Made by a program: the position numbers and the translations under genes. Of a DNA stretch of 64,000 nt, positions 1 to 64,000 are shown one piece after another (position 1 is the first letter of the stretch; each line of letters begins with the position of its first letter). Source of the stretch: Oxalobacteraceae bacterium (GTDB lineage: Bacteria; Pseudomonadota; Gammaproteobacteria; Burkholderiales; Burkholderiaceae_D); the NCBI GenBank assembly GCA_025352145.1, contig JANXTY010000012.1, forward strand, positions 1 to 64,000, in the 5' to 3' direction. The notes beneath the pieces were generated by a model that ran no database searches, was not told the DNA's origin, and worked only from the letters and a program-made list of their open reading frames with translations.

Positions 1-57
1 CGCTTCGCGCTTAAGCGCTGCCGCATGGCTCTCCCAATATGCAACATCTGCCTTCAT
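1..57 (-). CDS. Putative IS66 accessory protein TnpA, N-terminal fragment
   Basis: The ORF starts with ATG at 57 and leaves the window after 19 codons. A GGAG motif stands 6 bases before the start. The visible residues, MKADVAYWESHAAALKREA, resemble the N-terminus of IS66 TnpA-type proteins, small helix-turn-helix proteins encoded first in these elements. Its position just inside a GTAAGCG terminus fits that role. With so few residues visible, it could also be another short regulatory ORF. Confidence 0.4.
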   Translation of the reverse strand, partial: MKADVAYWESHAAALKREA

Positions 58-140
58 GTCCCGCTCCGTCTCAGTTTTGATACGGCAATGATGCGGGAAT
101 TAGGGGCGACCGAATAGGATGGGGTTCATGGAGCGCTTAC
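1..140 (-). mobile_element. End of an IS66-family-like insertion sequence (partial)
   Basis: On the minus strand the segment starts at 140 with GTAAGCGC, the kind of terminus (GTAA...) known for IS66-family elements. About 83 bases further in, a small ORF begins that resembles the IS66 accessory protein TnpA. The element runs off the left edge, so the transposase and the other inverted repeat are not visible. The insertion point lies inside a kinase-family reading frame, which ends exactly at the element boundary. The IS66 assignment rests on the terminal bases, the spacing and 19 residues, so it is likely but not proven. Confidence 0.55.
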
Positions 141-844
141 TGTGCAACACGATGGAACGCACTACATAACTCCTCTACTTCGCGTTCGCGTCCATAAAGT
201 TTTTGTGGAATCTGCAAATGTTCGCAAATATCAAGTTCGGCTAATTTGAATAAAGGAATAGATCCAGTCTCAGCATACGATATCTGACAACGCTGAAAAT
301 CTTCCAAAATGCCGTCGATACTTTGATATCGATCCTCAGCATTTTTTGACAATAATTTGAGTACAATGTTGCTGATCGTCTTAGGAATATCGACATTAAG
401 ATTGACTGGTGATATCGGCTGTTTTGCAATATGGCTATGCACTAATTCCATCATATTTTCCGACTCAAAGGGTAATCTCCCAGTCAGTAATTCGTAGAAA
501 ACAACGCCCAGCGAATAAAAATCACTCCGAAAATCGACGCCCCGATTCATGCGGCCGGTTTGTTCTGGCGACATGTAACCTAACGGCGCCATCCCTTCGC
601 TCCCTAACACCACCGATCCGTCGTCCTGAATATAGATATTTTCTGGACAAAGGGCCTTGTGCAATTTACTGTCGCCATGCACTTTCTGCAGGCTTTTAAT
701 CAGGGACACACAAAATACTAAAGTCTCAGTCAAATTCAAATCGCTGGCTGAAACTCGCTGGGATACCTGAGCCCTGACATTAGATGCCCCCCCAAAAAAA
801 ATAGTTTTTTGCATTCCAATTTTCATGAAAAACATCCTTACCAA
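137..844 (-). pseudogene. Remnant of a multisensor Ser/Thr kinase-ATPase gene
   Basis: The 235-residue frame resembles the N-terminal part of the large bacterial proteins that join a Ser/Thr kinase domain, an AAA-type ATPase and a sensor histidine kinase. Visible signatures are HKALCPEN in place of the catalytic HRDxxPxN loop, GYMSPEQTGRMNRG, RSDFYSLG and the linker IPQKLYGRERE. The glycine loop and catalytic lysine of the N-lobe are missing, and so is the DFG segment between the catalytic loop and MSPEQ. The frame stops at AFHRVAQ, just where the ATPase domain should begin, because the next bases are an IS66-like end that supplies TAA. A T8G7 run lies near the start. It is almost certainly non-functional. 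Confidence 0.75.
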
Positions 845-1103
845 AATTTTTTAAGAATCTTAATAACCACGCAGAAAACCTTAGCAATGCCCACTACTAT
901 TTATGGGAGTGGATGGAAACTCAAAAAGAATGATATTTTCATTCGTTCATTAACTGATGATACGCGATCAGGTTTGACTTTCACAATGACGAAAACAAGG
1001 TAAGATAAATTGAAAGCACCATTCAATAAAATTCTTGGAGCTTGACTTAGATTTCGTAACAACTCCCTTTCCTTTCAATCAGATAGTCCACGCAAACTCC
1101 ACA
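845..1103. other. Divergent spacer between kinase remnant and catalase-like gene
   Basis: About 260 bases, AT-rich, without a recognisable gene. It should carry the promoter of the catalase-family gene. Two frames of the minus strand were read for a displaced kinase N-lobe and none was recognised. No clear -35/-10 pair stands out. Confidence 0.4.
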
Positions 1104-2114
1104 ATGTCGATATTAAAATTAGCCCAAGAAACCATTCCGCAAGGCGAGGCTCAATATACCGAAGATCTCAGCGCACGCTTAAAAGCCAAAATTATTCAAG
1201 ATAACCCAACCGGCATCATGCGTCGGGACGCGCATCCAAAAATGCACGGGGTCGTTAAAGCAGAATTCATCATCGAGCCTAACCTGGCGCCGGAATTGCG
1301 GGTGGGCGTTTTCAAGGAACCGAAAATCTATCGGGCATGGGTACGATTTTCGAATCAAGATGGCAGTATCCGCCCTGATACGGGGGGGGACATTCGAGGT
1401 ATGGCGATCAAATTGATGGGGGTACCCGGAGAAAAAATCCTGGATCAGGAAAAAAACGAACAGACCCATGATTTTATTGTGATCAGTACGAATGTGTTTG
1501 TCACCAAAGATGTAGAAGAATTCGATGATCTAATCAAATCATTTACGGGCAATATTTTTGCAAAAATTGGGTTCTTTCTGACCCACTGGCGCGTAGGCTG
1601 GAATTTATACAAATCCATGATCCAATTTGCCAACCCGTTGCAGATCCGCTATTTCAGTACCACCCCCTATTTATTTGGATCAAATGCAGTCAAATATTCT
1701 GCCATTCCCCATGTCAAAACGCCTGATCGTATTCCCGACAATCCATCGGATGACTATCTCCGCTTAGCTATGATGGAGCAATTAAAAGAGGGCGAAGCCT
1801 TATTTGACTTTGCTGTGCAATTACAGACCGATGCCGAAACAATGCCGATTGAAGACCCTGGACAAGAATGGAAAGAATCGGTATCGCCTTTCCGAAAAGT
1901 CGCGACAATTAAAATTTTGCAACAGGAATTCAACAGTGACGCGCAAAAAGAGTTTGGAGAAAATTTATCTTTTTCGCCATGGCATGCTTTGCCGGAACAC
2001 CGACCGTTAGGGGGAATTAACCGAGCTCGAAAAGTAGTGTATCGTGCTATTTCAATGTTTCGACATGAGTACAATCATGCCGTGCGAAAGGAACCGGATA
2101 GTTGGGAAATTTAA
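1104..2114 (+). CDS. Catalase-family (SrpA-like) haem protein
   Basis: A 336-residue protein of the catalase-related family that is shorter than classical catalases and lacks the C-terminal extensions. Family features seen are the distal-His region RRDAHPKMHGVVKAEF, RAWVRFSNQDG, GDIRGMAIKLMGVPGEK and HDFIVISTNVF. Such proteins bind haem and act on peroxides, either as weak catalases or as organic-peroxide reductases; the substrate here is unknown. The ATG at 1104 is preferred because homologues begin close to it. An upstream TTG at 1035 keeps the frame open, but neither start has a good ribosome site. No signal peptide is seen. The gene converges on a DyP-type peroxidase operon, which suggests a shared oxidative role. 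Confidence 0.8.
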   Translation: MSILKLAQETIPQGEAQYTEDLSARLKAKIIQDNPTGIMRRDAHPKMHGVVKAEFIIEPNLAPELRVGVFKEPKIYRAWVRFSNQDGSIRPDTGGDIRGMAIKLMGVPGEKILDQEKNEQTHDFIVISTNVFVTKDVEEFDDLIKSFTGNIFAKIGFFLTHWRVGWNLYKSMIQFANPLQIRYFSTTPYLFGSNAVKYSAIPHVKTPDRIPDNPSDDYLRLAMMEQLKEGEALFDFAVQLQTDAETMPIEDPGQEWKESVSPFRKVATIKILQQEFNSDAQKEFGENLSFSPWHALPEHRPLGGINRARKVVYRAISMFRHEYNHAVRKEPDSWEI

Positions 2115-2138
2115 TCGCATTACTGCCTACAGGTGAAC

Positions 2139-2180
2139 GTCAGAATCTGATCGCGATCACATATCCGAAAAAATTCTGAC
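2139..2180. terminator. Inverted repeat between convergent peroxidase genes
   Basis: GTCAGAAT (2139-2146) is mirrored by ATTCTGAC (2173-2180), an 8-bp perfect stem. The 26-base loop itself contains the palindrome TGATCGCGATCA. It lies in the 123-base gap between two convergent genes, as expected for a bidirectional terminator, but no long U tract follows on either strand. Confidence 0.35.
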
Positions 2181-2237
2181 CATAACTACGTGCCAATATT
2201 AAAAAAACCCACCTCATTAATTTATCCATAGCTCCCA

Positions 2238-3806
2238 TTAGGTAGGGTCAATCACACCTCTAGCAATCATCCTCAAAGCAGTCATGCTCGGTACAAAAAA
2301 ATAATCCCCTCCTCTTGTTTCGACCAGTCTTGGAATCCTGGACAAGAAATAAGGCGCATGGTCACTGTTCGGATCAACCTGAAGCACCGCTTTACTAGGA
2401 AATTTCTCGTCTGCACTGTGGTTGCCTAAAATAATATCCTTGTCATTACCAGCCTTAAAATCATTGCCGTAATTAATCCACTGCTGCTGCACGAATTCGA
2501 ATTGGCGATTGATGTCAGCATTAATCATCATAATGATGATGCCATGGTTACCATCATCACGGGTGCGGTCTTTGACATCGCCATACGGCAAACCACGCCG
2601 TAACAAACGGCGCCGGTTGGACAAGGCGCCGGGCGTATCAAACGCGCATACGCTACGCTTCAATGATCCGGGCGTGTCACCTTCGTCACGGATCATCTCC
2701 AACGATGCACGTGGATTGATGCGACGTACGTGCGCACTGAACGGGCATTTGGCTCCACTCATATCATCGTCGTAAGTATAGTCACTTAACAACGTATCCC
2801 TCCCCGCGTGGTCGGCAGCAGCAAACTGTGCATCGAATTTAATTTTACTGGGCTCATCTGGGGCACGTGACAACGGCGCACCGTTATCACGCCATCGCCC
2901 TACGAATTTGGCAGCAAGTAATTCTTTTCCGCCGGGATATTTTTTACCGTGTTCGTTCAGATAAGCGTCGAATGTAGCGACGTTTTCGTGCAGCTTGCGG
3001 TAGACCATGTAGGTACCGTTACGCGATAGCAGGATTGGCCCCGGAGCTGGAGGATATTCCTTGGCCTCGTCTATATGACCAAGCAAAAATTCTCCTGTCG
3101 CTAGCGCCTCCCATGAGCCATCTGCCATTTGCTTACCCCGACCATTAGGACTTTGCGCACCGTGAGGCATACCCTCAAACACGGGATCGCTAATGCCATC
3201 CGTATAACCGAAATGTTCTTTCGCGGTGGGTTTGCCGTTTTCCATCACAATCTTGACATCTTGGTAGTCTAGGAGAGCACCATCATCTCCACGATTTCCA
3301 CCAAGAATTACCACGCCACCCTGATATTTTTCCACCACCCCTTTCAACCAAGCGAAACTTTCTTCCATGAGCTCAGGTAAACGAGCATTCAGCGAAATAA
3401 AAATATGAACGTCTTTTTGCCGTTCTTCACGGTTACCCTGCCATATCGGATCCCAATGTTCAGGCGAGCTGACGCCATCATCACCGAGAATATCCTTGCG
3501 CTGCTTCATTCCGGCAACAAATTCCGCTGAAAAACCGATCAAGGATGCAGTCGGCACTTCGAGTTCCTTTAAGCCTTGATAGGTAAATGCCATATTCACC
3601 GTCCAATTCGGCTGTTTGATTTGACCTGGGTTATCACCCCAATCAACGGATGTCGTCACTTTTTTTGTAATCTCACCGACGAATTCTCTACCTGCAGCCG
3701 AATGTCTAATATTCAAAAATACATAACGTGCTACCGGATAACCGAAACGTCCGTAAGCACGAATCACATTTCCTTGAATGTCCAATAAATCTAACTGTTT
3801 AGTCAC
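2238..3806 (-). CDS. DyP-type haem peroxidase
   Basis: A 522-residue dye-decolourising-type peroxidase, of the long class. The diagnostic GxxDG motif is present in HFGYTDGISDP, with its catalytic Asp. The proximal haem-ligand His and its neighbourhood are in AHVRRINPR, followed by a conserved RRRLLRRGLPYG stretch. No Tat signal or encapsulin-targeting tail is evident, so it is probably cytoplasmic. The start is GTG at 3806, with AGAAGG upstream that overlaps the stop region of the preceding gene only 13 bases away. It is thus the last gene of a three-gene operon with two related proteins of unknown function. DyP enzymes oxidise bulky aromatic or haem-like substrates with H2O2; the physiological substrate is not inferable. 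Confidence 0.88.
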   Translation of the reverse strand: MTKQLDLLDIQGNVIRAYGRFGYPVARYVFLNIRHSAAGREFVGEITKKVTTSVDWGDNPGQIKQPNWTVNMAFTYQGLKELEVPTASLIGFSAEFVAGMKQRKDILGDDGVSSPEHWDPIWQGNREERQKDVHIFISLNARLPELMEESFAWLKGVVEKYQGGVVILGGNRGDDGALLDYQDVKIVMENGKPTAKEHFGYTDGISDPVFEGMPHGAQSPNGRGKQMADGSWEALATGEFLLGHIDEAKEYPPAPGPILLSRNGTYMVYRKLHENVATFDAYLNEHGKKYPGGKELLAAKFVGRWRDNGAPLSRAPDEPSKIKFDAQFAAADHAGRDTLLSDYTYDDDMSGAKCPFSAHVRRINPRASLEMIRDEGDTPGSLKRSVCAFDTPGALSNRRRLLRRGLPYGDVKDRTRDDGNHGIIIMMINADINRQFEFVQQQWINYGNDFKAGNDKDIILGNHSADEKFPSKAVLQVDPNSDHAPYFLSRIPRLVETRGGDYFFVPSMTALRMIARGVIDPT

Positions 3807-3818
3807 AATGTCACCTTC

Positions 3819-4520
3819 TTATAAACGATATTTGCCTGCCGTCCATGTGGGAGCAATCAAGTTGGTAGGCGCAACGCGCTGGATAAACGATTGGAAATTC
3901 ACCTTTAATGAGCCCGCGTCCAAACCTTGATTATCCACGGCAAATTTTGCAAATTCCTGTTTCAAATAAAGTGCTTTCAATTGCTCTTCTAAAGAGTCGT
4001 CGTTCGACCCAACAAAAAATAAAGATGCTGGAAGCTGGCATTTTTTCATGTACACGATAAATTTATCTGCATTATCGACTTGTTCAAAACCGTAGCAATA
4101 TCCCCAGATTTCCTTGATACGGTCGCTAATTGCACCCCACATCGCACGCAGGTAACCATCCAGATCACCCGATGGGCCACAATAAAAATTACAAGAGAAA
4201 ACCAGATAACGCGATTTGAGGTGATCCTCTTTGGGTAATACAGCACGTCGTATCGAGTCAGGTACAAGGGGTAGCAAATCAGAAAAAGTATCGAGCACGC
4301 CAGCACCAGGCAACGATTCGCAATACACGTCATCAAGTACGAAATAGCGGCACAGATAAGTTTCAGGAACCTGCGCCATTGGGCTATTTTGCTCAGTGTT
4401 CCAAGCTTGCAGACAATCTCTAACAACATCTGCGTACGCAATTTCTTCCTGTGTGTAACCGTCTTTGATCGGGGACAAAATAGTGAGTGCATAGGCATTT
4501 CCGCTGACGTTACCCGCCAT
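3819..4520 (-). CDS. Unknown protein, paralogue of the upstream gene, in DyP operon
   Basis: A 233-residue protein with no function I can name. Its N-terminus (MAGNVSGNAYALTILSPIKD) matches that of the preceding gene (MSNIAGKAYAMNVITPIRS). A second block also aligns (YLVFSCNFYCG against YMLFFSNFNGS), so the two are paralogues. Its start overlaps the end of the upstream gene by 11 bases, and the DyP gene follows after 13, indicating translational coupling. The alternating hydrophobic pattern with S/C-NF and FVGSNDD elements suggests an alpha/beta, possibly ferredoxin-like, fold such as that of DyP and chlorite dismutase. That is inference. It may be a partner or a substrate-delivery protein of the peroxidase. 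Confidence 0.75.
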   Translation of the reverse strand: MAGNVSGNAYALTILSPIKDGYTQEEIAYADVVRDCLQAWNTEQNSPMAQVPETYLCRYFVLDDVYCESLPGAGVLDTFSDLLPLVPDSIRRAVLPKEDHLKSRYLVFSCNFYCGPSGDLDGYLRAMWGAISDRIKEIWGYCYGFEQVDNADKFIVYMKKCQLPASLFFVGSNDDSLEEQLKALYLKQEFAKFAVDNQGLDAGSLKVNFQSFIQRVAPTNLIAPTWTAGKYRL

Positions 4521-5235
4521 GACTTTGTCCTCCGGTGGTTGCGTTGGGCACTAGGATTTTCGCCTCTTGCGCTCTTTCCTGCTCCTTCTGAAGATGAGAC
4601 TCATGCCATCTTTGACGTCTTTGCACTTGGTAGGCAGACATACTGATAATCGGTGTCGGATGCATGTCTCCCAACTCATGTTGCAAGCCGCGTAATAAAG
4701 CGTTATAGCGCTTCATAAAAGCATCATCGCTTGCATCTAAAGGCTGCTGCTGAAATTTAATGAGGGCACTCTTGACAGTTTTAGCGCTCTTTACGTCGTT
4801 GGACGCTGCCAATGGATAGGCATTGTAGTAATGAATTGTCTCGATCTGGTTATATCTGATGTAATCGTGAAACGGCGTCAAAGCAACCGATTTCGGATAT
4901 CGAATATTCCATTTCCAGAACATGTCCAAACCACCAGGAATAGCAAAGGTAAACGAATCGACATATTGATCCCAACTACCATTGAAATTACTAAAAAACA
5001 ACATATAAGCGTATTTCAAATCTTCTTTTGGCTGACTCGGATCCAGATGTGGGAATTGCTTCTTATTAATAATCACCCAACGTGCATAGTGAATCAGCGA
5101 TAGGGTTATCAAGCCCTTTAACGTCGAGGGTATTTTTAGCGCAACCCAAAATATCAACTTATTTAACCAAACAGTATACGAACGGATCGGTGTGATCACA
5201 TTCATCGCGTAAGCTTTACCTGCTATATTTGACAT
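4510..5235 (-). CDS. Unknown protein with hydrophobic segment, first gene of DyP operon
   Basis: A 241-residue protein of unknown function and a paralogue of the following gene. After the shared AYAMNVITPI start comes a hydrophobic stretch (about residues 22-50, including LNKLIFWVALKI and LITLSLIHYARWVII) that could bind a membrane or form a hydrophobic pocket. The central FFSNFNGSWDQYVDSF block is the part most like its neighbour. The C-terminus is charged and rich in Gln and Glu. A GAGG motif lies 7 bases before the ATG at 5235. It leads the three-gene operon ending in the DyP peroxidase, so a role in targeting or supplying that enzyme is plausible but unproven. Confidence 0.72.
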   Translation of the reverse strand: MSNIAGKAYAMNVITPIRSYTVWLNKLIFWVALKIPSTLKGLITLSLIHYARWVIINKKQFPHLDPSQPKEDLKYAYMLFFSNFNGSWDQYVDSFTFAIPGGLDMFWKWNIRYPKSVALTPFHDYIRYNQIETIHYYNAYPLAASNDVKSAKTVKSALIKFQQQPLDASDDAFMKRYNALLRGLQHELGDMHPTPIISMSAYQVQRRQRWHESHLQKEQERAQEAKILVPNATTGGQSHGG

Positions 5236-5644
5236 ACTCCGCCTCGTTTTTCATATTTATTTTTGCATTCTTACCATTAACCTGATCTTTGCATAAATTA
5301 CATGAACCTCGCTTATCTTTTGATTGGTAAAGAAATTTTTTCATGCGGTGAGCAGTAATGCTACGGAGTACCTTCAAAAAATGCCACTACAAACCACAAT
5401 CCCGCCCGATCATTTCCCGAATTTACGCAAAGACCTGGTTAAAAATGTTCTTGAATATTATTTCTGTTGAACAATACAATATAGTGAAGGCCATAAACTA
5501 TGTTGTCAATCTGAACAAGATAATTTTTGTGAAGAAATTTCGCCAAATCGACCTACGGAACTTGATAGTTGACGCCGATATTAAATTCCAGAAGACTCAA
5601 TTTGTGCCGCTAATACACTATAAATAAAAAATTCAGGAGTAGGC
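5236..5644. other. Divergent AT-rich spacer
   Basis: About 410 AT-rich bases between the DyP operon and the hybrid kinase gene, which must hold both promoters. A frame of 89 codons (5358-5627, plus) starts 6 bases after GGTGAG and ends 17 bases before the kinase. It encodes a basic, Ile/Lys-rich sequence unlike any family I know, and is more likely non-coding. Confidence 0.4.
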
Positions 5645-7630
5645 ATGCCCATTAGTCACACGCCCCAAACTCGACGACCCGAGAACGCCGACGGGAATTC
5701 TGAATTTATGTCCAGCGCCAGCATACGAGCACATAGGACTACATTATCGAATAGTCCCTTTCTTACCAACATAAATCATGAAATCAATACGCCAATGCAT
5801 GGCGTGATCAGCATGCTGGACCTATTGATGGAGAGCGGACTGACGAATACACAACACGAACTGGTTTCAATAGCATTAAGCAGTGCAGAAAATTTGCATG
5901 GATTGCTCAACAATATTCTTGATTTTTCAAAAATAGAAACCGAAACACTCTGGCTACGTCTGAACGCTTTTAATCCCACACAACAAATAGCCGAATTGGT
6001 CAAAACATACGCTGTCGAAGCCAAGAAAAAAGATATTCAACTCGTAGTCCATTACCCTAATACCGCGCAACGCCTAATGATCGGTGATTCAGCCCGAATT
6101 GGTCAGGTAGTGGAAAATCTTCTCAGTAACGCTGTCAAATTTACTGCCTCTGGTCAAATAACAGTAGATGTGCAAATGACGCCCAATCCCGATGATCGGG
6201 TTTGCTTTCAGGTATCGGTCACAGATACAGGAACCGGCTTATCGCCCCCGTTTGTGAACGATATCTTTCAAAAAATAATTCCCGGAGACGCCTCAACCAC
6301 CCGCACTCATAATGGAGCTGGGTTAGGGCTGCTCATTTCGAAGAAATTAATAGAACTAATGAATGGTCAGATAGGCGTAGAAAGCCATCCTGGCGTTGGA
6401 AGCAAATTTTGGTTCTCGCTGGATTTGGCATTGCTTCCCAATCCGTTGGCGGGTATGCGAGTATTTTTCGTAGATCCCGACGAGAACACCCGGAACGCAA
6501 CCGAACTCCACCTCTCACAACACGATGTCTGCGCGAAGGGTTTTGAAACAGCCCATGCCGCGCTAAACGGGTTAGAGCAAGCTGCGGCTGATTTAGATCC
6601 CTTTAGAATTGGCATCCTAGATCAAGAGATGGCAGAGATCGATGGCGAGACCTTTGGCATCGCTCTTAAATCGGATCCGCTTTACAAAGACATTCAACTG
6701 ATTCTTTTAAGCAAAAATTCTCGAACAAGCGATACAAAACGTTTTTCTCAGGCCGGTTTTTCGGCTGTATTAAGAAAACCCATGACTCCCTTGACCATGC
6801 TCGACACATTGTCATCGCTGGCAGAAGCTATTCAGAGCGGCAATGCCATTCCCTTCCTGAAACCTTCGAGTAATGCGTCAAATAAGGGAAACGATTTTCT
6901 TTCCAAATCACGGGTCTTAGTAGTTGATGACAGCCTGATAAATCAAATGGTGGCAGTACGCATGTTAGAAAAATTCGGCTGTCGACCCAGCGTTGCATCC
7001 AGCGGCAAGGCGGCGATAGCAATGTTAGCTGCTAGCGAATATGACTTGGTGTTAATGGACTGCCAGATGCCTGAACTTGATGGCTATCAAACGACTGCAA
7101 AAATCCGCGCCAATGAAGCTGGGCAGCGTCACACGCTTATTATCGGCTGGACCGCCTACGCATTACACGATGGAGAGGATAAATGCTTGGCTGCAGGCAT
7201 GGACGACTCTATCTCCAAACCCATTCGCCCGCAGGCCTTACGTCAAATACTTAGCCATTGGTTACCGCCCTTTATCGCATCTGAATCGGCAAAAAACAGG
7301 GCCTCCGACAATGATGACCTTGATACGACAAAAGAGATGTTTGGAACAGATTTCGCAGAACTTGCTAATTTATTTCGTACCGACAGCCCAGAACGAATTA
7401 ACACTCTTTATCGAGCAGTAGCCGCCGGTGATGCCAAACAGGTGGCAAAAGGGGCGCATGCTTTAAGCGGAAGTTCTGCGTCAATTGGAGCAACCGGTTT
7501 GAGTGCTCTCTGCAAGGAATTGGAAATCCATTCGAAATCAAGCATGCCCACGAATATTATGGCCAGATTGGCCGAAATTGATATTGCCTATTCAAAAATC
7601 GAAAGCCGGTTACGCTCAATGCTGGAATAA
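5645..7630 (+). CDS. Soluble hybrid sensor histidine kinase, HisKA-HATPase-REC-REC-Hpt
   Basis: A 661-residue phosphorelay kinase of BarA-like layout but with no membrane or PAS sensor part. The phospho-accepting His is in NINHEINTPMHG (His45). HATPase boxes follow (RIGQVVENLLSNAVKFT, DTGTGLS, GAGLGLLISKK). The first receiver (about 268-395) keeps an Asp in GILDQEM and a Lys in LRKPM. The second (about 426-545) is typical, with VVDDS and LVLMDCQMPELDG. An Hpt domain ends the protein (KGAHALSGSSASIG). AGGAG precedes the ATG by 5 bases. Lacking its own sensor, it probably receives input from a partner. The REC-EAL gene downstream is a natural phospho-target, giving c-di-GMP output (inference). 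Confidence 0.9.
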   Translation: MPISHTPQTRRPENADGNSEFMSSASIRAHRTTLSNSPFLTNINHEINTPMHGVISMLDLLMESGLTNTQHELVSIALSSAENLHGLLNNILDFSKIETETLWLRLNAFNPTQQIAELVKTYAVEAKKKDIQLVVHYPNTAQRLMIGDSARIGQVVENLLSNAVKFTASGQITVDVQMTPNPDDRVCFQVSVTDTGTGLSPPFVNDIFQKIIPGDASTTRTHNGAGLGLLISKKLIELMNGQIGVESHPGVGSKFWFSLDLALLPNPLAGMRVFFVDPDENTRNATELHLSQHDVCAKGFETAHAALNGLEQAAADLDPFRIGILDQEMAEIDGETFGIALKSDPLYKDIQLILLSKNSRTSDTKRFSQAGFSAVLRKPMTPLTMLDTLSSLAEAIQSGNAIPFLKPSSNASNKGNDFLSKSRVLVVDDSLINQMVAVRMLEKFGCRPSVASSGKAAIAMLAASEYDLVLMDCQMPELDGYQTTAKIRANEAGQRHTLIIGWTAYALHDGEDKCLAAGMDDSISKPIRPQALRQILSHWLPPFIASESAKNRASDNDDLDTTKEMFGTDFAELANLFRTDSPERINTLYRAVAAGDAKQVAKGAHALSGSSASIGATGLSALCKELEIHSKSSMPTNIMARLAEIDIAYSKIESRLRSMLE

Positions 7631-7861
7631 GGCCCGACTCAAATATAAGGCATTCATTTTGAATACATACTTTTAAAAAAATTGTCTTAATACTCAGAAT
7701 TATCGGCATGATCAAATCTAATTCCATACGACTAATCAAAAAGATGCGCCAAGAAACACGAGCAAAAATTTGTTTTGTGACTGTAAGACCTTTCAATCTC
7801 ACCAAGTTAATGGATGCAGTCTAGCTTTGCATGAAAACATACCACTGACTAAGAACATTCT

Positions 7862-9544
7862 ATGAACAAGCAAAGCTTAAGCGTAGAAAATACTGCCTCC
7901 AAATATGCACTTGTAGTCGACGACAATCCATCAGAACGTTTTGTCGGCCGATCCTTGCTTGAAAAAATGGGATTTAACGTCGTTACAGCAGAAGGTGGCA
8001 AAGAAGCCTTACGACTGCTAAGTGAGCATCCTACCGATCTTGTGTTATGCGATATTGCCATGCCTGACATGGATGGTCTGACCTTGCTAGAACTGACCCG
8101 CAAGCATATCCACCCACCCTTGTTCGTCATGTCCAGCACACATAACGATGCCGAACACATTGTGGCCTCTTTGCGCCTTGGCGCGTATGGCTATCTCACT
8201 AAACCTTTACGTTTTGAACGGCTACGCGATACAGTTAATGAAGTCATGCTCAAATATCAGGAAGACCGTAGCTTGGAGCAACATGCGCAACAATTAGCGA
8301 AGCAAGATAGCCTTACTAATCTCATGAATAAGGATGAGTTTTGTCGAAGTCTAACTGAACGACTGGCATTGCCAAGCGATCAGGCTAAGCCAGGTGCCGT
8401 ACTCTTACTCAAAATCACGGGTCTGAACCATATCAACCACAGTTATGGCAGAGCCGAGGGAGATCGTGTCTTAAAAATGACAGCAGACGAATTAACCCGC
8501 TTGGTACGTCCATCCGATTTACTCGCCCGCTTTAATGGTGACGTGTTTTCGATCTATTTAGCGGATATTAAACCTACTCACGTGGAGATAAAAAGTGCCA
8601 CGATTATTGAAAAAATTGAAGATATAAAAATGATGTTGCGCGGCGAAGCATATAGTCTTTCGCTCGCACTGGGAGGAGCCTATGCCGATGCATCAATCGA
8701 TGTCGAACGTCTACTTAATCGTGCTGATTTTTGCTTGCATTTTGCACGAGAAAATAGCCGCAATCGCATCCACATATACAGCGATGCAGACGAAGCACAT
8801 AAACATGAATTATCCCACCAGCTCACCACTTTAGCCTTGGTACGCAATGTCTTGCACGACCATAGTGTATACATGCACTACCAACCCATTGTCGATCTAA
8901 GCAACGGCAAAGTTAGTCACTATGAAGCATTGTTACGTATAACTGATGAAACGGGAAAGCCGTGCGACACGGGTGAAGTAGTCAAAATTTGTGAAGCCTT
9001 CGGATTAATTGGTCGCCTTGACCGTGCGGTCATCGAGGTATGTCTGAACGATTTGGTTCGGCTTCCATCAGATACAGGTGTCGCCATCAATTTATCTGGG
9101 AAATCAATTGGCGACCCCGATCTACTGCATTTCATCGAAATGCGCATCAACCAATTGTCGATCGATGCTTCAAGAATTATCTTTGAACTCACCGAAACCG
9201 CCGCATTCTACAACCTCGACGAGGTGCGACATTTTGTGCAAAGGATCAAACACATAGGATGTCGTTTTGCACTCGATGATTTTGGCGTCGGCTTTTCATC
9301 TTTCTATTACATCAAAGAACTTGAATTCGACTATCTTAAACTAGACGGTTCGTTCATTGCTCATTTACCCCAAAATCTGAACGATCAAGTTTTTGTCCGT
9401 GCCATGGTGGAAATCTCAAAGGTTTTTGGCCTAAAAGTTATTGCGGAATGGGTTGAAAATATGGAGACGGCGGTGATGCTGCAAGGGTACGGTGTCACCT
9501 TTGGTCAAGGGTATTATTTTGGCAGACCCATACCGTTAATGTAG
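7862..9544 (+). CDS. Response regulator with degenerate GGDEF and EAL (c-di-GMP phosphodiesterase)
   Basis: A 560-residue REC-GGDEF-EAL protein. The receiver (about 15-130) has VVDDN, the phospho-Asp in LVLCDIAMPDMDG and the Lys in LTKPL. The GGDEF region (about 150-300) has NGDVF at the signature site, so it should not make c-di-GMP and may only regulate. The EAL domain (about 310-555) keeps the catalytic set: EALLR, the Asn of INLSGKS, FELTETA, LDDFGVGFSS, the Lys of YLKLDGSF, and GQGYYFGRP. One usual Gly is replaced in AEWVE. It therefore probably hydrolyses c-di-GMP under control of the neighbouring hybrid kinase. The intergenic distance of about 230 bases allows a separate promoter. Confidence 0.9.
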   Translation: MNKQSLSVENTASKYALVVDDNPSERFVGRSLLEKMGFNVVTAEGGKEALRLLSEHPTDLVLCDIAMPDMDGLTLLELTRKHIHPPLFVMSSTHNDAEHIVASLRLGAYGYLTKPLRFERLRDTVNEVMLKYQEDRSLEQHAQQLAKQDSLTNLMNKDEFCRSLTERLALPSDQAKPGAVLLLKITGLNHINHSYGRAEGDRVLKMTADELTRLVRPSDLLARFNGDVFSIYLADIKPTHVEIKSATIIEKIEDIKMMLRGEAYSLSLALGGAYADASIDVERLLNRADFCLHFARENSRNRIHIYSDADEAHKHELSHQLTTLALVRNVLHDHSVYMHYQPIVDLSNGKVSHYEALLRITDETGKPCDTGEVVKICEAFGLIGRLDRAVIEVCLNDLVRLPSDTGVAINLSGKSIGDPDLLHFIEMRINQLSIDASRIIFELTETAAFYNLDEVRHFVQRIKHIGCRFALDDFGVGFSSFYYIKELEFDYLKLDGSFIAHLPQNLNDQVFVRAMVEISKVFGLKVIAEWVENMETAVMLQGYGVTFGQGYYFGRPIPLM

Positions 9545-9682
9545 GATTTTTCGGTCGGACTCTTTGGGCTAACTACGTAAATTTTGCATATGAGCAGTCG
9601 CAATACCACCGAAAATTCCACCACTAACCGCAATAACAGAGAGTGTAAGTGTATGAATAGTGACACTCAAACAAGTTCAGAC

Positions 9683-10075
9683 CTACATCAACAAATTTAA
9701 AATTTCGCTGAGTTCTTCGCGAATGATGAACATATTGATTTCATTAGCTTGCCCCCTGTTTGGAGCAGAATGCAAAGCACTATCAATTGCCTCTAATACG
9801 CCACTATCGAGCTTATTGCGAGCACCACTAATGGTGAATCCATGCTCGTATAACAGCTCGCGAATGCGACGAATCAACAGTACTTCATGGTGTTGATAAT
9901 AACGTCGATTTCCACGACGCTTAACCGGCTTTAGCTGCGTAAATTCCTGCTCCCAATACCGCAGGACATGCGGCTTTACACCACATAACTCGCTTACTTC
10001 ACCAATCGTAAAATAGCGTTTTGCTGGAATCGAAGGCAAAATAATCGGCTCTAATTTATTCACTTTGTCATTCAT
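9683..10075 (-). CDS. MerR-family regulator downstream of ihfA
   Basis: A small MerR-type DNA-binding protein of about 130 residues. The winged-helix motif is FTIGEVSELCGVKPHVLRYWEQEF, followed by RRGNRRYYQHHEVLLIRRIRELL. There is no long effector domain and no Cys metal site, so it is not a metal sensor. This gene conventionally follows ihfA in Burkholderiales; its role is unknown. The frame can also start at a TTG (10087) that overlaps the ihfA stop as TTGA, but the ATG at 10075 is taken here; neither has a clear ribosome site. It is the last gene of the translation operon. Confidence 0.85.
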   Translation of the reverse strand: MNDKVNKLEPIILPSIPAKRYFTIGEVSELCGVKPHVLRYWEQEFTQLKPVKRRGNRRYYQHHEVLLIRRIRELLYEHGFTISGARNKLDSGVLEAIDSALHSAPNRGQANEINMFIIREELSEILNLLM

Positions 10076-10083
10076 GCCGGCAC

Positions 10084-10497
10084 TCAATTAGCCAGTGCAA
10101 GCTGTTTGAGACTAGCGTCATCCACCATACCTTTAAGCTTTTGGCTTGAATGAAACGTCACCACTCGACGTGCAGTAATAGGGATTTCCTCTCCAGTTTT
10201 GGGATTGCGTCCGGGCCGTTGTGGCTTATCACGCAATTGAAAATTTCCAAATCCTGAAAGTTTAACCTCTTCGCCACGCTCCAATGCATTGCGAATTTCA
10301 TCAAAAAAAGTTTCGACCATATCCTTCGCTTCACGCTTATTCAGGCCAACCCTCTCAAACAACAACTCTGCTAATTCGGCCTTGGTCAATGTAGGCAATT
10401 CTTTCTCAGCCTGCGAGCGCACTTGCACTTTAAGTTTTGCGCAATCAAGATCCGCACCCAGTACTGACAGCAGTTCGGCTGAGGTTACGTCATTCAT
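10084..10497 (-). CDS. ihfA: Integration host factor alpha subunit
   Basis: The IHF alpha chain, a DNA-bending protein that forms a heterodimer with IhfB and acts in recombination, replication and sigma-54 promoters. The HU/IHF fold is clear: [47 protein letters not shown] and the DNA-intercalating arm [22 protein letters not shown]. The N-terminus is about 30 residues longer than in E. coli, as is common in Burkholderiales. The ATG at 10497 is chosen because AGGA lies 8 bases before it; an ATG 18 bases further upstream has no ribosome site. The gene follows pheT with a short gap, the usual order. Confidence 0.93.
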
Positions 10498-10565
10498 ATA
10501 AATTATCCTAACCATCCTATTTCAGGATTATTGAAGCGCCGGATATTCCTGCTAGCGTTCAAAGA

Positions 10566-12995
10566 CTAATGACGCAATTTTGCATGATATTTTTTGCCCG
10601 CCACGTCAATTATTGCTGCCATCGCGGCATCAATGGCCTCATCTTGCAAAGTGCTTTGAGTATCTTGCAAGGTGCAACGAAAAGCAAGACTTTTTTCATC
10701 GCTTTCCAATCCCTTGCCGCGATATTCATCAAATAAAACAATGGCTTGCAGGATTTTACAAACTGGGTTCAATTGCCTCTCAATGGCAAAACCATCGGCC
10801 AAATCTTGCACAGAAACCGCTTGTTTAACGACTAAAGCGATATCCCGTGTAACGGCCGGGAATTTCGATATTTCCTGAAAATTCGAGAGGTCTCTCTGCT
10901 GCAAAACCTGTACATCGACTTCAAATAAAATAGGCGCGAGCGGCAAATCGTATTTTTGCTGCCAGCGAGGGTGTAACTCACCGATAAAACCAATGTATTT
11001 CCCCTCAGACTCTATCTGAGCCGAGCGGCCAGGATGCAACGCCGGATGAACTGTCCGGGAAAAACGTAGCATTCTAGGCGCGAACAGTGCCTCCAGATCT
11101 GCCTTGAGATCAAAATAATCAGCATTGCGTGTCGAGAGCCCCCATTGCTCTTCATTCAAAGGACCATAAGCAAGCGCAGCGATGTGTTTCGGTTGCTCAT
11201 ACCCAGCCACCGACAAAGGACCCTCTTGAACATTAGCATTGCGTAAAAAAACCGTACTGACTTCAAATAATCGAATACGACCAATCTTGCGATTAAGGTT
11301 ATACCTTACATTAGCAATCAAACTACCAATCAACGAAGAGCGCATCACGTTCATTTGACTAGCAATGGGATTTAATAATTTGACCGGATGAGCATTTCCC
11401 GAAAAATCTTTCTCCCACACTTCTTCAACAAAACTAAAATTCACCACTTCCTGAAAATCTAAGTCAGCCAATTGATGACGTATGGCAAATAAAGAACGGG
11501 TATTTTCTGGTGCGATGTACATCTTATTGGGCGCAAGCGGTGGCAAAGCAGGAATATTTTCGAAGCCGTAAATACGCACGACTTCTTCAATCAAATCTTC
11601 CTCAATTTCAATATCAAAACGATATGATGGCGGGACGACCGAAAAGATACCGGACTCAAACGTAAAGTGCAATCCAAGGCGCGTAAAGATATCTGCAATT
11701 TCCTTATCAGAAATCGGTACCCCAATGATTTTAGCGGCACGGGCAGTACGCAACGTTACCAACTTCCTTGAGGGAAGATTCACAATATGATCATCAACTG
11801 GGCCAATAGCTATCTTCCCATTTCGACCACAAATCTCCACGATCAAAGCAGTAATACGCTCAAGATGTTCCACTGTGGTGGCATAATCGACACCACGTTC
11901 AAAACGATATGCTGCATCAGTCGAAAAATTATACCGGCGCGCACGCCCTTGGAGCGCTGGCGGCCACCAGAAAGCCGACTCTACATAAATGTCTTTTGTC
12001 TCAAGGGAAACTGCTGTTGCGTCACCTCCCATGATCCCAGCTAACGATTCGACACCGCTCTCATCAGCGATAACGCCCACCCAATCGTCAATTTTAACCG
12101 TATTGCCATTTAAAAGCGTCAAGGATTCACCGCTTTTACCCCAACGTACTTCAAGTTCACCATGAATTTTCGCCAAATCAAATACATGGGTAGGGCGACC
12201 TAATTCCAACATCACGTAATTAGAAATATCGACCAAGATGGAAATAGGCCGTTGGCCACTACGCTCAAGACGTTGTTTCATCCAGTCGGGAGTTTGCGCT
12301 TTGGCGTTCACACCGCGAATAATACGTCCAGAGAACCGACCGCATAAATCGGGAGCTGAAATTTTCACGGGTAAGATATCAGAAATCGTCGCAGGACTCA
12401 CATGAAAACCGGGCATCGTGAGAGGGGCACCCGTCAATGCAGAAACTTCACGCGCAACACCCAAAACTGACAGACAATCTGCTTTATTCGGTGTCAGTTT
12501 AATGGTGAATTTAAGATCGTTGAGATCAAGATAATCACGAAGATTGCGGCCGATAAGGGCATCCTGTGGCAAATCAATCAAGCCACCAGACTCCTCGGGC
12601 AATTTCAATTCACGTGCAGAGCAAAGCATTCCTTGCGATTCAACACCTCGTAATTGGCCCACCTTAATTTCGAAAGGTTGACCATCTGCAGCTGGTGGCA
12701 GTACAGCACCGGCCATGGCACAAGCCACCTTCATCCCAACGCGCACGTTCGGTGCTCCGCATACGATATTAAGAAGCGTACCAGTTCCTACATCAACCTG
12801 GCAAACATTAAGGCGATCAGCATTGGGGTGCTTGGTAATGTTCAATATCTGGGCTACCACAACATTGGAAAACCCGGGTGCGACTTCCTCCATGGCCTCC
12901 ACTTCCAGCCCTGACATCGTCAGCAAATGAGCCAATTCGTCCGAATTGATTTTCGGATCGACTAGTGTACGAAGCCAGCTTTCGGAGAATTGCAT
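10566..12995 (-). CDS. pheT: Phenylalanyl-tRNA synthetase beta subunit
   Basis: An 809-residue beta chain of the alpha2-beta2 synthetase that charges tRNA-Phe. It contains the tRNA-binding EMAP/OB domain (about 40-150, with [15 protein letters not shown]), the B3/B4 editing domain, the B5 domain ([15 protein letters not shown] onwards), a catalytic-like core and the C-terminal anticodon-binding domain ([20 protein letters not shown]). Length matches the family. AGAGG stands 8 bases before the ATG. It lies 100 bases after pheS and leads into ihfA. Confidence 0.97.
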
Positions 12996-13095
12996 AAGTA
13001 AGACCTCTTGCTACGGTAGTCGCTAAAAATACCAAAATTTGCCACACGCTACGGTGGCCCATCAGGATATATCTGCAGATATTGTATAAATTACT

Positions 13096-14112
13096 TTAAT
13101 TGAATTGCTTCAGAAAACGCAGGTCGCCTTCATAAAACAGACGCAGATCATTTATTCCATAACGCAACATCGTCAACCGCTCCAGGCCAGACCCGAACGC
13201 AAAGCCGATGTATTTTTCAGGGTCAAGTCCCATATTGCGTACAACGGTAGGATGTACCTGCCCTGCTCCCGACACCTCTAACCAACGTCCTTTCAAAGGA
13301 CCATCGCCAAACGCAATATCAATTTCTGCCGATGGTTCGGTAAATGGAAAATAAGAGGGGCGGAACCGCACCTGCAAATCCTCCGTTTCAAAAAAAGCTT
13401 TAACGAAATTCAGGTAGACACCCTTCAGATCGGCGAAGCTGATATTTTCAGCTATCCACAAACCTTCTACCTGATGAAACATCGGAGAGTGGGTAGCGTC
13501 GCTATCGACACGATAGGTACGCCCCGGTGCGATCACCTTAATGGGAGGTTGGTGCGCACGTGCGTAACGTACCTGCATGGGGCTGGTATGTGTACGCAAT
13601 AATAACGTCTTGCCTGTGGTATCTTTTCCATCGATATAGAATGTGTCTTGCATCGAACGCGCCGGATGATTTTCAGGGCTATTTAACGCCGTAAAATTAG
13701 TCCAATCGGTTTCGATTTCCGGTCCATCAGCGACGTCAAAACCGATCGAACGAAAAATCTCTTCGACACGTTCCCAAGAGCGCATGACGGGATGAATACC
13801 GCCGACGCCACGGCCACGTCCAGGTAGTGTGATATCAATTGCTTCGGCATTCAAACGTAGTTGCATCTGCGCATCGGACAAAGCCTCCCGACGTGCATTG
13901 AGCGCAGCCTCAATGCGTTCTTTGGCCGTGTTGATCAGAGCGCCTTGTACTTTACGCTCGTCTGGAGCAAGTTTCCCCAGACCTTTCATCTGCTCAGTAA
14001 CTTGACCAGTTTTTCCCAGGTATTTGGCTTTCGCGTTTTCAAGCGCGGCAGCATCCTCAGAGGCAGAAAAATCTGCGTGTGCCTGAATCACAAGTTGTTC
14101 TAGGGGGGTCAT
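13096..14112 (-). CDS. pheS: Phenylalanyl-tRNA synthetase alpha subunit
   Basis: The 338-residue catalytic chain of PheRS. An N-terminal coiled-coil tRNA-binding arm (about 1-90) precedes the class II core. Motif 2 is in [14 protein letters not shown], and motif 3 near the end reads [18 protein letters not shown]. Phe-pocket residues appear in [15 protein letters not shown]. The GGAAG ribosome site sits in the loop of a small CGATT/AATCG hairpin just before the ATG. A strong terminator-like hairpin lies further upstream, between rplT and pheS. This suggests pheST expression is set separately from the ribosomal protein genes. Confidence 0.97.
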
Positions 14113-14155
14113 ACGATTCTTCCAATCGAAAAAAGGAAGGCAAAAAAACGAAGAG

Positions 14156-14193
14156 AAAAATAAAACGGGGCAGTGGTGATGACCTCTGCCCCG
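14156..14193 (-). terminator. Terminator/attenuator hairpin between rplT and pheS
   Basis: Read on the minus strand, CGGGGCAG pairs perfectly with CTGCCCCG across a 12-base loop (8 bp, six of them G-C), and TTTTATTTTT follows at once. This is a textbook intrinsic terminator placed inside the operon. In E. coli the same position carries the pheM attenuator. Here no Phe-rich leader peptide precedes the hairpin, so it may simply lower read-through into pheST. Confidence 0.75.
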
Positions 14194-14239
14194 CCAATTT
14201 CCTTACATCACACCAAAGTGACATAGGCAACCACAACAT

Positions 14240-14599
14240 TTAAGCAGCGATGATGGCTTTCACACGATTGACAATAGCGGCGAATGCCGGCTTGTCCATC
14301 ACTGCCATGTCAGCCAAAACTTTACGATCCAGTTCGATAGAAGCACGCTTCAATCCGTTCATGAACACGCTGTAGGTAACGCCGTGTTCACGGGACGCAG
14401 CATTGATACGCGCAATCCATAATGCGCGGAATACACGTTTTTTGTTACGACGATCGCGGTAAGCATATTGGCCAGCACGCATAACTGCCTGCTTGGCAAT
14501 ACGATAGACCTTACTGCGACGACCACGATAGCCCTTGGCTTGATCGAGAACTTTTTTATGACGGGCCCGTGCTGTGACCCCACGTTTTACTCTAGGCAT
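14240..14599 (-). CDS. rplT: Ribosomal protein L20
   Basis: A 119-residue protein of standard length. It begins with the basic, extended rRNA-binding tail ([34 protein letters not shown]) and is followed by the globular domain ([24 protein letters not shown]). L20 is needed early in 50S assembly. In other bacteria it also represses its own operon by binding mRNA near rpmI; the hairpin before rpmI here could be that site. It lies 27 bases after rpmI. Confidence 0.98.
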
Positions 14600-14626
14600 A
14601 GTAACTCCTTAATTTTGAGTGTGAGG

Positions 14627-14824
14627 TTAAGCGTTAGGCATCATGCGCATGACAGAAACTACGTCATGTGCATTAACATTGGTAATGCCACGCAATTGAC
14701 GTTTGCTTTTGGTGGTTTTTTTGGTGAGGATGTGGCGCTTGAAAGCATGACCACATTTAACCGTTCCGCCTGGACGAACGCGAAAGCGCTTTTTGGCAGA
14801 ACTCTTAGTCTTCATTTTAGGCAT
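14627..14824 (-). CDS. rpmI: Ribosomal protein L35
   Basis: A 65-residue, highly basic 50S protein beginning [20 protein letters not shown], with the conserved [16 protein letters not shown] motif. It sits between infC and rplT as in most bacteria. Its ribosome site AAAGGA is enclosed by a CTGTCC-AAA-GGACAG hairpin, which may link its translation to L20 level. Confidence 0.98.
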
Positions 14825-14831
14825 AACAAAT

Positions 14832-14846
14832 CTGTCCTTTGGACAG
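14832..14846 (-). promoter_or_regulatory. Hairpin covering the rpmI Shine-Dalgarno
   Basis: On the minus strand CTGTCC-AAA-GGACAG forms a perfect 6-bp stem with a 3-base loop, 7 bases before the rpmI ATG. The Shine-Dalgarno AAAGGA spans the loop and the 3' arm, so folding would block initiation. Ribosomal protein L20 is known to repress rpmI translation in E. coli. That this hairpin is the local operator is inference. Confidence 0.5.
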
Positions 14847-14973
14847 CTCCATTTTTAACATGATTGCAGGTGGCAACGAATTGTTACACTTAGATGCCTA
14901 CGCTCACTTAGTTTGGCAACAGAATCAAGTCTGCTGCTATTTTGCAATTCACCTTCAGATGAATTACACAATT

Positions 14974-15495
14974 CTATTTTTTCTTCTTCGGCGCCAGCAC
15001 CATAATCATCTGGCGCCCTTCCATTTTTGGAAACTGCTCTACCTGGCCATACGGCTCCAAATCAGCCTTCAGGCGCTCAAGCATACGAAAACCGATATCC
15101 TGATGCGCCATCTCACGACCACGGAAACGTAATGTGATCTTGGTTTTGTCGCCTTCATCCAAGAACTTAATGAGATTGCGCAACTTGATGTTGTAATCGC
15201 CGTCATCAGTACCTGGTCTAAACTTAATTTCCTTAACCAGAATTACTTTCTGCTTTAGCTTGGCTTCGTGGGCTTTTTTCTGCTCCGAATACTTAAACTT
15301 GCCGTAATCCATCAAGCGGCACACTGGCGGCTGAGCCGTCGGCGCAATTTCCACTAGATCAACGTTAGCTTCTTCCGCCAAACGGAAAGCCTCGGCCAGA
15401 CTTACGATACCGAGTGGTTCGTTTTCCACTCCACTTAAACGCATTTCCGGGGCAGTAATCTCGCCATTTATGCGATGCGACTTGTCAGTAGCTAT
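14974..15495 (-). CDS. infC: Translation initiation factor IF-3, ATA start codon
   Basis: IF-3 keeps ribosomal subunits apart and checks the start codon. The usual first in-frame ATG (15444) would omit the conserved [12 protein letters not shown] stretch. Reading upstream restores it, starting at an ATA at 15495 with AAAGGA 7 bases before it, giving 173 residues. Other landmarks are [57 protein letters not shown] and [13 protein letters not shown]. Rare start codons (AUU in E. coli) let IF-3 repress its own synthesis, and ATA would serve the same purpose. It lies 61 bases after thrS. Confidence 0.93.
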
Positions 15496-15556
15496 TGCAG
15501 TTTCCTTTAAAAATCAAAATAATAAAGCCGTGCTCTTGCGCTTCGGGTTTCCCCGT

Positions 15557-17464
15557 TCAGGCTCTGGTCTTGACCTCATCACTGAGGCGTTTCACCAGTG
15601 CATCAATCGGCATTACACCAAGATCAACATTGCCTCGCGCTCGCACGGCCACTGTATTTGCATCCCGCTCTTTATCACCTACCACAATAATATAGGGCAA
15701 TTTCTGCAAAGAATGCTCGCGTATTTTAAAGGTAATTTTCTCGTTACGCAAATCTACTTGTGCCCTAAACCCTTGTTTTTTCAGGTTTTGTGCAATTTCG
15801 CCGGCATATTCCGCCTGCGCATCGGAAATATTGAGCACCGAAACCTGCACGGGTGCCAGCCACATCGGCAAGGCACCAGCGTAATTCTCGATTAACATAC
15901 CTATAAAACGTTCAAACGAACCTAGAATCGCACGGTGCAACATCACGGGAACTTTGCGCGTGTTGTCTTGTGCAACATACTCAGCATCAAGTCGAACAGG
16001 CATGGAAAAATCGGCTTGTATTGTGCCGCACTGCCACGTACGCCCAATCGCATCCTTTAGCGTGTATTCGATTTTTGGCCCATAGAATGCACCTTCACCT
16101 GGCGAAATTTCATATTCGCAACCGGAACGATTAAGCGATTCGATTAAAGCGCTTTCTGCCCTATCCCATGCTTCATCCGAACCAACACGCTTTTCAGGTC
16201 TGGTAGCCACTTTATAGATCACATCGGTAAAACCAAAATCGGCGTACACTTTTTGCAGCAACGCGGTGAAGGCAACGCATTCGTCGAGTATTTGATCTTC
16301 GGTACAAAAAATATGACCATCGTCTTGAGTAAAGCCACGCACCCGCATCATGCCATGCAGCGATCCAGACGGCTCGTTACGATGGCACTGGCCAAACTCG
16401 CCATAGCGCAAAGGCAATTCACGATAGGAATGCATATTAGAACGGAAAATTTGCACATGTCCTGGACAATTCATCGGCTTCAGCGCGTATGAGCGATTCT
16501 CCGATTCCGTCGTAAACATATTATCTTTGTAGTTCTCCCAGTGCCCGGATTTCTCCCATAAGCTCCGATCTAGAATCTGCGGCGCCTTCACTTCTTGATA
16601 ACCATTGTCTTGATAAACATGGCGCATATACTGCTCAACTTGTTGCCATACTATCCACCCTTTTGGATGCCAAAAAATTAGTCCGGGGGCCTCTTCCTGA
16701 AAATGGAATAAATCCAGAGCACGGCCCAATTTGCGATGGTCACGCTTTTCGGCTTCTTCCAACATGTTCAGATAAGCATCCTGCTCCTCTTTCTTGGCCC
16801 AAGCCGTGCCATAGACCCGCTGCAACATCTCATTTTTCGAGTCACCACGCCAGTAAGCACCGGCCAGTTTCATCAACTTAAAAACTTTCAACTTGCCGGT
16901 CGAGGGAACATGGGGACCACGACATAAATCAGTGAACTTGCCTTCGGTGTAAAGCGACACATCTTGATCGGCTGGAATCGATTCGATAATTTCCGCCTTA
17001 TATGCTTCTCCGATTGACTTAAAGTAAGCCACCGCCTCATCACGCGGCAAAACTTTGCGTGTTACGGGCTCGTCCTTCTTCGCCAGCTCCACCATTTTTT
17101 TCTCAATAGCACCCAGATCTTCAGGCGTAAAGGGACGTTTGTATGAAAAATCATAATAAAAACCGTTTTCGATAACCGGTCCAATCGTCACCTGTGCATC
17201 GGGAAATAGCTCTTTGACCGCATATGCAAGCAAATGTGCTGTTGAATGGCGAATGACATCAAGGCCATCGGCATCCTTATCGGTAACAATCGCTAAATCA
17301 ATATCGTGGTCGATTAAAAAAGAGGTATCAACCACTTGACCATCCACTTTTCCTGCCAATGCAGCTTTGGCAAGTCCAGTACCTATGCTTGCAGCCACCT
17401 GGGACACGGTGACCGGTGCATCGAATTGGCGTTGCGAACCATCGGGAAGTCGAACTGAAACCAT
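15557..17464 (-). CDS. thrS: Threonyl-tRNA synthetase
   Basis: A 635-residue enzyme that charges and proofreads tRNA-Thr. It has the TGS domain ([14 protein letters not shown] onwards), the editing domain with its [16 protein letters not shown] motif and the [10 protein letters not shown] segment, the class II core ([41 protein letters not shown]) and the anticodon-binding domain ([17 protein letters not shown]). The ATG at 17464 is used because GGAG lies 6 bases upstream; an ATG 12 bases earlier overlaps that site. A Thr-rich leader ORF and a terminator precede it, so attenuation by charged tRNA-Thr is likely. It heads the operon. Confidence 0.97.
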
Positions 17465-17530
17465 TTTGATCTCCATATCAGCATCGAGAAATGATGCTGA
17501 GTTTTGAAATAACTTTAAAAAATCCAGACG

Positions 17531-17558
17531 AAAAAAAACGCGAACTAGCCGCGCTTCT
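17531..17558 (-). terminator. Terminator of the thrS leader (candidate attenuator)
   Basis: On the minus strand GAAGCGCG can pair with CGCGTTTT around a 7-base GCTAGTT loop, and the U tract continues. This gives an intrinsic terminator between the leader ORF and thrS. The loop and 3' arm can pair instead with upstream leader sequence. CTAGCC (17586-17581) matches GGCTAG (17550-17545), and CGCGAACTA (17620-17612) matches TAGTTCGCG (17547-17539). Mutually exclusive folds of this sort are the hallmark of attenuators. Confidence 0.65.
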
Positions 17559-17582
17559 AATACACCAACGAGAAAATCCAGG

Positions 17583-17627
17583 CTAGGGCAGATTCAAAAA
17601 CAGCACGGTGGTAGTTCGCGGTGTCAT
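17583..17627 (-). CDS. Thr-rich leader peptide upstream of thrS
   Basis: A 14-codon ORF reading [14 protein letters not shown], with threonine at position 2 and three consecutive threonine codons at 5-7 (ACT ACC ACC). AAAGG lies about 10 bases before the ATG. It ends 25 bases before the terminator hairpin and about 120 bases before thrS. A ribosome stalled on the Thr codons would leave CTAGCC free to pair with the terminator loop, allowing read-through. A ribosome that reaches the TAG covers CTAGCC and lets the terminator form. The arrangement is seen directly; the regulation is inference from classical attenuators. E. coli thrS is instead controlled by a translational operator. Confidence 0.65.
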
Positions 17628-17869
17628 AACCAGATGCCTTTCTCGTTCTTAAAAAATAATTAGCCTAGGAAATCGCGTTCAAATCAACTACAAGGCTTGC
17701 ATAATCGTGAAACTATACCAGATAAAAAGCAGCGCTCATAGGATTAGCATTGTTCATTCACGGACAAAACAATGAATAACTTTCCGATCAATGGGCACGC
17801 TGCATGTTCTCCCACTACAATTTTTCATATTTTTTAAACCGGGCTTTTCCATTAAACAGCTCTACTGCC
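17628..17869. other. Spacer between radA end and thrS leader
   Basis: About 240 bases, AT-rich toward the thrS side. It should hold the promoter of the thrS operon, which runs on the minus strand. A weak pair, TTGAAC then TTATTT with a spacing near 17, can be read on the minus strand upstream of the leader ORF. No other gene is seen. Confidence 0.3.
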
Positions 17870-19240
17870 TCATTCATGCTCCCGCATCCGCGTCAAAGCT
17901 TCGTCAATACGTTCCACCGCAATCACCGTCAATCCCTCAATTTTCTGTTTCGGCGCATTCGATTTAGGGATCATTGCAATAGAAAAACCCAATTTGGCCG
18001 CTTCACGCAGACGTTCCTGACCGCGTGGCGCAGGCCGAATTTCTCCCGCTAATCCAACCTCTCCAAACACGACCAGGCCACGCGGCAAGGGCTTATTGCG
18101 CATGGAGGAATGAATAGCAAGAAGCACCGCTAGATCGGCTGCCGGTTCGGTGATTTTTACGCCGCCTACAGCGTTGATGAAGACATCCTGATCAAACGCA
18201 GCAATACCCGCATGACGATGCAAGACTGCAAGCAACATGGCAAGGCGATTTTGTTCCAGGCCAACTGACAAACGTCGCGCATTGGGCAAATGGGATGTAT
18301 CCACCAAAGCTTGTATCTCCACCAGCAGCGGGCGCGTGCCTTCTTGAGTAACCATGACGCAAGAACCTGGCACTTGTGTATCGTGATGCGACAAAAATAA
18401 CGCAGAAGGATTCGACACGCCCTTCAAACCCTTTTCTGTCATAGCAAATACGCCTAGCTCATTCACTGCACCAAAGCGATTCTTGAAAGCACGCACCAGT
18501 CGGAAACTGGAGTGCGTGTCGCCTTCAAAATAAAGCACAGTATCGACGATGTGTTCCAGTACACGCGGCCCCGCTAAGGCGCCTTCTTTCGTCACATGTC
18601 CTACCAAAATGATGGTGATGCCCGATTGCTTGGCCACGCGTGTCAGTTGTGCGGCACATTCGCGTACCTGTGCGACTGATCCGGGTGCCGAGCTGAGAGC
18701 ATCGGAATATACGGTCTGAATCGAATCGATTACTGCCACCTGCGGCTTGAGCTCTGCCAGTGTGTTGAGGATTTTTTCGAGCTGAATCTCAGCCTGCAAT
18801 TTAAGGTCTTTGGCATCGACCGCCAAACGCTTAGCACGCAGCGCAATTTGCGCGCCGGATTCTTCTCCACTGACATACAAGGCACTTTTTGCATGAGACA
18901 AATTGGCCAGGGCCTGCAACAGCAAGGTCGATTTTCCGATACCAGGATCGCCCCCGATCAAGACTACACCACCTGCTACCAGACCGCCACCCAAGACCCG
19001 ATCGAACTCTTCGATACCGGTGCTAAAACGCGGTACATCAATCGCATCAATATCGGCCAAACTTAATACCGGCGCGGTTTGCGCAAGGCCTTGATGCTGC
19101 GTAGAAAAACGATTTCCAACCGCTTCGATCATGGTTTCGACCAGCGTGTTCCATTGTCCGCACGCTGGACATTGCCCCGCCCATTTGTTGCAGATGCCGC
19201 CACATTCAGTGCAGGTGTAATTTGTTTTCGGTTTGGCCAT
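17870..19240 (-). CDS. radA: DNA repair protein RadA (Sms)
   Basis: A 456-residue RecA-like ATPase that promotes branch migration in recombinational repair. It has the N-terminal four-Cys zinc finger (CTECGG...CPACG), Walker A GGDPGIGKST, the RadA-specific KNRFG motif (FKNRFGAVNELGVF) and a C-terminal Lon-like domain (GGVKITEPAADLAVLLAIHSS). The start at 19240 (MAKPKTNYTC) aligns with E. coli RadA; an ATG five codons upstream is possible. It lies 75 bases after alr on the same strand. Confidence 0.96.
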   Translation of the reverse strand: MAKPKTNYTCTECGGICNKWAGQCPACGQWNTLVETMIEAVGNRFSTQHQGLAQTAPVLSLADIDAIDVPRFSTGIEEFDRVLGGGLVAGGVVLIGGDPGIGKSTLLLQALANLSHAKSALYVSGEESGAQIALRAKRLAVDAKDLKLQAEIQLEKILNTLAELKPQVAVIDSIQTVYSDALSSAPGSVAQVRECAAQLTRVAKQSGITIILVGHVTKEGALAGPRVLEHIVDTVLYFEGDTHSSFRLVRAFKNRFGAVNELGVFAMTEKGLKGVSNPSALFLSHHDTQVPGSCVMVTQEGTRPLLVEIQALVDTSHLPNARRLSVGLEQNRLAMLLAVLHRHAGIAAFDQDVFINAVGGVKITEPAADLAVLLAIHSSMRNKPLPRGLVVFGEVGLAGEIRPAPRGQERLREAAKLGFSIAMIPKSNAPKQKIEGLTVIAVERIDEALTRMREHE

Positions 19241-19314
19241 GAAAAATTCGCTCATGTCGTTGCCACCATCAATTGGTCCCGCAACGAACTATTATTTGTA
19301 GAAAAAATTGTTGC

Positions 19315-20391
19315 TTAGCGCTCCACCACCGACACCCGCGCTGCTAATGCGCACATCAGCTCATATCCGATGGTGCCCGCAGCATTGGCAACATCGTCAA
19401 TCGGCAAACCAATACCCCACAAAGTAACCCCACTACCCACATGTGCTGCCGGCACTGCGGTCAAATCGACGGCCATCATATCCATCGAAACCGTTCCCAC
19501 TAGACGTGTTCTGATGCCATCGACAACGACCGGTGTTCCATCTGGCGCATGACGCGGATAACCGTCCGCATAACCGCAGGCGACCACGCCAATTCTCATC
19601 CGTTTATCGGCGACAAAACGACTGCCGTAACCAACGCTATCGCCTACCGCTATTTCCTGAATCGCCATAACGCGACTGGTAAGCGTCATGGTGGGCTGCA
19701 AACCAAATTCTTGGGCAGTCTTTGTGCCAGGAGTCGCGCCATATAACATAATGCCAGGACGGACCCAATCGGTGGCCAATTCTGGATGGAGCAAAATAGC
19801 GCCCGAATTCGACAAACTCACTTCACCCCCCAAACTATCGGCTCCGCGCTGAAAACACAATGTCTGTTCTGCTACCGAGAGGCGCGAATGCTTCATACGG
19901 TCCGCATTGGAAAAATGGGTCATTAAGGTAATAGTTCGCACAGTAGGTATCGCACGTACCCTTTGGTGCATGAGGCGATAACTATCTACGCTGAAACCTA
20001 GACGGTTCATGCCTGAATTCATCTGAAGATGAATATTCATCGACGAACTGAGAGGTATTTTTTCAAGCATCTCAACTTGCTCGGCGCAATGCACAGAAAT
20101 ATCAAACTGATACTGCGCGGCCGTTACCAGATCTGATGGGTCGTAAAATCCTTCCAGCATCAAAATTGGCTTGGTCCAGCCCATTTCACGCAAGCGTACT
20201 GCACCATCAAATTCGACTAAACCGAGACCGTCTGCAACCTCAAATCCGCGCAAACCACGCATCAACCCATGTCCATAGGCGTTAGCTTTGACCACGGCCC
20301 AGATTTTGGCGTGCGGGGTATACGCTCTAACGACAGCGAGGTTACACCGCATAGCCTCGATATCTATAGTTGCTAACAATGGCCTTGGCAC
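19315..20391 (-). CDS. alr: Alanine racemase
   Basis: A 358-residue PLP enzyme making D-alanine for peptidoglycan. The PLP lysine lies in the AVVKANAYGHG motif. The catalytic Tyr region (SVGYGSRFVADKRMRIGVVACGYADGYPR) and the SMDMMAVDLT segment are present. The GTG at 20391 (VPRPLLATIDIEA) is chosen because AGGA lies 8 bases before it and the length then fits the family. The frame stays open further upstream without a better site. It is divergent from lplT and followed by radA, a common beta-proteobacterial arrangement. Confidence 0.95.
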   Translation of the reverse strand: MPRPLLATIDIEAMRCNLAVVRAYTPHAKIWAVVKANAYGHGLMRGLRGFEVADGLGLVEFDGAVRLREMGWTKPILMLEGFYDPSDLVTAAQYQFDISVHCAEQVEMLEKIPLSSSMNIHLQMNSGMNRLGFSVDSYRLMHQRVRAIPTVRTITLMTHFSNADRMKHSRLSVAEQTLCFQRGADSLGGEVSLSNSGAILLHPELATDWVRPGIMLYGATPGTKTAQEFGLQPTMTLTSRVMAIQEIAVGDSVGYGSRFVADKRMRIGVVACGYADGYPRHAPDGTPVVVDGIRTRLVGTVSMDMMAVDLTAVPAAHVGSGVTLWGIGLPIDDVANAAGTIGYELMCALAARVSVVER

Positions 20392-20529
20392 AAAAATAAT
20401 CCTAGAACAATACATTTCAAAAATGTATTTTACCGGACGTAGTGTACTCAAGGCGTCCAATTCTTCAGCAATTACCCACTTTCATGGTATAAAGCACCCC
20501 AGACTTATTTTGCCATTTGTGATATCTGA

Positions 20530-21792
20530 ATGAACCGCGGTTTCTACACCATCATGTCGGCGCAGTTTTTTTCTTCGCTCGCCGACAATGCCCTTCTCTT
20601 TGCGGCAATTTCCCTCCTTACTCAACTGCACTCGCCCGGATGGATGACACCACTATTGCGATTATTTTTCGTAATGTCGTATGTCGTGTTGGCTGCCTTT
20701 GTAGGGGCCTTTGCAGATTCAATGCCGAAAGGTCGGGTCATGTTTATCACCAATCTGGTCAAGATCGTCGGATGCACATTAATGTTTTTTAATGTACATC
20801 CCCTGATTGCCTACGCGGTGGTTGGATTGGGGGCAGCCGCCTACGCGCCAGCCAAATATGGAATCCTGACTGAATTACTGCCCCCCGAAAAATTAGTTGC
20901 TGCCAACGGCTGGATCGAAGGCCTCACCGTGATATCTATCATTCTCGGTACTGTGATGGGGGGGAAACTGGTCAATGAACACATCGCATCGGGACTGCTG
21001 GCATTTGATTTTCCTTTCATTGATACGGGAATCAAAACACCGGTGGATGCTGCCTTATCCGTGATTGTCGGAGCCTATTTAATTGCTGCCCTATTCAATT
21101 TAAAAATTCCCGATACCGGCGTGCGCTACGCGCATCAGGAACACACACCCCTAAAATTGATTAAAGATTTCTCTCATTGTTTTGCAGCATTGTGGAAGGA
21201 CAAACTTGGTCAAATTTCTCTGGCAGTAACAACGCTCTTATGGGGAACGGCGGCCACGCTGCAATTCATCGTTCTCGAATGGGCGAAGCAATATTTGGGC
21301 ATGCCGCTGGAGGATGCCACAGTATTAATCGGCTGCGTCGCCATTGGTATGGCAATCGGTGCAGTAGCCGCAGCGCGATTCATCCCACTGAAAAGATCCT
21401 TGAGCGTGATGCCTTTAGGCGTAGTGATGGGCCTCATCGTGGTGTCTATGGCAGCAATACATCAGGCTTGGATCGCCTACCCGCTTTTAGTCATTATCGG
21501 CGCATTAACCGGCTATTTCCTGGTACCAATGAATGCACTCCTGCAACACCGGGGTCACGTATTGATGAGCGCGGGACACTCAATTGCTGTGCAAAATTTT
21601 AATGAAAATCTGTCGATACTGATCATGCTTGGGTTGTACTCAATGATGGTACGCTGGCATCTGCCACTGGATATCACCATCATGATATTTGGCCTGTTTG
21701 TCGCTCTATTGATGTATGTCGTCATGCGCAAACATGCAGCTAACCAAAGCGAGCATAATTCTTTAACCTTAATTGGCGAGCACAAACATTAA
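20530..21792 (+). CDS. lplT: Lysophospholipid transporter LplT (MFS)
   Basis: A 420-residue inner-membrane protein with about 12 hydrophobic segments. The start MNRGFYTIMSAQFFSSLADNAL and the GLGAAAYAPAKYGILTELLP motif are typical of LplT, which flips lyso-phosphatidylethanolamine into the cell for re-acylation. In enterobacteria it is fused or adjacent to the acyltransferase Aas; here no acyltransferase is nearby. The neighbour alr is divergent. It ends near a convergent LytTR regulator gene, with no clear terminator in the 71-base gap. Confidence 0.9.
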   Translation: MNRGFYTIMSAQFFSSLADNALLFAAISLLTQLHSPGWMTPLLRLFFVMSYVVLAAFVGAFADSMPKGRVMFITNLVKIVGCTLMFFNVHPLIAYAVVGLGAAAYAPAKYGILTELLPPEKLVAANGWIEGLTVISIILGTVMGGKLVNEHIASGLLAFDFPFIDTGIKTPVDAALSVIVGAYLIAALFNLKIPDTGVRYAHQEHTPLKLIKDFSHCFAALWKDKLGQISLAVTTLLWGTAATLQFIVLEWAKQYLGMPLEDATVLIGCVAIGMAIGAVAAARFIPLKRSLSVMPLGVVMGLIVVSMAAIHQAWIAYPLLVIIGALTGYFLVPMNALLQHRGHVLMSAGHSIAVQNFNENLSILIMLGLYSMMVRWHLPLDITIMIFGLFVALLMYVVMRKHAANQSEHNSLTLIGEHKH

Positions 21793-21863
21793 GCTTTTTC
21801 GTGAAGGGAAAACATCAATGCCATCGATGTCTTCCATAAACAACGGTCACCTCTGAGTATCTC

Positions 21864-22658
21864 TTACTTCACTAGGGCCTTAATTACTGACCACTGCCGA
21901 CGCGAAATCGGTAGGCGTTCCTCTACTTCGCGTATCAGAACCTGCCATATGTCGTGGATCTTGGACTCATCGCCGTCAATATCAGTGCCCGATTGAGCCC
22001 GTTCAACACCAATGATGGCGTTACGCGCAACCAGCGCATTGCGGTGTATTCGCACAAAAATGGCAGCCATCTCATTTTCAATAGATACCAACGATTCTTC
22101 AATCAGATAGTCACGCGCCTTGGTACGAAGAGTCACATACTTCAGTTCGGCTTTTAGATACAGCACGTCCGTTATCGGCACCAACAATAATCTACCGCGT
22201 TCCTGTACCGAAAAATATTGACGTTTGCTGTGCATCGCCGCTGCGGTGGCAGCAATAGCTTCCTGCCGCGGAACGTGATGCGCAGGGGATGTAATCCCGC
22301 GTTGCAGTGCCAGCGCCAGCCGTGACGCACGCACTGGCTTTAACAGGTAATCCAGCGCATGCACATCGAACGCTTTGAGTGCATATTCATCATAAGCCGT
22401 CACAAAAATAACACCTGGGGCCTCGGCGACGCATTGGGCCAAATGCGAGGCTAATTCGATCCCAGACATACCTGGCATTTGTACATCCATCAAAACAATG
22501 TCAGGCCGAGTCTCCACTATGCCATCAAGCGCATCTTGTGCATTATCAGCTTCACCCACCAGTTGGTGAGGACACTCCTGCGCGATGTCTGATAGCAAAG
22601 TCTTCAGGCGAACGCGGGCGGGTGCCTCGTCATCCACGATGAACAATCGCATGCTCAT
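21864..22658 (-). CDS. LytTR-family response regulator (AlgR-like)
   Basis: A 264-residue regulator. The receiver (about 3-125) has IVDDEAPAR, the phospho-Asp in DIVLMDVQMPGMSG and the Lys in YLLKPVRASR. The LytTR DNA-binding domain (about 165-262) contains FSVQERGRLLLVPITDVLYLKAELKYVTL and FVRIHRNALVARNAI. It shares one base with the stop of the upstream kinase gene, so the pair is co-translated. It belongs to the AlgZ/AlgR type found next to argH in many beta- and gammaproteobacteria. Target genes cannot be deduced. Confidence 0.92.
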   Translation of the reverse strand: MSMRLFIVDDEAPARVRLKTLLSDIAQECPHQLVGEADNAQDALDGIVETRPDIVLMDVQMPGMSGIELASHLAQCVAEAPGVIFVTAYDEYALKAFDVHALDYLLKPVRASRLALALQRGITSPAHHVPRQEAIAATAAAMHSKRQYFSVQERGRLLLVPITDVLYLKAELKYVTLRTKARDYLIEESLVSIENEMAAIFVRIHRNALVARNAIIGVERAQSGTDIDGDESKIHDIWQVLIREVEERLPISRRQWSVIKALVK

Positions 22659-23827
22659 TATTTTCTCCCGAGAGATGTACTTTTTACATAAGGAAAGCGA
22701 AGCCGTACTTCAAAATGTCCTTCGATCTCGCGCGCGGTCAATTGCGCTTCGACATCATAGAGAAGTGTTAAGCGCTCACGAATATTTTTGAGCGCCATCT
22801 GATTACCATTTTCAGTTGCCACATTTTTACTCAAAGGGTTAATCACCACAATTTCGATACGGTCAACTGCACGTGAAATACGAATTCGAATCAAGGCTGC
22901 TTCAAGGGCAGGTTCCACTCCATAATGCACCGCATTTTCCAGCAACGGCTGAAGCAACAAAGAGGAAATTTGCGCCTTGCGCAATGCACTGTCCGAGATA
23001 TTCTTGGTATCCCACTGAATTTGCAACCGCTCTCCCAAACGAATTTTTTCAATAGACAAATATTGCTTACACAAATGGATTTCTTCCCCCAAGCTTGTCA
23101 TGTCCCGCGAGTCCCGCATCAACACCCGGAATAGATCCGCAAGATCTTCCAGCGCAGCTTCGGCCCTCAACGGCTCCGGGCGAATCAAGGACAGCACAGC
23201 GTTGAGACTATTGAACAAAAAATGGGGCCGGATACGCGCATGCAAAGCTTGCAAACGCGCCTCTATCAAAGCCGGTGAAAAAGCACGTGAACGCATCTCA
23301 AAATAATGTTGCAAAAAAAGGCCGAACAAACCCGCAGTCAATGTACCATTGACTAAGGTTAAGTGAGTGAAGCTACTTACAAACCAGTCGAACATCGATA
23401 ACATTCGCACGAGAAAACCCATCACCAGCGCAGGCACCAGCCCACACACAGCACGTTGTATCTGAGGCGGCATGATCAAAGTCGTATCGACGTGATCCAA
23501 TATGCGTCGCGCCACACACAAGGCAAATAGCGACAACAGGCATGTCCACTCCACTAACATGGACGATTCAATAAAATCGAGCAGCGCCGGTTTGAGACTC
23601 TGGTTACGTAAAAGAATAGAGAGAAAAACCGAGAGATTCACCCCCAGTAGAACCCGAAACACCACGCCGATATTGCAGCAGTCAGGGATGACCATTTCAA
23701 CTGGAACAGATTGGGACTCGGCGGTCATCGGCATAGTAGTAATCGATCTCAGAATAAATAAATTCCAAATACCGGCAGGTATGGAAAAACATCCGTGCCA
23801 TTTGGATAAACATACGTATGCACGCAT
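22658..23827 (-). CDS. LytS/AlgZ-type membrane histidine kinase
   Basis: A 389-residue sensor kinase. The N-terminal part has about four hydrophobic segments (ICNIGVVFRVLLGVNLSVFL region to TLTAGLFGLFLQHYF). The His-kinase core has the phospho-accepting His in ARIRPHFLFNSLNAVLSLI and an unusual ATPase domain (LLLQPLLENAVHYGVEP, NIRERLTLLYD). These features define the LytS/YehU class. The M at the start is uncertain because several starts are possible near 23827. It forms a one-base overlapping pair with the LytTR regulator. Confidence 0.9.
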   Translation of the reverse strand: MRAYVCLSKWHGCFSIPAGIWNLFILRSITTMPMTAESQSVPVEMVIPDCCNIGVVFRVLLGVNLSVFLSILLRNQSLKPALLDFIESSMLVEWTCLLSLFALCVARRILDHVDTTLIMPPQIQRAVCGLVPALVMGFLVRMLSMFDWFVSSFTHLTLVNGTLTAGLFGLFLQHYFEMRSRAFSPALIEARLQALHARIRPHFLFNSLNAVLSLIRPEPLRAEAALEDLADLFRVLMRDSRDMTSLGEEIHLCKQYLSIEKIRLGERLQIQWDTKNISDSALRKAQISSLLLQPLLENAVHYGVEPALEAALIRIRISRAVDRIEIVVINPLSKNVATENGNQMALKNIRERLTLLYDVEAQLTAREIEGHFEVRLRFPYVKSTSLGRK

Positions 23828-24208
23828 TGTTCCATTTTTTTCACCAATAATATGGGTTTAACCTGCAATATCAAAAAAACGTCTCCCTTCACATTTTTCG
23901 CTTCGATTTCCACAGTCCCGCAGGCAGCTAGCCGAGCCTGTCTTATAATCCTGTAATTCACTGGAATTTATTATCCTAGAAACAGCGATTGAACAGGTTC
24001 GCGTGTGTATTTTCTGGATTCTGTGGCAAGACGAGAGGAAGATGCAGACTACATTCTGCAACGACGATCGACGCAACCTAGAGACCAAAAAATGTACGAT
24101 CGACCTCTTAGCACGCCACCAAAAAGGTAAATACATCAACATGAAAACGTCCTATCAAATCACAACCTTATTACTCAAACAAAGCGGTCAACTGCCGTTT
24201 CCAGGATT
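23828..24208. other. Divergent spacer before argH
   Basis: About 380 bases between the kinase gene and argH. Short frames exist, but none has a family resemblance or a good ribosome site. The promoters of both flanking genes should lie here. Nothing else was recognised. Confidence 0.4.
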
Positions 24209-25603
24209 ATGACAGCACAACTCTCCAAAAAAAACGAAGCCTGGTCAGCGCGTTTTTCCGAACCCGTTTCCGAGCTGGTCAAACGCTATACCGCATCGGT
24301 GTTTTTCGACAAGCGCCTGGCCCCATTTGATATCGAAGGATCGCTAGCACACGCCGACATGCTGAACGCACAAGGCATCCTCACTGAGCAAGATTATGCC
24401 GACATCCAGCGCGGCATGGCGCAGATTCAATCCGAAATCGCTGCCGGGCAGTTTGAATGGCTGCTCGACCTGGAAGATGTCCATCTCAATATCGAAAAAC
24501 GTCTGACCGAACTGGTTGGCGATGCGGGCAAACGTCTGCATACCGGGCGTTCGCGCAATGACCAGGTCGCCACCGATATCCGCCTGTATGTACGCTCGGC
24601 CATCGATAACATCGGCGTACTGCTGCGCGATCTTCGTTTGGCCTTGCTGAACTTGGCCGAACAACACACAGATACGATAATGCCCGGTTTCACCCACATG
24701 CAGGTAGCACAGCCGATTACCTTTGGTCATCATATGCTAGCTTATGTCGAGATGTTCAGCCGAGATGCTGAGCGGATGCAAGATTGCCGCAAGCGCGTCA
24801 ACCGCTTACCCCTTGGTGCCGCTGCCTTAGCCGGCACCACCTTTCCTATCGACCGCGAACGCGTTGCCAGAACGCTCGGTTTCGACGACGTTTGCCACAA
24901 CTCGCTCGATGCCGTTTCCGACCGTGATTTCGCCATTGAATTTTGCGCGGCATCGGCATTGATCATGACCCACATCTCCCGGATGGCGGAAGAGCTGGTG
25001 ATCTGGATGAGCCCACGCGTCGGCTTCATCGACATCGCCGATCGTTTCTGTACCGGCTCATCGATCATGCCGCAAAAGAAAAATCCCGACGTGCCTGAAC
25101 TTGCGCGCGGAAAAACCGGTCGCGTCAATGGGCATTTGATCGGCTTGCTCACGCTCATGAAAGGCCAACCGCTGGCCTACAATAAAGATAATCAAGAAGA
25201 CAAAGAACCACTTTTCGATACTGCCGATACCGTGATCGACACGCTGCGTATTTTTGCCGATATGGCTGGCGGCATTACCGTTAAGCCCGAAGCCATGCGT
25301 GCCGCCGCACTGCAGGGTTATGCAACTGCGACTGATCTGGCCGATTATCTGGTTAAAAAAGGATTGCCTTTCCGCGATGCCCACGAAGCAGTCGCGCGAG
25401 CAGTGCGGGCCTGTGTAGATCAAGGTTGCGATCTAAGCGAAATGTCATTAGATGCCTTACGTGCGTTCTCAATACTCATCGAGCAAGATGTATTTCATGT
25501 GTTGACCCTCGAAGGTTCAGTTGCCGCCCGTGATCACGTCGGTGGCACCGCACCTAGACAAGTGCGCTCGGCGATTGCAAGGGTACGCGCCATGCTCGAA
25601 TAG
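24209..25603 (+). CDS. argH: Argininosuccinate lyase
   Basis: A 464-residue enzyme that splits argininosuccinate into arginine and fumarate, the last step of arginine synthesis. The superfamily signature [12 protein letters not shown] is intact, as are [13 protein letters not shown] and [17 protein letters not shown]. Length is standard. The start ATG closely follows a stop-rich spacer. It lies next to the LytTR pair, a conserved but functionally unexplained neighbourhood. No terminator is obvious in the 230-base gap that follows. Confidence 0.97.
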
Positions 25604-25833
25604 GTCATCTTTACGTGAGCACGGGTGAACGGTAGTATCCACCTCGCCCATCGGCACCCGAGCAACCGACTCCTAGCTGGTGCACAAAGCGCACCCTACC
25701 AGCAACAAGATCAGCCAAAATTTAGTCATTCCAAGCCCATAAATACAGAAATACAGGTTGTACATTACTGCGCACCTGACATTGCCTCCTGTTCCATCAC
25801 TACCATTTGTTCCACTCACGGAGATCATTCTGC

Positions 25834-26439
25834 ATGCCATTTTTCCTCACCATTTCGCGCTGCATCGACCGGCTCAACGAAGCCATTGGTAAAAGCGTAG
25901 CTTGGCTTATTCTGCTTGCGGTTCTGGTGTGCGCCATCAACTCCATCGTCGTGAAAGTTGCCCATATTGGCTCCAACGCTTTTTTAGAATTGCAATGGTA
26001 TTTATACGCGACTGTCTTTTTGCTCGCTTCCTCTTATACACTCAAAAAAAATGAACACGTGCGCATCGATGTCATCACCAGCCATCTGAGCAAACGCACC
26101 AATGCATGGATCGATATATTCGGTTTTGTATTTTTCTTGTTGCCTATGACGCTGCTCATGCTGTGGTATGGCACGCCTTACGCATGGAACTCGATTCTCT
26201 CTCAAGAATTATCGAACAATGCCGGTGGATTAATCGTATGGCCTGCCAAGCTCCTGATTCCTGCCAGCTTTCTTTTGCTGACACTACAAGGCATGTCGGA
26301 ATTGATCAAACGCCTTGCATTTTTGCGCGGCTTGATCGACAGCAAAGAATATGAAAATGCGGGCCACAATCCGCAAGAAGAAATCGCCGCCATCGCCAGC
26401 GCGAATAATCTCAACATAGATACGACTACCCCATCATGA
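25834..26439 (+). CDS. TRAP transporter small permease (DctQ type)
   Basis: A 201-residue membrane protein with four hydrophobic segments, of the DctQ family. SYTLKKNEHVRIDVI is the usual motif in the middle. The ATG at 25834 follows GGAG by 10 bases; a TTG further upstream is unlikely. It overlaps the large permease gene by 4 bases (ATGA). Together they form the membrane part of a TRAP importer, driven by ion gradients. No binding-protein gene is next to them, but a TakP-like one lies at 34680-35792. Confidence 0.9.
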   Translation: MPFFLTISRCIDRLNEAIGKSVAWLILLAVLVCAINSIVVKVAHIGSNAFLELQWYLYATVFLLASSYTLKKNEHVRIDVITSHLSKRTNAWIDIFGFVFFLLPMTLLMLWYGTPYAWNSILSQELSNNAGGLIVWPAKLLIPASFLLLTLQGMSELIKRLAFLRGLIDSKEYENAGHNPQEEIAAIASANNLNIDTTTPS

Positions 26440-28115
26440 CTGCTTTTTTGATTCAAAATATCGCGCCGATCATGTTCGGCACATTGGTTATTTTCTTGCT
26501 GCTCGGCTTCCCGGTGGCTTTTTCACTCGCTGCTAATGGACTGTTCTTCGCTTTCATCGGTATTGAATTTGGCCTCTTGAAACCAGAGCTGCTCCAAGCC
26601 TTGCCCAACCGTGTGTTCGGCATCATGCAAAATGACACATTGCTGGCGATTCCTTTTTTCACGTTCATGGGCCTGATATTGGAACGCTCCGGCATGGCAG
26701 AGGATTTGCTGGATACCGTAGGCCAGCTATTCGGCCCTATCCGGGGCGGTGTCGCCTATGCCGTCATTTTTGTCGGTGCTCTGCTGGCCGCAACCACCGG
26801 CGTCGTGGCCGCATCGGTTATTTCGATGGGCCTGATTTCGCTACCGATCATGCTCCGTTACGGCTACGACAAACGCCTCGCATCAGGCGTCATTGCAGCA
26901 TCAGGCACGCTGGCCCAAATTATCCCGCCGTCGCTCGTATTGATCGTCCTGGCCGACCAGTTGGGGCGTTCCGTGGGGGATTTGTACAAAGGTGCCTTCG
27001 TGCCTGGCTTGGCGCTAACCGGCATGTACATGGTGTATGTGCTGATCATCACTATCATCAAACCTGCCGCCGCACCCGCACTGCCGCTGGAGGCGCGTTC
27101 CTTACGCGAGCCCAATGGTCGCAGCGGCACCCAGTCCTTATTAATGCTCGTGATTTTTTCGACACTTACGGCTTATTGGGGTGCCATCAAATTCGCCGCC
27201 GGTCGCCCACTCGACGAATATCTGGTGATCGCCATCGGCTTAGGCGTCGCCACCGCATTTATCGCCGCTGTCGTCAATCGTGTATTGCGCCTCGGCTTGC
27301 TATCGAAGCTAGCGGAAAAAGTCACCTTCGTATTGATCCCACCACTGGGACTGATTTTTCTGGTGCTGGGCACCATTTTCATGGGCATTGCCACGCCAAC
27401 TGCAGGCGGCGGCATGGGTGCCTTAGGCGCTATCATCCTGGCCATGATGAAGCGGCGATTGTCGTGGCCGCTCCTGCGCCAGGGGATGGACAGCACCACC
27501 CGTTTGTCCTGCTTCGTCATGTTCATTCTGATTGGCTCAACGGTCTTCAGCTTGATTTTTCGTGGTGTGAATGGCGACGTTTGGGTAGAGCATTTGCTGA
27601 CTAACTTGCCGGGCGGACAAACCGGCTTTTTGATCGTGGTCAATATCCTGTTTTTTCTATTGGCCTTTTTCCTCGACTTCTTCGAGCTGGCTTTCATCCT
27701 GGTGCCGCTGGTCGGTCCGGTAGCAGACAAATTAGGCATCGATCTAATCTGGTTCGGCGTACTGCTGGGCGTGAACATGCAAACTTCTTTCATGCACCCC
27801 CCCTTCGGTTTTGCCCTGTTCTACCTGCGCTCAGTGGCGCCGAAAGAAGTCAAGACCACCGATATCTATTGGGGCGCAATCCCTTTTGTCGCCATCCAGA
27901 TCATCATGGTCTGCTTGATTATTTTTTTCCCCGCCATCGTTCAGGTCAATAAAAAAGTGGAGCTAAAGGAAAATGCTGTGCTCAAATTTGACACTGAATC
28001 TGCTGCTGAAAAACCGGCGGCAAGTACGGAGAGGAAACTGGTTGTGCCGGCGAATGACGAGAATAAAAAAGAAGAAGTACAGCAAGAATTTAAATTTACG
28101 GAAGAGAAAAAATAG
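26436..28115 (+). CDS. TRAP transporter large permease (DctM type)
   Basis: A 559-residue protein with about 13 membrane segments, of the DctM family. Motifs include FPVAFSLAANG, NDTLLAIPFFTFMG, GVVAASVISMG, SGTLAQIIPPSLVLIVL and MQTSFMHPPFGFALFYLR. About 50 charged residues rich in Lys and Glu follow the last segment, longer than usual. It is translated together with the small permease. The likely partner, by resemblance to the Rhodobacter TakPQM system for 2-oxo acids, is the TakP-like protein 6.5 kb away. Confidence 0.92.
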   Translation: MTAFLIQNIAPIMFGTLVIFLLLGFPVAFSLAANGLFFAFIGIEFGLLKPELLQALPNRVFGIMQNDTLLAIPFFTFMGLILERSGMAEDLLDTVGQLFGPIRGGVAYAVIFVGALLAATTGVVAASVISMGLISLPIMLRYGYDKRLASGVIAASGTLAQIIPPSLVLIVLADQLGRSVGDLYKGAFVPGLALTGMYMVYVLIITIIKPAAAPALPLEARSLREPNGRSGTQSLLMLVIFSTLTAYWGAIKFAAGRPLDEYLVIAIGLGVATAFIAAVVNRVLRLGLLSKLAEKVTFVLIPPLGLIFLVLGTIFMGIATPTAGGGMGALGAIILAMMKRRLSWPLLRQGMDSTTRLSCFVMFILIGSTVFSLIFRGVNGDVWVEHLLTNLPGGQTGFLIVVNILFFLLAFFLDFFELAFILVPLVGPVADKLGIDLIWFGVLLGVNMQTSFMHPPFGFALFYLRSVAPKEVKTTDIYWGAIPFVAIQIIMVCLIIFFPAIVQVNKKVELKENAVLKFDTESAAEKPAASTERKLVVPANDENKKEEVQQEFKFTEEKK

Positions 28116-28352
28116 AATGGGTAAGTTCTTGTGCCGATGTGTGCCGATATATGACATTCAATGTTGAGCTTCGCAACTCCGCGCAAACCTCAAATCTGTT
28201 ATCCCAACCTATTTCTAGCTAGCACAGTGAGGTTTGTCGCTCACAGTCAAAGCCGCTAAGCTCCCGCGTGCGCTGCGACGACAAGGGTTCAGGTTATGCA
28301 ACCACCGTAATCCACAAATAAAGCCTATTGCATCGACACAAATGGAAGGAAG

Positions 28353-29066
28353 CTATTCAAACTGCTTCTTAAAATTCTCCAATTCCAACTTCAAGCCCTC
28401 CACCTCCCCCCACAGCCGCCCGACTTCATCCTCAAGCTGCGCAATCCGGTCATTTCGCGGCACCGCAGTCACCCCTGAACCCGCAAAAAATCCAGCAGCC
28501 GTTTCCAGTCGTTCCAGCTCATCTTCGCCACACAACAAATGAGCATAACGCGATTCTTTTGTCCCCGGCGCACGTGCCAAACGAGCCACCAGCGGCGGGT
28601 ACTTGTCGATCAAAAACTCCAGCGCCGATTCCACCTGTTCGATCGAAGAGAAATCGTGCAAGCGCCCTGAACGTGAACGTATCTCGCCTGCCGTCTGAAA
28701 ACCGCGCAACATCAGCATGCTCAACACAGCCAGTTTGTCCTGCTCCAGCGACCATTTGATACGCATCCGGTGTTCGTATTTGGACACTCGCGCACCGGCC
28801 TGCTTGATCTCGGAAACAAATTTCTTTTCCATTAATGTGTGCAGCACGTCGAGCACGGCGTCTTCCGAAATCGACATTACCGGATCGCGGCTGGACAACT
28901 GATTGCAACCGTTAACCAAGGCATTAAGCGAGAGAGGATAACTGTCCGGCGTCAGGGCTTCTTTCTCTGCCAACACGGCAAGTACACGAATTTCAAACGG
29001 GTCGAGAATCAAACGGCCTTCGGCATTTTTTGTTTCCGTCGGTGCGGGAGCAATTTCTGTATTCAC
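28353..29066 (-). CDS. YceH family protein (DUF480)
   Basis: A 237-residue protein of the YceH family, built of two winged-helix domains. LDPFEIRVLAVLAEKEALTPDSYPLSLNALVNGCNQ, SRDPVM and LSMLMLRGFQTAGEIRSRS are family hallmarks. The C-terminal 40 residues form a coiled coil (QLEDEVGRLWGEVEGLKLEL). The function is not established. It lies 9 bases after cysE on the same strand, so it is likely co-transcribed. Confidence 0.9.
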   Translation of the reverse strand: MNTEIAPAPTETKNAEGRLILDPFEIRVLAVLAEKEALTPDSYPLSLNALVNGCNQLSSRDPVMSISEDAVLDVLHTLMEKKFVSEIKQAGARVSKYEHRMRIKWSLEQDKLAVLSMLMLRGFQTAGEIRSRSGRLHDFSSIEQVESALEFLIDKYPPLVARLARAPGTKESRYAHLLCGEDELERLETAAGFFAGSGVTAVPRNDRIAQLEDEVGRLWGEVEGLKLELENFKKQFE

Positions 29067-29075
29067 CTGGATTCC

Positions 29076-29825
29076 TTATTCGACCAATTTATTGAGTTGC
29101 TCGGAATCGAATTTATCCGAAGCGCACAAGCTTTGGCATTCGATGCCGGATGCCTTCATGGATGCAATGAGACGCTCGATCTGTTGCTCTTGCATTGACA
29201 CATGGTTGATCAAACCGTGCAAGGCCTTGGTGAGCGGATCATCGCTATTGGAGGTGACGCCGTAAGCTTCGAACATGCGTGCTCTGGCTTCTTCTTCCGA
29301 CTGATCGACATTTTTTTGAATGATGTGGGCAGGATTGCCGACAGCGGTAGCGCCAGCCGGCACCGGCTTGACGACCACAGCGTTGGAGCCGACCTTGGCA
29401 TATTCGCCAATCGTGAAACTGCCCAGCACTTGCGCGCCAGCACCGATGATGACGCCACGCGCTAAGGTCGGATGCCGCTTTGTCCCTTTGTTCAGAGAGG
29501 TACCGCCGAGAGTAACGCCTTGATAGATCGTGCAATCGTCACCCACTTCAGCGGTCTCGCCGATAACGACCCCAAAACCGTGATCGATGAACACACGCCG
29601 GCCAATCATTGCTCCTGGATGAATCTCAATGGACGTCAATACCCGGGCGAAATACGAGATGAAACGGCCTAGCCATTTCATGCGATGCGTCCAGCACCAA
29701 CCTGCCCAGCGATGCAGCACAATGGCATGCAAACCGGGGTAACAAGTCAGAACCTCCCAAACATTGCGGGCGGCGGGGTCGCGCTGGATGATACTGGCGA
29801 TATCTTCACGGAGACGAGTAAACAT
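29076..29825 (-). CDS. cysE: Serine O-acetyltransferase
   Basis: A 249-residue enzyme making O-acetylserine, the precursor of cysteine. The N-terminal helical part is short, as in the SAT type of many beta-proteobacteria. It is followed by the left-handed parallel beta helix with hexapeptide repeats, containing the catalytic [30 protein letters not shown] and [23 protein letters not shown]. The tail ([12 protein letters not shown] onward) is long and may carry regulation. The gene sits between rlmB and yceH. Confidence 0.94.
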
Positions 29826-29960
29826 GGAGAATGAGAATTGAAATAAGGAGTGTATGAAGGGTATGAAGAAGCAGTTAAAATTTTGGTGCTGATTTATTCG
29901 GCCAGCAGTCTTGCTCCCTCTTCCATTTACGAGAGAGAGGACACGATCTCAACCTCAACC

Positions 29961-30701
29961 TCAATTTTTTACCAATCGCTGACGACGCGCTTCGTACAGA
30001 CACACCCCCGAAGCGACCGACACATTCAAACTCTCGACCGCCCCAAACATCGGCACGCTGACAAGAAAATCGCAAGTCTCACGGGTCAAACGACGCATGC
30101 CCTCGCCTTCCGAACCCATCACCAAAGCAACAGCGCCAGAAAAGTCTGCGTCATAGAGGCCTTTTTCTGCATCGTCGGTAGTGCCAATCAGCCAGATATC
30201 GCGTTCCTTTAGCTCGCGCAAGGTGCGGGCCAAATTGGTCACCGTGATATACGGTACGCTCTCGGCTGCACCGCTGGCAACCTTCGCTGCAGTGGCATTC
30301 AAACCAACAGCGCGATCCTTAGGTACGATCACGGCATGCGCACCGGCACCGTCGGCAACCCGCAAGCACGCTCCCAAATTATGCGGATCGGTAATGCCAT
30401 CTAATACCAACAACAAGGGCGGACCGACAATGGCATCAAGCAATTCATCCAGGTTACGTGCGAGAGTGAGCTCCCCCGCCAAGGCGATCACGCCCTGATG
30501 ACGGCGAGTACCCACGATCCGATCTAGCCGTTGGTCATCGACCATGATAATACGCACGTTAGCGGCTTTGGCTGCACTCAACAGATCTTGCATCCGTCCG
30601 TCAACACGTTTGGCGTCAACGTATATTTCTTCTATCGACGATGCTTCGTGACGTATGCGTGCAGTGACGGCGTGAAAGCCGAAAATCATTTTACTTTTCA
30701 T
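29961..30701 (-). CDS. rlmB: 23S rRNA 2'-O-methyltransferase (G2251)
   Basis: A 246-residue SpoU-class methyltransferase that modifies the ribosomal P loop. The N-terminal substrate-binding domain starts [13 protein letters not shown]. The three SpoU motifs follow: [39 protein letters not shown] and [20 protein letters not shown] (the trefoil knot). It lies 15 bases after rnr, the usual pairing. Confidence 0.96.
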
Positions 30702-30716
30702 GGAGTTAGTATCTTC

Positions 30717-33194
30717 TTATCGTTTTTTTTTGCCGTTTTTAGCAAAGGATTTTGTCGCCTTTGTCGTTTTTGTCGCACGTGTTTTTTCAGCCACCACGGG
30801 TACCGCTTTCGAGCGCGTTGCCTTTACTACTTTGGCCGGGGGCTCATATTCGCTGCCCTTCGTGCTGGATTTAGATTTGACTTTACTGATCCTTTTGCGC
30901 GCATTTTCGCCTTCAGTACGGCTCTGTTCATCTCTTGGCGGCGCTTTGGTTGGCAAAGATTTGGAACCGGGCTGATCTACCAAACGCAGATCAATTTTGC
31001 GCGCTTCCAGATCGACTCGCGCCACTTGAACGGTAACGCGATCAGTCAATTGATAACGCATTCCAGTACGTTCTCCACGCAACTCATGCCGCGCTTCGTC
31101 GAACTGAAAATAATCCGCCCCGAGATCGGTAACGTGCACCAAACCTTCAATAAACAGCGCATCCAATTGCACAAAAATACCGAAGGTCGCCACGCCTGAA
31201 ATGGTGCCGGTAAATTCTTCGCCGAGTTTGTCCCGGATGAAATAGCATTTCAACCAAGCTTCAACATCGCGCGATGCTTCATCGGCACGGCGTTCGTTAG
31301 CCGAACAATGTACGCCCAAAGCATCCCAAATGGTCAAGGAAGATTCCGGCTTGTTCCTGCCTGCGGCCTTATCTTTGACTTGTTGCTTGCGCGCAGAATT
31401 GGAAATCGCCTTGTTCAAAGTGCTGATATCGATGCCGGTCGGATCGTAACGCTTACCCTGCAAAATCGCCTTAATGGCACGATGGGTCAACAGATCGGGA
31501 TAACGCCGGATCGGGCTGGTGAAATGCGCATACGCTTCATAGGCCAAACCGAAATGACCGATATTATCCGGGCTGTATACCGCTTGCTGCATCGAACGCA
31601 GCAACATGGTCTGCAGCAGGGTCGCATCGGGGCGTAATTTAACCTTCTTCATCAGTTCGGCATAATCGGAAGCGGCCGGGGTATTGCCGCCGCCCAGATT
31701 AAGGCCAACCTGTTTGAGGAAAGTTCGCACCTGATTGAGTTTTTCCAGACTTGGCGCTGCGTGAATACGGTAAGTGCCGGGATGTTTGTGACGAATCAGC
31801 AGATCGGCCGCACAGACGTTGGCTGCCAGCATGCATTCTTCAATCAACTTATGTGCATCGTTGCGGGTACGCGGCAGAATTTTTTCAATTTTGCCGAAGG
31901 CATTACAGACAATATAAGTTTCAGTAGTTTCAAAATCAATTGCCCCGCGTATAAGTCGGGCTTTATGCAACGCGTGATATACGTCGTAGAGGTGGGACAG
32001 ATGTGGCACTAAGGCGGGGCGTTTAGCTGCTTCAGACCCTTTGGTGTTGGTAAGAATTTCAGCGACCTGCGTATAAGTCAGGCGCGCAGCAGAATGGATC
32101 ACAGCAGGATAAAACTGGTAAGCCGTTATTTCACCTTTGGCCGTAATCACGGCATCGCACACCAGGGTCAGGCGATCAAGCGCCGGGTTGAGCGAGCATA
32201 GTCCGTTCGATAATTTCTCCGGCAACATCGGGATCACGCGGCGCGGAAAATAAACCGAAGTACTGCGCTCGAGCGCGTCGATATCGATTGCATCGTTCGG
32301 CTTCACATAATGACTAACATCGGCAATGGCCACAATCAGCCGGTAACCTTCGGACCGTCCAATTTTAACTGGCTCGCAATAAACCGCATCGTCAAAATCA
32401 CGTGCATCTTCGCCATCAATCGTAACCATTGGAATGTCACGCAAATCAACACGATCAGCCAAATCAGCATCACGCACGACATCGGGCAACTTACCCGCCA
32501 GTTTCATGGCAGCATCAGAAAAGATATGCGGTACGCCAAATTTACGCACCGCTATTTCAATTTCCATCCCCGGATCATCGAGGTCTCCCAGGACTTCAAC
32601 GATCTTACCTTTGGCTTGTTGATAGCGTGATGGTTGCTCCACCAGTTCTACGCTGACGATCTGGCCGGTCTTTGCTTTGCCGGGTCGACCGGCCAGCACA
32701 ATATCCTGACCAATGCGCTTGTCCTCAGGTGCAACGATCCACACGCCATTTTCATTTAGCAGCCGTCCGATTACGTGGGTATTAGCGCGCGCAACTACCT
32801 CGACAATCGAGCCTTCCGCACGGCCCCTTTTGTCAGTACCGGATATGCGAACCTGTACCCGATCGTTATGCAACACCTTCTGCATTTCTTTTTCGGATAG
32901 GAAGATATCTTCGCTACCATCGTCTGGAATCAGAAAGCCGAAGCCATCGCGATGGCTATTGACACGGCCCAAAATGAAATTAGTTTGATTTGCCAATTGA
33001 TAATGACCGGTGCGATCCGGCTTGATTTGGCTGTCACGCTCCATGGCGTTCAAGCGGCGCATCAAACCATCCAATCCGGCGTCTTGGACTTTTAAAGCCG
33101 TCGCAATTGATTCAGCGTTTTGCGGTGCCGTGGTGGTACGTAATATGCCGAGAATATCCTCTCGGGTGGGAATGGTGTAGGCGAATTGGCTCAA
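30717..33194 (-). CDS. rnr: Ribonuclease R
   Basis: An 825-residue 3'-5' exoribonuclease that degrades structured RNA. It has an N-terminal winged-helix region (TREDILGILRT), cold-shock domains (SHRDGFGFLIPDDG), the RNB catalytic domain with the metal-binding Asp cluster in GEDARDFDDAVYC, an S1 domain (EFTGTISGVATFGIFVQLD) and a long Lys/Arg/Ser-rich tail that binds RNA. Its start is well defined at 33194. It forms an operon with rlmB, cysE and perhaps yceH. A 21-bp tandem duplication lies upstream. Confidence 0.97.
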   Translation of the reverse strand: MSQFAYTIPTREDILGILRTTTAPQNAESIATALKVQDAGLDGLMRRLNAMERDSQIKPDRTGHYQLANQTNFILGRVNSHRDGFGFLIPDDGSEDIFLSEKEMQKVLHNDRVQVRISGTDKRGRAEGSIVEVVARANTHVIGRLLNENGVWIVAPEDKRIGQDIVLAGRPGKAKTGQIVSVELVEQPSRYQQAKGKIVEVLGDLDDPGMEIEIAVRKFGVPHIFSDAAMKLAGKLPDVVRDADLADRVDLRDIPMVTIDGEDARDFDDAVYCEPVKIGRSEGYRLIVAIADVSHYVKPNDAIDIDALERSTSVYFPRRVIPMLPEKLSNGLCSLNPALDRLTLVCDAVITAKGEITAYQFYPAVIHSAARLTYTQVAEILTNTKGSEAAKRPALVPHLSHLYDVYHALHKARLIRGAIDFETTETYIVCNAFGKIEKILPRTRNDAHKLIEECMLAANVCAADLLIRHKHPGTYRIHAAPSLEKLNQVRTFLKQVGLNLGGGNTPAASDYAELMKKVKLRPDATLLQTMLLRSMQQAVYSPDNIGHFGLAYEAYAHFTSPIRRYPDLLTHRAIKAILQGKRYDPTGIDISTLNKAISNSARKQQVKDKAAGRNKPESSLTIWDALGVHCSANERRADEASRDVEAWLKCYFIRDKLGEEFTGTISGVATFGIFVQLDALFIEGLVHVTDLGADYFQFDEARHELRGERTGMRYQLTDRVTVQVARVDLEARKIDLRLVDQPGSKSLPTKAPPRDEQSRTEGENARKRISKVKSKSSTKGSEYEPPAKVVKATRSKAVPVVAEKTRATKTTKATKSFAKNGKKKR

Positions 33195-33219
33195 AAGAGT
33201 GTTTAGTTAGTTTTATGAG

Positions 33220-33260
33220 AAATACAGTGGGTAGTGTAAAAAATACAGTGGGTAGTGTAA
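33220..33260. repeat. 21-bp tandem duplication upstream of rnr
   Basis: AAATACAGTGGGTAGTGTAA occurs at 33220-33239 and again at 33241-33260, identical, giving a period of 21 bases. It lies just upstream of the rnr ATG, on the 5' side of the operon. It may be a recent slippage duplication, and could alter the promoter or leader of rnr. Confidence 0.85.
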
Positions 33261-33455
33261 CGGAGGACTACGGCATTTGCCTAACAACGCGCCGTTTTTC
33301 GTCGCCTTGAATAGATGGTCACATAGGGTTCTAATTTGACTTCCCTACATTTTCCGCTATACTCTCGTTCTTTCGCGTCACGGGTGTGACGTCAAAATCT
33401 GATTATGCAGCAAATTTTTTCTTGCAGCGTGTATCTTAACAGAAGCGATAGCAGT

Positions 33456-33540
33456 GCCCACGTGGCGGAATTGGTAGACGCGCATGGTTCAGGTCCATGT
33501 GCCGTAAGGTGTGGGGGTTCGAGTCCCTCCGTGGGCACCA
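33456..33540 (+). tRNA. tRNA-Leu (anticodon CAG)
   Basis: An 85-base tRNA that includes an encoded CCA (33538-33540). The acceptor stem pairs GCCCACG with CGTGGGC. The anticodon arm CATGG-TTCAGGT-CCATG places CAG at 33490-33492. The T arm is intact (GGGGGTTCGAGTCCCTC) and a long variable arm is present, as needed for class II tRNA-Leu. It reads CUG codons. A strong terminator follows 22 bases downstream. Confidence 0.97.
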
Positions 33541-33562
33541 TTACTACAGTTAAGACTCCATC

Positions 33563-33602
33563 AAACCCGCACCACTCTTTTGTGAGCATGCGGGTTTTTT
33601 TA
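33563..33602 (+). terminator. Intrinsic terminator after tRNA-Leu
   Basis: AAACCCGCA (33563-33571) pairs with TGCGGGTTT (33589-33597) around a 17-base loop, followed by further T residues. It ends transcription of the tRNA gene. Confidence 0.88.
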
Positions 33603-33738
33603 TGGAAATGTTCTGGGAACAAGCGTAAAAGAAAATCGTTTAGACTCGCAAATCACGATATCGTGCACGCACGATTGAGCAGCATCTTGGTATGTGTTTA
33701 ATCCAGCGTAATCCATTCTTCAGGTACCCTATTTATTC

Positions 33739-34587
33739 ATGAAAACCCCTAAAAGAATTCAGCCACTTGTTGATGAGGGTTTGGTCGACGAAGTCCTACG
33801 ACAGCTCATGAGCGGAAAAGAAGCCACCGTTTATGTGGTGCGATGCGGGGACGACATCCGTTGCGCCAAAGTGTACAAAGAAGCCAACCAGCGTAGTTTT
33901 AAACAAGCCGCTGCGTATCAAGAGGGGCGCAAGGTAAAAAACAGTCGCCAAGCACGCGCGATGGAAAAAGGCACTAGCTACGGACGAAAAATGCAGGAAG
34001 AAGTGTGGCAAAACGCGGAAGTCGACGCGTTGTACCGCCTGGCAAATGCCGGAGTGCGTGTGCCGCAACCTTATATTTGCTTTGAAGGGGTTTTGCTGAT
34101 GGACCTCGTGACCGATGCGGAGGGAAATGCCGCACCACGCCTCAACGATGTCGAGTTAACCGAAGCCCGTGCGCTAGATTATCACGCACAGTTATTAAAG
34201 CAGGTGGTACTCATGCTGTGCGCCGGAGTCATTCACGGTGATCTGTCCGAATACAATATTTTGGTCGATGCGCACGGGCCCGTCATCATCGATCTTCCAC
34301 AAGCAATTGATGCGGCGGGCAACACCAGTGCCGGTCCCATGCTGGAACGCGATGTCACCAACCTGGCAACCTATTTCAGTCAGTTCGCTCCCCAGTTAAG
34401 ACACAGCCAGTATGGCAAAGAAATCTGGAAACTTTACCAGGCTGGCTTGCTCACGCCGGATACGCCGCTTACCGGCCGCGTGGTAATGGACAAACGACCG
34501 GCTGACGTCGGTGCCGTTATGCGAGAAATTGAACTGGCGCGTCGAGAGGAAGAAGAACGGCTGCTACACCAATCTCAGCGCGGCTAA
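33739..34587 (+). CDS. RIO-type serine protein kinase
   Basis: A 282-residue RIO1-like protein kinase of the bacterial type. The ATP-binding loop reads MSGKEATVYVV, with a Lys in RCAKVYKE. The RIO-specific flexible loop contains RQARAMEKGTSYGRK. The catalytic loop is HGDLSEYNIL, and the metal-binding DFG equivalent is IIDLPQA. The C-terminal tail is charged. Bacterial RIO kinases have been tied to stress tolerance and ribosome maturation, but the target here is unknown. It stands alone between tRNA-Leu and the TRAP binding protein. Confidence 0.9.
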   Translation: MKTPKRIQPLVDEGLVDEVLRQLMSGKEATVYVVRCGDDIRCAKVYKEANQRSFKQAAAYQEGRKVKNSRQARAMEKGTSYGRKMQEEVWQNAEVDALYRLANAGVRVPQPYICFEGVLLMDLVTDAEGNAAPRLNDVELTEARALDYHAQLLKQVVLMLCAGVIHGDLSEYNILVDAHGPVIIDLPQAIDAAGNTSAGPMLERDVTNLATYFSQFAPQLRHSQYGKEIWKLYQAGLLTPDTPLTGRVVMDKRPADVGAVMREIELARREEEERLLHQSQRG

Positions 34588-34679
34588 GAATATGCACCCA
34601 CCCTTGGAATGCTTGAGCCGATTCCCGCCAAGGATGCGCATAATCACCTAGTGACAGGTTGCTCCGCCCAGCCATCCCA

Positions 34680-35792
34680 CTATTTCAGCGTTTTCGTAAA
34701 GCTAGCGCGCTCAAAAGATTGTTCTGCCACCCCAAACCATTGGGCTTGGTTATTTCTGAAAGTGACCCAGTCCGCATACACTTTGGCAAACGTGGGATTT
34801 TTCGCCACTTCTTCGGCAAACGTTTCTTCTGCAGCCTTGTAGCAAGCATCGATCACCGATGGCGGAAAAGGTTTCAATATAATTTTTTGCTGTAAAAGCC
34901 GCCCGAGCGCTGCGGGATTTTTGGCATCATATTTCGCTTGCATATCATTGTGCGCTTCGTGTGATGCCGCTTCGATTGCCGCTTGATATTGCTTCGGCAA
35001 TTTATCCCATTCCTTCTTGCTGACGTAAAACGATAACTGTGCACCGCCTTCCCACCAACCTGGATAATGGTACACATTCGCTACTTTGTAAAACCCTAGT
35101 TTTTCATCGTCGTAAGGGCCCACCCACTCGGCAGCATCGATAGTACCTTTTTCCAGCGACGGGTAAATGTCGCCGCCTGCGATCTGCTGGGGTACCGTAC
35201 CTAATTTGGTTAATACGCGACCGGCGAAACCACCAACACGAAATTTCAATCCTTTTAAATCATCCGGCGTTTCAATTTCCTTGCGGAACCATCCACCCAT
35301 TTGAGTACCCGTATTACCGCCCAAAAAATTGACCACGTTATAGCCTGCGAAAAATTCACGCATCAATTTCATGCCGTTGCCATGCAACATCCATGCGGTT
35401 TGCTGACGCGAAGTCAGCCCAAATGGGACTGCAGTATCGAAAGCAAAAGTGGGATCTTTGCCAAAATAGTAGTAAGAAGCCGTATGGCCTATTTCAACCG
35501 TGCCATTTTGCACAGCGCCCAGCACTTCGGTGCCGGGAACAATTTCGCCGGCGGCAAATACACGAATATTGAACTTGCCGTCAGTGAGGTCCCTGACACG
35601 ATTGGCGAATACCTCAGACGCACCAAAAATCGTATCCAGGCTTTTTGGAAAGCTGGAGGCCAAACGCCAATTCAAAATGGGCGATGATTGTGTGGCACCG
35701 GCCACACTGTCGGTTTGACCAGATTTACACCCAACAATTGCACCGACCGAGGCGCCGACCGCCGCTTTTTTTAAGAAGGAACGACGTTCCAT
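34680..35792 (-). CDS. TakP-like TRAP binding protein with Tat signal
   Basis: A 370-residue periplasmic binding protein. The Tat signal ERRSFLKKAAVGAS is followed by a Cys in AIVGC, possibly a lipobox. The mature part closely resembles Rhodobacter TakP, which binds 2-oxo acids with sodium: WRLASSFPKSLDTIFG, QMGGWFRKEI, FRVGGFAGRVL, PQQIAGGDIYP, KGTIDAAEWVGPYDDEKLGF and YPGWWEGG. It should deliver 2-oxo acids to a TRAP permease, probably the pair at 25834-28115. Tat export suggests it folds in the cytoplasm. Its distance from the permease genes is unusual. Confidence 0.9.
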   Translation of the reverse strand: MERRSFLKKAAVGASVGAIVGCKSGQTDSVAGATQSSPILNWRLASSFPKSLDTIFGASEVFANRVRDLTDGKFNIRVFAAGEIVPGTEVLGAVQNGTVEIGHTASYYYFGKDPTFAFDTAVPFGLTSRQQTAWMLHGNGMKLMREFFAGYNVVNFLGGNTGTQMGGWFRKEIETPDDLKGLKFRVGGFAGRVLTKLGTVPQQIAGGDIYPSLEKGTIDAAEWVGPYDDEKLGFYKVANVYHYPGWWEGGAQLSFYVSKKEWDKLPKQYQAAIEAASHEAHNDMQAKYDAKNPAALGRLLQQKIILKPFPPSVIDACYKAAEETFAEEVAKNPTFAKVYADWVTFRNNQAQWFGVAEQSFERASFTKTLK

Positions 35793-35911
35793 ATACTCTC
35801 CAGAAAATGAAATATTAAAAAATGAGAACCCGAATAAGGTACGAATTGATACGAAATAGTGAACCGCAAAAAATCGCCTGGGGTGTTTCCTAAGGCAAAT
35901 TCACAAACCGA

Positions 35912-37264
35912 TCAACCACCCGCCACCGTCATACTCTCGATCAAAATGGAACCGGTTGATTTCGTGCCGCGAATTAAAGTGTCGGCGCCAACGGCAACAA
36001 TCTGACGCAGCATGTCTTTCATGTTGCCGGCGATAGTGATTTCTTCCACAGGATACAGAATGACACCCTTCTCAACCCAATAGCCAGACGCCCCGCGCGA
36101 ATAGTCTCCGGTCACATAATTGGTGCCCTGCCCCATCAACTCCGTCACCAGCAAACCAGTACCTAGTTTTTTCAGCATAGCCTTGAAATTATCCGTCCGC
36201 TTCGATAACGTTGAAGTCAAAAACAAATTGTGCGAGCCGCCGGCGTTGCCAGTGGTCTTCATCCCTAGCTTACGCGCGGAATAACTCGACAGAAAATAGC
36301 CTTGCACGACGCCATTAGCGACCACATCGCGCCGATGCGTCTTGACACCCTCCTCGTCGAAAGGAGCAGAACCAACTGCACCGACGATATGCGGATCTTC
36401 GACAATCTGTATGTGTGAAGGGAATACTTGCGTGCCCAAGGAATCGAGCAAAAAAGTGGACTTACGATATAGCGCGCCACCCGATACCGCCTGCACAAAT
36501 GCGCCGAGCAAACCAGCGGCCAAGGGCGCTTCAAACAACACTGCGCATTTTCGGGTGTCAAGCTTGCGCGCATTGAGGCGTGCCAAAGCACGTTTGGCCG
36601 CATATTGGCCAATCACCTCTGGCTTGGCCATTTTATGGGGATTGCGTACCGATGAATACCAATCGTCGCGCTGCATATGCGCCCCCTTGCCGGCAATGGG
36701 CGCAACCGATATCGTATGGCGAGAGAAGGGATATCCGCCGATAAATCCACGGGAATTAGCCGATACAAAATGCGATTGCTGCGCATGAACGCTGGCCCCT
36801 TCGCTATTGGTGATACGCGGATCGACTGCAAAAGCCGCCGCCTCACACCGTTTAGCCAGTTCCGCAGCTTCCTCAGCCGAAATCAGCCAGGGACAGCACA
36901 GCTTCAAATCACACGGATGCATTTCTAACATCTCGGCATCGGCCAAACCTGCGCAATCATCTTCGGCAGTAAAACGCGCAATGTTATAGGCCGCATCGAC
37001 AGTGGCCTGCAAGGATTTTGGGGAAAAATCAGAAGTGCTGGCATTACCGCGTTTTTTGCCAATAAACACGGTCACGCCCATACCCTTATCTTTATTTTGT
37101 TCAATCGTTTCAATTTTTCCTTTACGCACTGATACGGACAAACCACTGCCCTCACTGATTTCTACTGCGGCGTCAGACCCCCCTTTTTCTTTTGCGAAGC
37201 GTAAAACATCGCGTGCCAGTTCGCGTAATTGTGGTTGGGTATGGATAAATAGGGAGTCACTCAT
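35912..37264 (-). CDS. pmbA: TldE/PmbA metalloprotease subunit
   Basis: A 450-residue member of the TldD/TldE family (E. coli PmbA), which cleaves unfolded peptides and matures microcins together with TldD. Landmarks are NKDKGMGVTVFIGKKRGNASTSDF, NSRGFIGGYPFSRHTISV, RDVVANGVVQGYFLSSYSARKLGMKTTGNAGG and MGQGTNYVTGDYSRGASGYWVEKG. No HExxH is present, which is normal for the TldE partner. No tldD is in this window. It is divergent from yjgA, a pairing common in beta- and gammaproteobacteria. Confidence 0.95.
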   Translation of the reverse strand: MSDSLFIHTQPQLRELARDVLRFAKEKGGSDAAVEISEGSGLSVSVRKGKIETIEQNKDKGMGVTVFIGKKRGNASTSDFSPKSLQATVDAAYNIARFTAEDDCAGLADAEMLEMHPCDLKLCCPWLISAEEAAELAKRCEAAAFAVDPRITNSEGASVHAQQSHFVSANSRGFIGGYPFSRHTISVAPIAGKGAHMQRDDWYSSVRNPHKMAKPEVIGQYAAKRALARLNARKLDTRKCAVLFEAPLAAGLLGAFVQAVSGGALYRKSTFLLDSLGTQVFPSHIQIVEDPHIVGAVGSAPFDEEGVKTHRRDVVANGVVQGYFLSSYSARKLGMKTTGNAGGSHNLFLTSTLSKRTDNFKAMLKKLGTGLLVTELMGQGTNYVTGDYSRGASGYWVEKGVILYPVEEITIAGNMKDMLRQIVAVGADTLIRGTKSTGSILIESMTVAGG

Positions 37265-37432
37265 GGGCTGGTTTTCTTCAGAAATACTTGCAAAATTAGC
37301 TGGATAGATGTTGATGTTAGGGTACCGACGCCGTAACCATTACAATTAGCAATGACGATTAACGCGATCCCTCAGTAAGTACTAAAACAGTTATGATAGC
37401 GTCCTTCACAGAATAGTTCTATCGACATCATC

Positions 37433-38020
37433 ATGCCCAATCCAAATCGCGGCGCTTGCGGCCCCCAATCTAACGAATTCGACCCCGAATACGACCGCCC
37501 TTCCAAATCGCAACTCAAGCGTGAAATGACCGCCCTGCAAAAGCTCGGTGAAGATTTGATCGCTGAACCACGCGACCGCGTCAAGCGCGTGCCCATGCCG
37601 GAAGATGTGCGCGATGCCATTCTCGAATGCCAATTAATCAAAGATCACGAAGGCCGACGTCGTCAATTGCAATTCGTCGGCAAGAAAATGCGGACCTTGG
37701 ATGCCGATGAATTAGCCCTCATCCAAAAAACTATCGATAGCTGGCGCGGCCTATCCAAAGCCGACACGGCAGCAATGCATGCACTGGAGCGCCGCCGCGA
37801 AAAATTGCTGACCGACGATTCCGTTCTGACCGAATTGCTGGTGCAACACCCCGAAGTTGACGCTCAACACATGCGTACCCTGATCCGCAACGCGCGCAAA
37901 GAACAAGCCGAGAATAAACCGCCAAAAGCCTATCGCGAAATTTTTCAGATGCTCAAGCAGTTGCAAAACAAATCCGCGCAGCCTACCACATCCAACGATG
38001 ACGATATTGAAGAAGAATAA
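37433..38020 (+). CDS. yjgA: YjgA/DarP ribosome-associated protein (DUF615)
   Basis: A 195-residue protein of the DarP/YjgA family, a late 50S assembly factor. Landmarks are PSKSQLKREMTALQKLGEDL, VPMPEDVRDAILECQLIKDHEGRRRQLQFVGK and AMHALERRREKLL. The sequence is largely helical and charged. It overlaps mogA by 23 bases, implying co-translation, and is divergent from pmbA. Confidence 0.93.
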   Translation: MPNPNRGACGPQSNEFDPEYDRPSKSQLKREMTALQKLGEDLIAEPRDRVKRVPMPEDVRDAILECQLIKDHEGRRRQLQFVGKKMRTLDADELALIQKTIDSWRGLSKADTAAMHALERRREKLLTDDSVLTELLVQHPEVDAQHMRTLIRNARKEQAENKPPKAYREIFQMLKQLQNKSAQPTTSNDDDIEEE

Positions 38021-38621
38021 CCCCGATGAACTACTAGTCGGACTGGTATCCATTTCCGACCGCGCTTCCAGCGGCACCTATGAAGACCTGGGTATCCCCG
38101 CCCTGCGCGATTGGCTTTCCGCTGCCATCAGCAGTCAATGGAAAATGGAAACCCGCCTGATTCCCGATGAGCGCCATGTCATCGAAAAAACATTGATCGA
38201 ACTGGTGGATCTGTTAGGTTGCGATCTAATACTGACAACGGGCGGCACTGGCCCCGCCAGACGCGATGTAACACCTGAAGCAACGTTGGCAGTCGGCACC
38301 AAAGAGATGCCGGGATTCGGCGAACAAATGCGTCAAATCAGTCTGAAATTTGTTCCCACCGCGATCCTGTCGCGTCAGGTCGCTGTCATACGGGAAACCT
38401 CAAGCCATGCCGCCCTGATTTTGAACTTGCCCGGCCAACCCAAGTCGATTAAAGAAACGCTGGAAGGACTAAAAGACGTTGAAGGCAAGTCGATTGTATC
38501 GGGCATTTTCGCAGCGATCCCTTACTGCCTCGATCTCATTGGGGGGCCATATATCGAGACCAACGAGGCGGTGTGCGGGGCGTTCCGACCAAAATCGGCA
38601 ATTCGTCCAAAGACATCGTAA
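37998..38621 (+). CDS. mogA: Molybdopterin adenylyltransferase MogA
   Basis: A 207-residue enzyme that adenylates molybdopterin before molybdenum insertion. The MoCF motif TTGGTGPARRDVTPEATLAV is intact, and VGLVSISDRASSGTYEDLGIPAL and ALILNLPGQPKSIKE are diagnostic. The start at 37998 is inside yjgA and overlaps it by 23 bases. No other molybdenum cofactor gene is nearby. Confidence 0.93.
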   Translation: MTILKKNNPDELLVGLVSISDRASSGTYEDLGIPALRDWLSAAISSQWKMETRLIPDERHVIEKTLIELVDLLGCDLILTTGGTGPARRDVTPEATLAVGTKEMPGFGEQMRQISLKFVPTAILSRQVAVIRETSSHAALILNLPGQPKSIKETLEGLKDVEGKSIVSGIFAAIPYCLDLIGGPYIETNEAVCGAFRPKSAIRPKTS

Positions 38622-38685
38622 CCGCGCGTGTGGCGATCTTTCTATGTAATCACCACGATTCAATCCATTTTAAATCCACTCAATA

Positions 38686-39351
38686 ATGACCATGTCCATT
38701 TTAGAAACCATTGAAATCGAAAGCGCCCCCAACCCCCTTGTCTCGGTCATCTGGATGCATGGGCTGGGTGCTGATGCTAACGATTTCGTACCAATCGTGC
38801 ATGAACTGGATTTGAGTAACTGTCCTGCTATTCGTTTTGTTTTCCCTAACGCACCCACCATGCCAGTGACGATCAACAACGGATATGTCATGCGTGCATG
38901 GTATGACATTCTCGGTACCGACATCGCCAAGCGGGAAGATGAAACTGGCTTACGCACCTCCCAAAAAGCAATTGAAGAACTGATCGCCAAAGAAAAAACG
39001 CGAGGAGTCGAGAGGATTTTACTGGCTGGCTTTTCCCAAGGTTGCGCAATGGCACTCCAGGTTGGATTGCGCCACTCCCCAAAATTAACGGGCTTGCTGT
39101 GTTTGTCGGGCTATGTGCCGCTGCGCGACACTATTTCGGCGGAGTGCCACTCGGCCAATCGGGATACGCCTATTTTTCTAGCACATGGTCGGTCCGATCC
39201 GGTCATCCCCATCGCCAGAGCTGAGCAATCGCGCGACTTATTAATGGCGCTCTCTTATCCGGTCGAATGGCATGAATATCCAATGCAACACTCAGTGTGT
39301 CAACAGGAAATCGCAGATATCGGTGTTTGGTTGCAGCGCGTCCTAAATTAA
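38686..39351 (+). CDS. Carboxylesterase/phospholipase of the EstB type
   Basis: A 221-residue alpha/beta hydrolase. The nucleophile elbow is LAGFSQGCAM (catalytic Ser). The Asp is in HGRSDPVIPI and the His in MQHSVC, completing the triad. VIWMHGLGADANDFVPI gives the oxyanion region. It hydrolyses short-chain esters and possibly lysophospholipids, and acts in the cytoplasm. Starts at 38686 or 38692 are both possible. The neighbour mogA is on the same strand. Confidence 0.9.
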   Translation: MTMSILETIEIESAPNPLVSVIWMHGLGADANDFVPIVHELDLSNCPAIRFVFPNAPTMPVTINNGYVMRAWYDILGTDIAKREDETGLRTSQKAIEELIAKEKTRGVERILLAGFSQGCAMALQVGLRHSPKLTGLLCLSGYVPLRDTISAECHSANRDTPIFLAHGRSDPVIPIARAEQSRDLLMALSYPVEWHEYPMQHSVCQQEIADIGVWLQRVLN

Positions 39352-39468
39352 TACGACGCGTGCAACGTTGATCGGTAGGGTGGCAGCGGCTCGATTGCTG
39401 GTGCGGGAGATACACCCTATCGGGTTCAAATCGCAGAGGGTTCAGCTTTATTAAGTGGAGCATCCCCA

Positions 39469-40515
<1,047 letters not shown>

Positions 40516-40718
40516 CTACCTTATCTTAAATATCTGCTTAGATATCTGTTTTCGTATGAATAACTACCAGGAGAAACATACGCTCTCTTCCCCCTCTGGC
40601 GCACGGTCACTTCAATCAATATTCTTATTTTCGAAAAAATTAGCGGCTCCCTGTGTTAAAATTCCGGCAATATCGGCACTGGGAAGTGCAATTACTAATT
40701 TGGACAGGTAGTTTTATC

Positions 40719-41588
40719 ATGAATCAAACAACGCTCGCAACACCCGCCAAAACTGGCAGTCGTCGCTTCATACTCGAAATGCTCGGTTTTTCCGACGCGG
40801 AAAAAACCATGCTGGCGTCGACCTTCCGTTTAACAGGAAGACGAGAATTTTGCTACGCAGAACCAGCCTCAGCAGAAGAACGAATCGACATTTATTTAGT
40901 CAATGCAGACAATGCCGATGCACTAAGCCAGTTACAAACACGCTCACCCAATATTCACGCGCCCGCCGTTTTAATTGGCCGTGAGGCCCCACCAAACAGT
41001 TGGCCCTTAATTCAAAAACCAATCCATTGGATGCGTCTGTTCGAACAACTGGATGAATTGATGGAAACCGCTTTACAAGAACGCGCCCGCCGTCAACAAC
41101 TGGATGACGGCCAATGGGATGGCCAGACATACCGACGCACCATCGACAAAAAAGCAGTGCAAGAAGCTGTCTTTCTCGCAGAAAAAGCGAGCGAATCAGT
41201 TTTAGTCGTAGATGATAGCGCCACAATCCGTGCCTTCATGCGGATGAAACTGGCCCCATTCCGTTTCGATGTCGATTTTGCCGAGAGCGGTGAACAAGCG
41301 ATCGATATGGCGCAAGCAAAATCATATACCTGTATTTTTCTCGACATTCTGATGCCGGGAATTGATGGATATCAAGTCTGCAAACGTATCAAAGCCAACG
41401 CTTCCACCAAAAATACGGCGGTGGTCATGTTAAGCAGTAAATCCACCGCCTTTGATAAATTTCGCGGATCTTGGGCCGGATGCGATGCCTATTTGAGTAA
41501 GCCTGTAGGTGAGGATGACTTACTCGCAACAATCGCTCGCTATCTGCCCAGCGCACGTGACGTACAACTGCCATCATCTAGCAACTAA
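40719..41588 (+). CDS. Response regulator with N-terminal partner domain
   Basis: A 289-residue protein with a C-terminal receiver of the PilG/CheY kind (VLVVDDSATIRAFMRMKL, FLDILMPGIDGYQVC, VVMLSSKS, YLSKPVGEDDL) and no DNA-binding output. The N-terminal 130 residues are an alpha/beta region that itself looks like a degenerate receiver, followed by a helix-rich linker. The ATG at 40719 is preferred to an upstream one because the preceding residues look unlike a domain. No kinase lies next to it; chemotaxis or pilus motility is a guess. Confidence 0.8.
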   Translation: MNQTTLATPAKTGSRRFILEMLGFSDAEKTMLASTFRLTGRREFCYAEPASAEERIDIYLVNADNADALSQLQTRSPNIHAPAVLIGREAPPNSWPLIQKPIHWMRLFEQLDELMETALQERARRQQLDDGQWDGQTYRRTIDKKAVQEAVFLAEKASESVLVVDDSATIRAFMRMKLAPFRFDVDFAESGEQAIDMAQAKSYTCIFLDILMPGIDGYQVCKRIKANASTKNTAVVMLSSKSTAFDKFRGSWAGCDAYLSKPVGEDDLLATIARYLPSARDVQLPSSSN

Positions 41589-42220
41589 CACTCCTTCGAA
41601 ATCGGCCGGGGTCAATACTTTCCTCCGGTGCCCTGGGTGGACGACTCAAACTCGAGAGTCGAAAAAATAGAGAGAATGATATTTCTCTTCCATCCAGATT
41701 TTCTATACGAACATTCCCCGTGCACGAAAAAAAGCCTGTCCTTCGGATACATTCGGAAGATGATCGCACAGGATTTTGGTTGGTAAGTGCATTTTCTCAA
41801 GACGTGCCGGTGTTGCTCCACTAACCGACGCAAGAAAATTCTCCTGCAAAACAAAAGACAAGCGAGGACCCGCCTAAATTGATGCAAATGTCGGTTAAGC
41901 TGCCACAAATAGATTGTTTGAACTTCGCTAGTTTCCCCAAGTCAGATGCTTTGACATCCCAATTCAATCACGCCATAATAAATTTACAGATGCGAAATCA
42001 GCCGCCCCAAATTTGTCTGTTGGAAAGTTCGGGAGGCCGCAAAAAATATCGCTACGATTACGTGAAATACTGTGGATTTTTGCCGTTAAGGTATATATTG
42101 AAGCATGGCAATTAGATTCAAAGGAATGGCGCTATTCTGCTGAGCAAAATAGCTGGGTGGTAAACCGGACAGTACCAACTGTCGACGACTGGTAGCAGCT
42201 TTACATCAAAGGACCTCTCT
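41589..42220. other. 632-base spacer upstream of prkA
   Basis: No convincing gene. A Trp-rich frame of 60 codons (42013-42195, plus) begins with TTG and ends 25 bases before prkA; I do not recognise it. A hairpin with a U tract on the minus strand (41727-41772) is listed separately. The promoter of prkA should lie here. No sigma-54 site with correct spacing was found; near misses have 9 rather than 10 bases between GG and GC. Confidence 0.45.
41727..41772 (-). terminator. Orphan terminator-like hairpin on the minus strand
   Basis: On the minus strand CCTGT (41772-41768) pairs with ACAGG (41739-41735), with inner CTTC/GAAG pairing, and a T7 run follows (41733-41727). No recognised minus-strand gene ends here. 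It may terminate an unrecognised transcript or be fortuitous. Confidence 0.35.
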
Positions 42221-44143
42221 ATGAAAATCTTTGACAACTACGCAGCACGGTACGAACGAACCCGCGAAGAAGAATACTCTCTTCAAGAATATCTGGAACT
42301 TTGCAAGCGCGACGCGCTGGTCTACGCCAGTGCCGCCGAACGCATGTTAGCTGCTATTGGCGAACCAGAATTGGTTGACACCCGCCACGATGCGCGACTC
42401 TCCCGCATTTTCGCCAACAAGGTCATTAAAATTTATCCCGCTTTCCGCGAATTTTACGGAACGGAGGAAGTGATCGAGCAAGTCGTTTCTTACTTCCGCC
42501 ATGCTGCGCAAGGGCTGGAAGAACGAAAACAAATCCTGTATTTGCTTGGTCCCGTGGGCGGCGGCAAATCGTCTATCGCTGAAAAGCTCAAATATTTAAT
42601 GGAGAAGGTGCCGTTCTACTGCATCAAGGGTTCTCCGGTTAACGAATCACCGCTGGGTTTATTTAACGAGGACGAAGACGGCACCATTCTTGAGGAGGAC
42701 TACGGCATTCCACGCCGTTATCTGCGCACGATTCCCAGCCCGTGGGCGGTGAAGCGCCTGCATGAATTTAACGGTGATATCAACCAGTTCCGCATCGTGA
42801 AACGCCATCCTTCTGTACTCAAACAAGTGGCCATTTCTAAAACCGAACCTGGCGACGAAAACAATCAAGATATTTCATCGCTGGTCGGCAAAGTCGATAT
42901 CCGCAAGCTGGAAGACTACGCACAGGACGATCCTGACGCTTACAGTTACTCTGGGGGACTGTGCTTGTCCAATCAAGGCCTGATGGAATTCGTGGAAATG
43001 TTCAAGGCGCCCATCAAGGTACTTCATCCTTTATTAACCGCCACACAAGAGGGGAATTACAAGGGCACTGAAGGCTTTGGGGCGATTCCTTTTGACGGCG
43101 TAGTACTTGCCCACTCGAACGAATCAGAGTGGAAAGCCTTCAAGAACAACAAAAATAATGAAGCCTTCTTAGATCGGATTTACATTGTAAAAGTGCCTTA
43201 TTGCCTGCGAGTTTCCGACGAAATAAAAATTTACGACAAACTCGTTCGCAATTCTTCTTTGGAACAAGCCCCATGCGCTCCTGGAACACTAAAAATGATG
43301 GCGCAGTTCGCTATATTGTCGCGATTGAAGGAACCAGAAAACTCCAGTATTTTTAGCAAAATGCTGGTCTACGATGGCGAAAATCTCAAAGACACCGATC
43401 CCAAAGCGAAGTCAATGCACGAATACAGCGATTATGCGGGCGTTGATGAAGGCATGAACGGGCTGTCAACACGTTTCGCCTTCAAAATTTTGTCCAAAGT
43501 CTTCAACTTTGACACCACAGAAGTGGCCGCTAATCCCGTGCATCTGTTGTATGTATTGGAACAACAGGTGGAACGCGAGCAATTTCCCCCGGAGACAGAG
43601 CAAAAATATTTTGCCTACATCAAGGAACATCTCGCGCAACGGTATGTCGAATTTATCGGCAAAGAAATTCAAACCGCGTACCTGGAAAGTTATTCCGAAT
43701 ATGGCCAGAATATTTTTGATCGCTATGTGACGTTTGCCGATTTCTGGATTCAAGACCAAGAATTTCGCGATCCCGATACAGGCGAAAGTTTTGACCGCAG
43801 CTCACTCAACAATGAGCTAGAAAAAATAGAAAAACCGGCAGGCATATCCAATCCCAAAGACTTCCGCAACGAGATCGTCAATTTTGTATTACGTGCCAAA
43901 GCACAGAATTCAGGAAAAAATCCCGCCTGGACCAGTTACGAAAAATTCAGGACAGTCATAGAAAAGAAAATGTTTTCCAACACAGAAGAGTTATTACCCG
44001 TTATTTCATTTAACGCCAAAGCCAGTGCCGATGACGCCAACAAACATGCCGACTTCGTCGCCCGGATGGTAGAAAAAGGTTACACAGCTAAACAGGTTCG
44101 TCTGCTATGCGAATGGTATCTACGCGTTAGAAAGTCATCGTAG
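42221..44143 (+). CDS. prkA: PrkA serine protein kinase (YeaG)
   Basis: A 640-residue AAA-type protein with the P loop GPVGGGKSS at residues 110-118, followed by a kinase-like C-terminal region. In E. coli YeaG acts in nitrogen starvation and stationary phase, and YeaG/PrkA proteins may also have protease activity. Landmarks include GSPVNESPLGLFN, NQGLMEFVEMFKAPI, LLTATQEGNYKGTE, IPFDGVVLAHSNESEW and FLDRIYIVKVPYCLRVSDEIKIY. AAAGGA lies 7 bases before the ATG. It is the first gene of the conserved trio prkA-yeaH-spoVR. Confidence 0.96.
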   Translation: MKIFDNYAARYERTREEEYSLQEYLELCKRDALVYASAAERMLAAIGEPELVDTRHDARLSRIFANKVIKIYPAFREFYGTEEVIEQVVSYFRHAAQGLEERKQILYLLGPVGGGKSSIAEKLKYLMEKVPFYCIKGSPVNESPLGLFNEDEDGTILEEDYGIPRRYLRTIPSPWAVKRLHEFNGDINQFRIVKRHPSVLKQVAISKTEPGDENNQDISSLVGKVDIRKLEDYAQDDPDAYSYSGGLCLSNQGLMEFVEMFKAPIKVLHPLLTATQEGNYKGTEGFGAIPFDGVVLAHSNESEWKAFKNNKNNEAFLDRIYIVKVPYCLRVSDEIKIYDKLVRNSSLEQAPCAPGTLKMMAQFAILSRLKEPENSSIFSKMLVYDGENLKDTDPKAKSMHEYSDYAGVDEGMNGLSTRFAFKILSKVFNFDTTEVAANPVHLLYVLEQQVEREQFPPETEQKYFAYIKEHLAQRYVEFIGKEIQTAYLESYSEYGQNIFDRYVTFADFWIQDQEFRDPDTGESFDRSSLNNELEKIEKPAGISNPKDFRNEIVNFVLRAKAQNSGKNPAWTSYEKFRTVIEKKMFSNTEELLPVISFNAKASADDANKHADFVARMVEKGYTAKQVRLLCEWYLRVRKSS

Positions 44144-44161
44144 TCTGGAACGATAACCACG

Positions 44162-44239
44162 AAGGGATAAACTGCAATATTGCGCTCTGAAGATACGCCG
44201 CAATGTGGGCACGGCAAGCAACGATTGTTTTTATCCCTT
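44162..44239 (+). other. Structured spacer between prkA and yeaH
   Basis: AAGGGATAAA (44162-44171) is a perfect inverted match to TTTATCCCTT (44230-44239). Inside the 58-base interval are two smaller hairpins (GCAAT/ATTGC and GCCG/CGGC). The folded form resembles a three-way junction and ends shortly before the AGGAG and TTG start of yeaH. It could be a processing or translation-control element; function is inference. Confidence 0.45.
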
Positions 44240-44269
44240 GAGGGTTAGCTGCACCAGCAGGAGATCATA

Positions 44270-45535
44270 TTGGCTTATCTTATCGACAGGCGTTTGCAAG
44301 GCAAGAACAAGTCTGCCATCAACCGCGAACGCTTTTTAAGGCGTTACAAGGGACAGATCAAAGACGCTGTTCAACGCGCAGTAAAAGGCCGCTCCATTAC
44401 CGATATGGAAAATGGGGAAACAATTTCTATCCCCGTCAAAGATGTCAACGAGCCTAGTTTCGGCCATTCCAAAGGCGGTGAGTGGGAAACAGTACATCCT
44501 GGCAATAAGGAATACTTGAAAGGCGACCAGATTCAACGTCCCAAAGGCGGTGGCGGTGCGGGTAAAGGCAAGGCCGGGAACAGTGAAGAAACATCGGAGG
44601 ACGATTTTCTCTTTCAGATCACGCGCGAAGAATTCATGAATTATTTCTTCGAGGATCTTGAGCTGCCCAACATGGTGAAAACCCAACTCACTTCCACCAC
44701 CGAGTTCAAACATCAACGCGCTGGCTACAATATGTCCGGCACGCCGTCTAACATCCACGTCTTGCGTTCCTTGCGCGGTGCATTGGGCAGGAGAATCGCT
44801 GTAGGCGGCAACTCGCGCAAACGTTTGATAGAAGCTGAGCGCGAACTGGAACAACTATTACTCACTACGCCCGAAAGCGACCTGCGCATAATCGTACTCA
44901 AACACGAAATTCATCATCTGCGTACCAGAATATTAGCGATCCCATTCATCGATCCATTTGATCTGCGTTACAGTAATAGGGTCAAGGTGCCCAAACCAAG
45001 CAGCCAGGCGGTGATGTATTGCATCATGGATGTGTCAGGCTCGATGGATGAAAGCAAAAAAGATACTGCCAAGCGGTTTTTTATCCTGCTCTATTTATTC
45101 TTAACCCGTGCCTATGACAAAATTGAAGTGGTGTTCATCCGGCATCACACATCGGCCGCAGAAGTCGATGAACACGAGTTCTTTAATTCGCGTGAATCTG
45201 GTGGAACGGTGGTTTCTTCGGCTCTGCACCTGCTCACCAAAATTATGCACGAACGTTATCCAAGCAGTGACTGGAATACGTATGTCGCCCAAGCATCGGA
45301 TGGTGACAATTGGGATAGCGATTCAATACTTTGCCGTCAGCTTCTCATCAATACCATCATGCCCTCTGTGCAGTATTACACCTACGTCGAAATAACCGAC
45401 GGTGCCCCCCAGAATTTGTGGGAAGAATACGCACAAATATCGGATCATCACCCCCATTTTGCTATGCAAAAAATAGAGAACCCAACCGACATTTATCCGG
45501 TATTTCGCGAACTTTTCAAAAAACAGCCAAAGTAA
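44270..45535 (+). CDS. yeaH: YeaH family protein (DUF444)
   Basis: A 421-residue protein of the YeaH/YhbH family. The N-terminus (AYLIDRRLQGKNKSAINRERFLRRY) aligns with E. coli YeaH. The C-terminal half has a von Willebrand A-like fold, with the metal site in CIMDVSGSMDESKKDTAKRFF and the ESGGTVVSSAL stretch. The start is TTG at 44270, with AGGAG 6 bases before it. The protein is encoded with PrkA in stationary-phase operons, but its activity is unknown. Confidence 0.94.
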   Translation: MAYLIDRRLQGKNKSAINRERFLRRYKGQIKDAVQRAVKGRSITDMENGETISIPVKDVNEPSFGHSKGGEWETVHPGNKEYLKGDQIQRPKGGGGAGKGKAGNSEETSEDDFLFQITREEFMNYFFEDLELPNMVKTQLTSTTEFKHQRAGYNMSGTPSNIHVLRSLRGALGRRIAVGGNSRKRLIEAERELEQLLLTTPESDLRIIVLKHEIHHLRTRILAIPFIDPFDLRYSNRVKVPKPSSQAVMYCIMDVSGSMDESKKDTAKRFFILLYLFLTRAYDKIEVVFIRHHTSAAEVDEHEFFNSRESGGTVVSSALHLLTKIMHERYPSSDWNTYVAQASDGDNWDSDSILCRQLLINTIMPSVQYYTYVEITDGAPQNLWEEYAQISDHHPHFAMQKIENPTDIYPVFRELFKKQPK

Positions 45536-45555
45536 CGAAACCGACGCTCAAGCCC

Positions 45556-47097
45556 ATGCCCAAGTTAACTACCAGAGAGAGTGAAAAGACCGCGAATCCA
45601 ATGCGACTTCCCGAGCAGTCTGAATGGACTTTCGAATTGATTGAGCAGGTGCATGAAGAGATTCGTCGCGTCGCTGAAAAATTCGGCCTTGATACTTATC
45701 CAAACCAGTTAGAAATAATCTCTGCCGAACAAATGATGGATGCCTACGCATCAGTAGGCATGCCCGTCTCCTATAATCACTGGTCATTCGGCAAGCATTT
45801 CATGTCCACCGAAAAAAGTTATAAGCGCGGCCAAATGGGCTTGGCTTATGAGATCGTAATCAATTCCAATCCTTGCATCGCCTATTTGATGGAGGAAAAC
45901 AGCCTGACCATGCAATCGCTCGTAATAGCCCATGCCGCTTATGGTCATAACTCCTTCTTCAAAGGCAACTACCTGTTTCGCACCTGGACCGATGCGGAAG
46001 CCATTATCGATTACATGCTCTTTGCCAAAAACTATATCGCCGAATGCGAACAACGTTATGGCATAGAGGAGGTCGAACTACTTTTGGACTCTTGTCATGC
46101 CTTACAAAACCACGGGGTTGACCGATATAAACGACCGGCCAAATTATCATTGGCTCAGGAATACGAACGTCAAAAAGACCGTGAAGCTTATGCACAATCG
46201 CAAGTGAACGATTTGTGGCGGACCCTGCCACGCCGTGAGGAAGAGGCAGAAGCTGCTACCGCACATCGATTCCCCACCGAACCAGAAGAAAATTTACTTT
46301 ATTTTGTCGAAAAATATGCGCCCTTGCTCGCGCCTTGGCAGCGCGAAATGGTGCGCATTGCACGGAAAATTTCACAATATTTCTATCCCCAACGCCAGAC
46401 TCAGGTCATGAACGAAGGATGGGCTACCTTCTGGCATTACACCATTCTCAATGAGCTCTATAACGAAGGTGTAGTCGGCGATGGTTTTATGATGGAATTC
46501 TTACAAAGCCACACCAACGTGGTCTACCAACCACCGGTTACCAGCCAATATTACAGCGGCATCAATCCCTATGCGCTCGGTTTTGCGATGATGCGCGATA
46601 TCCGCCGGATCTGCGAAGAACCGACAGACGAAGATCGCACATGGTTCCCCCATATTGCCGGGACCGACTGGCAAAAAACCCTCGACTTCGCCATGCGTAA
46701 TTTCAAGGATGAAAGTTTCATCGCACAGTATCTTTCACCGAAATTGATTCGCGATTTTCATTTTTTCTCCGTGTTTGATAACGACCAAAATGAGAAGCTC
46801 AATATCTCTGCAATTCACGATGAAAGCGGCTATCGTTATGTTCGACAACAATTAGCCGACCAATATAATTTGGGCAATCGAGAACCTAATATCCAGGTCT
46901 GGTCAGTTAACACCCATGGCGACCGCACACTGACCTTGCGCCATACCCAATTTCAGCGCCGCCCCCTTAATGACCAGGCTGAAGAAGTTCTGAAACATGT
47001 AGCCCGTCTGTGGGGATTCGATGTTCATCTGGAAACCGTCGATCAATCAGGCGCAGTACTGAGCACGGTCGAATGCAAGCGCGAAAAACGTAAATGA
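45556..47097 (+). CDS. spoVR: SpoVR family protein (YcgB)
   Basis: A 513-residue protein of the SpoVR family, required for spore cortex formation in Bacillus and linked to cell-envelope stress elsewhere. Landmarks are SVGMPVSYNHWSFGKHF, MGLAYEIVINSNPCIAYLMEE, CHALQNHGVDRYKRP, QVMNEGWATFWHYTI and SHTNVVYQPPVTSQYYSGINPYALGF. The ATG at 45556 gives a length matching E. coli YcgB; 45601 is an alternative, and neither has a strong ribosome site. It closes the prkA-yeaH-spoVR trio. Confidence 0.94.
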   Translation: MPKLTTRESEKTANPMRLPEQSEWTFELIEQVHEEIRRVAEKFGLDTYPNQLEIISAEQMMDAYASVGMPVSYNHWSFGKHFMSTEKSYKRGQMGLAYEIVINSNPCIAYLMEENSLTMQSLVIAHAAYGHNSFFKGNYLFRTWTDAEAIIDYMLFAKNYIAECEQRYGIEEVELLLDSCHALQNHGVDRYKRPAKLSLAQEYERQKDREAYAQSQVNDLWRTLPRREEEAEAATAHRFPTEPEENLLYFVEKYAPLLAPWQREMVRIARKISQYFYPQRQTQVMNEGWATFWHYTILNELYNEGVVGDGFMMEFLQSHTNVVYQPPVTSQYYSGINPYALGFAMMRDIRRICEEPTDEDRTWFPHIAGTDWQKTLDFAMRNFKDESFIAQYLSPKLIRDFHFFSVFDNDQNEKLNISAIHDESGYRYVRQQLADQYNLGNREPNIQVWSVNTHGDRTLTLRHTQFQRRPLNDQAEEVLKHVARLWGFDVHLETVDQSGAVLSTVECKREKRK

Positions 47098-47150
47098 AAC
47101 CCAATAGAAACTGCGAAGCGGTCAACTGCCGTTTCTAGGTTAAATAACCC

Positions 47151-47927
47151 ATGGAAAAACAAACCCGCTACACTCGTTATCTAATTTTTTTATTGTTTTT
47201 GCTTGGCTTCGCAGGTAATAATTTTTATGCCTATTGGAAAGTGCATCATTGGGAAAAACCATTTGTCGTTAGGGTCTATATCAACAACGGCGATGGGCGA
47301 AAAAGCACTGACGAGTACCTCGCCTCACTGACAGGGGATGATTTCAAAGAAATTGCCACCTTTACCAATTCCGAAGCCATGAGATATCGCTTTCGAAGCG
47401 ATGCAATCCTGATTCAACTCAGCAAAAAAAGAGTCATTTCTTTGACGCAGCCTCCAAGCGAACCAACTGCTTTTAGTAATATGTATTGGAGTCTGCATTT
47501 TCGGGCATGGTCCAATCTGTACCAATATCAAGACAACGATAAGAGTCCTGATGTCGCTCTGTTTTTGTCCTATTTTGACCCTGAGATAACACACCAACTG
47601 AGCCATTCTGTTGGTCTAAACGGCGGGAGAGTCGCACTCGTAAACCTGTTTGCGAGCAAGGAATATCAGGGATCGAATAATGTTGTCATCACCCATGAGA
47701 TGTTGCATACTTTTGGCGCTAGCGACAAATACGATCAAAGCAATAACCCACTTTTCCCGATCGGTTATGCAGATCCCCTAAAGATGCCCACGTTCCCTCA
47801 AGAAAGAGCAGAAATTATGGGCGGGAGAATTCCGATTTCAAGCCATACTTCGGTGATTCCAAAAAATTTGGCAGAAGTCGTTATTGGAGAAACGACCGCT
47901 GCAGAAATTCAATGGCTAGGACGGTAG
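47151..47927 (+). CDS. Membrane-anchored putative zinc metalloprotease
   Basis: A 258-residue protein with one N-terminal membrane segment (YLIFLLFLLGFAGNNFYAYW) and an extracytoplasmic remainder. The zinc-binding motif THEMLHTFGASDKYD has the form HExxHxxGxxD, as in metzincin-like proteases with an Asp as the third ligand. I do not recognise the rest. It follows spoVR by 53 bases on the same strand, so it may be read with the prkA-yeaH-spoVR operon. A role in envelope proteolysis under stress is possible but unproven. It converges with a DUF1415 gene 13 bases away. Confidence 0.75.
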   Translation: MEKQTRYTRYLIFLLFLLGFAGNNFYAYWKVHHWEKPFVVRVYINNGDGRKSTDEYLASLTGDDFKEIATFTNSEAMRYRFRSDAILIQLSKKRVISLTQPPSEPTAFSNMYWSLHFRAWSNLYQYQDNDKSPDVALFLSYFDPEITHQLSHSVGLNGGRVALVNLFASKEYQGSNNVVITHEMLHTFGASDKYDQSNNPLFPIGYADPLKMPTFPQERAEIMGGRIPISSHTSVIPKNLAEVVIGETTAAEIQWLGR

Positions 47928-47940
47928 TCAATTATTCAAA

Positions 47941-48501
47941 TTAATCGTTCTTGCGTATCAATAAATCGGCCCACCCCTCACGACCTAAGCGGCGCACCGC
48001 CTCAATATTTTTATCAAAGATGTCAGCAGCATCAGGAAACGCCGCTACTGCACGCTCGATACTGGACTCACGTAATAAATGCAATATCGGATAGGGCGAA
48101 CGATTGGTGTTGTTGTCGATATCATCGACCTGCGTATCTGCAAACTGATATTGTGGATGAAAACTGGCAATTTGAAGCACGCCCACTAAATCCAATGCAT
48201 CTAAGGAAGCATCGGCAACCGCCAGGAAATCGTTGTAATCCAAAAAATCATGCAACACGTGCGGGTGAATGAGCAACGTGGTGTCATGCCCGTCGGGATC
48301 AGCCGAAGCCAACATCTGCAATTCCGCCACCAATTCGAGTTCCAATTGTTCGACACTCGTGGCAGCACTAAGCGCAAAACGAATCTGTTTTTTGACGTAT
48401 ACCGCTTTGGCAAATGGGCATAAATTTAGGCCGATTACGGCCTGCTCAAGCCATACTTCTATATCGGCAAGAATTTTGTCATCGCTTACAGTTGGGGGCA
48501 T
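47941..48501 (-). CDS. DUF1415 family protein
   Basis: A 186-residue protein of the DUF1415 family. WLEQAVIGLNLCPFAKAVY near the start, TLLIHPHVLHDFLDYNDFL, IASFHPQYQF and RSPYPILHLLRE are conserved. The function is unknown; one Cys sits in the conserved LCPFA motif. It is divergent from the Mth938-like gene and converges with the metalloprotease gene. Confidence 0.88.
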   Translation of the reverse strand: MPPTVSDDKILADIEVWLEQAVIGLNLCPFAKAVYVKKQIRFALSAATSVEQLELELVAELQMLASADPDGHDTTLLIHPHVLHDFLDYNDFLAVADASLDALDLVGVLQIASFHPQYQFADTQVDDIDNNTNRSPYPILHLLRESSIERAVAAFPDAADIFDKNIEAVRRLGREGWADLLIRKND

Positions 48502-48672
48502 ATTTATTCCCTACTCCTAAAACATGAAAGGCACTCAAACACAACCAGCATTATTGCCTCGAAACAAGGTGCGCCTCAACACAAAATTGGGCGCCCCAAG
48601 GTAGAAAAACGATACAATGCAGCCTGATCTTTTGGTTGGGACTTACCTAGTCCGATAAACAAATAAAGCATT

Positions 48673-49074
48673 ATGAAACTCCACGCGACAACGACACAAC
48701 AATATCAAACTATTACGGCATATGACAAAAACAGTGTCGAAATTAATGCTGTACGTTTTTATCATAGCCTGGTGGTATTGCCCGAAGTCCCACCAACGGC
48801 CTGGCCCGTTGTCTCCTTTGACGAATTGGCCGCACCCCATTTCATACAAATCGGAGAGTACGCGCCTGACGTTGTCATTCTCGGCACAGGTCAACGCCAA
48901 CGTTTCGTCCATCCGAAGTTTATTAACGCACTCACTATGCGCCGCATTGGTGTGGAGTGCATGGATAGCCAGGCAGCATGCCGCACTTACAATATTCTGA
49001 TGGCCGAAGGGCGCAAAGTGGCTCTGGCCTTGATTCTCGATAATAAAAACAGTGATAACCCCTCTCCCACATGA
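48673..49074 (+). CDS. Mth938-like domain protein (DUF498)
   Basis: A 133-residue protein of the Mth938/DUF498 fold. The PDVVILGTGQRQRFVHPKF and GVECMDSQAACRTYNILMAEGRKV segments are typical. In mammals the family (AAMDC) is implicated in adipogenesis; bacterial function is unknown. Its stop overlaps the next gene by 4 bases (ATGA), so it is translated with the arn operon. Confidence 0.88.
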   Translation: MKLHATTTQQYQTITAYDKNSVEINAVRFYHSLVVLPEVPPTAWPVVSFDELAAPHFIQIGEYAPDVVILGTGQRQRFVHPKFINALTMRRIGVECMDSQAACRTYNILMAEGRKVALALILDNKNSDNPSPT

Positions 49075-50738
49075 CCGACTTGCATCGTTCCAAGCCCTTT
49101 CTTTGGGCGCTATTCCTCCTCTTTTCTCTCATCTGGTTTTATGTGCTCGGCATCCGTACTCTAGTTGCACCGGATGAAGGCCGCTACGCTGAGATGGCGC
49201 GTGAAATGCTGCTTTCTGGCGATTGGATCACACCACGCCTTAACGGTATTAAATATTTTGAAAAACCACCCTTACAGATATGGATGACGGCGCTGGCCTT
49301 CCACTATTTTGGCTTAGGTGAATGGCAAGCACGCTTGTGGACGGGCCTTTCTGGATTCATGAGCATTTTTTTGGTCGCTTATACCGGTCGCACCATTTTT
49401 AATGAACGCATCGGTTTTTATGCTGCATTGGTATTAGCATCAAGTTTGTTCTGGGTAGGGGCTAGCCAGTTTAATTCGCTGGATATGGGCGTATCGGGAA
49501 TGATGACCATTACCTTATGTGCGCTGCTCATTGCACAGCGCGATGCAGCCAGTGCGCATGAACGGCGTAACTCGATGTTGATCTGCTGGGCCGGTATGGC
49601 GTTGGCCGTATTATCCAAAGGCTTGATCGGTCTTTTAATCCCTGGTGCCGTGCTGGTGATTTACACGCTGCTCGCACGTGATTGGGCAATCTGGTCACGG
49701 CTGCATATGGGCAAGGGATTGCTATTGTTTTTTGCTATTGTGACGCCTTGGCACGCCCTGGTATCGCAGAAAAACCCAGAATTCGCCTACTTTTATTTTA
49801 TTCATGAGCATTTCGAACGCTTTCTCACCAAATCGCATCACCGGGAAGGCGCATGGTATTACTTCATCGCTATTCTGCTACCCGGCATCTTGCCATGGTT
49901 AGGTACTTTGCTACACAGCTTCGCGCAAGGTTTCCGCAGCAAGCCATTTTCTGTTTTCAAACCCAAATTAATGCTGCTAGTTTGGATCGCATTCATCTTC
50001 TTCTTTTTTAGCTATTCCACCTCCAAATTGCCAGGGTATATTTTGCCCATCTTTCCCGCACTGGCTTTATTGATTGCGGTCCATTTGGAAAAAGCATCCC
50101 GTAAAAATCGGATACTGACCGCAGGATTGATGGCCTTGGTTGGCGCAATAGGCTTGGCGTTCGTACCGAAAATGGCCCGACTCAGCGCTGATCCACAGAT
50201 CATTACGCTGTATCAGGCATATCAACCGTGGGTAATGGCCGCCTGCTTTGTGGCGATGATGGGCGGTGCACTATCGTGGTTATATGTCAAACAATTACGA
50301 CGCGACCTCAGTGTGCTCGCGCTGGCGGGGGCTGGGTTTATTTCCGCGCAACTTGTGCTAACTGGCTATCAACCCTATGGCAATTATCGAGCTGGCTTGC
50401 CGTTGGTGGCAGCGATCCAAGCCGAACTGACACCCCAGACAACCCTCTATTCCGTTGGAATATATGAGCAGTCGCTGACCTTCTACCTGCGTCACACCGT
50501 CACCTTGGTTGACTATACGGATGAATTCTCTTTCGGATTATCCCAAGAGCCACAGCGAGGGATTCCCACCCGCGAGGCCTTCATGGAGCAGTGGCGCCAC
50601 GATCCGGCGGCCATTGCCATTACCAGTCCACGCATTTTTACCGACTTCCAGAGAAGCGGTTTACCGATGCGTGTGCTGGCCCAAGATGCAGATCGCGTCA
50701 TCATTTCCAATGTCTTGAAAATAGTACTTCCTAATTGA
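49071..50738 (+). CDS. arnT: ArnT-type lipid A L-Ara4N transferase
   Basis: A 555-residue PMT/GT39-family glycosyltransferase of the inner membrane, with 12 or more hydrophobic segments and a periplasmic C-terminal domain. The catalytic loop has LVAPDEGRYAEMAREM, and the next loop is KYFEKPPLQIWMTALAFHYFG. It transfers 4-amino-4-deoxy-L-arabinose from undecaprenyl phosphate to lipid A, lowering its negative charge. Its place at the head of an arn operon supports ArnT rather than another PMT enzyme. Confidence 0.88.
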   Translation: MTDLHRSKPFLWALFLLFSLIWFYVLGIRTLVAPDEGRYAEMAREMLLSGDWITPRLNGIKYFEKPPLQIWMTALAFHYFGLGEWQARLWTGLSGFMSIFLVAYTGRTIFNERIGFYAALVLASSLFWVGASQFNSLDMGVSGMMTITLCALLIAQRDAASAHERRNSMLICWAGMALAVLSKGLIGLLIPGAVLVIYTLLARDWAIWSRLHMGKGLLLFFAIVTPWHALVSQKNPEFAYFYFIHEHFERFLTKSHHREGAWYYFIAILLPGILPWLGTLLHSFAQGFRSKPFSVFKPKLMLLVWIAFIFFFFSYSTSKLPGYILPIFPALALLIAVHLEKASRKNRILTAGLMALVGAIGLAFVPKMARLSADPQIITLYQAYQPWVMAACFVAMMGGALSWLYVKQLRRDLSVLALAGAGFISAQLVLTGYQPYGNYRAGLPLVAAIQAELTPQTTLYSVGIYEQSLTFYLRHTVTLVDYTDEFSFGLSQEPQRGIPTREAFMEQWRHDPAAIAITSPRIFTDFQRSGLPMRVLAQDADRVIISNVLKIVLPN

Positions 50739-50780
50739 TATAACACACCAACACACCTCCCTATTTCCTCGAAAAAGTAT

Positions 50781-51152
50781 ATGAACTTGAGCACATTCGG
50801 CTTTATCTTCACCGGTATCTGCTTGAACGCCATCGCGCAATTGCTGCTCAAAATGGGCACCAATGCAGTCGGTGCAATTCATCTGACAGCGGATAATTGG
50901 TTCCCCATTAGTGTGAAGCTGGCCACCCAATTGCCTATCATCGGAGGCTTGACTTGCTATGGGTTGTCGGTGGTTGTCTGGATTATCGGCTTGTCGCGTA
51001 TACCGGTGACCATCGCCTACCCTTTGCTATCGCTCGGTTATATCGTCAACGCAATCGGGGCCTGGTATTTTTTAGGTGAAGTCATTTCTGCACAGCGGAT
51101 GCTGTCGATCGGCATTATCGTGGTCGGCGTAATATTGCTGGTGCGTAGTTGA
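50781..51152 (+). CDS. EamA/SMR-type flippase subunit (ArnE-like)
   Basis: A 123-residue membrane protein with four predicted membrane segments, of the small multidrug-resistance type (FTGICLNAIAQLLLKMG, GLSVVVWIIGLSRIPVTIAYPLLSLGYIVNAIGAWYFLGE). In enterobacteria two such subunits, ArnE and ArnF, flip undecaprenyl-phospho-L-Ara4N to the periplasm. Only one is seen here, so it may act as a homodimer. It lies between arnT and arnB. Confidence 0.85.
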   Translation: MNLSTFGFIFTGICLNAIAQLLLKMGTNAVGAIHLTADNWFPISVKLATQLPIIGGLTCYGLSVVVWIIGLSRIPVTIAYPLLSLGYIVNAIGAWYFLGEVISAQRMLSIGIIVVGVILLVRS

Positions 51153-51265
51153 GGTGCGCATTGAGGGATGTTATTGAGATGCGGTATGGAATTGCATTTT
51201 GCGCATCCACATGCCCGCTCAATTTCACTTGCTTCCGCTAATTTTTTCTGCCATTTAAACATCCA

Positions 51266-52402
51266 ATGACCGCCATCAAAAATCAGATTTTCCTCCCCTT
51301 CTCCCGGCCCACCATCGACGAAGCAACCATCGCTGCCGTGGGCGAAGTATTGCGCTCCGGCTGGATCACTAGCGGTCCCAAAGTACAGGCATTTGAAGCA
51401 CTGCTGTCAACGTATTTTGGCGGACGTCCAGTACGTACCTTCAACTCCGGCACCTGCACGATGGAAATCGCCTTGCGCATTGCGGGCATCGGTATCGGCG
51501 ATGAGGTCATCACCACGCCGATATCCTGGGTCGCCACCGCTAATGTCATTATCGAGGTCGGTGCCATACCCGTCTTTGCCGACATCGATCCCATCACGCG
51601 CAATATCGATCTGGGCAAAATGGAAGCAGCCATTACCCCCCGCACCAAGGCTATCATTCCGGTCTACCTATCCGGTTTGCCTGTCGATATGGATCGCTTA
51701 TATGCCATCGCAAAAAAACACCATTTGCGGGTCATTGAAGATGCGGCCCAAGCCATCGGATCATGTTGGCAAGGTCGCCGCATCGGCGCGTTTGGTGACT
51801 TCGCCTCATTCAGTTTTCAGGCTAACAAAAACATCACGACCGGCGAAGGTGGCTGCCTGGTATTAAATACTGTAGAAGAAGCGCGATTAGCCGAAAAATA
51901 TCGTCTGCAAGGCGTCACCCGCAACGGACTCGACGGCATCGATGTCGATGTGCTGGGCGGAAAATATAATATGACCGATATGACTGCCGCTATCGGTCTG
52001 GGGCAAATGGCTAATATCGAAGCGATCACTGCGCATCGGTGTGCGCTTGCGCAACATTATTTTTCCGCGTTCGGCGACACTTTCGAAACCGACACTGGCG
52101 CGCAACTGCCGGTGGCTGATTTCGAGAACAGCAATTGGCATCTCTTCCAAATTATTTTGCCCGACCACATCAAACGCGCTGACTTCATGACAAAGATGAT
52201 GGAACACAATATCGGCATCGGCTTTCACTACGCGCCCATTCACCTGTTTACCCTCTACCGTGAACGCGGCTTTAGCGAAGGCATGTTCCCTATAGCGGAA
52301 CGAGTAGGGCGTCAAACCGTTACTTTGCCCCTGTTCTATGCAATGACTACTGCCGATGTAGAACGCGCAGCAGACGCGGTAAAATCCGTTCTTCAACAAT
52401 AA
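51266..52402 (+). CDS. arnB: UDP-L-Ara4O aminotransferase
   Basis: A 378-residue PLP enzyme of the DegT/DnrJ/EryC1 family. The start LPFSRPTIDEATIAAVGEVLRSGWITSGPK is typical of ArnB. Other motifs are HHLRVIEDAAQAIGS and SFQANKNITTGEGG, which holds the PLP lysine. It adds the amino group to UDP-4-keto-arabinose, making UDP-L-Ara4N. It is followed by arnC after 12 bases. Confidence 0.95.
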   Translation: MTAIKNQIFLPFSRPTIDEATIAAVGEVLRSGWITSGPKVQAFEALLSTYFGGRPVRTFNSGTCTMEIALRIAGIGIGDEVITTPISWVATANVIIEVGAIPVFADIDPITRNIDLGKMEAAITPRTKAIIPVYLSGLPVDMDRLYAIAKKHHLRVIEDAAQAIGSCWQGRRIGAFGDFASFSFQANKNITTGEGGCLVLNTVEEARLAEKYRLQGVTRNGLDGIDVDVLGGKYNMTDMTAAIGLGQMANIEAITAHRCALAQHYFSAFGDTFETDTGAQLPVADFENSNWHLFQIILPDHIKRADFMTKMMEHNIGIGFHYAPIHLFTLYRERGFSEGMFPIAERVGRQTVTLPLFYAMTTADVERAADAVKSVLQQ

Positions 52403-52414
52403 AACCCTGTTTCA

Positions 52415-53407
52415 ATGAAACCAGAACTCTCCGTCGTCATCCCTATTTATAACGAAGAGGCCGGCTTGTCCCACCTTTTCGCACGCCTCTACCCCGCCCT
52501 CGATGCGCTCGCCATCCATTACGAAATCATTTTCGTCAATGACGGCAGCCGCGACCAATCAGTCAACATCCTGGCCGATCAATTTCGCCTGCGGCCCGAC
52601 GTAACGCGAGTCATTTTATTTAATGGAAATTACGGTCAGCACATGGCAATTCTGGCCGGATTCGAAGCCACGCGCGGCGAAATCATGGTTACCCTCGATG
52701 CCGATTTACAGAATCCGCCCGAAGAAATCGGCAATCTGGTGGCCAAGATGCGCGAAGGTTACGATTATGTCGGCTCGATCCGCCGCAAGCGACAAGATTC
52801 CGCATGGCGTACTATCGCCTCAAAAAGCATGAACCGTCTGCGCGAAAGAATCACGCGCATCAAAATCACCGACCAAGGCAATATGCTGCGCGCCTATCGA
52901 CGCAACGTCATCGACCTCATCAATCAATGCGGTGAAGTCAATACTTTCGTACCAGCGCTAGCGTATACCTTCGCCCGCAAACCCACAGAAATCACCGTGG
53001 AGCATGAACAACGTTCCGCCGGAGAATCGAAATACTCACTCTATAGCCTCATCCGCCTCAACTTCGATTTGGTAACAGGTTTCTCGCTAGTGCCCTTGCA
53101 ATTGTTCTCGATGCTCGGCATGGTGCTCTCGCTTGGCTCGGCGGCATTAGTTGTTTTGCTCTTGGTTCGCCGCTTTGTTCTGGGTGCCGAAGCCGAAGGA
53201 CTATTTACGCTATTCGCCATCGCATTTTTTATGATGGGCGTAATCCTGTTCGGTATCGGATTACTGGGTGAATATATCGGCCGTATTTTCCAACAGGTAC
53301 GCGCCCGCCCGCGCTATGTCGTGCAAGCCATCCTGCAAGAATTGCCTATCGACGAATATCTCAACGCACAGGACAGGGCTGAGAAACGCACCGTTTCACG
53401 CACATGA
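52415..53407 (+). CDS. arnC: Undecaprenyl-phosphate L-Ara4FN transferase
   Basis: A 330-residue GT2 glycosyltransferase, with an N-terminal catalytic domain (SVVIPIYNEEAGLSHLFARL, EIIFVNDGSRDQS, DADLQNPPEE) and two C-terminal membrane segments. It transfers L-Ara4FN to undecaprenyl phosphate. It overlaps the formyltransferase gene by 4 bases. Order and motifs agree with ArnC rather than dolichol-phosphate mannose synthase. Confidence 0.93.
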   Translation: MKPELSVVIPIYNEEAGLSHLFARLYPALDALAIHYEIIFVNDGSRDQSVNILADQFRLRPDVTRVILFNGNYGQHMAILAGFEATRGEIMVTLDADLQNPPEEIGNLVAKMREGYDYVGSIRRKRQDSAWRTIASKSMNRLRERITRIKITDQGNMLRAYRRNVIDLINQCGEVNTFVPALAYTFARKPTEITVEHEQRSAGESKYSLYSLIRLNFDLVTGFSLVPLQLFSMLGMVLSLGSAALVVLLLVRRFVLGAEAEGLFTLFAIAFFMMGVILFGIGLLGEYIGRIFQQVRARPRYVVQAILQELPIDEYLNAQDRAEKRTVSRT

Positions 53408-54327
53408 AAAAAACCGCTGTCGTTTTTGCCTACCATAATGTCGGTGTGCGCTGCCTCAAAGTATTATTAGCGCGTGGTATCGATGTTCGATTGGTTGTCA
53501 CCCACGAAGATAATCCAGCAGAAACTATCTGGTTCGAATCGGTGGCTACGCTGTGCAAGGATCAAGGCATTGACTTCATCAGCCCCACTCAAGCAACGTC
53601 TCCCGAGTTGTTTGCACAGGTTCAAGCCATTGCGCCCGACTTCATTTTCAGTTTTTATTATCGCAACATGCTGCCGGTCACATTGCTCGCCTGCGCAAAA
53701 CAGGGGGCCTACAATTTGCACGGCTCCTTACTCCCCAAATTTCGTGGCCGCGTTCCCGTCAATTGGGCGGTATTGCACGGCGAAACAGAAACCGGGGTGA
53801 CCTTGCATGAAATGGCAGCCAAACCCGATGCCGGCGCCATACTCGCACAGACATCGGTGCCGATTCTGCCCGACGACACAGCTTACGAGGTGTTTGGCAA
53901 GCTCACCGTCGCGGCAGAGCAAACGTTGTGGAATATTCTTCCCGCATTGTTGGCAAACGACATCCAAAAATTGCCTAACGACTTATCCAGAGGCAGCTAT
54001 TTCGGTGGTCGCAAGCCAGAAGATGGTCACATTGATTGGACGCAATCCGCGCAAATCCTCTACAACCTCCATCGGGCTGTTGCCCCGCCCTACCCCGGCG
54101 CTTTCACTCACATCGCAGGACAAACCTTCACCATTGGCAAAGCTCGACTCGTCCCAACCGTGCCCCCGACATGTCAAAATTTGCCGCTAGGCTTGGCAGT
54201 AGTGGATAATTGCATCTTTGGCGTATGCGGAGATGCTCGCCTCTTACACATTACCGAGTTGCTGGCGAATGGAAAACCTGTCTCGCCAGCGGAATTACAA
54301 CGTGTCATTTGCCTCGTGCCGGAATGA
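53404..54327 (+). CDS. UDP-L-Ara4N formyltransferase (ArnA N-terminal half, separate gene)
   Basis: A 307-residue formyltransferase corresponding to the N-terminal half of E. coli ArnA. The formyl-transfer site is NLHGSLLPKFRGRVPVNWAVLHGE, with the conserved Asp in the KPDAGAIL stretch. It formylates UDP-L-Ara4N with N10-formyl-tetrahydrofolate. In enterobacteria this activity is fused to the decarboxylase; here the two are adjacent genes 31 bases apart. Confidence 0.93.
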   Translation: MKKTAVVFAYHNVGVRCLKVLLARGIDVRLVVTHEDNPAETIWFESVATLCKDQGIDFISPTQATSPELFAQVQAIAPDFIFSFYYRNMLPVTLLACAKQGAYNLHGSLLPKFRGRVPVNWAVLHGETETGVTLHEMAAKPDAGAILAQTSVPILPDDTAYEVFGKLTVAAEQTLWNILPALLANDIQKLPNDLSRGSYFGGRKPEDGHIDWTQSAQILYNLHRAVAPPYPGAFTHIAGQTFTIGKARLVPTVPPTCQNLPLGLAVVDNCIFGVCGDARLLHITELLANGKPVSPAELQRVICLVPE

Positions 54328-54358
54328 CCACCCAATAAAGAAATTCAAAAAAATTCAC

Positions 54359-55411
54359 ATGAAAAAAGTTCTCATCCTCGGCGTCAACGGTTTCATCGGC
54401 CATCACTTATCCAAACGTATCCTAGAGACTACGGACTGGCACGTTTATGGCATGGATATGATGACCGACCGCATCACCGATCTGCTGGAAAATGAATCCT
54501 ACAAAGCGCGTATGCATTTTTTTGAAGGCGATATTACGATCAACAAAGAGTGGGTTGAATATCACGTCAAAAAATGTGATGTCATTCTGCCTTTGGTCGC
54601 CATCGCTACGCCTTCGACTTACGTCAAACAACCGCTACGCGTGTTTGAGCTGGACTTCGAAGCCAATCTACCCATCGTGCGTTCTGCGGCCAAATACGGC
54701 AAACATCTGGTGTTTCCATCCACATCCGAAGTCTATGGGATGTGCCACGACGAGGAATTCGATCCCGAACAATCGGAGCTGATCTGCGGCCCCATCAACA
54801 AGCCGCGCTGGATTTATTCTTGCGCCAAACAATTGATGGACCGCGTCATTTGGGGCTATGGCATGGAAGGCCTCAACTTCACCTTGTTCCGTCCGTTTAA
54901 CTGGATCGGCGCAGGGCTGGACTCGATTCATACGCCGAAAGAAGGTTCTTCCCGCGTGGTGACGCAATTTTTCGGTCATATCGTGCGTGGTGAAAACATT
55001 TCGCTGGTCGATGGCGGTCAGCAAAAACGCGCTTTCACCCATATCGGCGATGGCATCGATGCCCTCATGAAAATCATCGCTAATGAAAATGGCATCGCCA
55101 GCGGAAAAATCTACAATATCGGCAATCCTGTCAATAATTATTCCATCAGCGACCTCGCCACCATGATGCTGAAATTGGCAGCGGAATATCCTGAATATAG
55201 CGACTCCGCCAAAAACGTTAAGTTAGTCGAAACGACTTCCGGCGCGTACTATGGAACAGGTTATCAAGACGTGCAGAACCGTGTTCCGAAAATCACCAAC
55301 ACGTGTGAAGAATTACATTGGATGCCCACCACCTCGATGGCTGACACGCTACGGAATATCTTCGATGCGTATCGTGGGCAAGTCGCAGAAGCAAGAGCAT
55401 TAGTGGACTAA
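54359..55411 (+). CDS. arnA: UDP-glucuronate decarboxylase (ArnA C-terminal half)
   Basis: A 350-residue short-chain dehydrogenase equal to the C-terminal half of ArnA. The NAD-binding motif is LGVNGFIGHHLSKRIL, and the active site has YSCAKQLMD (YxxxK). It oxidises and decarboxylates UDP-glucuronate to UDP-4-keto-arabinose, the first step of L-Ara4N synthesis. The ATG at 54359 begins the Rossmann fold; an upstream start inside the formyltransferase gene is unlikely. Confidence 0.94.
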   Translation: MKKVLILGVNGFIGHHLSKRILETTDWHVYGMDMMTDRITDLLENESYKARMHFFEGDITINKEWVEYHVKKCDVILPLVAIATPSTYVKQPLRVFELDFEANLPIVRSAAKYGKHLVFPSTSEVYGMCHDEEFDPEQSELICGPINKPRWIYSCAKQLMDRVIWGYGMEGLNFTLFRPFNWIGAGLDSIHTPKEGSSRVVTQFFGHIVRGENISLVDGGQQKRAFTHIGDGIDALMKIIANENGIASGKIYNIGNPVNNYSISDLATMMLKLAAEYPEYSDSAKNVKLVETTSGAYYGTGYQDVQNRVPKITNTCEELHWMPTTSMADTLRNIFDAYRGQVAEARALVD

Positions 55412-55423
55412 TCAAAAACGCTT

Positions 55424-56365
55424 GTGCCAGTCATCACCCTAAAAATCGACGTCGATACCTATCGCGGCACCCGCGAAGGCGTGCCTAACCTGGTCCGCAT
55501 GCTGCAAGCGCACCAAGCCAACGCAAGCTTTCTATTTTCACTCGGGCCAGACCACACAGGCTGGGCCATGCGGCGGGTATTTAGGACGGGATTTTTCCAG
55601 AAAGTATCGCGTACTTCCGTGCTGGAACATTATGGGCTGAAGACATTGATGTACGGTACTTTGTTGCCAGCGCCGGATATTGGCAAAGACTGCGCCGCGC
55701 CCATGCGTGCAGTACAAAAAGCCGGTTTTGAATGCGGCATCCATACTTGGGACCACGTGGTTTGGCAAGATAATGTACGACAACGCAACGCTGCATGGAC
55801 CCACAAGCAGTTGCAAAAATCATTTGATCGTTTTACAGATATTTTCGGACACGCTCCACAAACACATGGGGCGGCTGGCTGGCAAATGAACGAGCATGCC
55901 TTTACGCTGCTTGATACGTTCGGGATGCAATATGCATCCGATGGCCGGGCTATGCTGACAGAAACCGGCGCATTAGCCAATCGTGCTGCCGGGCCGTATC
56001 GACTCAACACAGGGGGGGGAATATTTTCCTGTATCCAGTTGCCGACCACCTTGCCGACCCTCGACGAAATGCTGGGCCGCACAATCGAAGGCATCACCAT
56101 CACCACTGCCAATATCGCACAAGCCATTCTCAAATTAACAGAAACACCACGCGATCACGTATATACCTTGCACGCAGAGCTTGAAGGCCAAAAACTCGCC
56201 CCCATCTTCGAACTTCTGCTGACCGGCTGGCAAGCGCAGGGATATGACTTGGTTTCAATGGAAGATTACCATCGACAAATTAAGCATACCCCTCTGCCCA
56301 CCTTCCCTATCAGTTGGGGCGAATTACCCGGCCGATCGGGTGAATTGATTGTACAACCGGCATAA
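55424..56365 (+). CDS. arnD: Deformylase of undecaprenyl-phosphate L-Ara4FN
   Basis: A 313-residue polysaccharide-deacetylase-family protein. The start is GTG at 55424 (VPVITLKIDVDTYRGTREGVP). Metal and catalytic residues lie in KIDVDTY and GIHTWDHVVWQD. It removes the formyl group after transfer to the lipid, completing the carrier substrate for ArnT. It is the last arn gene, 12 bases after the dehydrogenase. Confidence 0.93.
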   Translation: MPVITLKIDVDTYRGTREGVPNLVRMLQAHQANASFLFSLGPDHTGWAMRRVFRTGFFQKVSRTSVLEHYGLKTLMYGTLLPAPDIGKDCAAPMRAVQKAGFECGIHTWDHVVWQDNVRQRNAAWTHKQLQKSFDRFTDIFGHAPQTHGAAGWQMNEHAFTLLDTFGMQYASDGRAMLTETGALANRAAGPYRLNTGGGIFSCIQLPTTLPTLDEMLGRTIEGITITTANIAQAILKLTETPRDHVYTLHAELEGQKLAPIFELLLTGWQAQGYDLVSMEDYHRQIKHTPLPTFPISWGELPGRSGELIVQPA

Positions 56366-56460
56366 TAAGTTTCGATCCTAGTATCCCTCTGGTTGTTATG
56401 ACTATTGATGACTATGTCGATCTGATCGAGCAAACGTGAACAACCAACCTGGAGCCTTCG

Positions 56461-56937
56461 GTGTCTGACAGCCCCTCCGCATTGAACAAAATCGTACCCG
56501 ACTTTTCCTCCCCCATGACGGGCGATCAGACCTTTCACCTGTCAGATCACAAAGGAAAAAATATTGTTCTATTTTTTTACCCCAAGGACAATACGCCTGG
56601 CTGCACAACCGAAAGTATCGCTTTTCGCGATTTGCAGCCGCAATTTTCCCAAGCGAATGCCTTAATTTTTGGTATCAGTCGCGACAGTATTCGCTCCCAT
56701 GAAGGTTTTAAAGCAAAACTGGGCATGCCTTTCGAACTCATTTCAGACCCTGAAGAAATCCTTTGCACGCTATTTAATGTCATGAAGATGAAAAATATGT
56801 ATGGAAAACAGGTCAGAGGTATTGAACGCAGTACATTTATCATTGACGCATCGGGCGTATTGGTGAAAGAATGGCGTGGAGTAAAGGTTCCTGGACACGT
56901 TGATGAAATTCTGGAATTTGTAAAAAAGATCGCCTAA
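56461..56937 (+). CDS. bcp: Thioredoxin-dependent peroxiredoxin (BCP/PrxQ)
   Basis: A 158-residue peroxiredoxin of the BCP/PrxQ type. The peroxidatic Cys is in YPKDNTPGCTTES. The usual resolving Cys five residues later is replaced (Ala at that position in TTESIAF), so the enzyme may be 1-Cys or use another thiol. The start is GTG, with GGAG 6 bases upstream. It removes organic and hydrogen peroxides. It precedes phoH, a common beta-proteobacterial order. Confidence 0.93.
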   Translation: MSDSPSALNKIVPDFSSPMTGDQTFHLSDHKGKNIVLFFYPKDNTPGCTTESIAFRDLQPQFSQANALIFGISRDSIRSHEGFKAKLGMPFELISDPEEILCTLFNVMKMKNMYGKQVRGIERSTFIIDASGVLVKEWRGVKVPGHVDEILEFVKKIA

Positions 56938-57017
56938 GTTCACCTCGTTTCCCCCAACTATTTTTCCATTTTTTTGATTGCTCTACTCATTGAATCTTGT
57001 ATCTTTATTTCTGTCCG

Positions 57018-57064
57018 AAGCCGCTAGTGGAAAAGGTATTGAGCCTTCCATCGCGGCTTTTTTT
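57018..57064 (+). terminator. Terminator after bcp
   Basis: AAGCCGC (57018-57024) pairs with GCGGCTT (57053-57059) with further pairing inside (GTGGAAAAGG with CCTTCCAT), followed by a T run. It ends the bcp transcript before phoH. Confidence 0.85.
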
Positions 57065-57182
57065 ACTTGGTTGATCGTTTCTTCTCCTACAATGCCTTTT
57101 CATCCGTCCCTCCCCAAACGTTTGTCCGATTCCACAACCGTGTAACTGGATAATCCCAGAATTTTTTTAAACCGAGGTTCCG

Positions 57183-58874
57183 ATGCCATTGCCCAAAATA
57201 CCCACCAAGCCAGCCGCACTCTTGTCCCCCAAAGACTATCCAAAAAAAGAGAAAGGCAACAATGTAAAGTCATTGACTGTAGCGACACAAATACCACGCT
57301 CAGAAAAAATTGCGCCGATATTTAAAAATCAACCAACGACTAAAACGGTACCTATGGCCAAGGGAAAACCGACCGCGCCAGTAGCGCCAAAAAAACCACA
57401 ACAGGCTACGCTCAAGTCTGTCGAAGCACCCTTAAAATCGAATACCAGCCGGGTCGCTGCCAAAATCGGCGTCAGTAAGCTGTTCGTACTGGATACTAAT
57501 GTGCTGATGCATGATCCATCGTCCTTATTCCGTTTCGAAGAGCACGACGTATACTTGCCGATGATGACATTGGAAGAATTAGATGATCATAAAAAAGGTA
57601 TGTCCGAAGTCGCCCGCAATGCTCGTCAGGTCTCCAGATCGCTCGATGCATTGGTCGGCAGCATCGATGATCATTCCATCGAGAATGGCATTCCCTTGTC
57701 CAAGCTGGGCAATAAAGACGCCAAAGGTCGGCTGTTTTTCCAGACTCGCCTGCAAAGCGCGGCTTTACCTGCCGGCCTGCCAGTAGGTAAAGCCGATAAC
57801 CAGATTCTCAGTGTCGTTCGCGCCCTTGAAATTGAGCAACCTGGACGCCCGATCGTCCTCGTGTCCAAAGACATTAACATGCGTATCAAAGCGCGTGCAC
57901 TGGGCTTGCCGGCAGAAGATTATTTTAACGATCATGTATTGGAAGATACCGACCTGCTTTACTCAGGCATCGTGCAATTGCCAGATGATTTCTGGAACAA
58001 GCACGGGAAAAATATGGAGTCATGGCAGGAAAATAAAAATGGCTCCAGCACGACTTTTTACCGGGTGACAGGTCCTGTCGTACCCTCGCTGATGGTCAAT
58101 CAATTCATCTTTTTGGAACCTAAAAATGGCGAAGCTTCCTTCTACGGCCAGGTTAAACAAATTAATGGCAAGACCGCAGTACTGCAAACATTGCGCGACT
58201 ATGCGCACGCAAAAAATAACGTCTGGGGCGTTACCGCACGCAACCGCGAACAAAATTTCGCCCTCAATCTGTTGATGGACCCTGAATGTGATTTCATTAC
58301 TCTCTTGGGTCAGGCGGGCACCGGGAAAACCTTGCTCGCACTTGCCGCTGGTCTGGCGCAAGTTCTAGAGACCAAACTCTACAATGAAATCATCGTCACG
58401 CGGGTAACCGTGCCCGTAGGCGAAGATATCGGCTTCTTGCCCGGTACCGAAGAAGAAAAAATGTCACCGTGGATGGGCGCGTTCGACGACAACTTAGAAG
58501 TGCTCAACAAGTCCGACTCCGACGGTGGAGAGTGGGGGCGTGCCGCAACACAAGACCTGATTCGCTCACGCATCAAAATCAAGTCCCTCAACTTCATGCG
58601 CGGCCGTACCTTCGTCAACAAATTCTTGATCATTGACGAAGCACAAAATTTGACACCGAAACAGGTCAAAACCCTAGTCACGCGCGCAGGTCCTGGAACC
58701 AAAATTCTTTGCCTCGGCAACATCGCGCAAATCGATACTCCCTATCTGACAGAAGGCTCCAGTGGGCTAACCTATGTAGTGGATCGATTCAAGGGTTGGA
58801 CCCACAGCGGACACATCACCTTGGCTCGCGGAGAACGTTCACGTCTTGCGGATCATGCTAGCGAGGTGTTATAA
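57183..58874 (+). CDS. PIN-PhoH family ATPase
   Basis: A 563-residue PhoH2-type protein. Residues 1-90 are low-complexity, Lys/Pro-rich. A PIN nuclease domain follows (KLFVLDTNVLMHDPSSLF, LEELDDHKKGMSEVARNAR), with acidic catalytic residues. The C-terminal ATPase has Walker A GQAGTGKTLLALAAGL and Walker B LIIDEAQNLTP. PIN-PhoH proteins can unwind and cleave RNA; the target here is unknown. GAGG lies 6 bases before the ATG. It follows bcp and converges on the DUF2007 gene. Confidence 0.92.
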   Translation: MPLPKIPTKPAALLSPKDYPKKEKGNNVKSLTVATQIPRSEKIAPIFKNQPTTKTVPMAKGKPTAPVAPKKPQQATLKSVEAPLKSNTSRVAAKIGVSKLFVLDTNVLMHDPSSLFRFEEHDVYLPMMTLEELDDHKKGMSEVARNARQVSRSLDALVGSIDDHSIENGIPLSKLGNKDAKGRLFFQTRLQSAALPAGLPVGKADNQILSVVRALEIEQPGRPIVLVSKDINMRIKARALGLPAEDYFNDHVLEDTDLLYSGIVQLPDDFWNKHGKNMESWQENKNGSSTTFYRVTGPVVPSLMVNQFIFLEPKNGEASFYGQVKQINGKTAVLQTLRDYAHAKNNVWGVTARNREQNFALNLLMDPECDFITLLGQAGTGKTLLALAAGLAQVLETKLYNEIIVTRVTVPVGEDIGFLPGTEEEKMSPWMGAFDDNLEVLNKSDSDGGEWGRAATQDLIRSRIKIKSLNFMRGRTFVNKFLIIDEAQNLTPKQVKTLVTRAGPGTKILCLGNIAQIDTPYLTEGSSGLTYVVDRFKGWTHSGHITLARGERSRLADHASEVL

Positions 58875-58924
58875 CCAGTAAATGAGGCAAAATTCCTTCC
58901 CTGCCTACGTCGTAAAAAGTAGAG

Positions 58925-58957
58925 AATATCCCTCGATTAATCTGAGGGATATTTATT
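58925..58957. terminator. Bidirectional terminator between phoH and DUF2007 gene
   Basis: AATATCCCTC (58925-58934) is the exact inverse complement of GAGGGATATT (58944-58953), a 10-bp stem with a 9-base loop and T/A-rich flanks on both sides. It lies between convergent genes and can serve both. Confidence 0.85.
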
Positions 58958-58962
58958 GATGC

Positions 58963-59418
58963 CTACACAGCACCTCCATCATCAAAGTCATCGCCAAGCG
59001 CAAAATCTCCACGTTTGAACGCAGCAATTACGTCCAATGCTTCCGTGAGGAATGCGTTGGGAACCCGAACCCGGGCACCGCCCAACGCCACGGAGAGTAA
59101 GGAATGGGCTTGCACCAAATTTGTATCGCTAGCCTCGGCGGGAACGCCTGCAGCATGCAGGCACGAACAAAGAAGATGGGCCTCAGTCGGGGTTAAATCG
59201 CGTGCCACAATGACCATGTCACTGCAGCACTCAGAAATATCCCCTCCCTGATTATTTTCCAAATCAGCCTCTGGTAACGATAACCCCCGCGCGTGGATTT
59301 CTGCTCTGGTCACTGATTGCGCCAGTGCTGTCAGCGCATAAGCGGTATAGCGTTCCAGCAATTCTTGGTCGGACATCAATTTAGCCTGTCGTGCCAGATA
59401 TTCATGGTCCTCGGTCAT
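58963..59418 (-). CDS. DUF2007 domain protein
   Basis: A protein of about 151 residues with a C-terminal DUF2007-type region (VIVARDLTPTEAHLLCSCLHAAGVPAEASD, VRVPNAFLTEALDVIAAF). The N-terminal half is helical with a possible Cys pair (ECCSD). The ATG at 59418 is preferred (MTEDHEYLAR), with AAAGAGA upstream; a TTG five codons earlier is also in frame. Function is unknown; the family is described as a putative signal transducer. Confidence 0.82.
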   Translation of the reverse strand: MTEDHEYLARQAKLMSDQELLERYTAYALTALAQSVTRAEIHARGLSLPEADLENNQGGDISECCSDMVIVARDLTPTEAHLLCSCLHAAGVPAEASDTNLVQAHSLLSVALGGARVRVPNAFLTEALDVIAAFKRGDFALGDDFDDGGAV

Positions 59419-59549
59419 CGGAGTCTCTTTCAAGAGAGGATTATGGGCTTTGCATACCTTCGGGAAGGGATAAGAAAAATTAAATCTTCATCCTATCTCA
59501 CGCGCCAAATAGCGACAAAAGATCATTCGCAATTTCATACATAAAAAAA

Positions 59550-60518
59550 TCATTTCAGCTCTACGACCAAATTTTTCGGTATTTCCCCCTTCAACGCACA
59601 TACCATGTTTTGTGCGGCTAACATCGCCATATCAAATCGCGTTTTGGTGGTTGCCGATCCGATATGGGGCAAAGTTAGAACATTGGGCATTTTCAATAAA
59701 GGATGCTCGGCATTTATAGGCTCCCGATCAAAAACATCGAGGCCGGCGGCACGAATTTTTCTGTTTTGCAGGGCATCAACCAAGGCATTTTCATCCACTG
59801 TTTCGCCGCGTGATGCGTTGATAAAAATAGCGGATGGCCGCATGAGCGAAAACTGTACGGGGCCGATCAAATGCCTTGTTTCGGTAGTCAGAGGGGTCAT
59901 CAAGACAATAAAATCAGCTGTTTTCAGTAAATCGTCCAAGGGAGAAAATCGTACTCCCAGTGCATTTTCCACATCCAATTTTCGGTTACGGTTGGAGTAC
60001 ATCACCTCCATTTGAAACCCCAATTTTGCCCGACGTGCAATCGCTTCACCGATTCTACCCATGCCGATAATACCCAGCGTTGCGTGATGCACATCGATGC
60101 CGAACAATTTTTCAGCGTCGGATTTCTGCCAGCTTCCTTGCTTGACGTAGTAATCAAGCTCAGCGATTCTACGTGCGCTACTGAGGATCAAACCAAAAAC
60201 AAGATCAGCGACAGTTTCATCTAATACTTCGGGCGTATTCGTTCCCATAATGCCATGAACTTTCATGGCAACAAGATCAAAATTGTTGTAACCAACGGTG
60301 ATATTGCTGGCCACTTTCAAAACAGGCGCATGCCGGATTAATTCTTCGTTGATCTGTATCCCGACACCTAATAATCCCTGCACGTCGGCCATTTGTTCAA
60401 GCAAAAATTGTCGTGGAATAGGTGTGGCCTCGCACCATTTTTTAATCTGGCAATGCAGGCCAATAAAAGCTTCAACCTCCGATGGAATGGGCTTCGAAAT
60501 AAATACAACAGGTTTCAT
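59550..60518 (-). CDS. 2-hydroxyacid dehydrogenase (GhrB-like)
   Basis: A 322-residue D-isomer-specific 2-hydroxyacid dehydrogenase. The NAD-binding motif is LGIIGMGRIGEAIARRA. The active-site Arg is in FINASRGETVDE, and the catalytic His with Glu are in LDVFDREP and PHIGSATTKTR. It probably reduces glyoxylate or hydroxypyruvate; substrate not certain. The ATG at 60518 starts MKPVVFISKPIPSEVEAF; an upstream in-frame start adds residues that look non-coding. It is divergent from fumC. Confidence 0.9.
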   Translation of the reverse strand: MKPVVFISKPIPSEVEAFIGLHCQIKKWCEATPIPRQFLLEQMADVQGLLGVGIQINEELIRHAPVLKVASNITVGYNNFDLVAMKVHGIMGTNTPEVLDETVADLVFGLILSSARRIAELDYYVKQGSWQKSDAEKLFGIDVHHATLGIIGMGRIGEAIARRAKLGFQMEVMYSNRNRKLDVENALGVRFSPLDDLLKTADFIVLMTPLTTETRHLIGPVQFSLMRPSAIFINASRGETVDENALVDALQNRKIRAAGLDVFDREPINAEHPLLKMPNVLTLPHIGSATTKTRFDMAMLAAQNMVCALKGEIPKNLVVELK

Positions 60519-60824
60519 GGTATGCGCTGAAATAAAGAAGTATGTCGGAATAGAATGTATTTTACGCTGCACTCATTGTTAACCCTCTTTTTTTACGCGA
60601 CTCATAGACACACCATAATCTACATGGCGAGCTACAATGTCCTGGGCGAATCACAGCTGCTGCAACCCGAATTTATGCAAAAATAGAGCCGATCCATGTA
60701 ATGCGCTATGGCCTTGTTCGACACCGCCATAGCTCGCTTTTACTCCTCCTCTTACCTTGCATCCCGCCAGACATGCCCAATGCCCCATTTATTTTTTGAA
60801 CCTTCCTTAGTGAAAGTCACCATC

Positions 60825-62210
60825 ATGCTCACCAGAACGGAACGAGATAGCTTCGGTACTATAGAGGTTTCCGACGAATGGCTGTGGGGAGCGCAAACAC
60901 AGAGATCATTGGAACACTTTCGTATTTCTTCCGAGCGCATGCCGCCAGAATTAATTCATGCACTTGCCCTTGTCAAACGCGCATGCGCGCGCGTAAATCT
61001 GGAATTATCCTTGCTCAACAAGGACAAGGCTGAAGCCATCATCGCGGCAGCCGATGAAGTTTTGATGCAGGCACATGAGACGGAATTTCCCCTGTCGATC
61101 TGGCAAACCGGTTCCGGTACCCAAACCAATATGAACATGAATGAGGTATTAGCCAATCGCGCATCGGAATTGCTGGGCGGAGAACGTGGCACAAGCCGCC
61201 TGATTCATCCAAACGATGATGTCAATCTCGGTCAATCGTCGAATGATATTTTTCCCAGCGCGATGCATGTGGCCGCCTGCATCGCAATTCAGGAGGTATT
61301 GCTCCCATCGATGAGAATACTCCGTGCAACATTGCACGAAAAATCAATCGCCTTCGCCGACATCATCAAAATCGGACGTACACATCTACAGGATGCGACG
61401 CCCATCACGCTGGGACAAGAATTATCCGGTTACGTAGCCCAACTCGATTATGCGCAATCGATTGTCGAAGCGGCTCTGCCCCCACTCTACGCATTGGCGG
61501 TGGGCGGTACTGCAGTGGGCACGGGATTAAACACACATTGCGAATTTGGCGACAAAGTAGCACTGGAACTGGCTAAACAGAGCGGCCTTCCCTTCAATAG
61601 TGCGGCCAACAAATTTTCTGCTTTGGCAGCGCACGATGCCTTGGTGGGCGCACACGGCGCATTGAAAACGCTGGCTGCAGCAATGATGAAAATTGCGAAT
61701 GACCTGCGCTGGCTTTCCTCTGGCCCCCGTTCCGGTTTGGGCGAAATCTGCCTCCCAGAAAATGAGCCCGGCAGTTCTATCATGCCAGGCAAGGTCAACC
61801 CAACCCAGTGCGAGGCAATGACGATGTTATGTTGCCAGGTATTTGGCAATGATGTTGCGATTAACTTCGGCGGCGCATCGGGTAATTTTGAGTTGAATGT
61901 ATTTAAACCGCTGATCGCGCATAATTTTTTACAAAGTGTGCGTCTATTGGGAAATGGCATCGCCAGCTTCGATACCTATTGTGCCCGTGGCATAGAACCG
62001 CAGCGCGAACGCATTCGCGATCTGTTGACGCGCTCACTCATGTTAGTCACCGCGCTCACTCCACATATTGGCTATGACCGCGCTGCTGAAATTGCAAAGT
62101 ATGCACATCGCGATGGCAGTACATTAAGACAAGCAGCTATCGCGCTCGGTTATGTTACAGAAGAAGATTTTGACCACTGGGTACAACCAAGCCAAATGAC
62201 GCACTGCTGA
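60825..62210 (+). CDS. fumC: Class II fumarase
   Basis: A 461-residue enzyme converting fumarate and malate in the TCA cycle. Motifs are [80 protein letters not shown] and the signature [17 protein letters not shown]. The start at 60825 gives the E. coli-like length; a longer frame begins at 60708 but adds residues unlike the family. Confidence 0.96.
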
Positions 62211-62636
62211 TATTTTCATACGCCATGCTCGATGCAACCACCATAAAGGTGCAAATTTAGCCACCCTAAAATATGTCGATTCCAAGCAGCCTTAAATAGC
62301 CATTACATAAAATAAACAGATCAAGGACACGCTAAAAAACTGGCGGGAAAGAAAATGGCCGTCTATTCCTCCATTTTTTATCCCTCACAAATGTATTTTG
62401 CAAAAAAAATTATTATGCGGGTATTATCTATTTTGAAAATTTAGATTATGATTTTATGAAAAACACGCTGCACTTCGCAAACGTTGCGCCCCATCTAAAA
62501 ATGGCATTATCCAGAGCGATCACCTTATATTTGCGGAAAGTTACTCAGAAAATATCCTGCCCATAGCGTCGAAGTATTCATGGGAGGCAGGCAAGAACAA
62601 CCACTTTCTTCCGTTTCACTCAAACCCAAATAAAAA
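62211..62636. other. AT-rich spacer before the orphan binding protein
   Basis: About 425 AT-rich bases. A 36-codon frame from 62457 (MKNTLHFANVAPHLKMALSR...) has no family I know. The promoter of the following gene should lie here. Nothing else recognised. Confidence 0.4.
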
Positions 62637-63749
62637 ATGATGAATTCCAACATTCTTAGTTTGATCACTTTAGCCTTTTTTATCTGCCTGGCGAATTTCG
62701 CATTCGCCCAACAGGAGGACCCTACTTTATTTCTGAGCAGGGCGAATGCAAGAATTGCTAAAGTAGCGGCATTTCCTAGTGCGTGGGAGGGACCAAAAAC
62801 TGGACCCGCTATTTCTGCCACAAAGAAACTCATCGTACTCATTGGATCAGATCAAAAAAATGGCACGCTTTCAACCCTCTCAAATGGCATAAAAGAAGCC
62901 GCAGATGTGGCTGGATGGGATTTTTACCCTATTGACTGCTACGGGATAAAAAAACAACGCGTTGAGGCTTTTAGCCGTGCGATGGCACTAAAGCCGATCG
63001 CGATCATCCTGGCGGGAATCGATGCCAGTGATCAGCAAAAAGAAATTCAAACCGCAGCAGCGAAAAAAATTCCAGTCATCGGCTGGCATGCCTCTGCTAC
63101 GGCAGGTCCCACCGACGGATTATTTACGAATATCACCTCCGATCCAAAAGAAGCCGCCCAAATTGCCGCGTTATTTAGCATTATTGACGCTAATGGTAAG
63201 TTGGGCGTCGTCATTATGGGCGATCCTGCTAATCAGTATTCAATGGTCAAAACAAATGAAGTGGCAAATCTCATCAAGCAGTGCGCGGCATGTAACTTAC
63301 TCGGAATTGAAGAAGTCCCACTCAGTGTCACCCCCGAAAAAATGAAAGGGGTTTTAGAATCCCTGGTCAAACGACACGGCAAGAAATGGACACATGTCAT
63401 TGCTATCAACGATGCCTACCTCGATGTGATAGCAACCCCCAGTGTCGCTGTCGCTATCGTCGACCAAAAATTACACTTTGTTTCTGCGGGAGACGGCACT
63501 GCGGCTGCGTATCAACGCATCAAAAAATCAATGCAAATTGGGACGGTACCCGAACCTGTTGGATTGCAGGGATGGCAGTTGGTCGATGAAATTAATCGTG
63601 CCATAGCTGGGCAAAAGCCAAGCGGATATACGACGCCGGTCTATTTAGTGACCAAGCAAAATTTGTCATTTCACGGTGGTCAGGGCAACGCCTTTGAACC
63701 CAATAACGGCTACCGAGCGATGTATAAAAGAATCTGGCAAAAAAATTAG
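62637..63749 (+). CDS. Orphan periplasmic sugar-type binding protein
   Basis: A 370-residue protein with an N-terminal signal peptide (LITLAFFICLANFAFAQ, cleavage near residue 26). The mature part is of the periplasmic-binding-protein type 1 fold (IVLIGSDQKNGTLSTLSNGIKEAADVAGW, PIAIILAGIDASDQQKEI, KIPVIGWHAS). It resembles ribose-type binding proteins. No ABC permease or ATPase is next to it, so it may feed a distant transporter or a sensor. The ligand is not inferable. Confidence 0.85.
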   Translation: MMNSNILSLITLAFFICLANFAFAQQEDPTLFLSRANARIAKVAAFPSAWEGPKTGPAISATKKLIVLIGSDQKNGTLSTLSNGIKEAADVAGWDFYPIDCYGIKKQRVEAFSRAMALKPIAIILAGIDASDQQKEIQTAAAKKIPVIGWHASATAGPTDGLFTNITSDPKEAAQIAALFSIIDANGKLGVVIMGDPANQYSMVKTNEVANLIKQCAACNLLGIEEVPLSVTPEKMKGVLESLVKRHGKKWTHVIAINDAYLDVIATPSVAVAIVDQKLHFVSAGDGTAAAYQRIKKSMQIGTVPEPVGLQGWQLVDEINRAIAGQKPSGYTTPVYLVTKQNLSFHGGQGNAFEPNNGYRAMYKRIWQKN

Positions 63750-63763
63750 TCGACGGTAGTAAA

Positions 63764-63790
63764 AATTAATGGGGCACTCTCCCATTAATT
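63764..63790. promoter_or_regulatory. Perfect 10-bp inverted repeat before the His-rich gene
   Basis: AATTAATGGG (63764-63773) and CCCATTAATT (63781-63790) are exact inverse complements, separated by 7 bases. No T run follows, so it may be an operator rather than a terminator. It lies between the binding-protein gene and the His-rich gene, 20 bases before the latter's ATG. Confidence 0.5.
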
Positions 63791-63810
63791 CGCTGTGCTA
63801 AACTCCTTTT

Positions 63811-64000
63811 ATGAATCGCGTCCTCAAGACTTTCCTGCTCTGGTTTCTAGTATTCGCGCTACCTGTGCAAGGGTGTGTTGCTGCTACGATGAGTTTGTGC
63901 GGCTCGACTCATCGGCATGCTCTTATCGGTACTGCAGTTTCACACTCCCACAGCACTATGCGCTCTTCCTATCCAGCGCATCATCACGATTCTGGCGAGC
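63811..64000 (+). CDS. His-rich exported protein, N-terminal part
   Basis: The frame starts at ATG 63811 and leaves the window after 63 codons. A signal-like N-terminus (TFLLWFLVFALPVQGCVAAT) is followed by His-rich residues (THRHALIGTAVSHSHST, PAHHHDSGE), and two Cys are seen. In Burkholderiales, small proteins of this type often precede heavy-metal efflux (CzcCBA-like) genes. That would fit the His content, but the downstream genes are outside the window. Confidence 0.7.
   Translation, partial: MNRVLKTFLLWFLVFALPVQGCVAATMSLCGSTHRHALIGTAVSHSHSTMRSSYPAHHHDSGE

Follow-up and report, generated by a model that had tools for sequence, protein, structure and literature searches.

The leader upstream of thrS

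We examined a window of 64,000 nucleotides, i.e. the whole stretch of DNA analysed here, and identified a thrS gene on its minus strand, followed by ORFs that fit the order thrS-infC-rpmI-rplT-pheS-pheT-ihfA; these gene names are putative and were assigned by reading the sequences. The thrS start at ATG 17464 is likelier than that of the listed ORF, because a GGAG at 17474–17471 can act as a Shine-Dalgarno (SD) sequence and because this layout is kept in many relatives. Ahead of thrS, the initial annotation had described a 14-codon leader with three adjacent Thr codons and then an intrinsic terminator, all of which were found, on the minus strand (Table 1). The leader ORF has an SD and an ATG, looks translated and carries Thr codons as putative control codons, and the intrinsic terminator lies between it and thrS, both in the window and in 99 loci. 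A predicted antiterminator, mutually exclusive with the terminator, and a predicted protector helix, P1, were also detected. The antiterminator pairs segment 2 (CTAGCC) with segment 3 (GGCTAG), complementary over 6 bp in the window, and is referred to here as 2:3.

Table 1 Features of the thrS leader region in the window
Feature	Position	Strand	Basis or remark
thrS	15557..17464	-	likely start ATG 17464; listed ORF start 17476; full-length relatives 65–91% identical
Leader ORF (14 codons and stop; ATG 17627, TAG 17583)	17583..17627	-	sequence reading; MTPRT kept in relatives
Leader Shine-Dalgarno AGAAAGG, within helix P1	17637..17643	-	sequence reading; GAGCGAGAAAGGC frequent in relatives
Thr codon 2 (ACA) of the leader ORF	17624-17622	-	sequence reading
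Thr codons 5–7 (ACT ACC ACC), putative stall site	17607..17615	-	Thr-5 conservation among relatives
P1 5′ strand, AACGAGAAA..AUCUGGUU, the leader ribosome-binding site	17628..17647	-	swap tests
P1 3′ strand, AGCC.GGAU.UUUCUCGUU, from the leader stop codon onward	17567..17584	-	pairing tests
Segment 2, CTAGCC, putative antiterminator 5′ strand at the leader stop codon	17581..17586	-	pairing tests
Segment 3, GGCTAG, putative antiterminator 3′ strand, in terminator 5′ arm and loop	17545..17550	-	pairing tests
Intrinsic terminator (stem-loop 17558-17534, T8 17538-17531)	17531..17558	-	terminator prediction; found behind 99 leaders

The folding energy of the window's leader is ordinary (z −1.48, and z −0.68 for the part before the terminator), and therefore the case for it rests on comparison. 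When the 64-kb window was searched against Rfam 15 at gathering score, one tRNA elsewhere was the sole match, on which ground a T-box or any other Rfam family at the leader was rejected. Between 16500 and 18500, the minus strand gave no sigma-70-like promoter, and a plasmid search returned no match.

Conservation of the leader within the family

We found thrS in 111 of 116 same-family genomes, and a thrS match in all 40 mixed relatives, weak only in G007 and G009. The DNA ahead of thrS was examined at 109 loci from 108 family genomes, one locus being at a contig edge; G050, G102 and G125, which also have a thrS match, were left out. The leader ORF was present in 96 of the 107 assessable genomes, a count made up of 95 automatically featured loci, including one duplicate (L055, which duplicates genome G014), plus L108 and L109. 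The region taken for L109 was truncated, and L108 fell below the length that the automatic feature step needs, yet its ORF is present; L115 ended at a contig edge. The ORF was absent in the other 11 of the 107 (L009, L010, L013, L045, L046, L047, L053, L054, L076, L081 and L089). A terminator-like hairpin before thrS, with no Thr leader ORF found, was observed in L009, L010, L030, L045–L047, L053, L054, L118 and L120; apparently, such loci have either lost the sensor or represent a state preceding its gain.

Codon 5 encoded Thr in all 95 leaders that were located by patterns of codons 1–4 (ACT in 84, ACG in 11), and it lies outside those patterns, into which Thr-2 is largely built. Among the 91 MTPRT-type leaders, Thr occupied codon 2 in 86, codon 6 in 64, codon 7 in 68 and codon 8 in 29, with all four Thr codons being used at codons 6 and 7. 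Variation was greatest at the third position of codon 6 (entropies 0.93, 1.11 and 1.76), which is a coding signature, less clear at codon 7 (0.49, 1.19 and 1.19). The joint occurrence of A and C was reached by position shuffling in 293 of 5000 trials for codon 6, 3906 of 5000 for codon 7 and 18 of 5000 for codon 8, and by this stricter test of independence the excess is weak for codon 6 and nil for codon 7. The initial annotation had proposed aligning the leaders of relatives and checking whether the Thr codons and stems are conserved: Thr-5 and the stems are kept, whereas the run of three Thr codons has disappeared from some members of the family and from several families outside it.

Codons 2–5 are conserved as nucleotides, third positions included (ACA 84, CCG 88, CGA 89 and ACT 81 of 91), although the counts for codons 1–4 are partly fixed by the locating patterns. 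This near invariance of codons 1–5, seen even where the Thr run is missing, goes beyond what the proposed attenuator explains. At the other end of the ORF, the stop codon shifts frame while the flanking RNA stays alike (e.g. KLWE-TGA-CGCTAGTCG versus ERR-TAG-TCG), so that segment 2 is kept as RNA.

Leaders in other families

The leader and terminator were present in 4 of the 16 relatives from other families that were read first. A covariance model, R1, was built from 73 family leaders, which also formed the alignment set (L007, with a long insert, was left out), and in a search of 399 genomes of the order it gave matches in 241 at E ≤ 0.01, of which many were weak. From the better matches, 78 further loci were taken; 77 came from other families, and the remaining one was an additional match in a genome of the family itself. 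In 74 of these 78, spanning 16 families, thrS lay directly downstream; it was absent downstream in L200, L214 and L215, and one more locus ends at a contig edge. An exact pattern, in which codon 5 is fixed, matched at least 120 loci in named genomes, and thrS was downstream in 118 of 120 among the matches listed; in the remaining two, the sequence continued for only 168 and 201 bases. According to the titles of 80 of these at least 120 loci, they come from Burkholderiales genera such as Massilia, Undibacterium, Janthinobacterium, Cupriavidus, Variovorax and Acidovorax or from unclassified bacteria. A search across the class (274 genomes) gave 14 matches at E ≤ 1e-4, three of them in the order; the 11 outside the order all scored ≤39 bits, and thrS was not nearby in the seven loci inspected.

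In the leaders picked from other families, Thr after Arg (CGA-ACT or ACG) is constant, with Leu or Pro preceding in some, but the picking rule favoured Thr-containing ORFs and Thr after Arg is partly built in, and therefore Thr counts from these families are no test of Thr itself. Some families have Thr runs in another context (SFRTTTTG, FRTTTTT, AVRTTTT and KHWRTTTT), the first three being long and without MTP, others MTPRT without a Thr run (MTPRTCFFLR and MTPRTCKAPEPRR), and no Thr run follows Thr-5 in f38, f46, f43 and most of f34 and f9. As the ORF, the Thr codons, the terminator and the antiterminator recur before thrS in relatives, the arrangement is more than chance.

Pairings between the leader and the terminator

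A column-pair scan of the alignment returned the terminator, 2:3, and pairings of the leader ribosome-binding site with the region after the stop codon. We examined these by a swap test, which is independent of the alignment and compares the duplex energy of a leader's own two segments with that obtained with partners from other genomes. The family set contained 74 non-redundant leaders (99 minus L105, L050, L110 and near-identical rows), and the other-family set 67 of 74 leaders from 15 families that were not used to derive the scheme, skipping L160, L166, L201, L202, L205, L209 and L211, where the rule picked no leader. With the reservation that these statistics, like those from the alignment, retain kinship among the sequences, own partners were favoured for 2:3 (z −3.6, 1 of 5000, in the family; z −4.4, 0 of 5000, in other families), for P1 (z −5.1, 0 of 5000; z −3.2, 1 of 5000) and for the terminator (z −6.9; z −9.1). 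They also beat cross-family averages in 12 of the 15 families for 2:3 and in 10 of 15 for P1.

The controls in the family gave z −1.3 for codons with the middle region, z +0.4 for codons with the terminator 3′ arm and z +2.6 for the upstream region with the terminator 5′ arm, codons with the 5′ arm being intermediate (z −2.9). The corresponding values in other families were −0.6 for upstream with terminator, and −1.7 and −1.8 for codons with the 5′ and 3′ arms. As the protector in the family, a helix between the Thr codons and the middle region was rejected (495 of 5000 swaps; 4% of leaders at p ≤ 0.1). Unlike in the family, codons and middle region co-vary in other families (z −4.0), and therefore a more classical, codon-based protector may act there.

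In the alignment, 87.9% of cells were paired for P1 and the terminator together (reached by 0 of 500 shuffles) and 90.2% for 2:3 (4 of 500), although the covariation score of 2:3 was not above the shuffles (161 of 500 reach it). The outer part of P1 alone was modest (22 of 500 for cells paired and 49 of 500 for covariation). Taken with the swap tests, these comparisons support CTAGCC:GGCTAG as a putative conserved antiterminator at the leader stop codon, and the predicted protector helix of the family, which the initial annotation had missed, is formed by the leader's own ribosome-binding site and the RNA after the stop codon, not by the Thr codons. As the comparisons show, the ORF, Thr-5, the terminator and the predicted pairings 2:3 and P1 are conserved and positioned before thrS.

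Folding models of the proposed switch

Two models were applied, one at equilibrium, in which a ribosome masks part of the full-length RNA and the whole terminator is available, and one at the decision point, in which the RNA ends before the terminator 3′ arm; in both, the named set comprised 78 of the 80 named loci drawn from the at least 120 pattern loci. At equilibrium, the mean probability of the terminator in the family was 0.97 with no ribosome, 0.53, 0.45 and 0.42 when the A site held codon 5, 6 or 7, rising to 0.81 for codon 10 and to ≥0.99 from codon 11 to the stop, and at codon 7 the antiterminator exceeded the terminator in 43 of 74 leaders. Outside the family, this model showed no switch, the terminator winning nearly throughout the other-family and named sets.

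At the decision point, we followed the fraction of the terminator 5′ arm paired upstream with no ribosome, with a ribosome stalled one codon past the conserved Thr, and with a ribosome at the stop. The values, in this order, were 0.41, 0.91 and 0.61 in the family (n = 74), 0.71, 0.95 and 0.74 in other families (n = 67) and 0.49, 0.93 and 0.74 in the named genomes (n = 78); with the middle region shuffled in the family leaders they became 0.71, 0.76 and 0.67, and the difference was mostly gone. The stalled state was above the ribosome-free state in 62 leaders versus below it in 4 of 74 in the family, 43 versus 2 of 67 in other families and 65 versus 0 of 78 in the named set, and above versus below the stop state in 58 versus 5, 38 versus 4 and 40 versus 6, respectively. 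A stall anywhere from codon 2 to about codon 10 gives about the same value, and therefore the decision-point model supports the geometry, not the choice of Thr codons.

The window's own leader behaves differently. At equilibrium, its stalled states were terminated and its ribosome-free state anti-terminated, and at the decision point the values were 0.76 with no ribosome, 0.99 at codon 5, 0.54 and 0.63 at codons 6 and 7 and 0.85 at the stop, which is no clean switch. Its stop region reads TGCCCTAGCCTGG, having drifted away from the common GACGCTAGTCGGG, and with a 2:3 pairing gain of −6.0 kcal/mol, against a median of −7.7, it takes rank 63 among the 74 leaders; P1 is near the family in strength (−16.8 versus a mean of −17.0 kcal/mol). 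By these models, this copy is a diverged and poor member of the set.

A putative attenuator and its alternatives

From sequence comparison, we consider it likely that the leader is a ribosome-mediated transcription attenuator which senses charged tRNA-Thr and controls thrS. The predicted anatomy matches that of an attenuator: the ORF opens with control codons, its stop codon overlaps an antiterminator strand, and a terminator separates it from thrS. A ribosome stalled at the conserved Thr codons would be placed so as to free segment 2. As RNA polymerase makes the leader, a ribosome would begin the MTPRT peptide. If Thr-tRNA is plentiful, the ribosome would reach the stop codon and cover segment 2, and the terminator would form; afterwards, or in untranslated RNA, P1 would pair the ribosome-binding site with the RNA after the stop codon, hide segment 2 and again lead to termination. 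If Thr-tRNA is scarce, a ribosome stalled at Thr codon 5–7 would block the P1 5′ strand and leave segment 2 free to form 2:3 with the 5′ arm of the terminator while the 3′ arm has yet to be transcribed, and transcription would proceed into thrS. We infer that the ORF is translated, that ribosomes stall on it and that read-through is controlled in this way; the control may also reach into the downstream operon. The earlier suggestion that a Thr leader peptide and a terminator control thrS, unlike in E. coli, thus finds support in conservation within the family and beyond it and in the conserved antiterminator at the stop codon.

It might be argued that the terminator merely ends an upstream unit, with thrS having its own promoter downstream and the ORF being incidental. 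Of the 123 upstream regions, 72 do carry a tRNA-Val gene (anticodon GAC where read) ahead of thrS, e.g. L004, L016 and L020, and some genomes have the tRNA-Val and the terminator with no leader ORF. We nevertheless regard this explanation as unlikely: in 9 of 99 loci the gap from the end of the T-run to the start of the thrS match is below 36 nt (minimum 4 nt), too short for a promoter and an SD, and therefore thrS needs read-through of the terminator there. Nor does it give a reason for the conserved leader ORF, SD and antiterminator, and in the window no tRNA lies ahead of the leader, the only one found being elsewhere. The tRNA-Val gene precedes the leader itself in 54 of 99 cases, and therefore its promoter is suggested to drive thrS often.

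An RNA operator bound by ThrRS or tRNA-Thr, as in E. coli thrS or a T-box, would make the ORF secondary and the near-invariant GTTATGACACCGCGAACT a recognition site, which would account for codons 2–5 being conserved beyond coding need, also in families without a Thr run. Yet the Rfam gathering-score search gave no T-box match in the window, Thr-5 is kept using two different codons, and an operator hairpin like that of E. coli was rejected, the window's loop being ATTTCTC and the hairpin loops of relatives, compared by eye, having no recurring anticodon-like NGU before the thrS SD; we hold such an operator to be quite improbable. Least probable, and very unlikely, is the exact scheme of the initial annotation, which had proposed two leader:terminator pairings. 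One, CTAGCC:GGCTAG, has held up (swap z −3.6 and −4.4), but the other, CGCGAACTA (17620-17612) with TAGTTCGCG (17547-17539), is not supported as a conserved antiterminator. It is a perfect 9-bp match within the window's minimum-energy fold, but shows no co-variation in the family (z +0.4) and weak co-variation in other families (z −1.8, 198 of 5000), and the terminator of relatives mostly has TAGTCCGCG, TGGTCCGCG or similar. It also has the wrong sign, because in the window's equilibrium fold it favours read-through of untranslated RNA and a ribosome stalled at Thr-5 would cover it, leading to termination under threonine scarcity.

The attenuator is our preferred reading, and the leader is probably a widespread, little-noticed switch for thrS control in beta-proteobacteria. 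If this is true, ribosomes stalling in a short leader govern an essential tRNA synthetase in many beta-proteobacterial families, and the control perhaps extends to infC, the ribosomal proteins and pheST behind thrS. It would also imply a regulatory swap at one conserved gene, as E. coli uses translational feedback there, and an RNA element lying below any Rfam 15 gathering score; the short ORF would need a corrected annotation, and the leader could serve as a natural reporter of stress from threonine shortage or ThrRS inhibitors. A further reading, which we offer tentatively as possible rather than likely, is that the constant of the order is not the Thr run but the MTPRT cassette, or at minimum its Arg-Thr pair CGA-ACT, which in the family is coupled to P1. 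A lone Thr codon after an awkward CGA would then be a tuned stall site replacing the run, and the thrS switch would be ancestral in beta-proteobacteria, with the tRNA-Val promoter often driving its transcription.

Comparison with known systems

The amino-acid leader-peptide attenuators of Proteobacteria include trp, his, thrL and pheM (before pheST), and Vitreschak et al. reportedly dealt with proteobacterial attenuators in 2004. The thrS leader resembles them in its short ORF with the relevant codons, its terminator, its putative antiterminator at the stop codon and its predicted protector helix. It differs in that thrS is the controlled gene, that the family protector uses the leader ribosome-binding site rather than the control codons, and that Thr-5 after the Arg codon CGA is constant, whereas the Thr run is variable. 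In E. coli, thrS is under translational autoregulation by ThrRS, which acts at a tRNA-like operator on the thrS ribosome-binding site; the gene is the same and the downstream order of the same kind, but here a transcription attenuator is indicated instead. T-boxes sense uncharged tRNA, in this case tRNA-Thr, directly and without a ribosome. A T-box precedes thrS in Firmicutes (PMC2494555). The gene is shared with it, as the uncharged tRNA-Thr signal would be, but the window has no T-box match at gathering score.

For Streptomyces lividans, PMC8079986 describes a predicted thrL before thrS (MKRVRPFLETTPGFVPAR), with a leaderless transcript and no clear terminator. A Thr-containing leader ORF ahead of thrS is shared; the phylum is different and the peptides, compared by eye, are alike in Thr only. 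Among the matches listed from open-licence PubMed Central articles, no report of this beta-proteobacterial thrS leader was found. As far as these listed matches show, the leader is new for thrS in this group; its working principle is ordinary, and what is notable is the depth of its conservation and a protector helix built on the ribosome-binding site.

Additional observations in the thrS region

Directly ahead of the thrS SD, a second stem-loop, TCAGCATC-ATTTCTC-GATGCTGA, lies at 17478-17500 on the minus strand. Many relatives have a hairpin near the thrS SD that differs from this one, and the window's stem-loop possibly exerts an extra control on thrS translation or stability.

The listed infC ORF starts late (ATG 15444). 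Upstream of it and in frame, at about 15495 on the minus strand, ATA GCT ACT GAC AAG stands behind AAAGGAAA, and because of this the infC start is probably the rare codon AUA; infC of E. coli starts at AUU. The same upstream sequence is present in several relatives.

In the gap between rplT and pheS, a T-rich stretch at about 14140-14200 (minus strand) has a 12-residue reading in a frame that overlaps the pheS start. It may be a phenylalanine leader, a terminator run or a product of chance.

Finally, just past the T-run of the thrS terminator, a CGTC at 17530-17527 (minus strand) is common in relatives. It exceeds what a terminator needs and resembles the P1 3′ strand (TTTTTCGTC).
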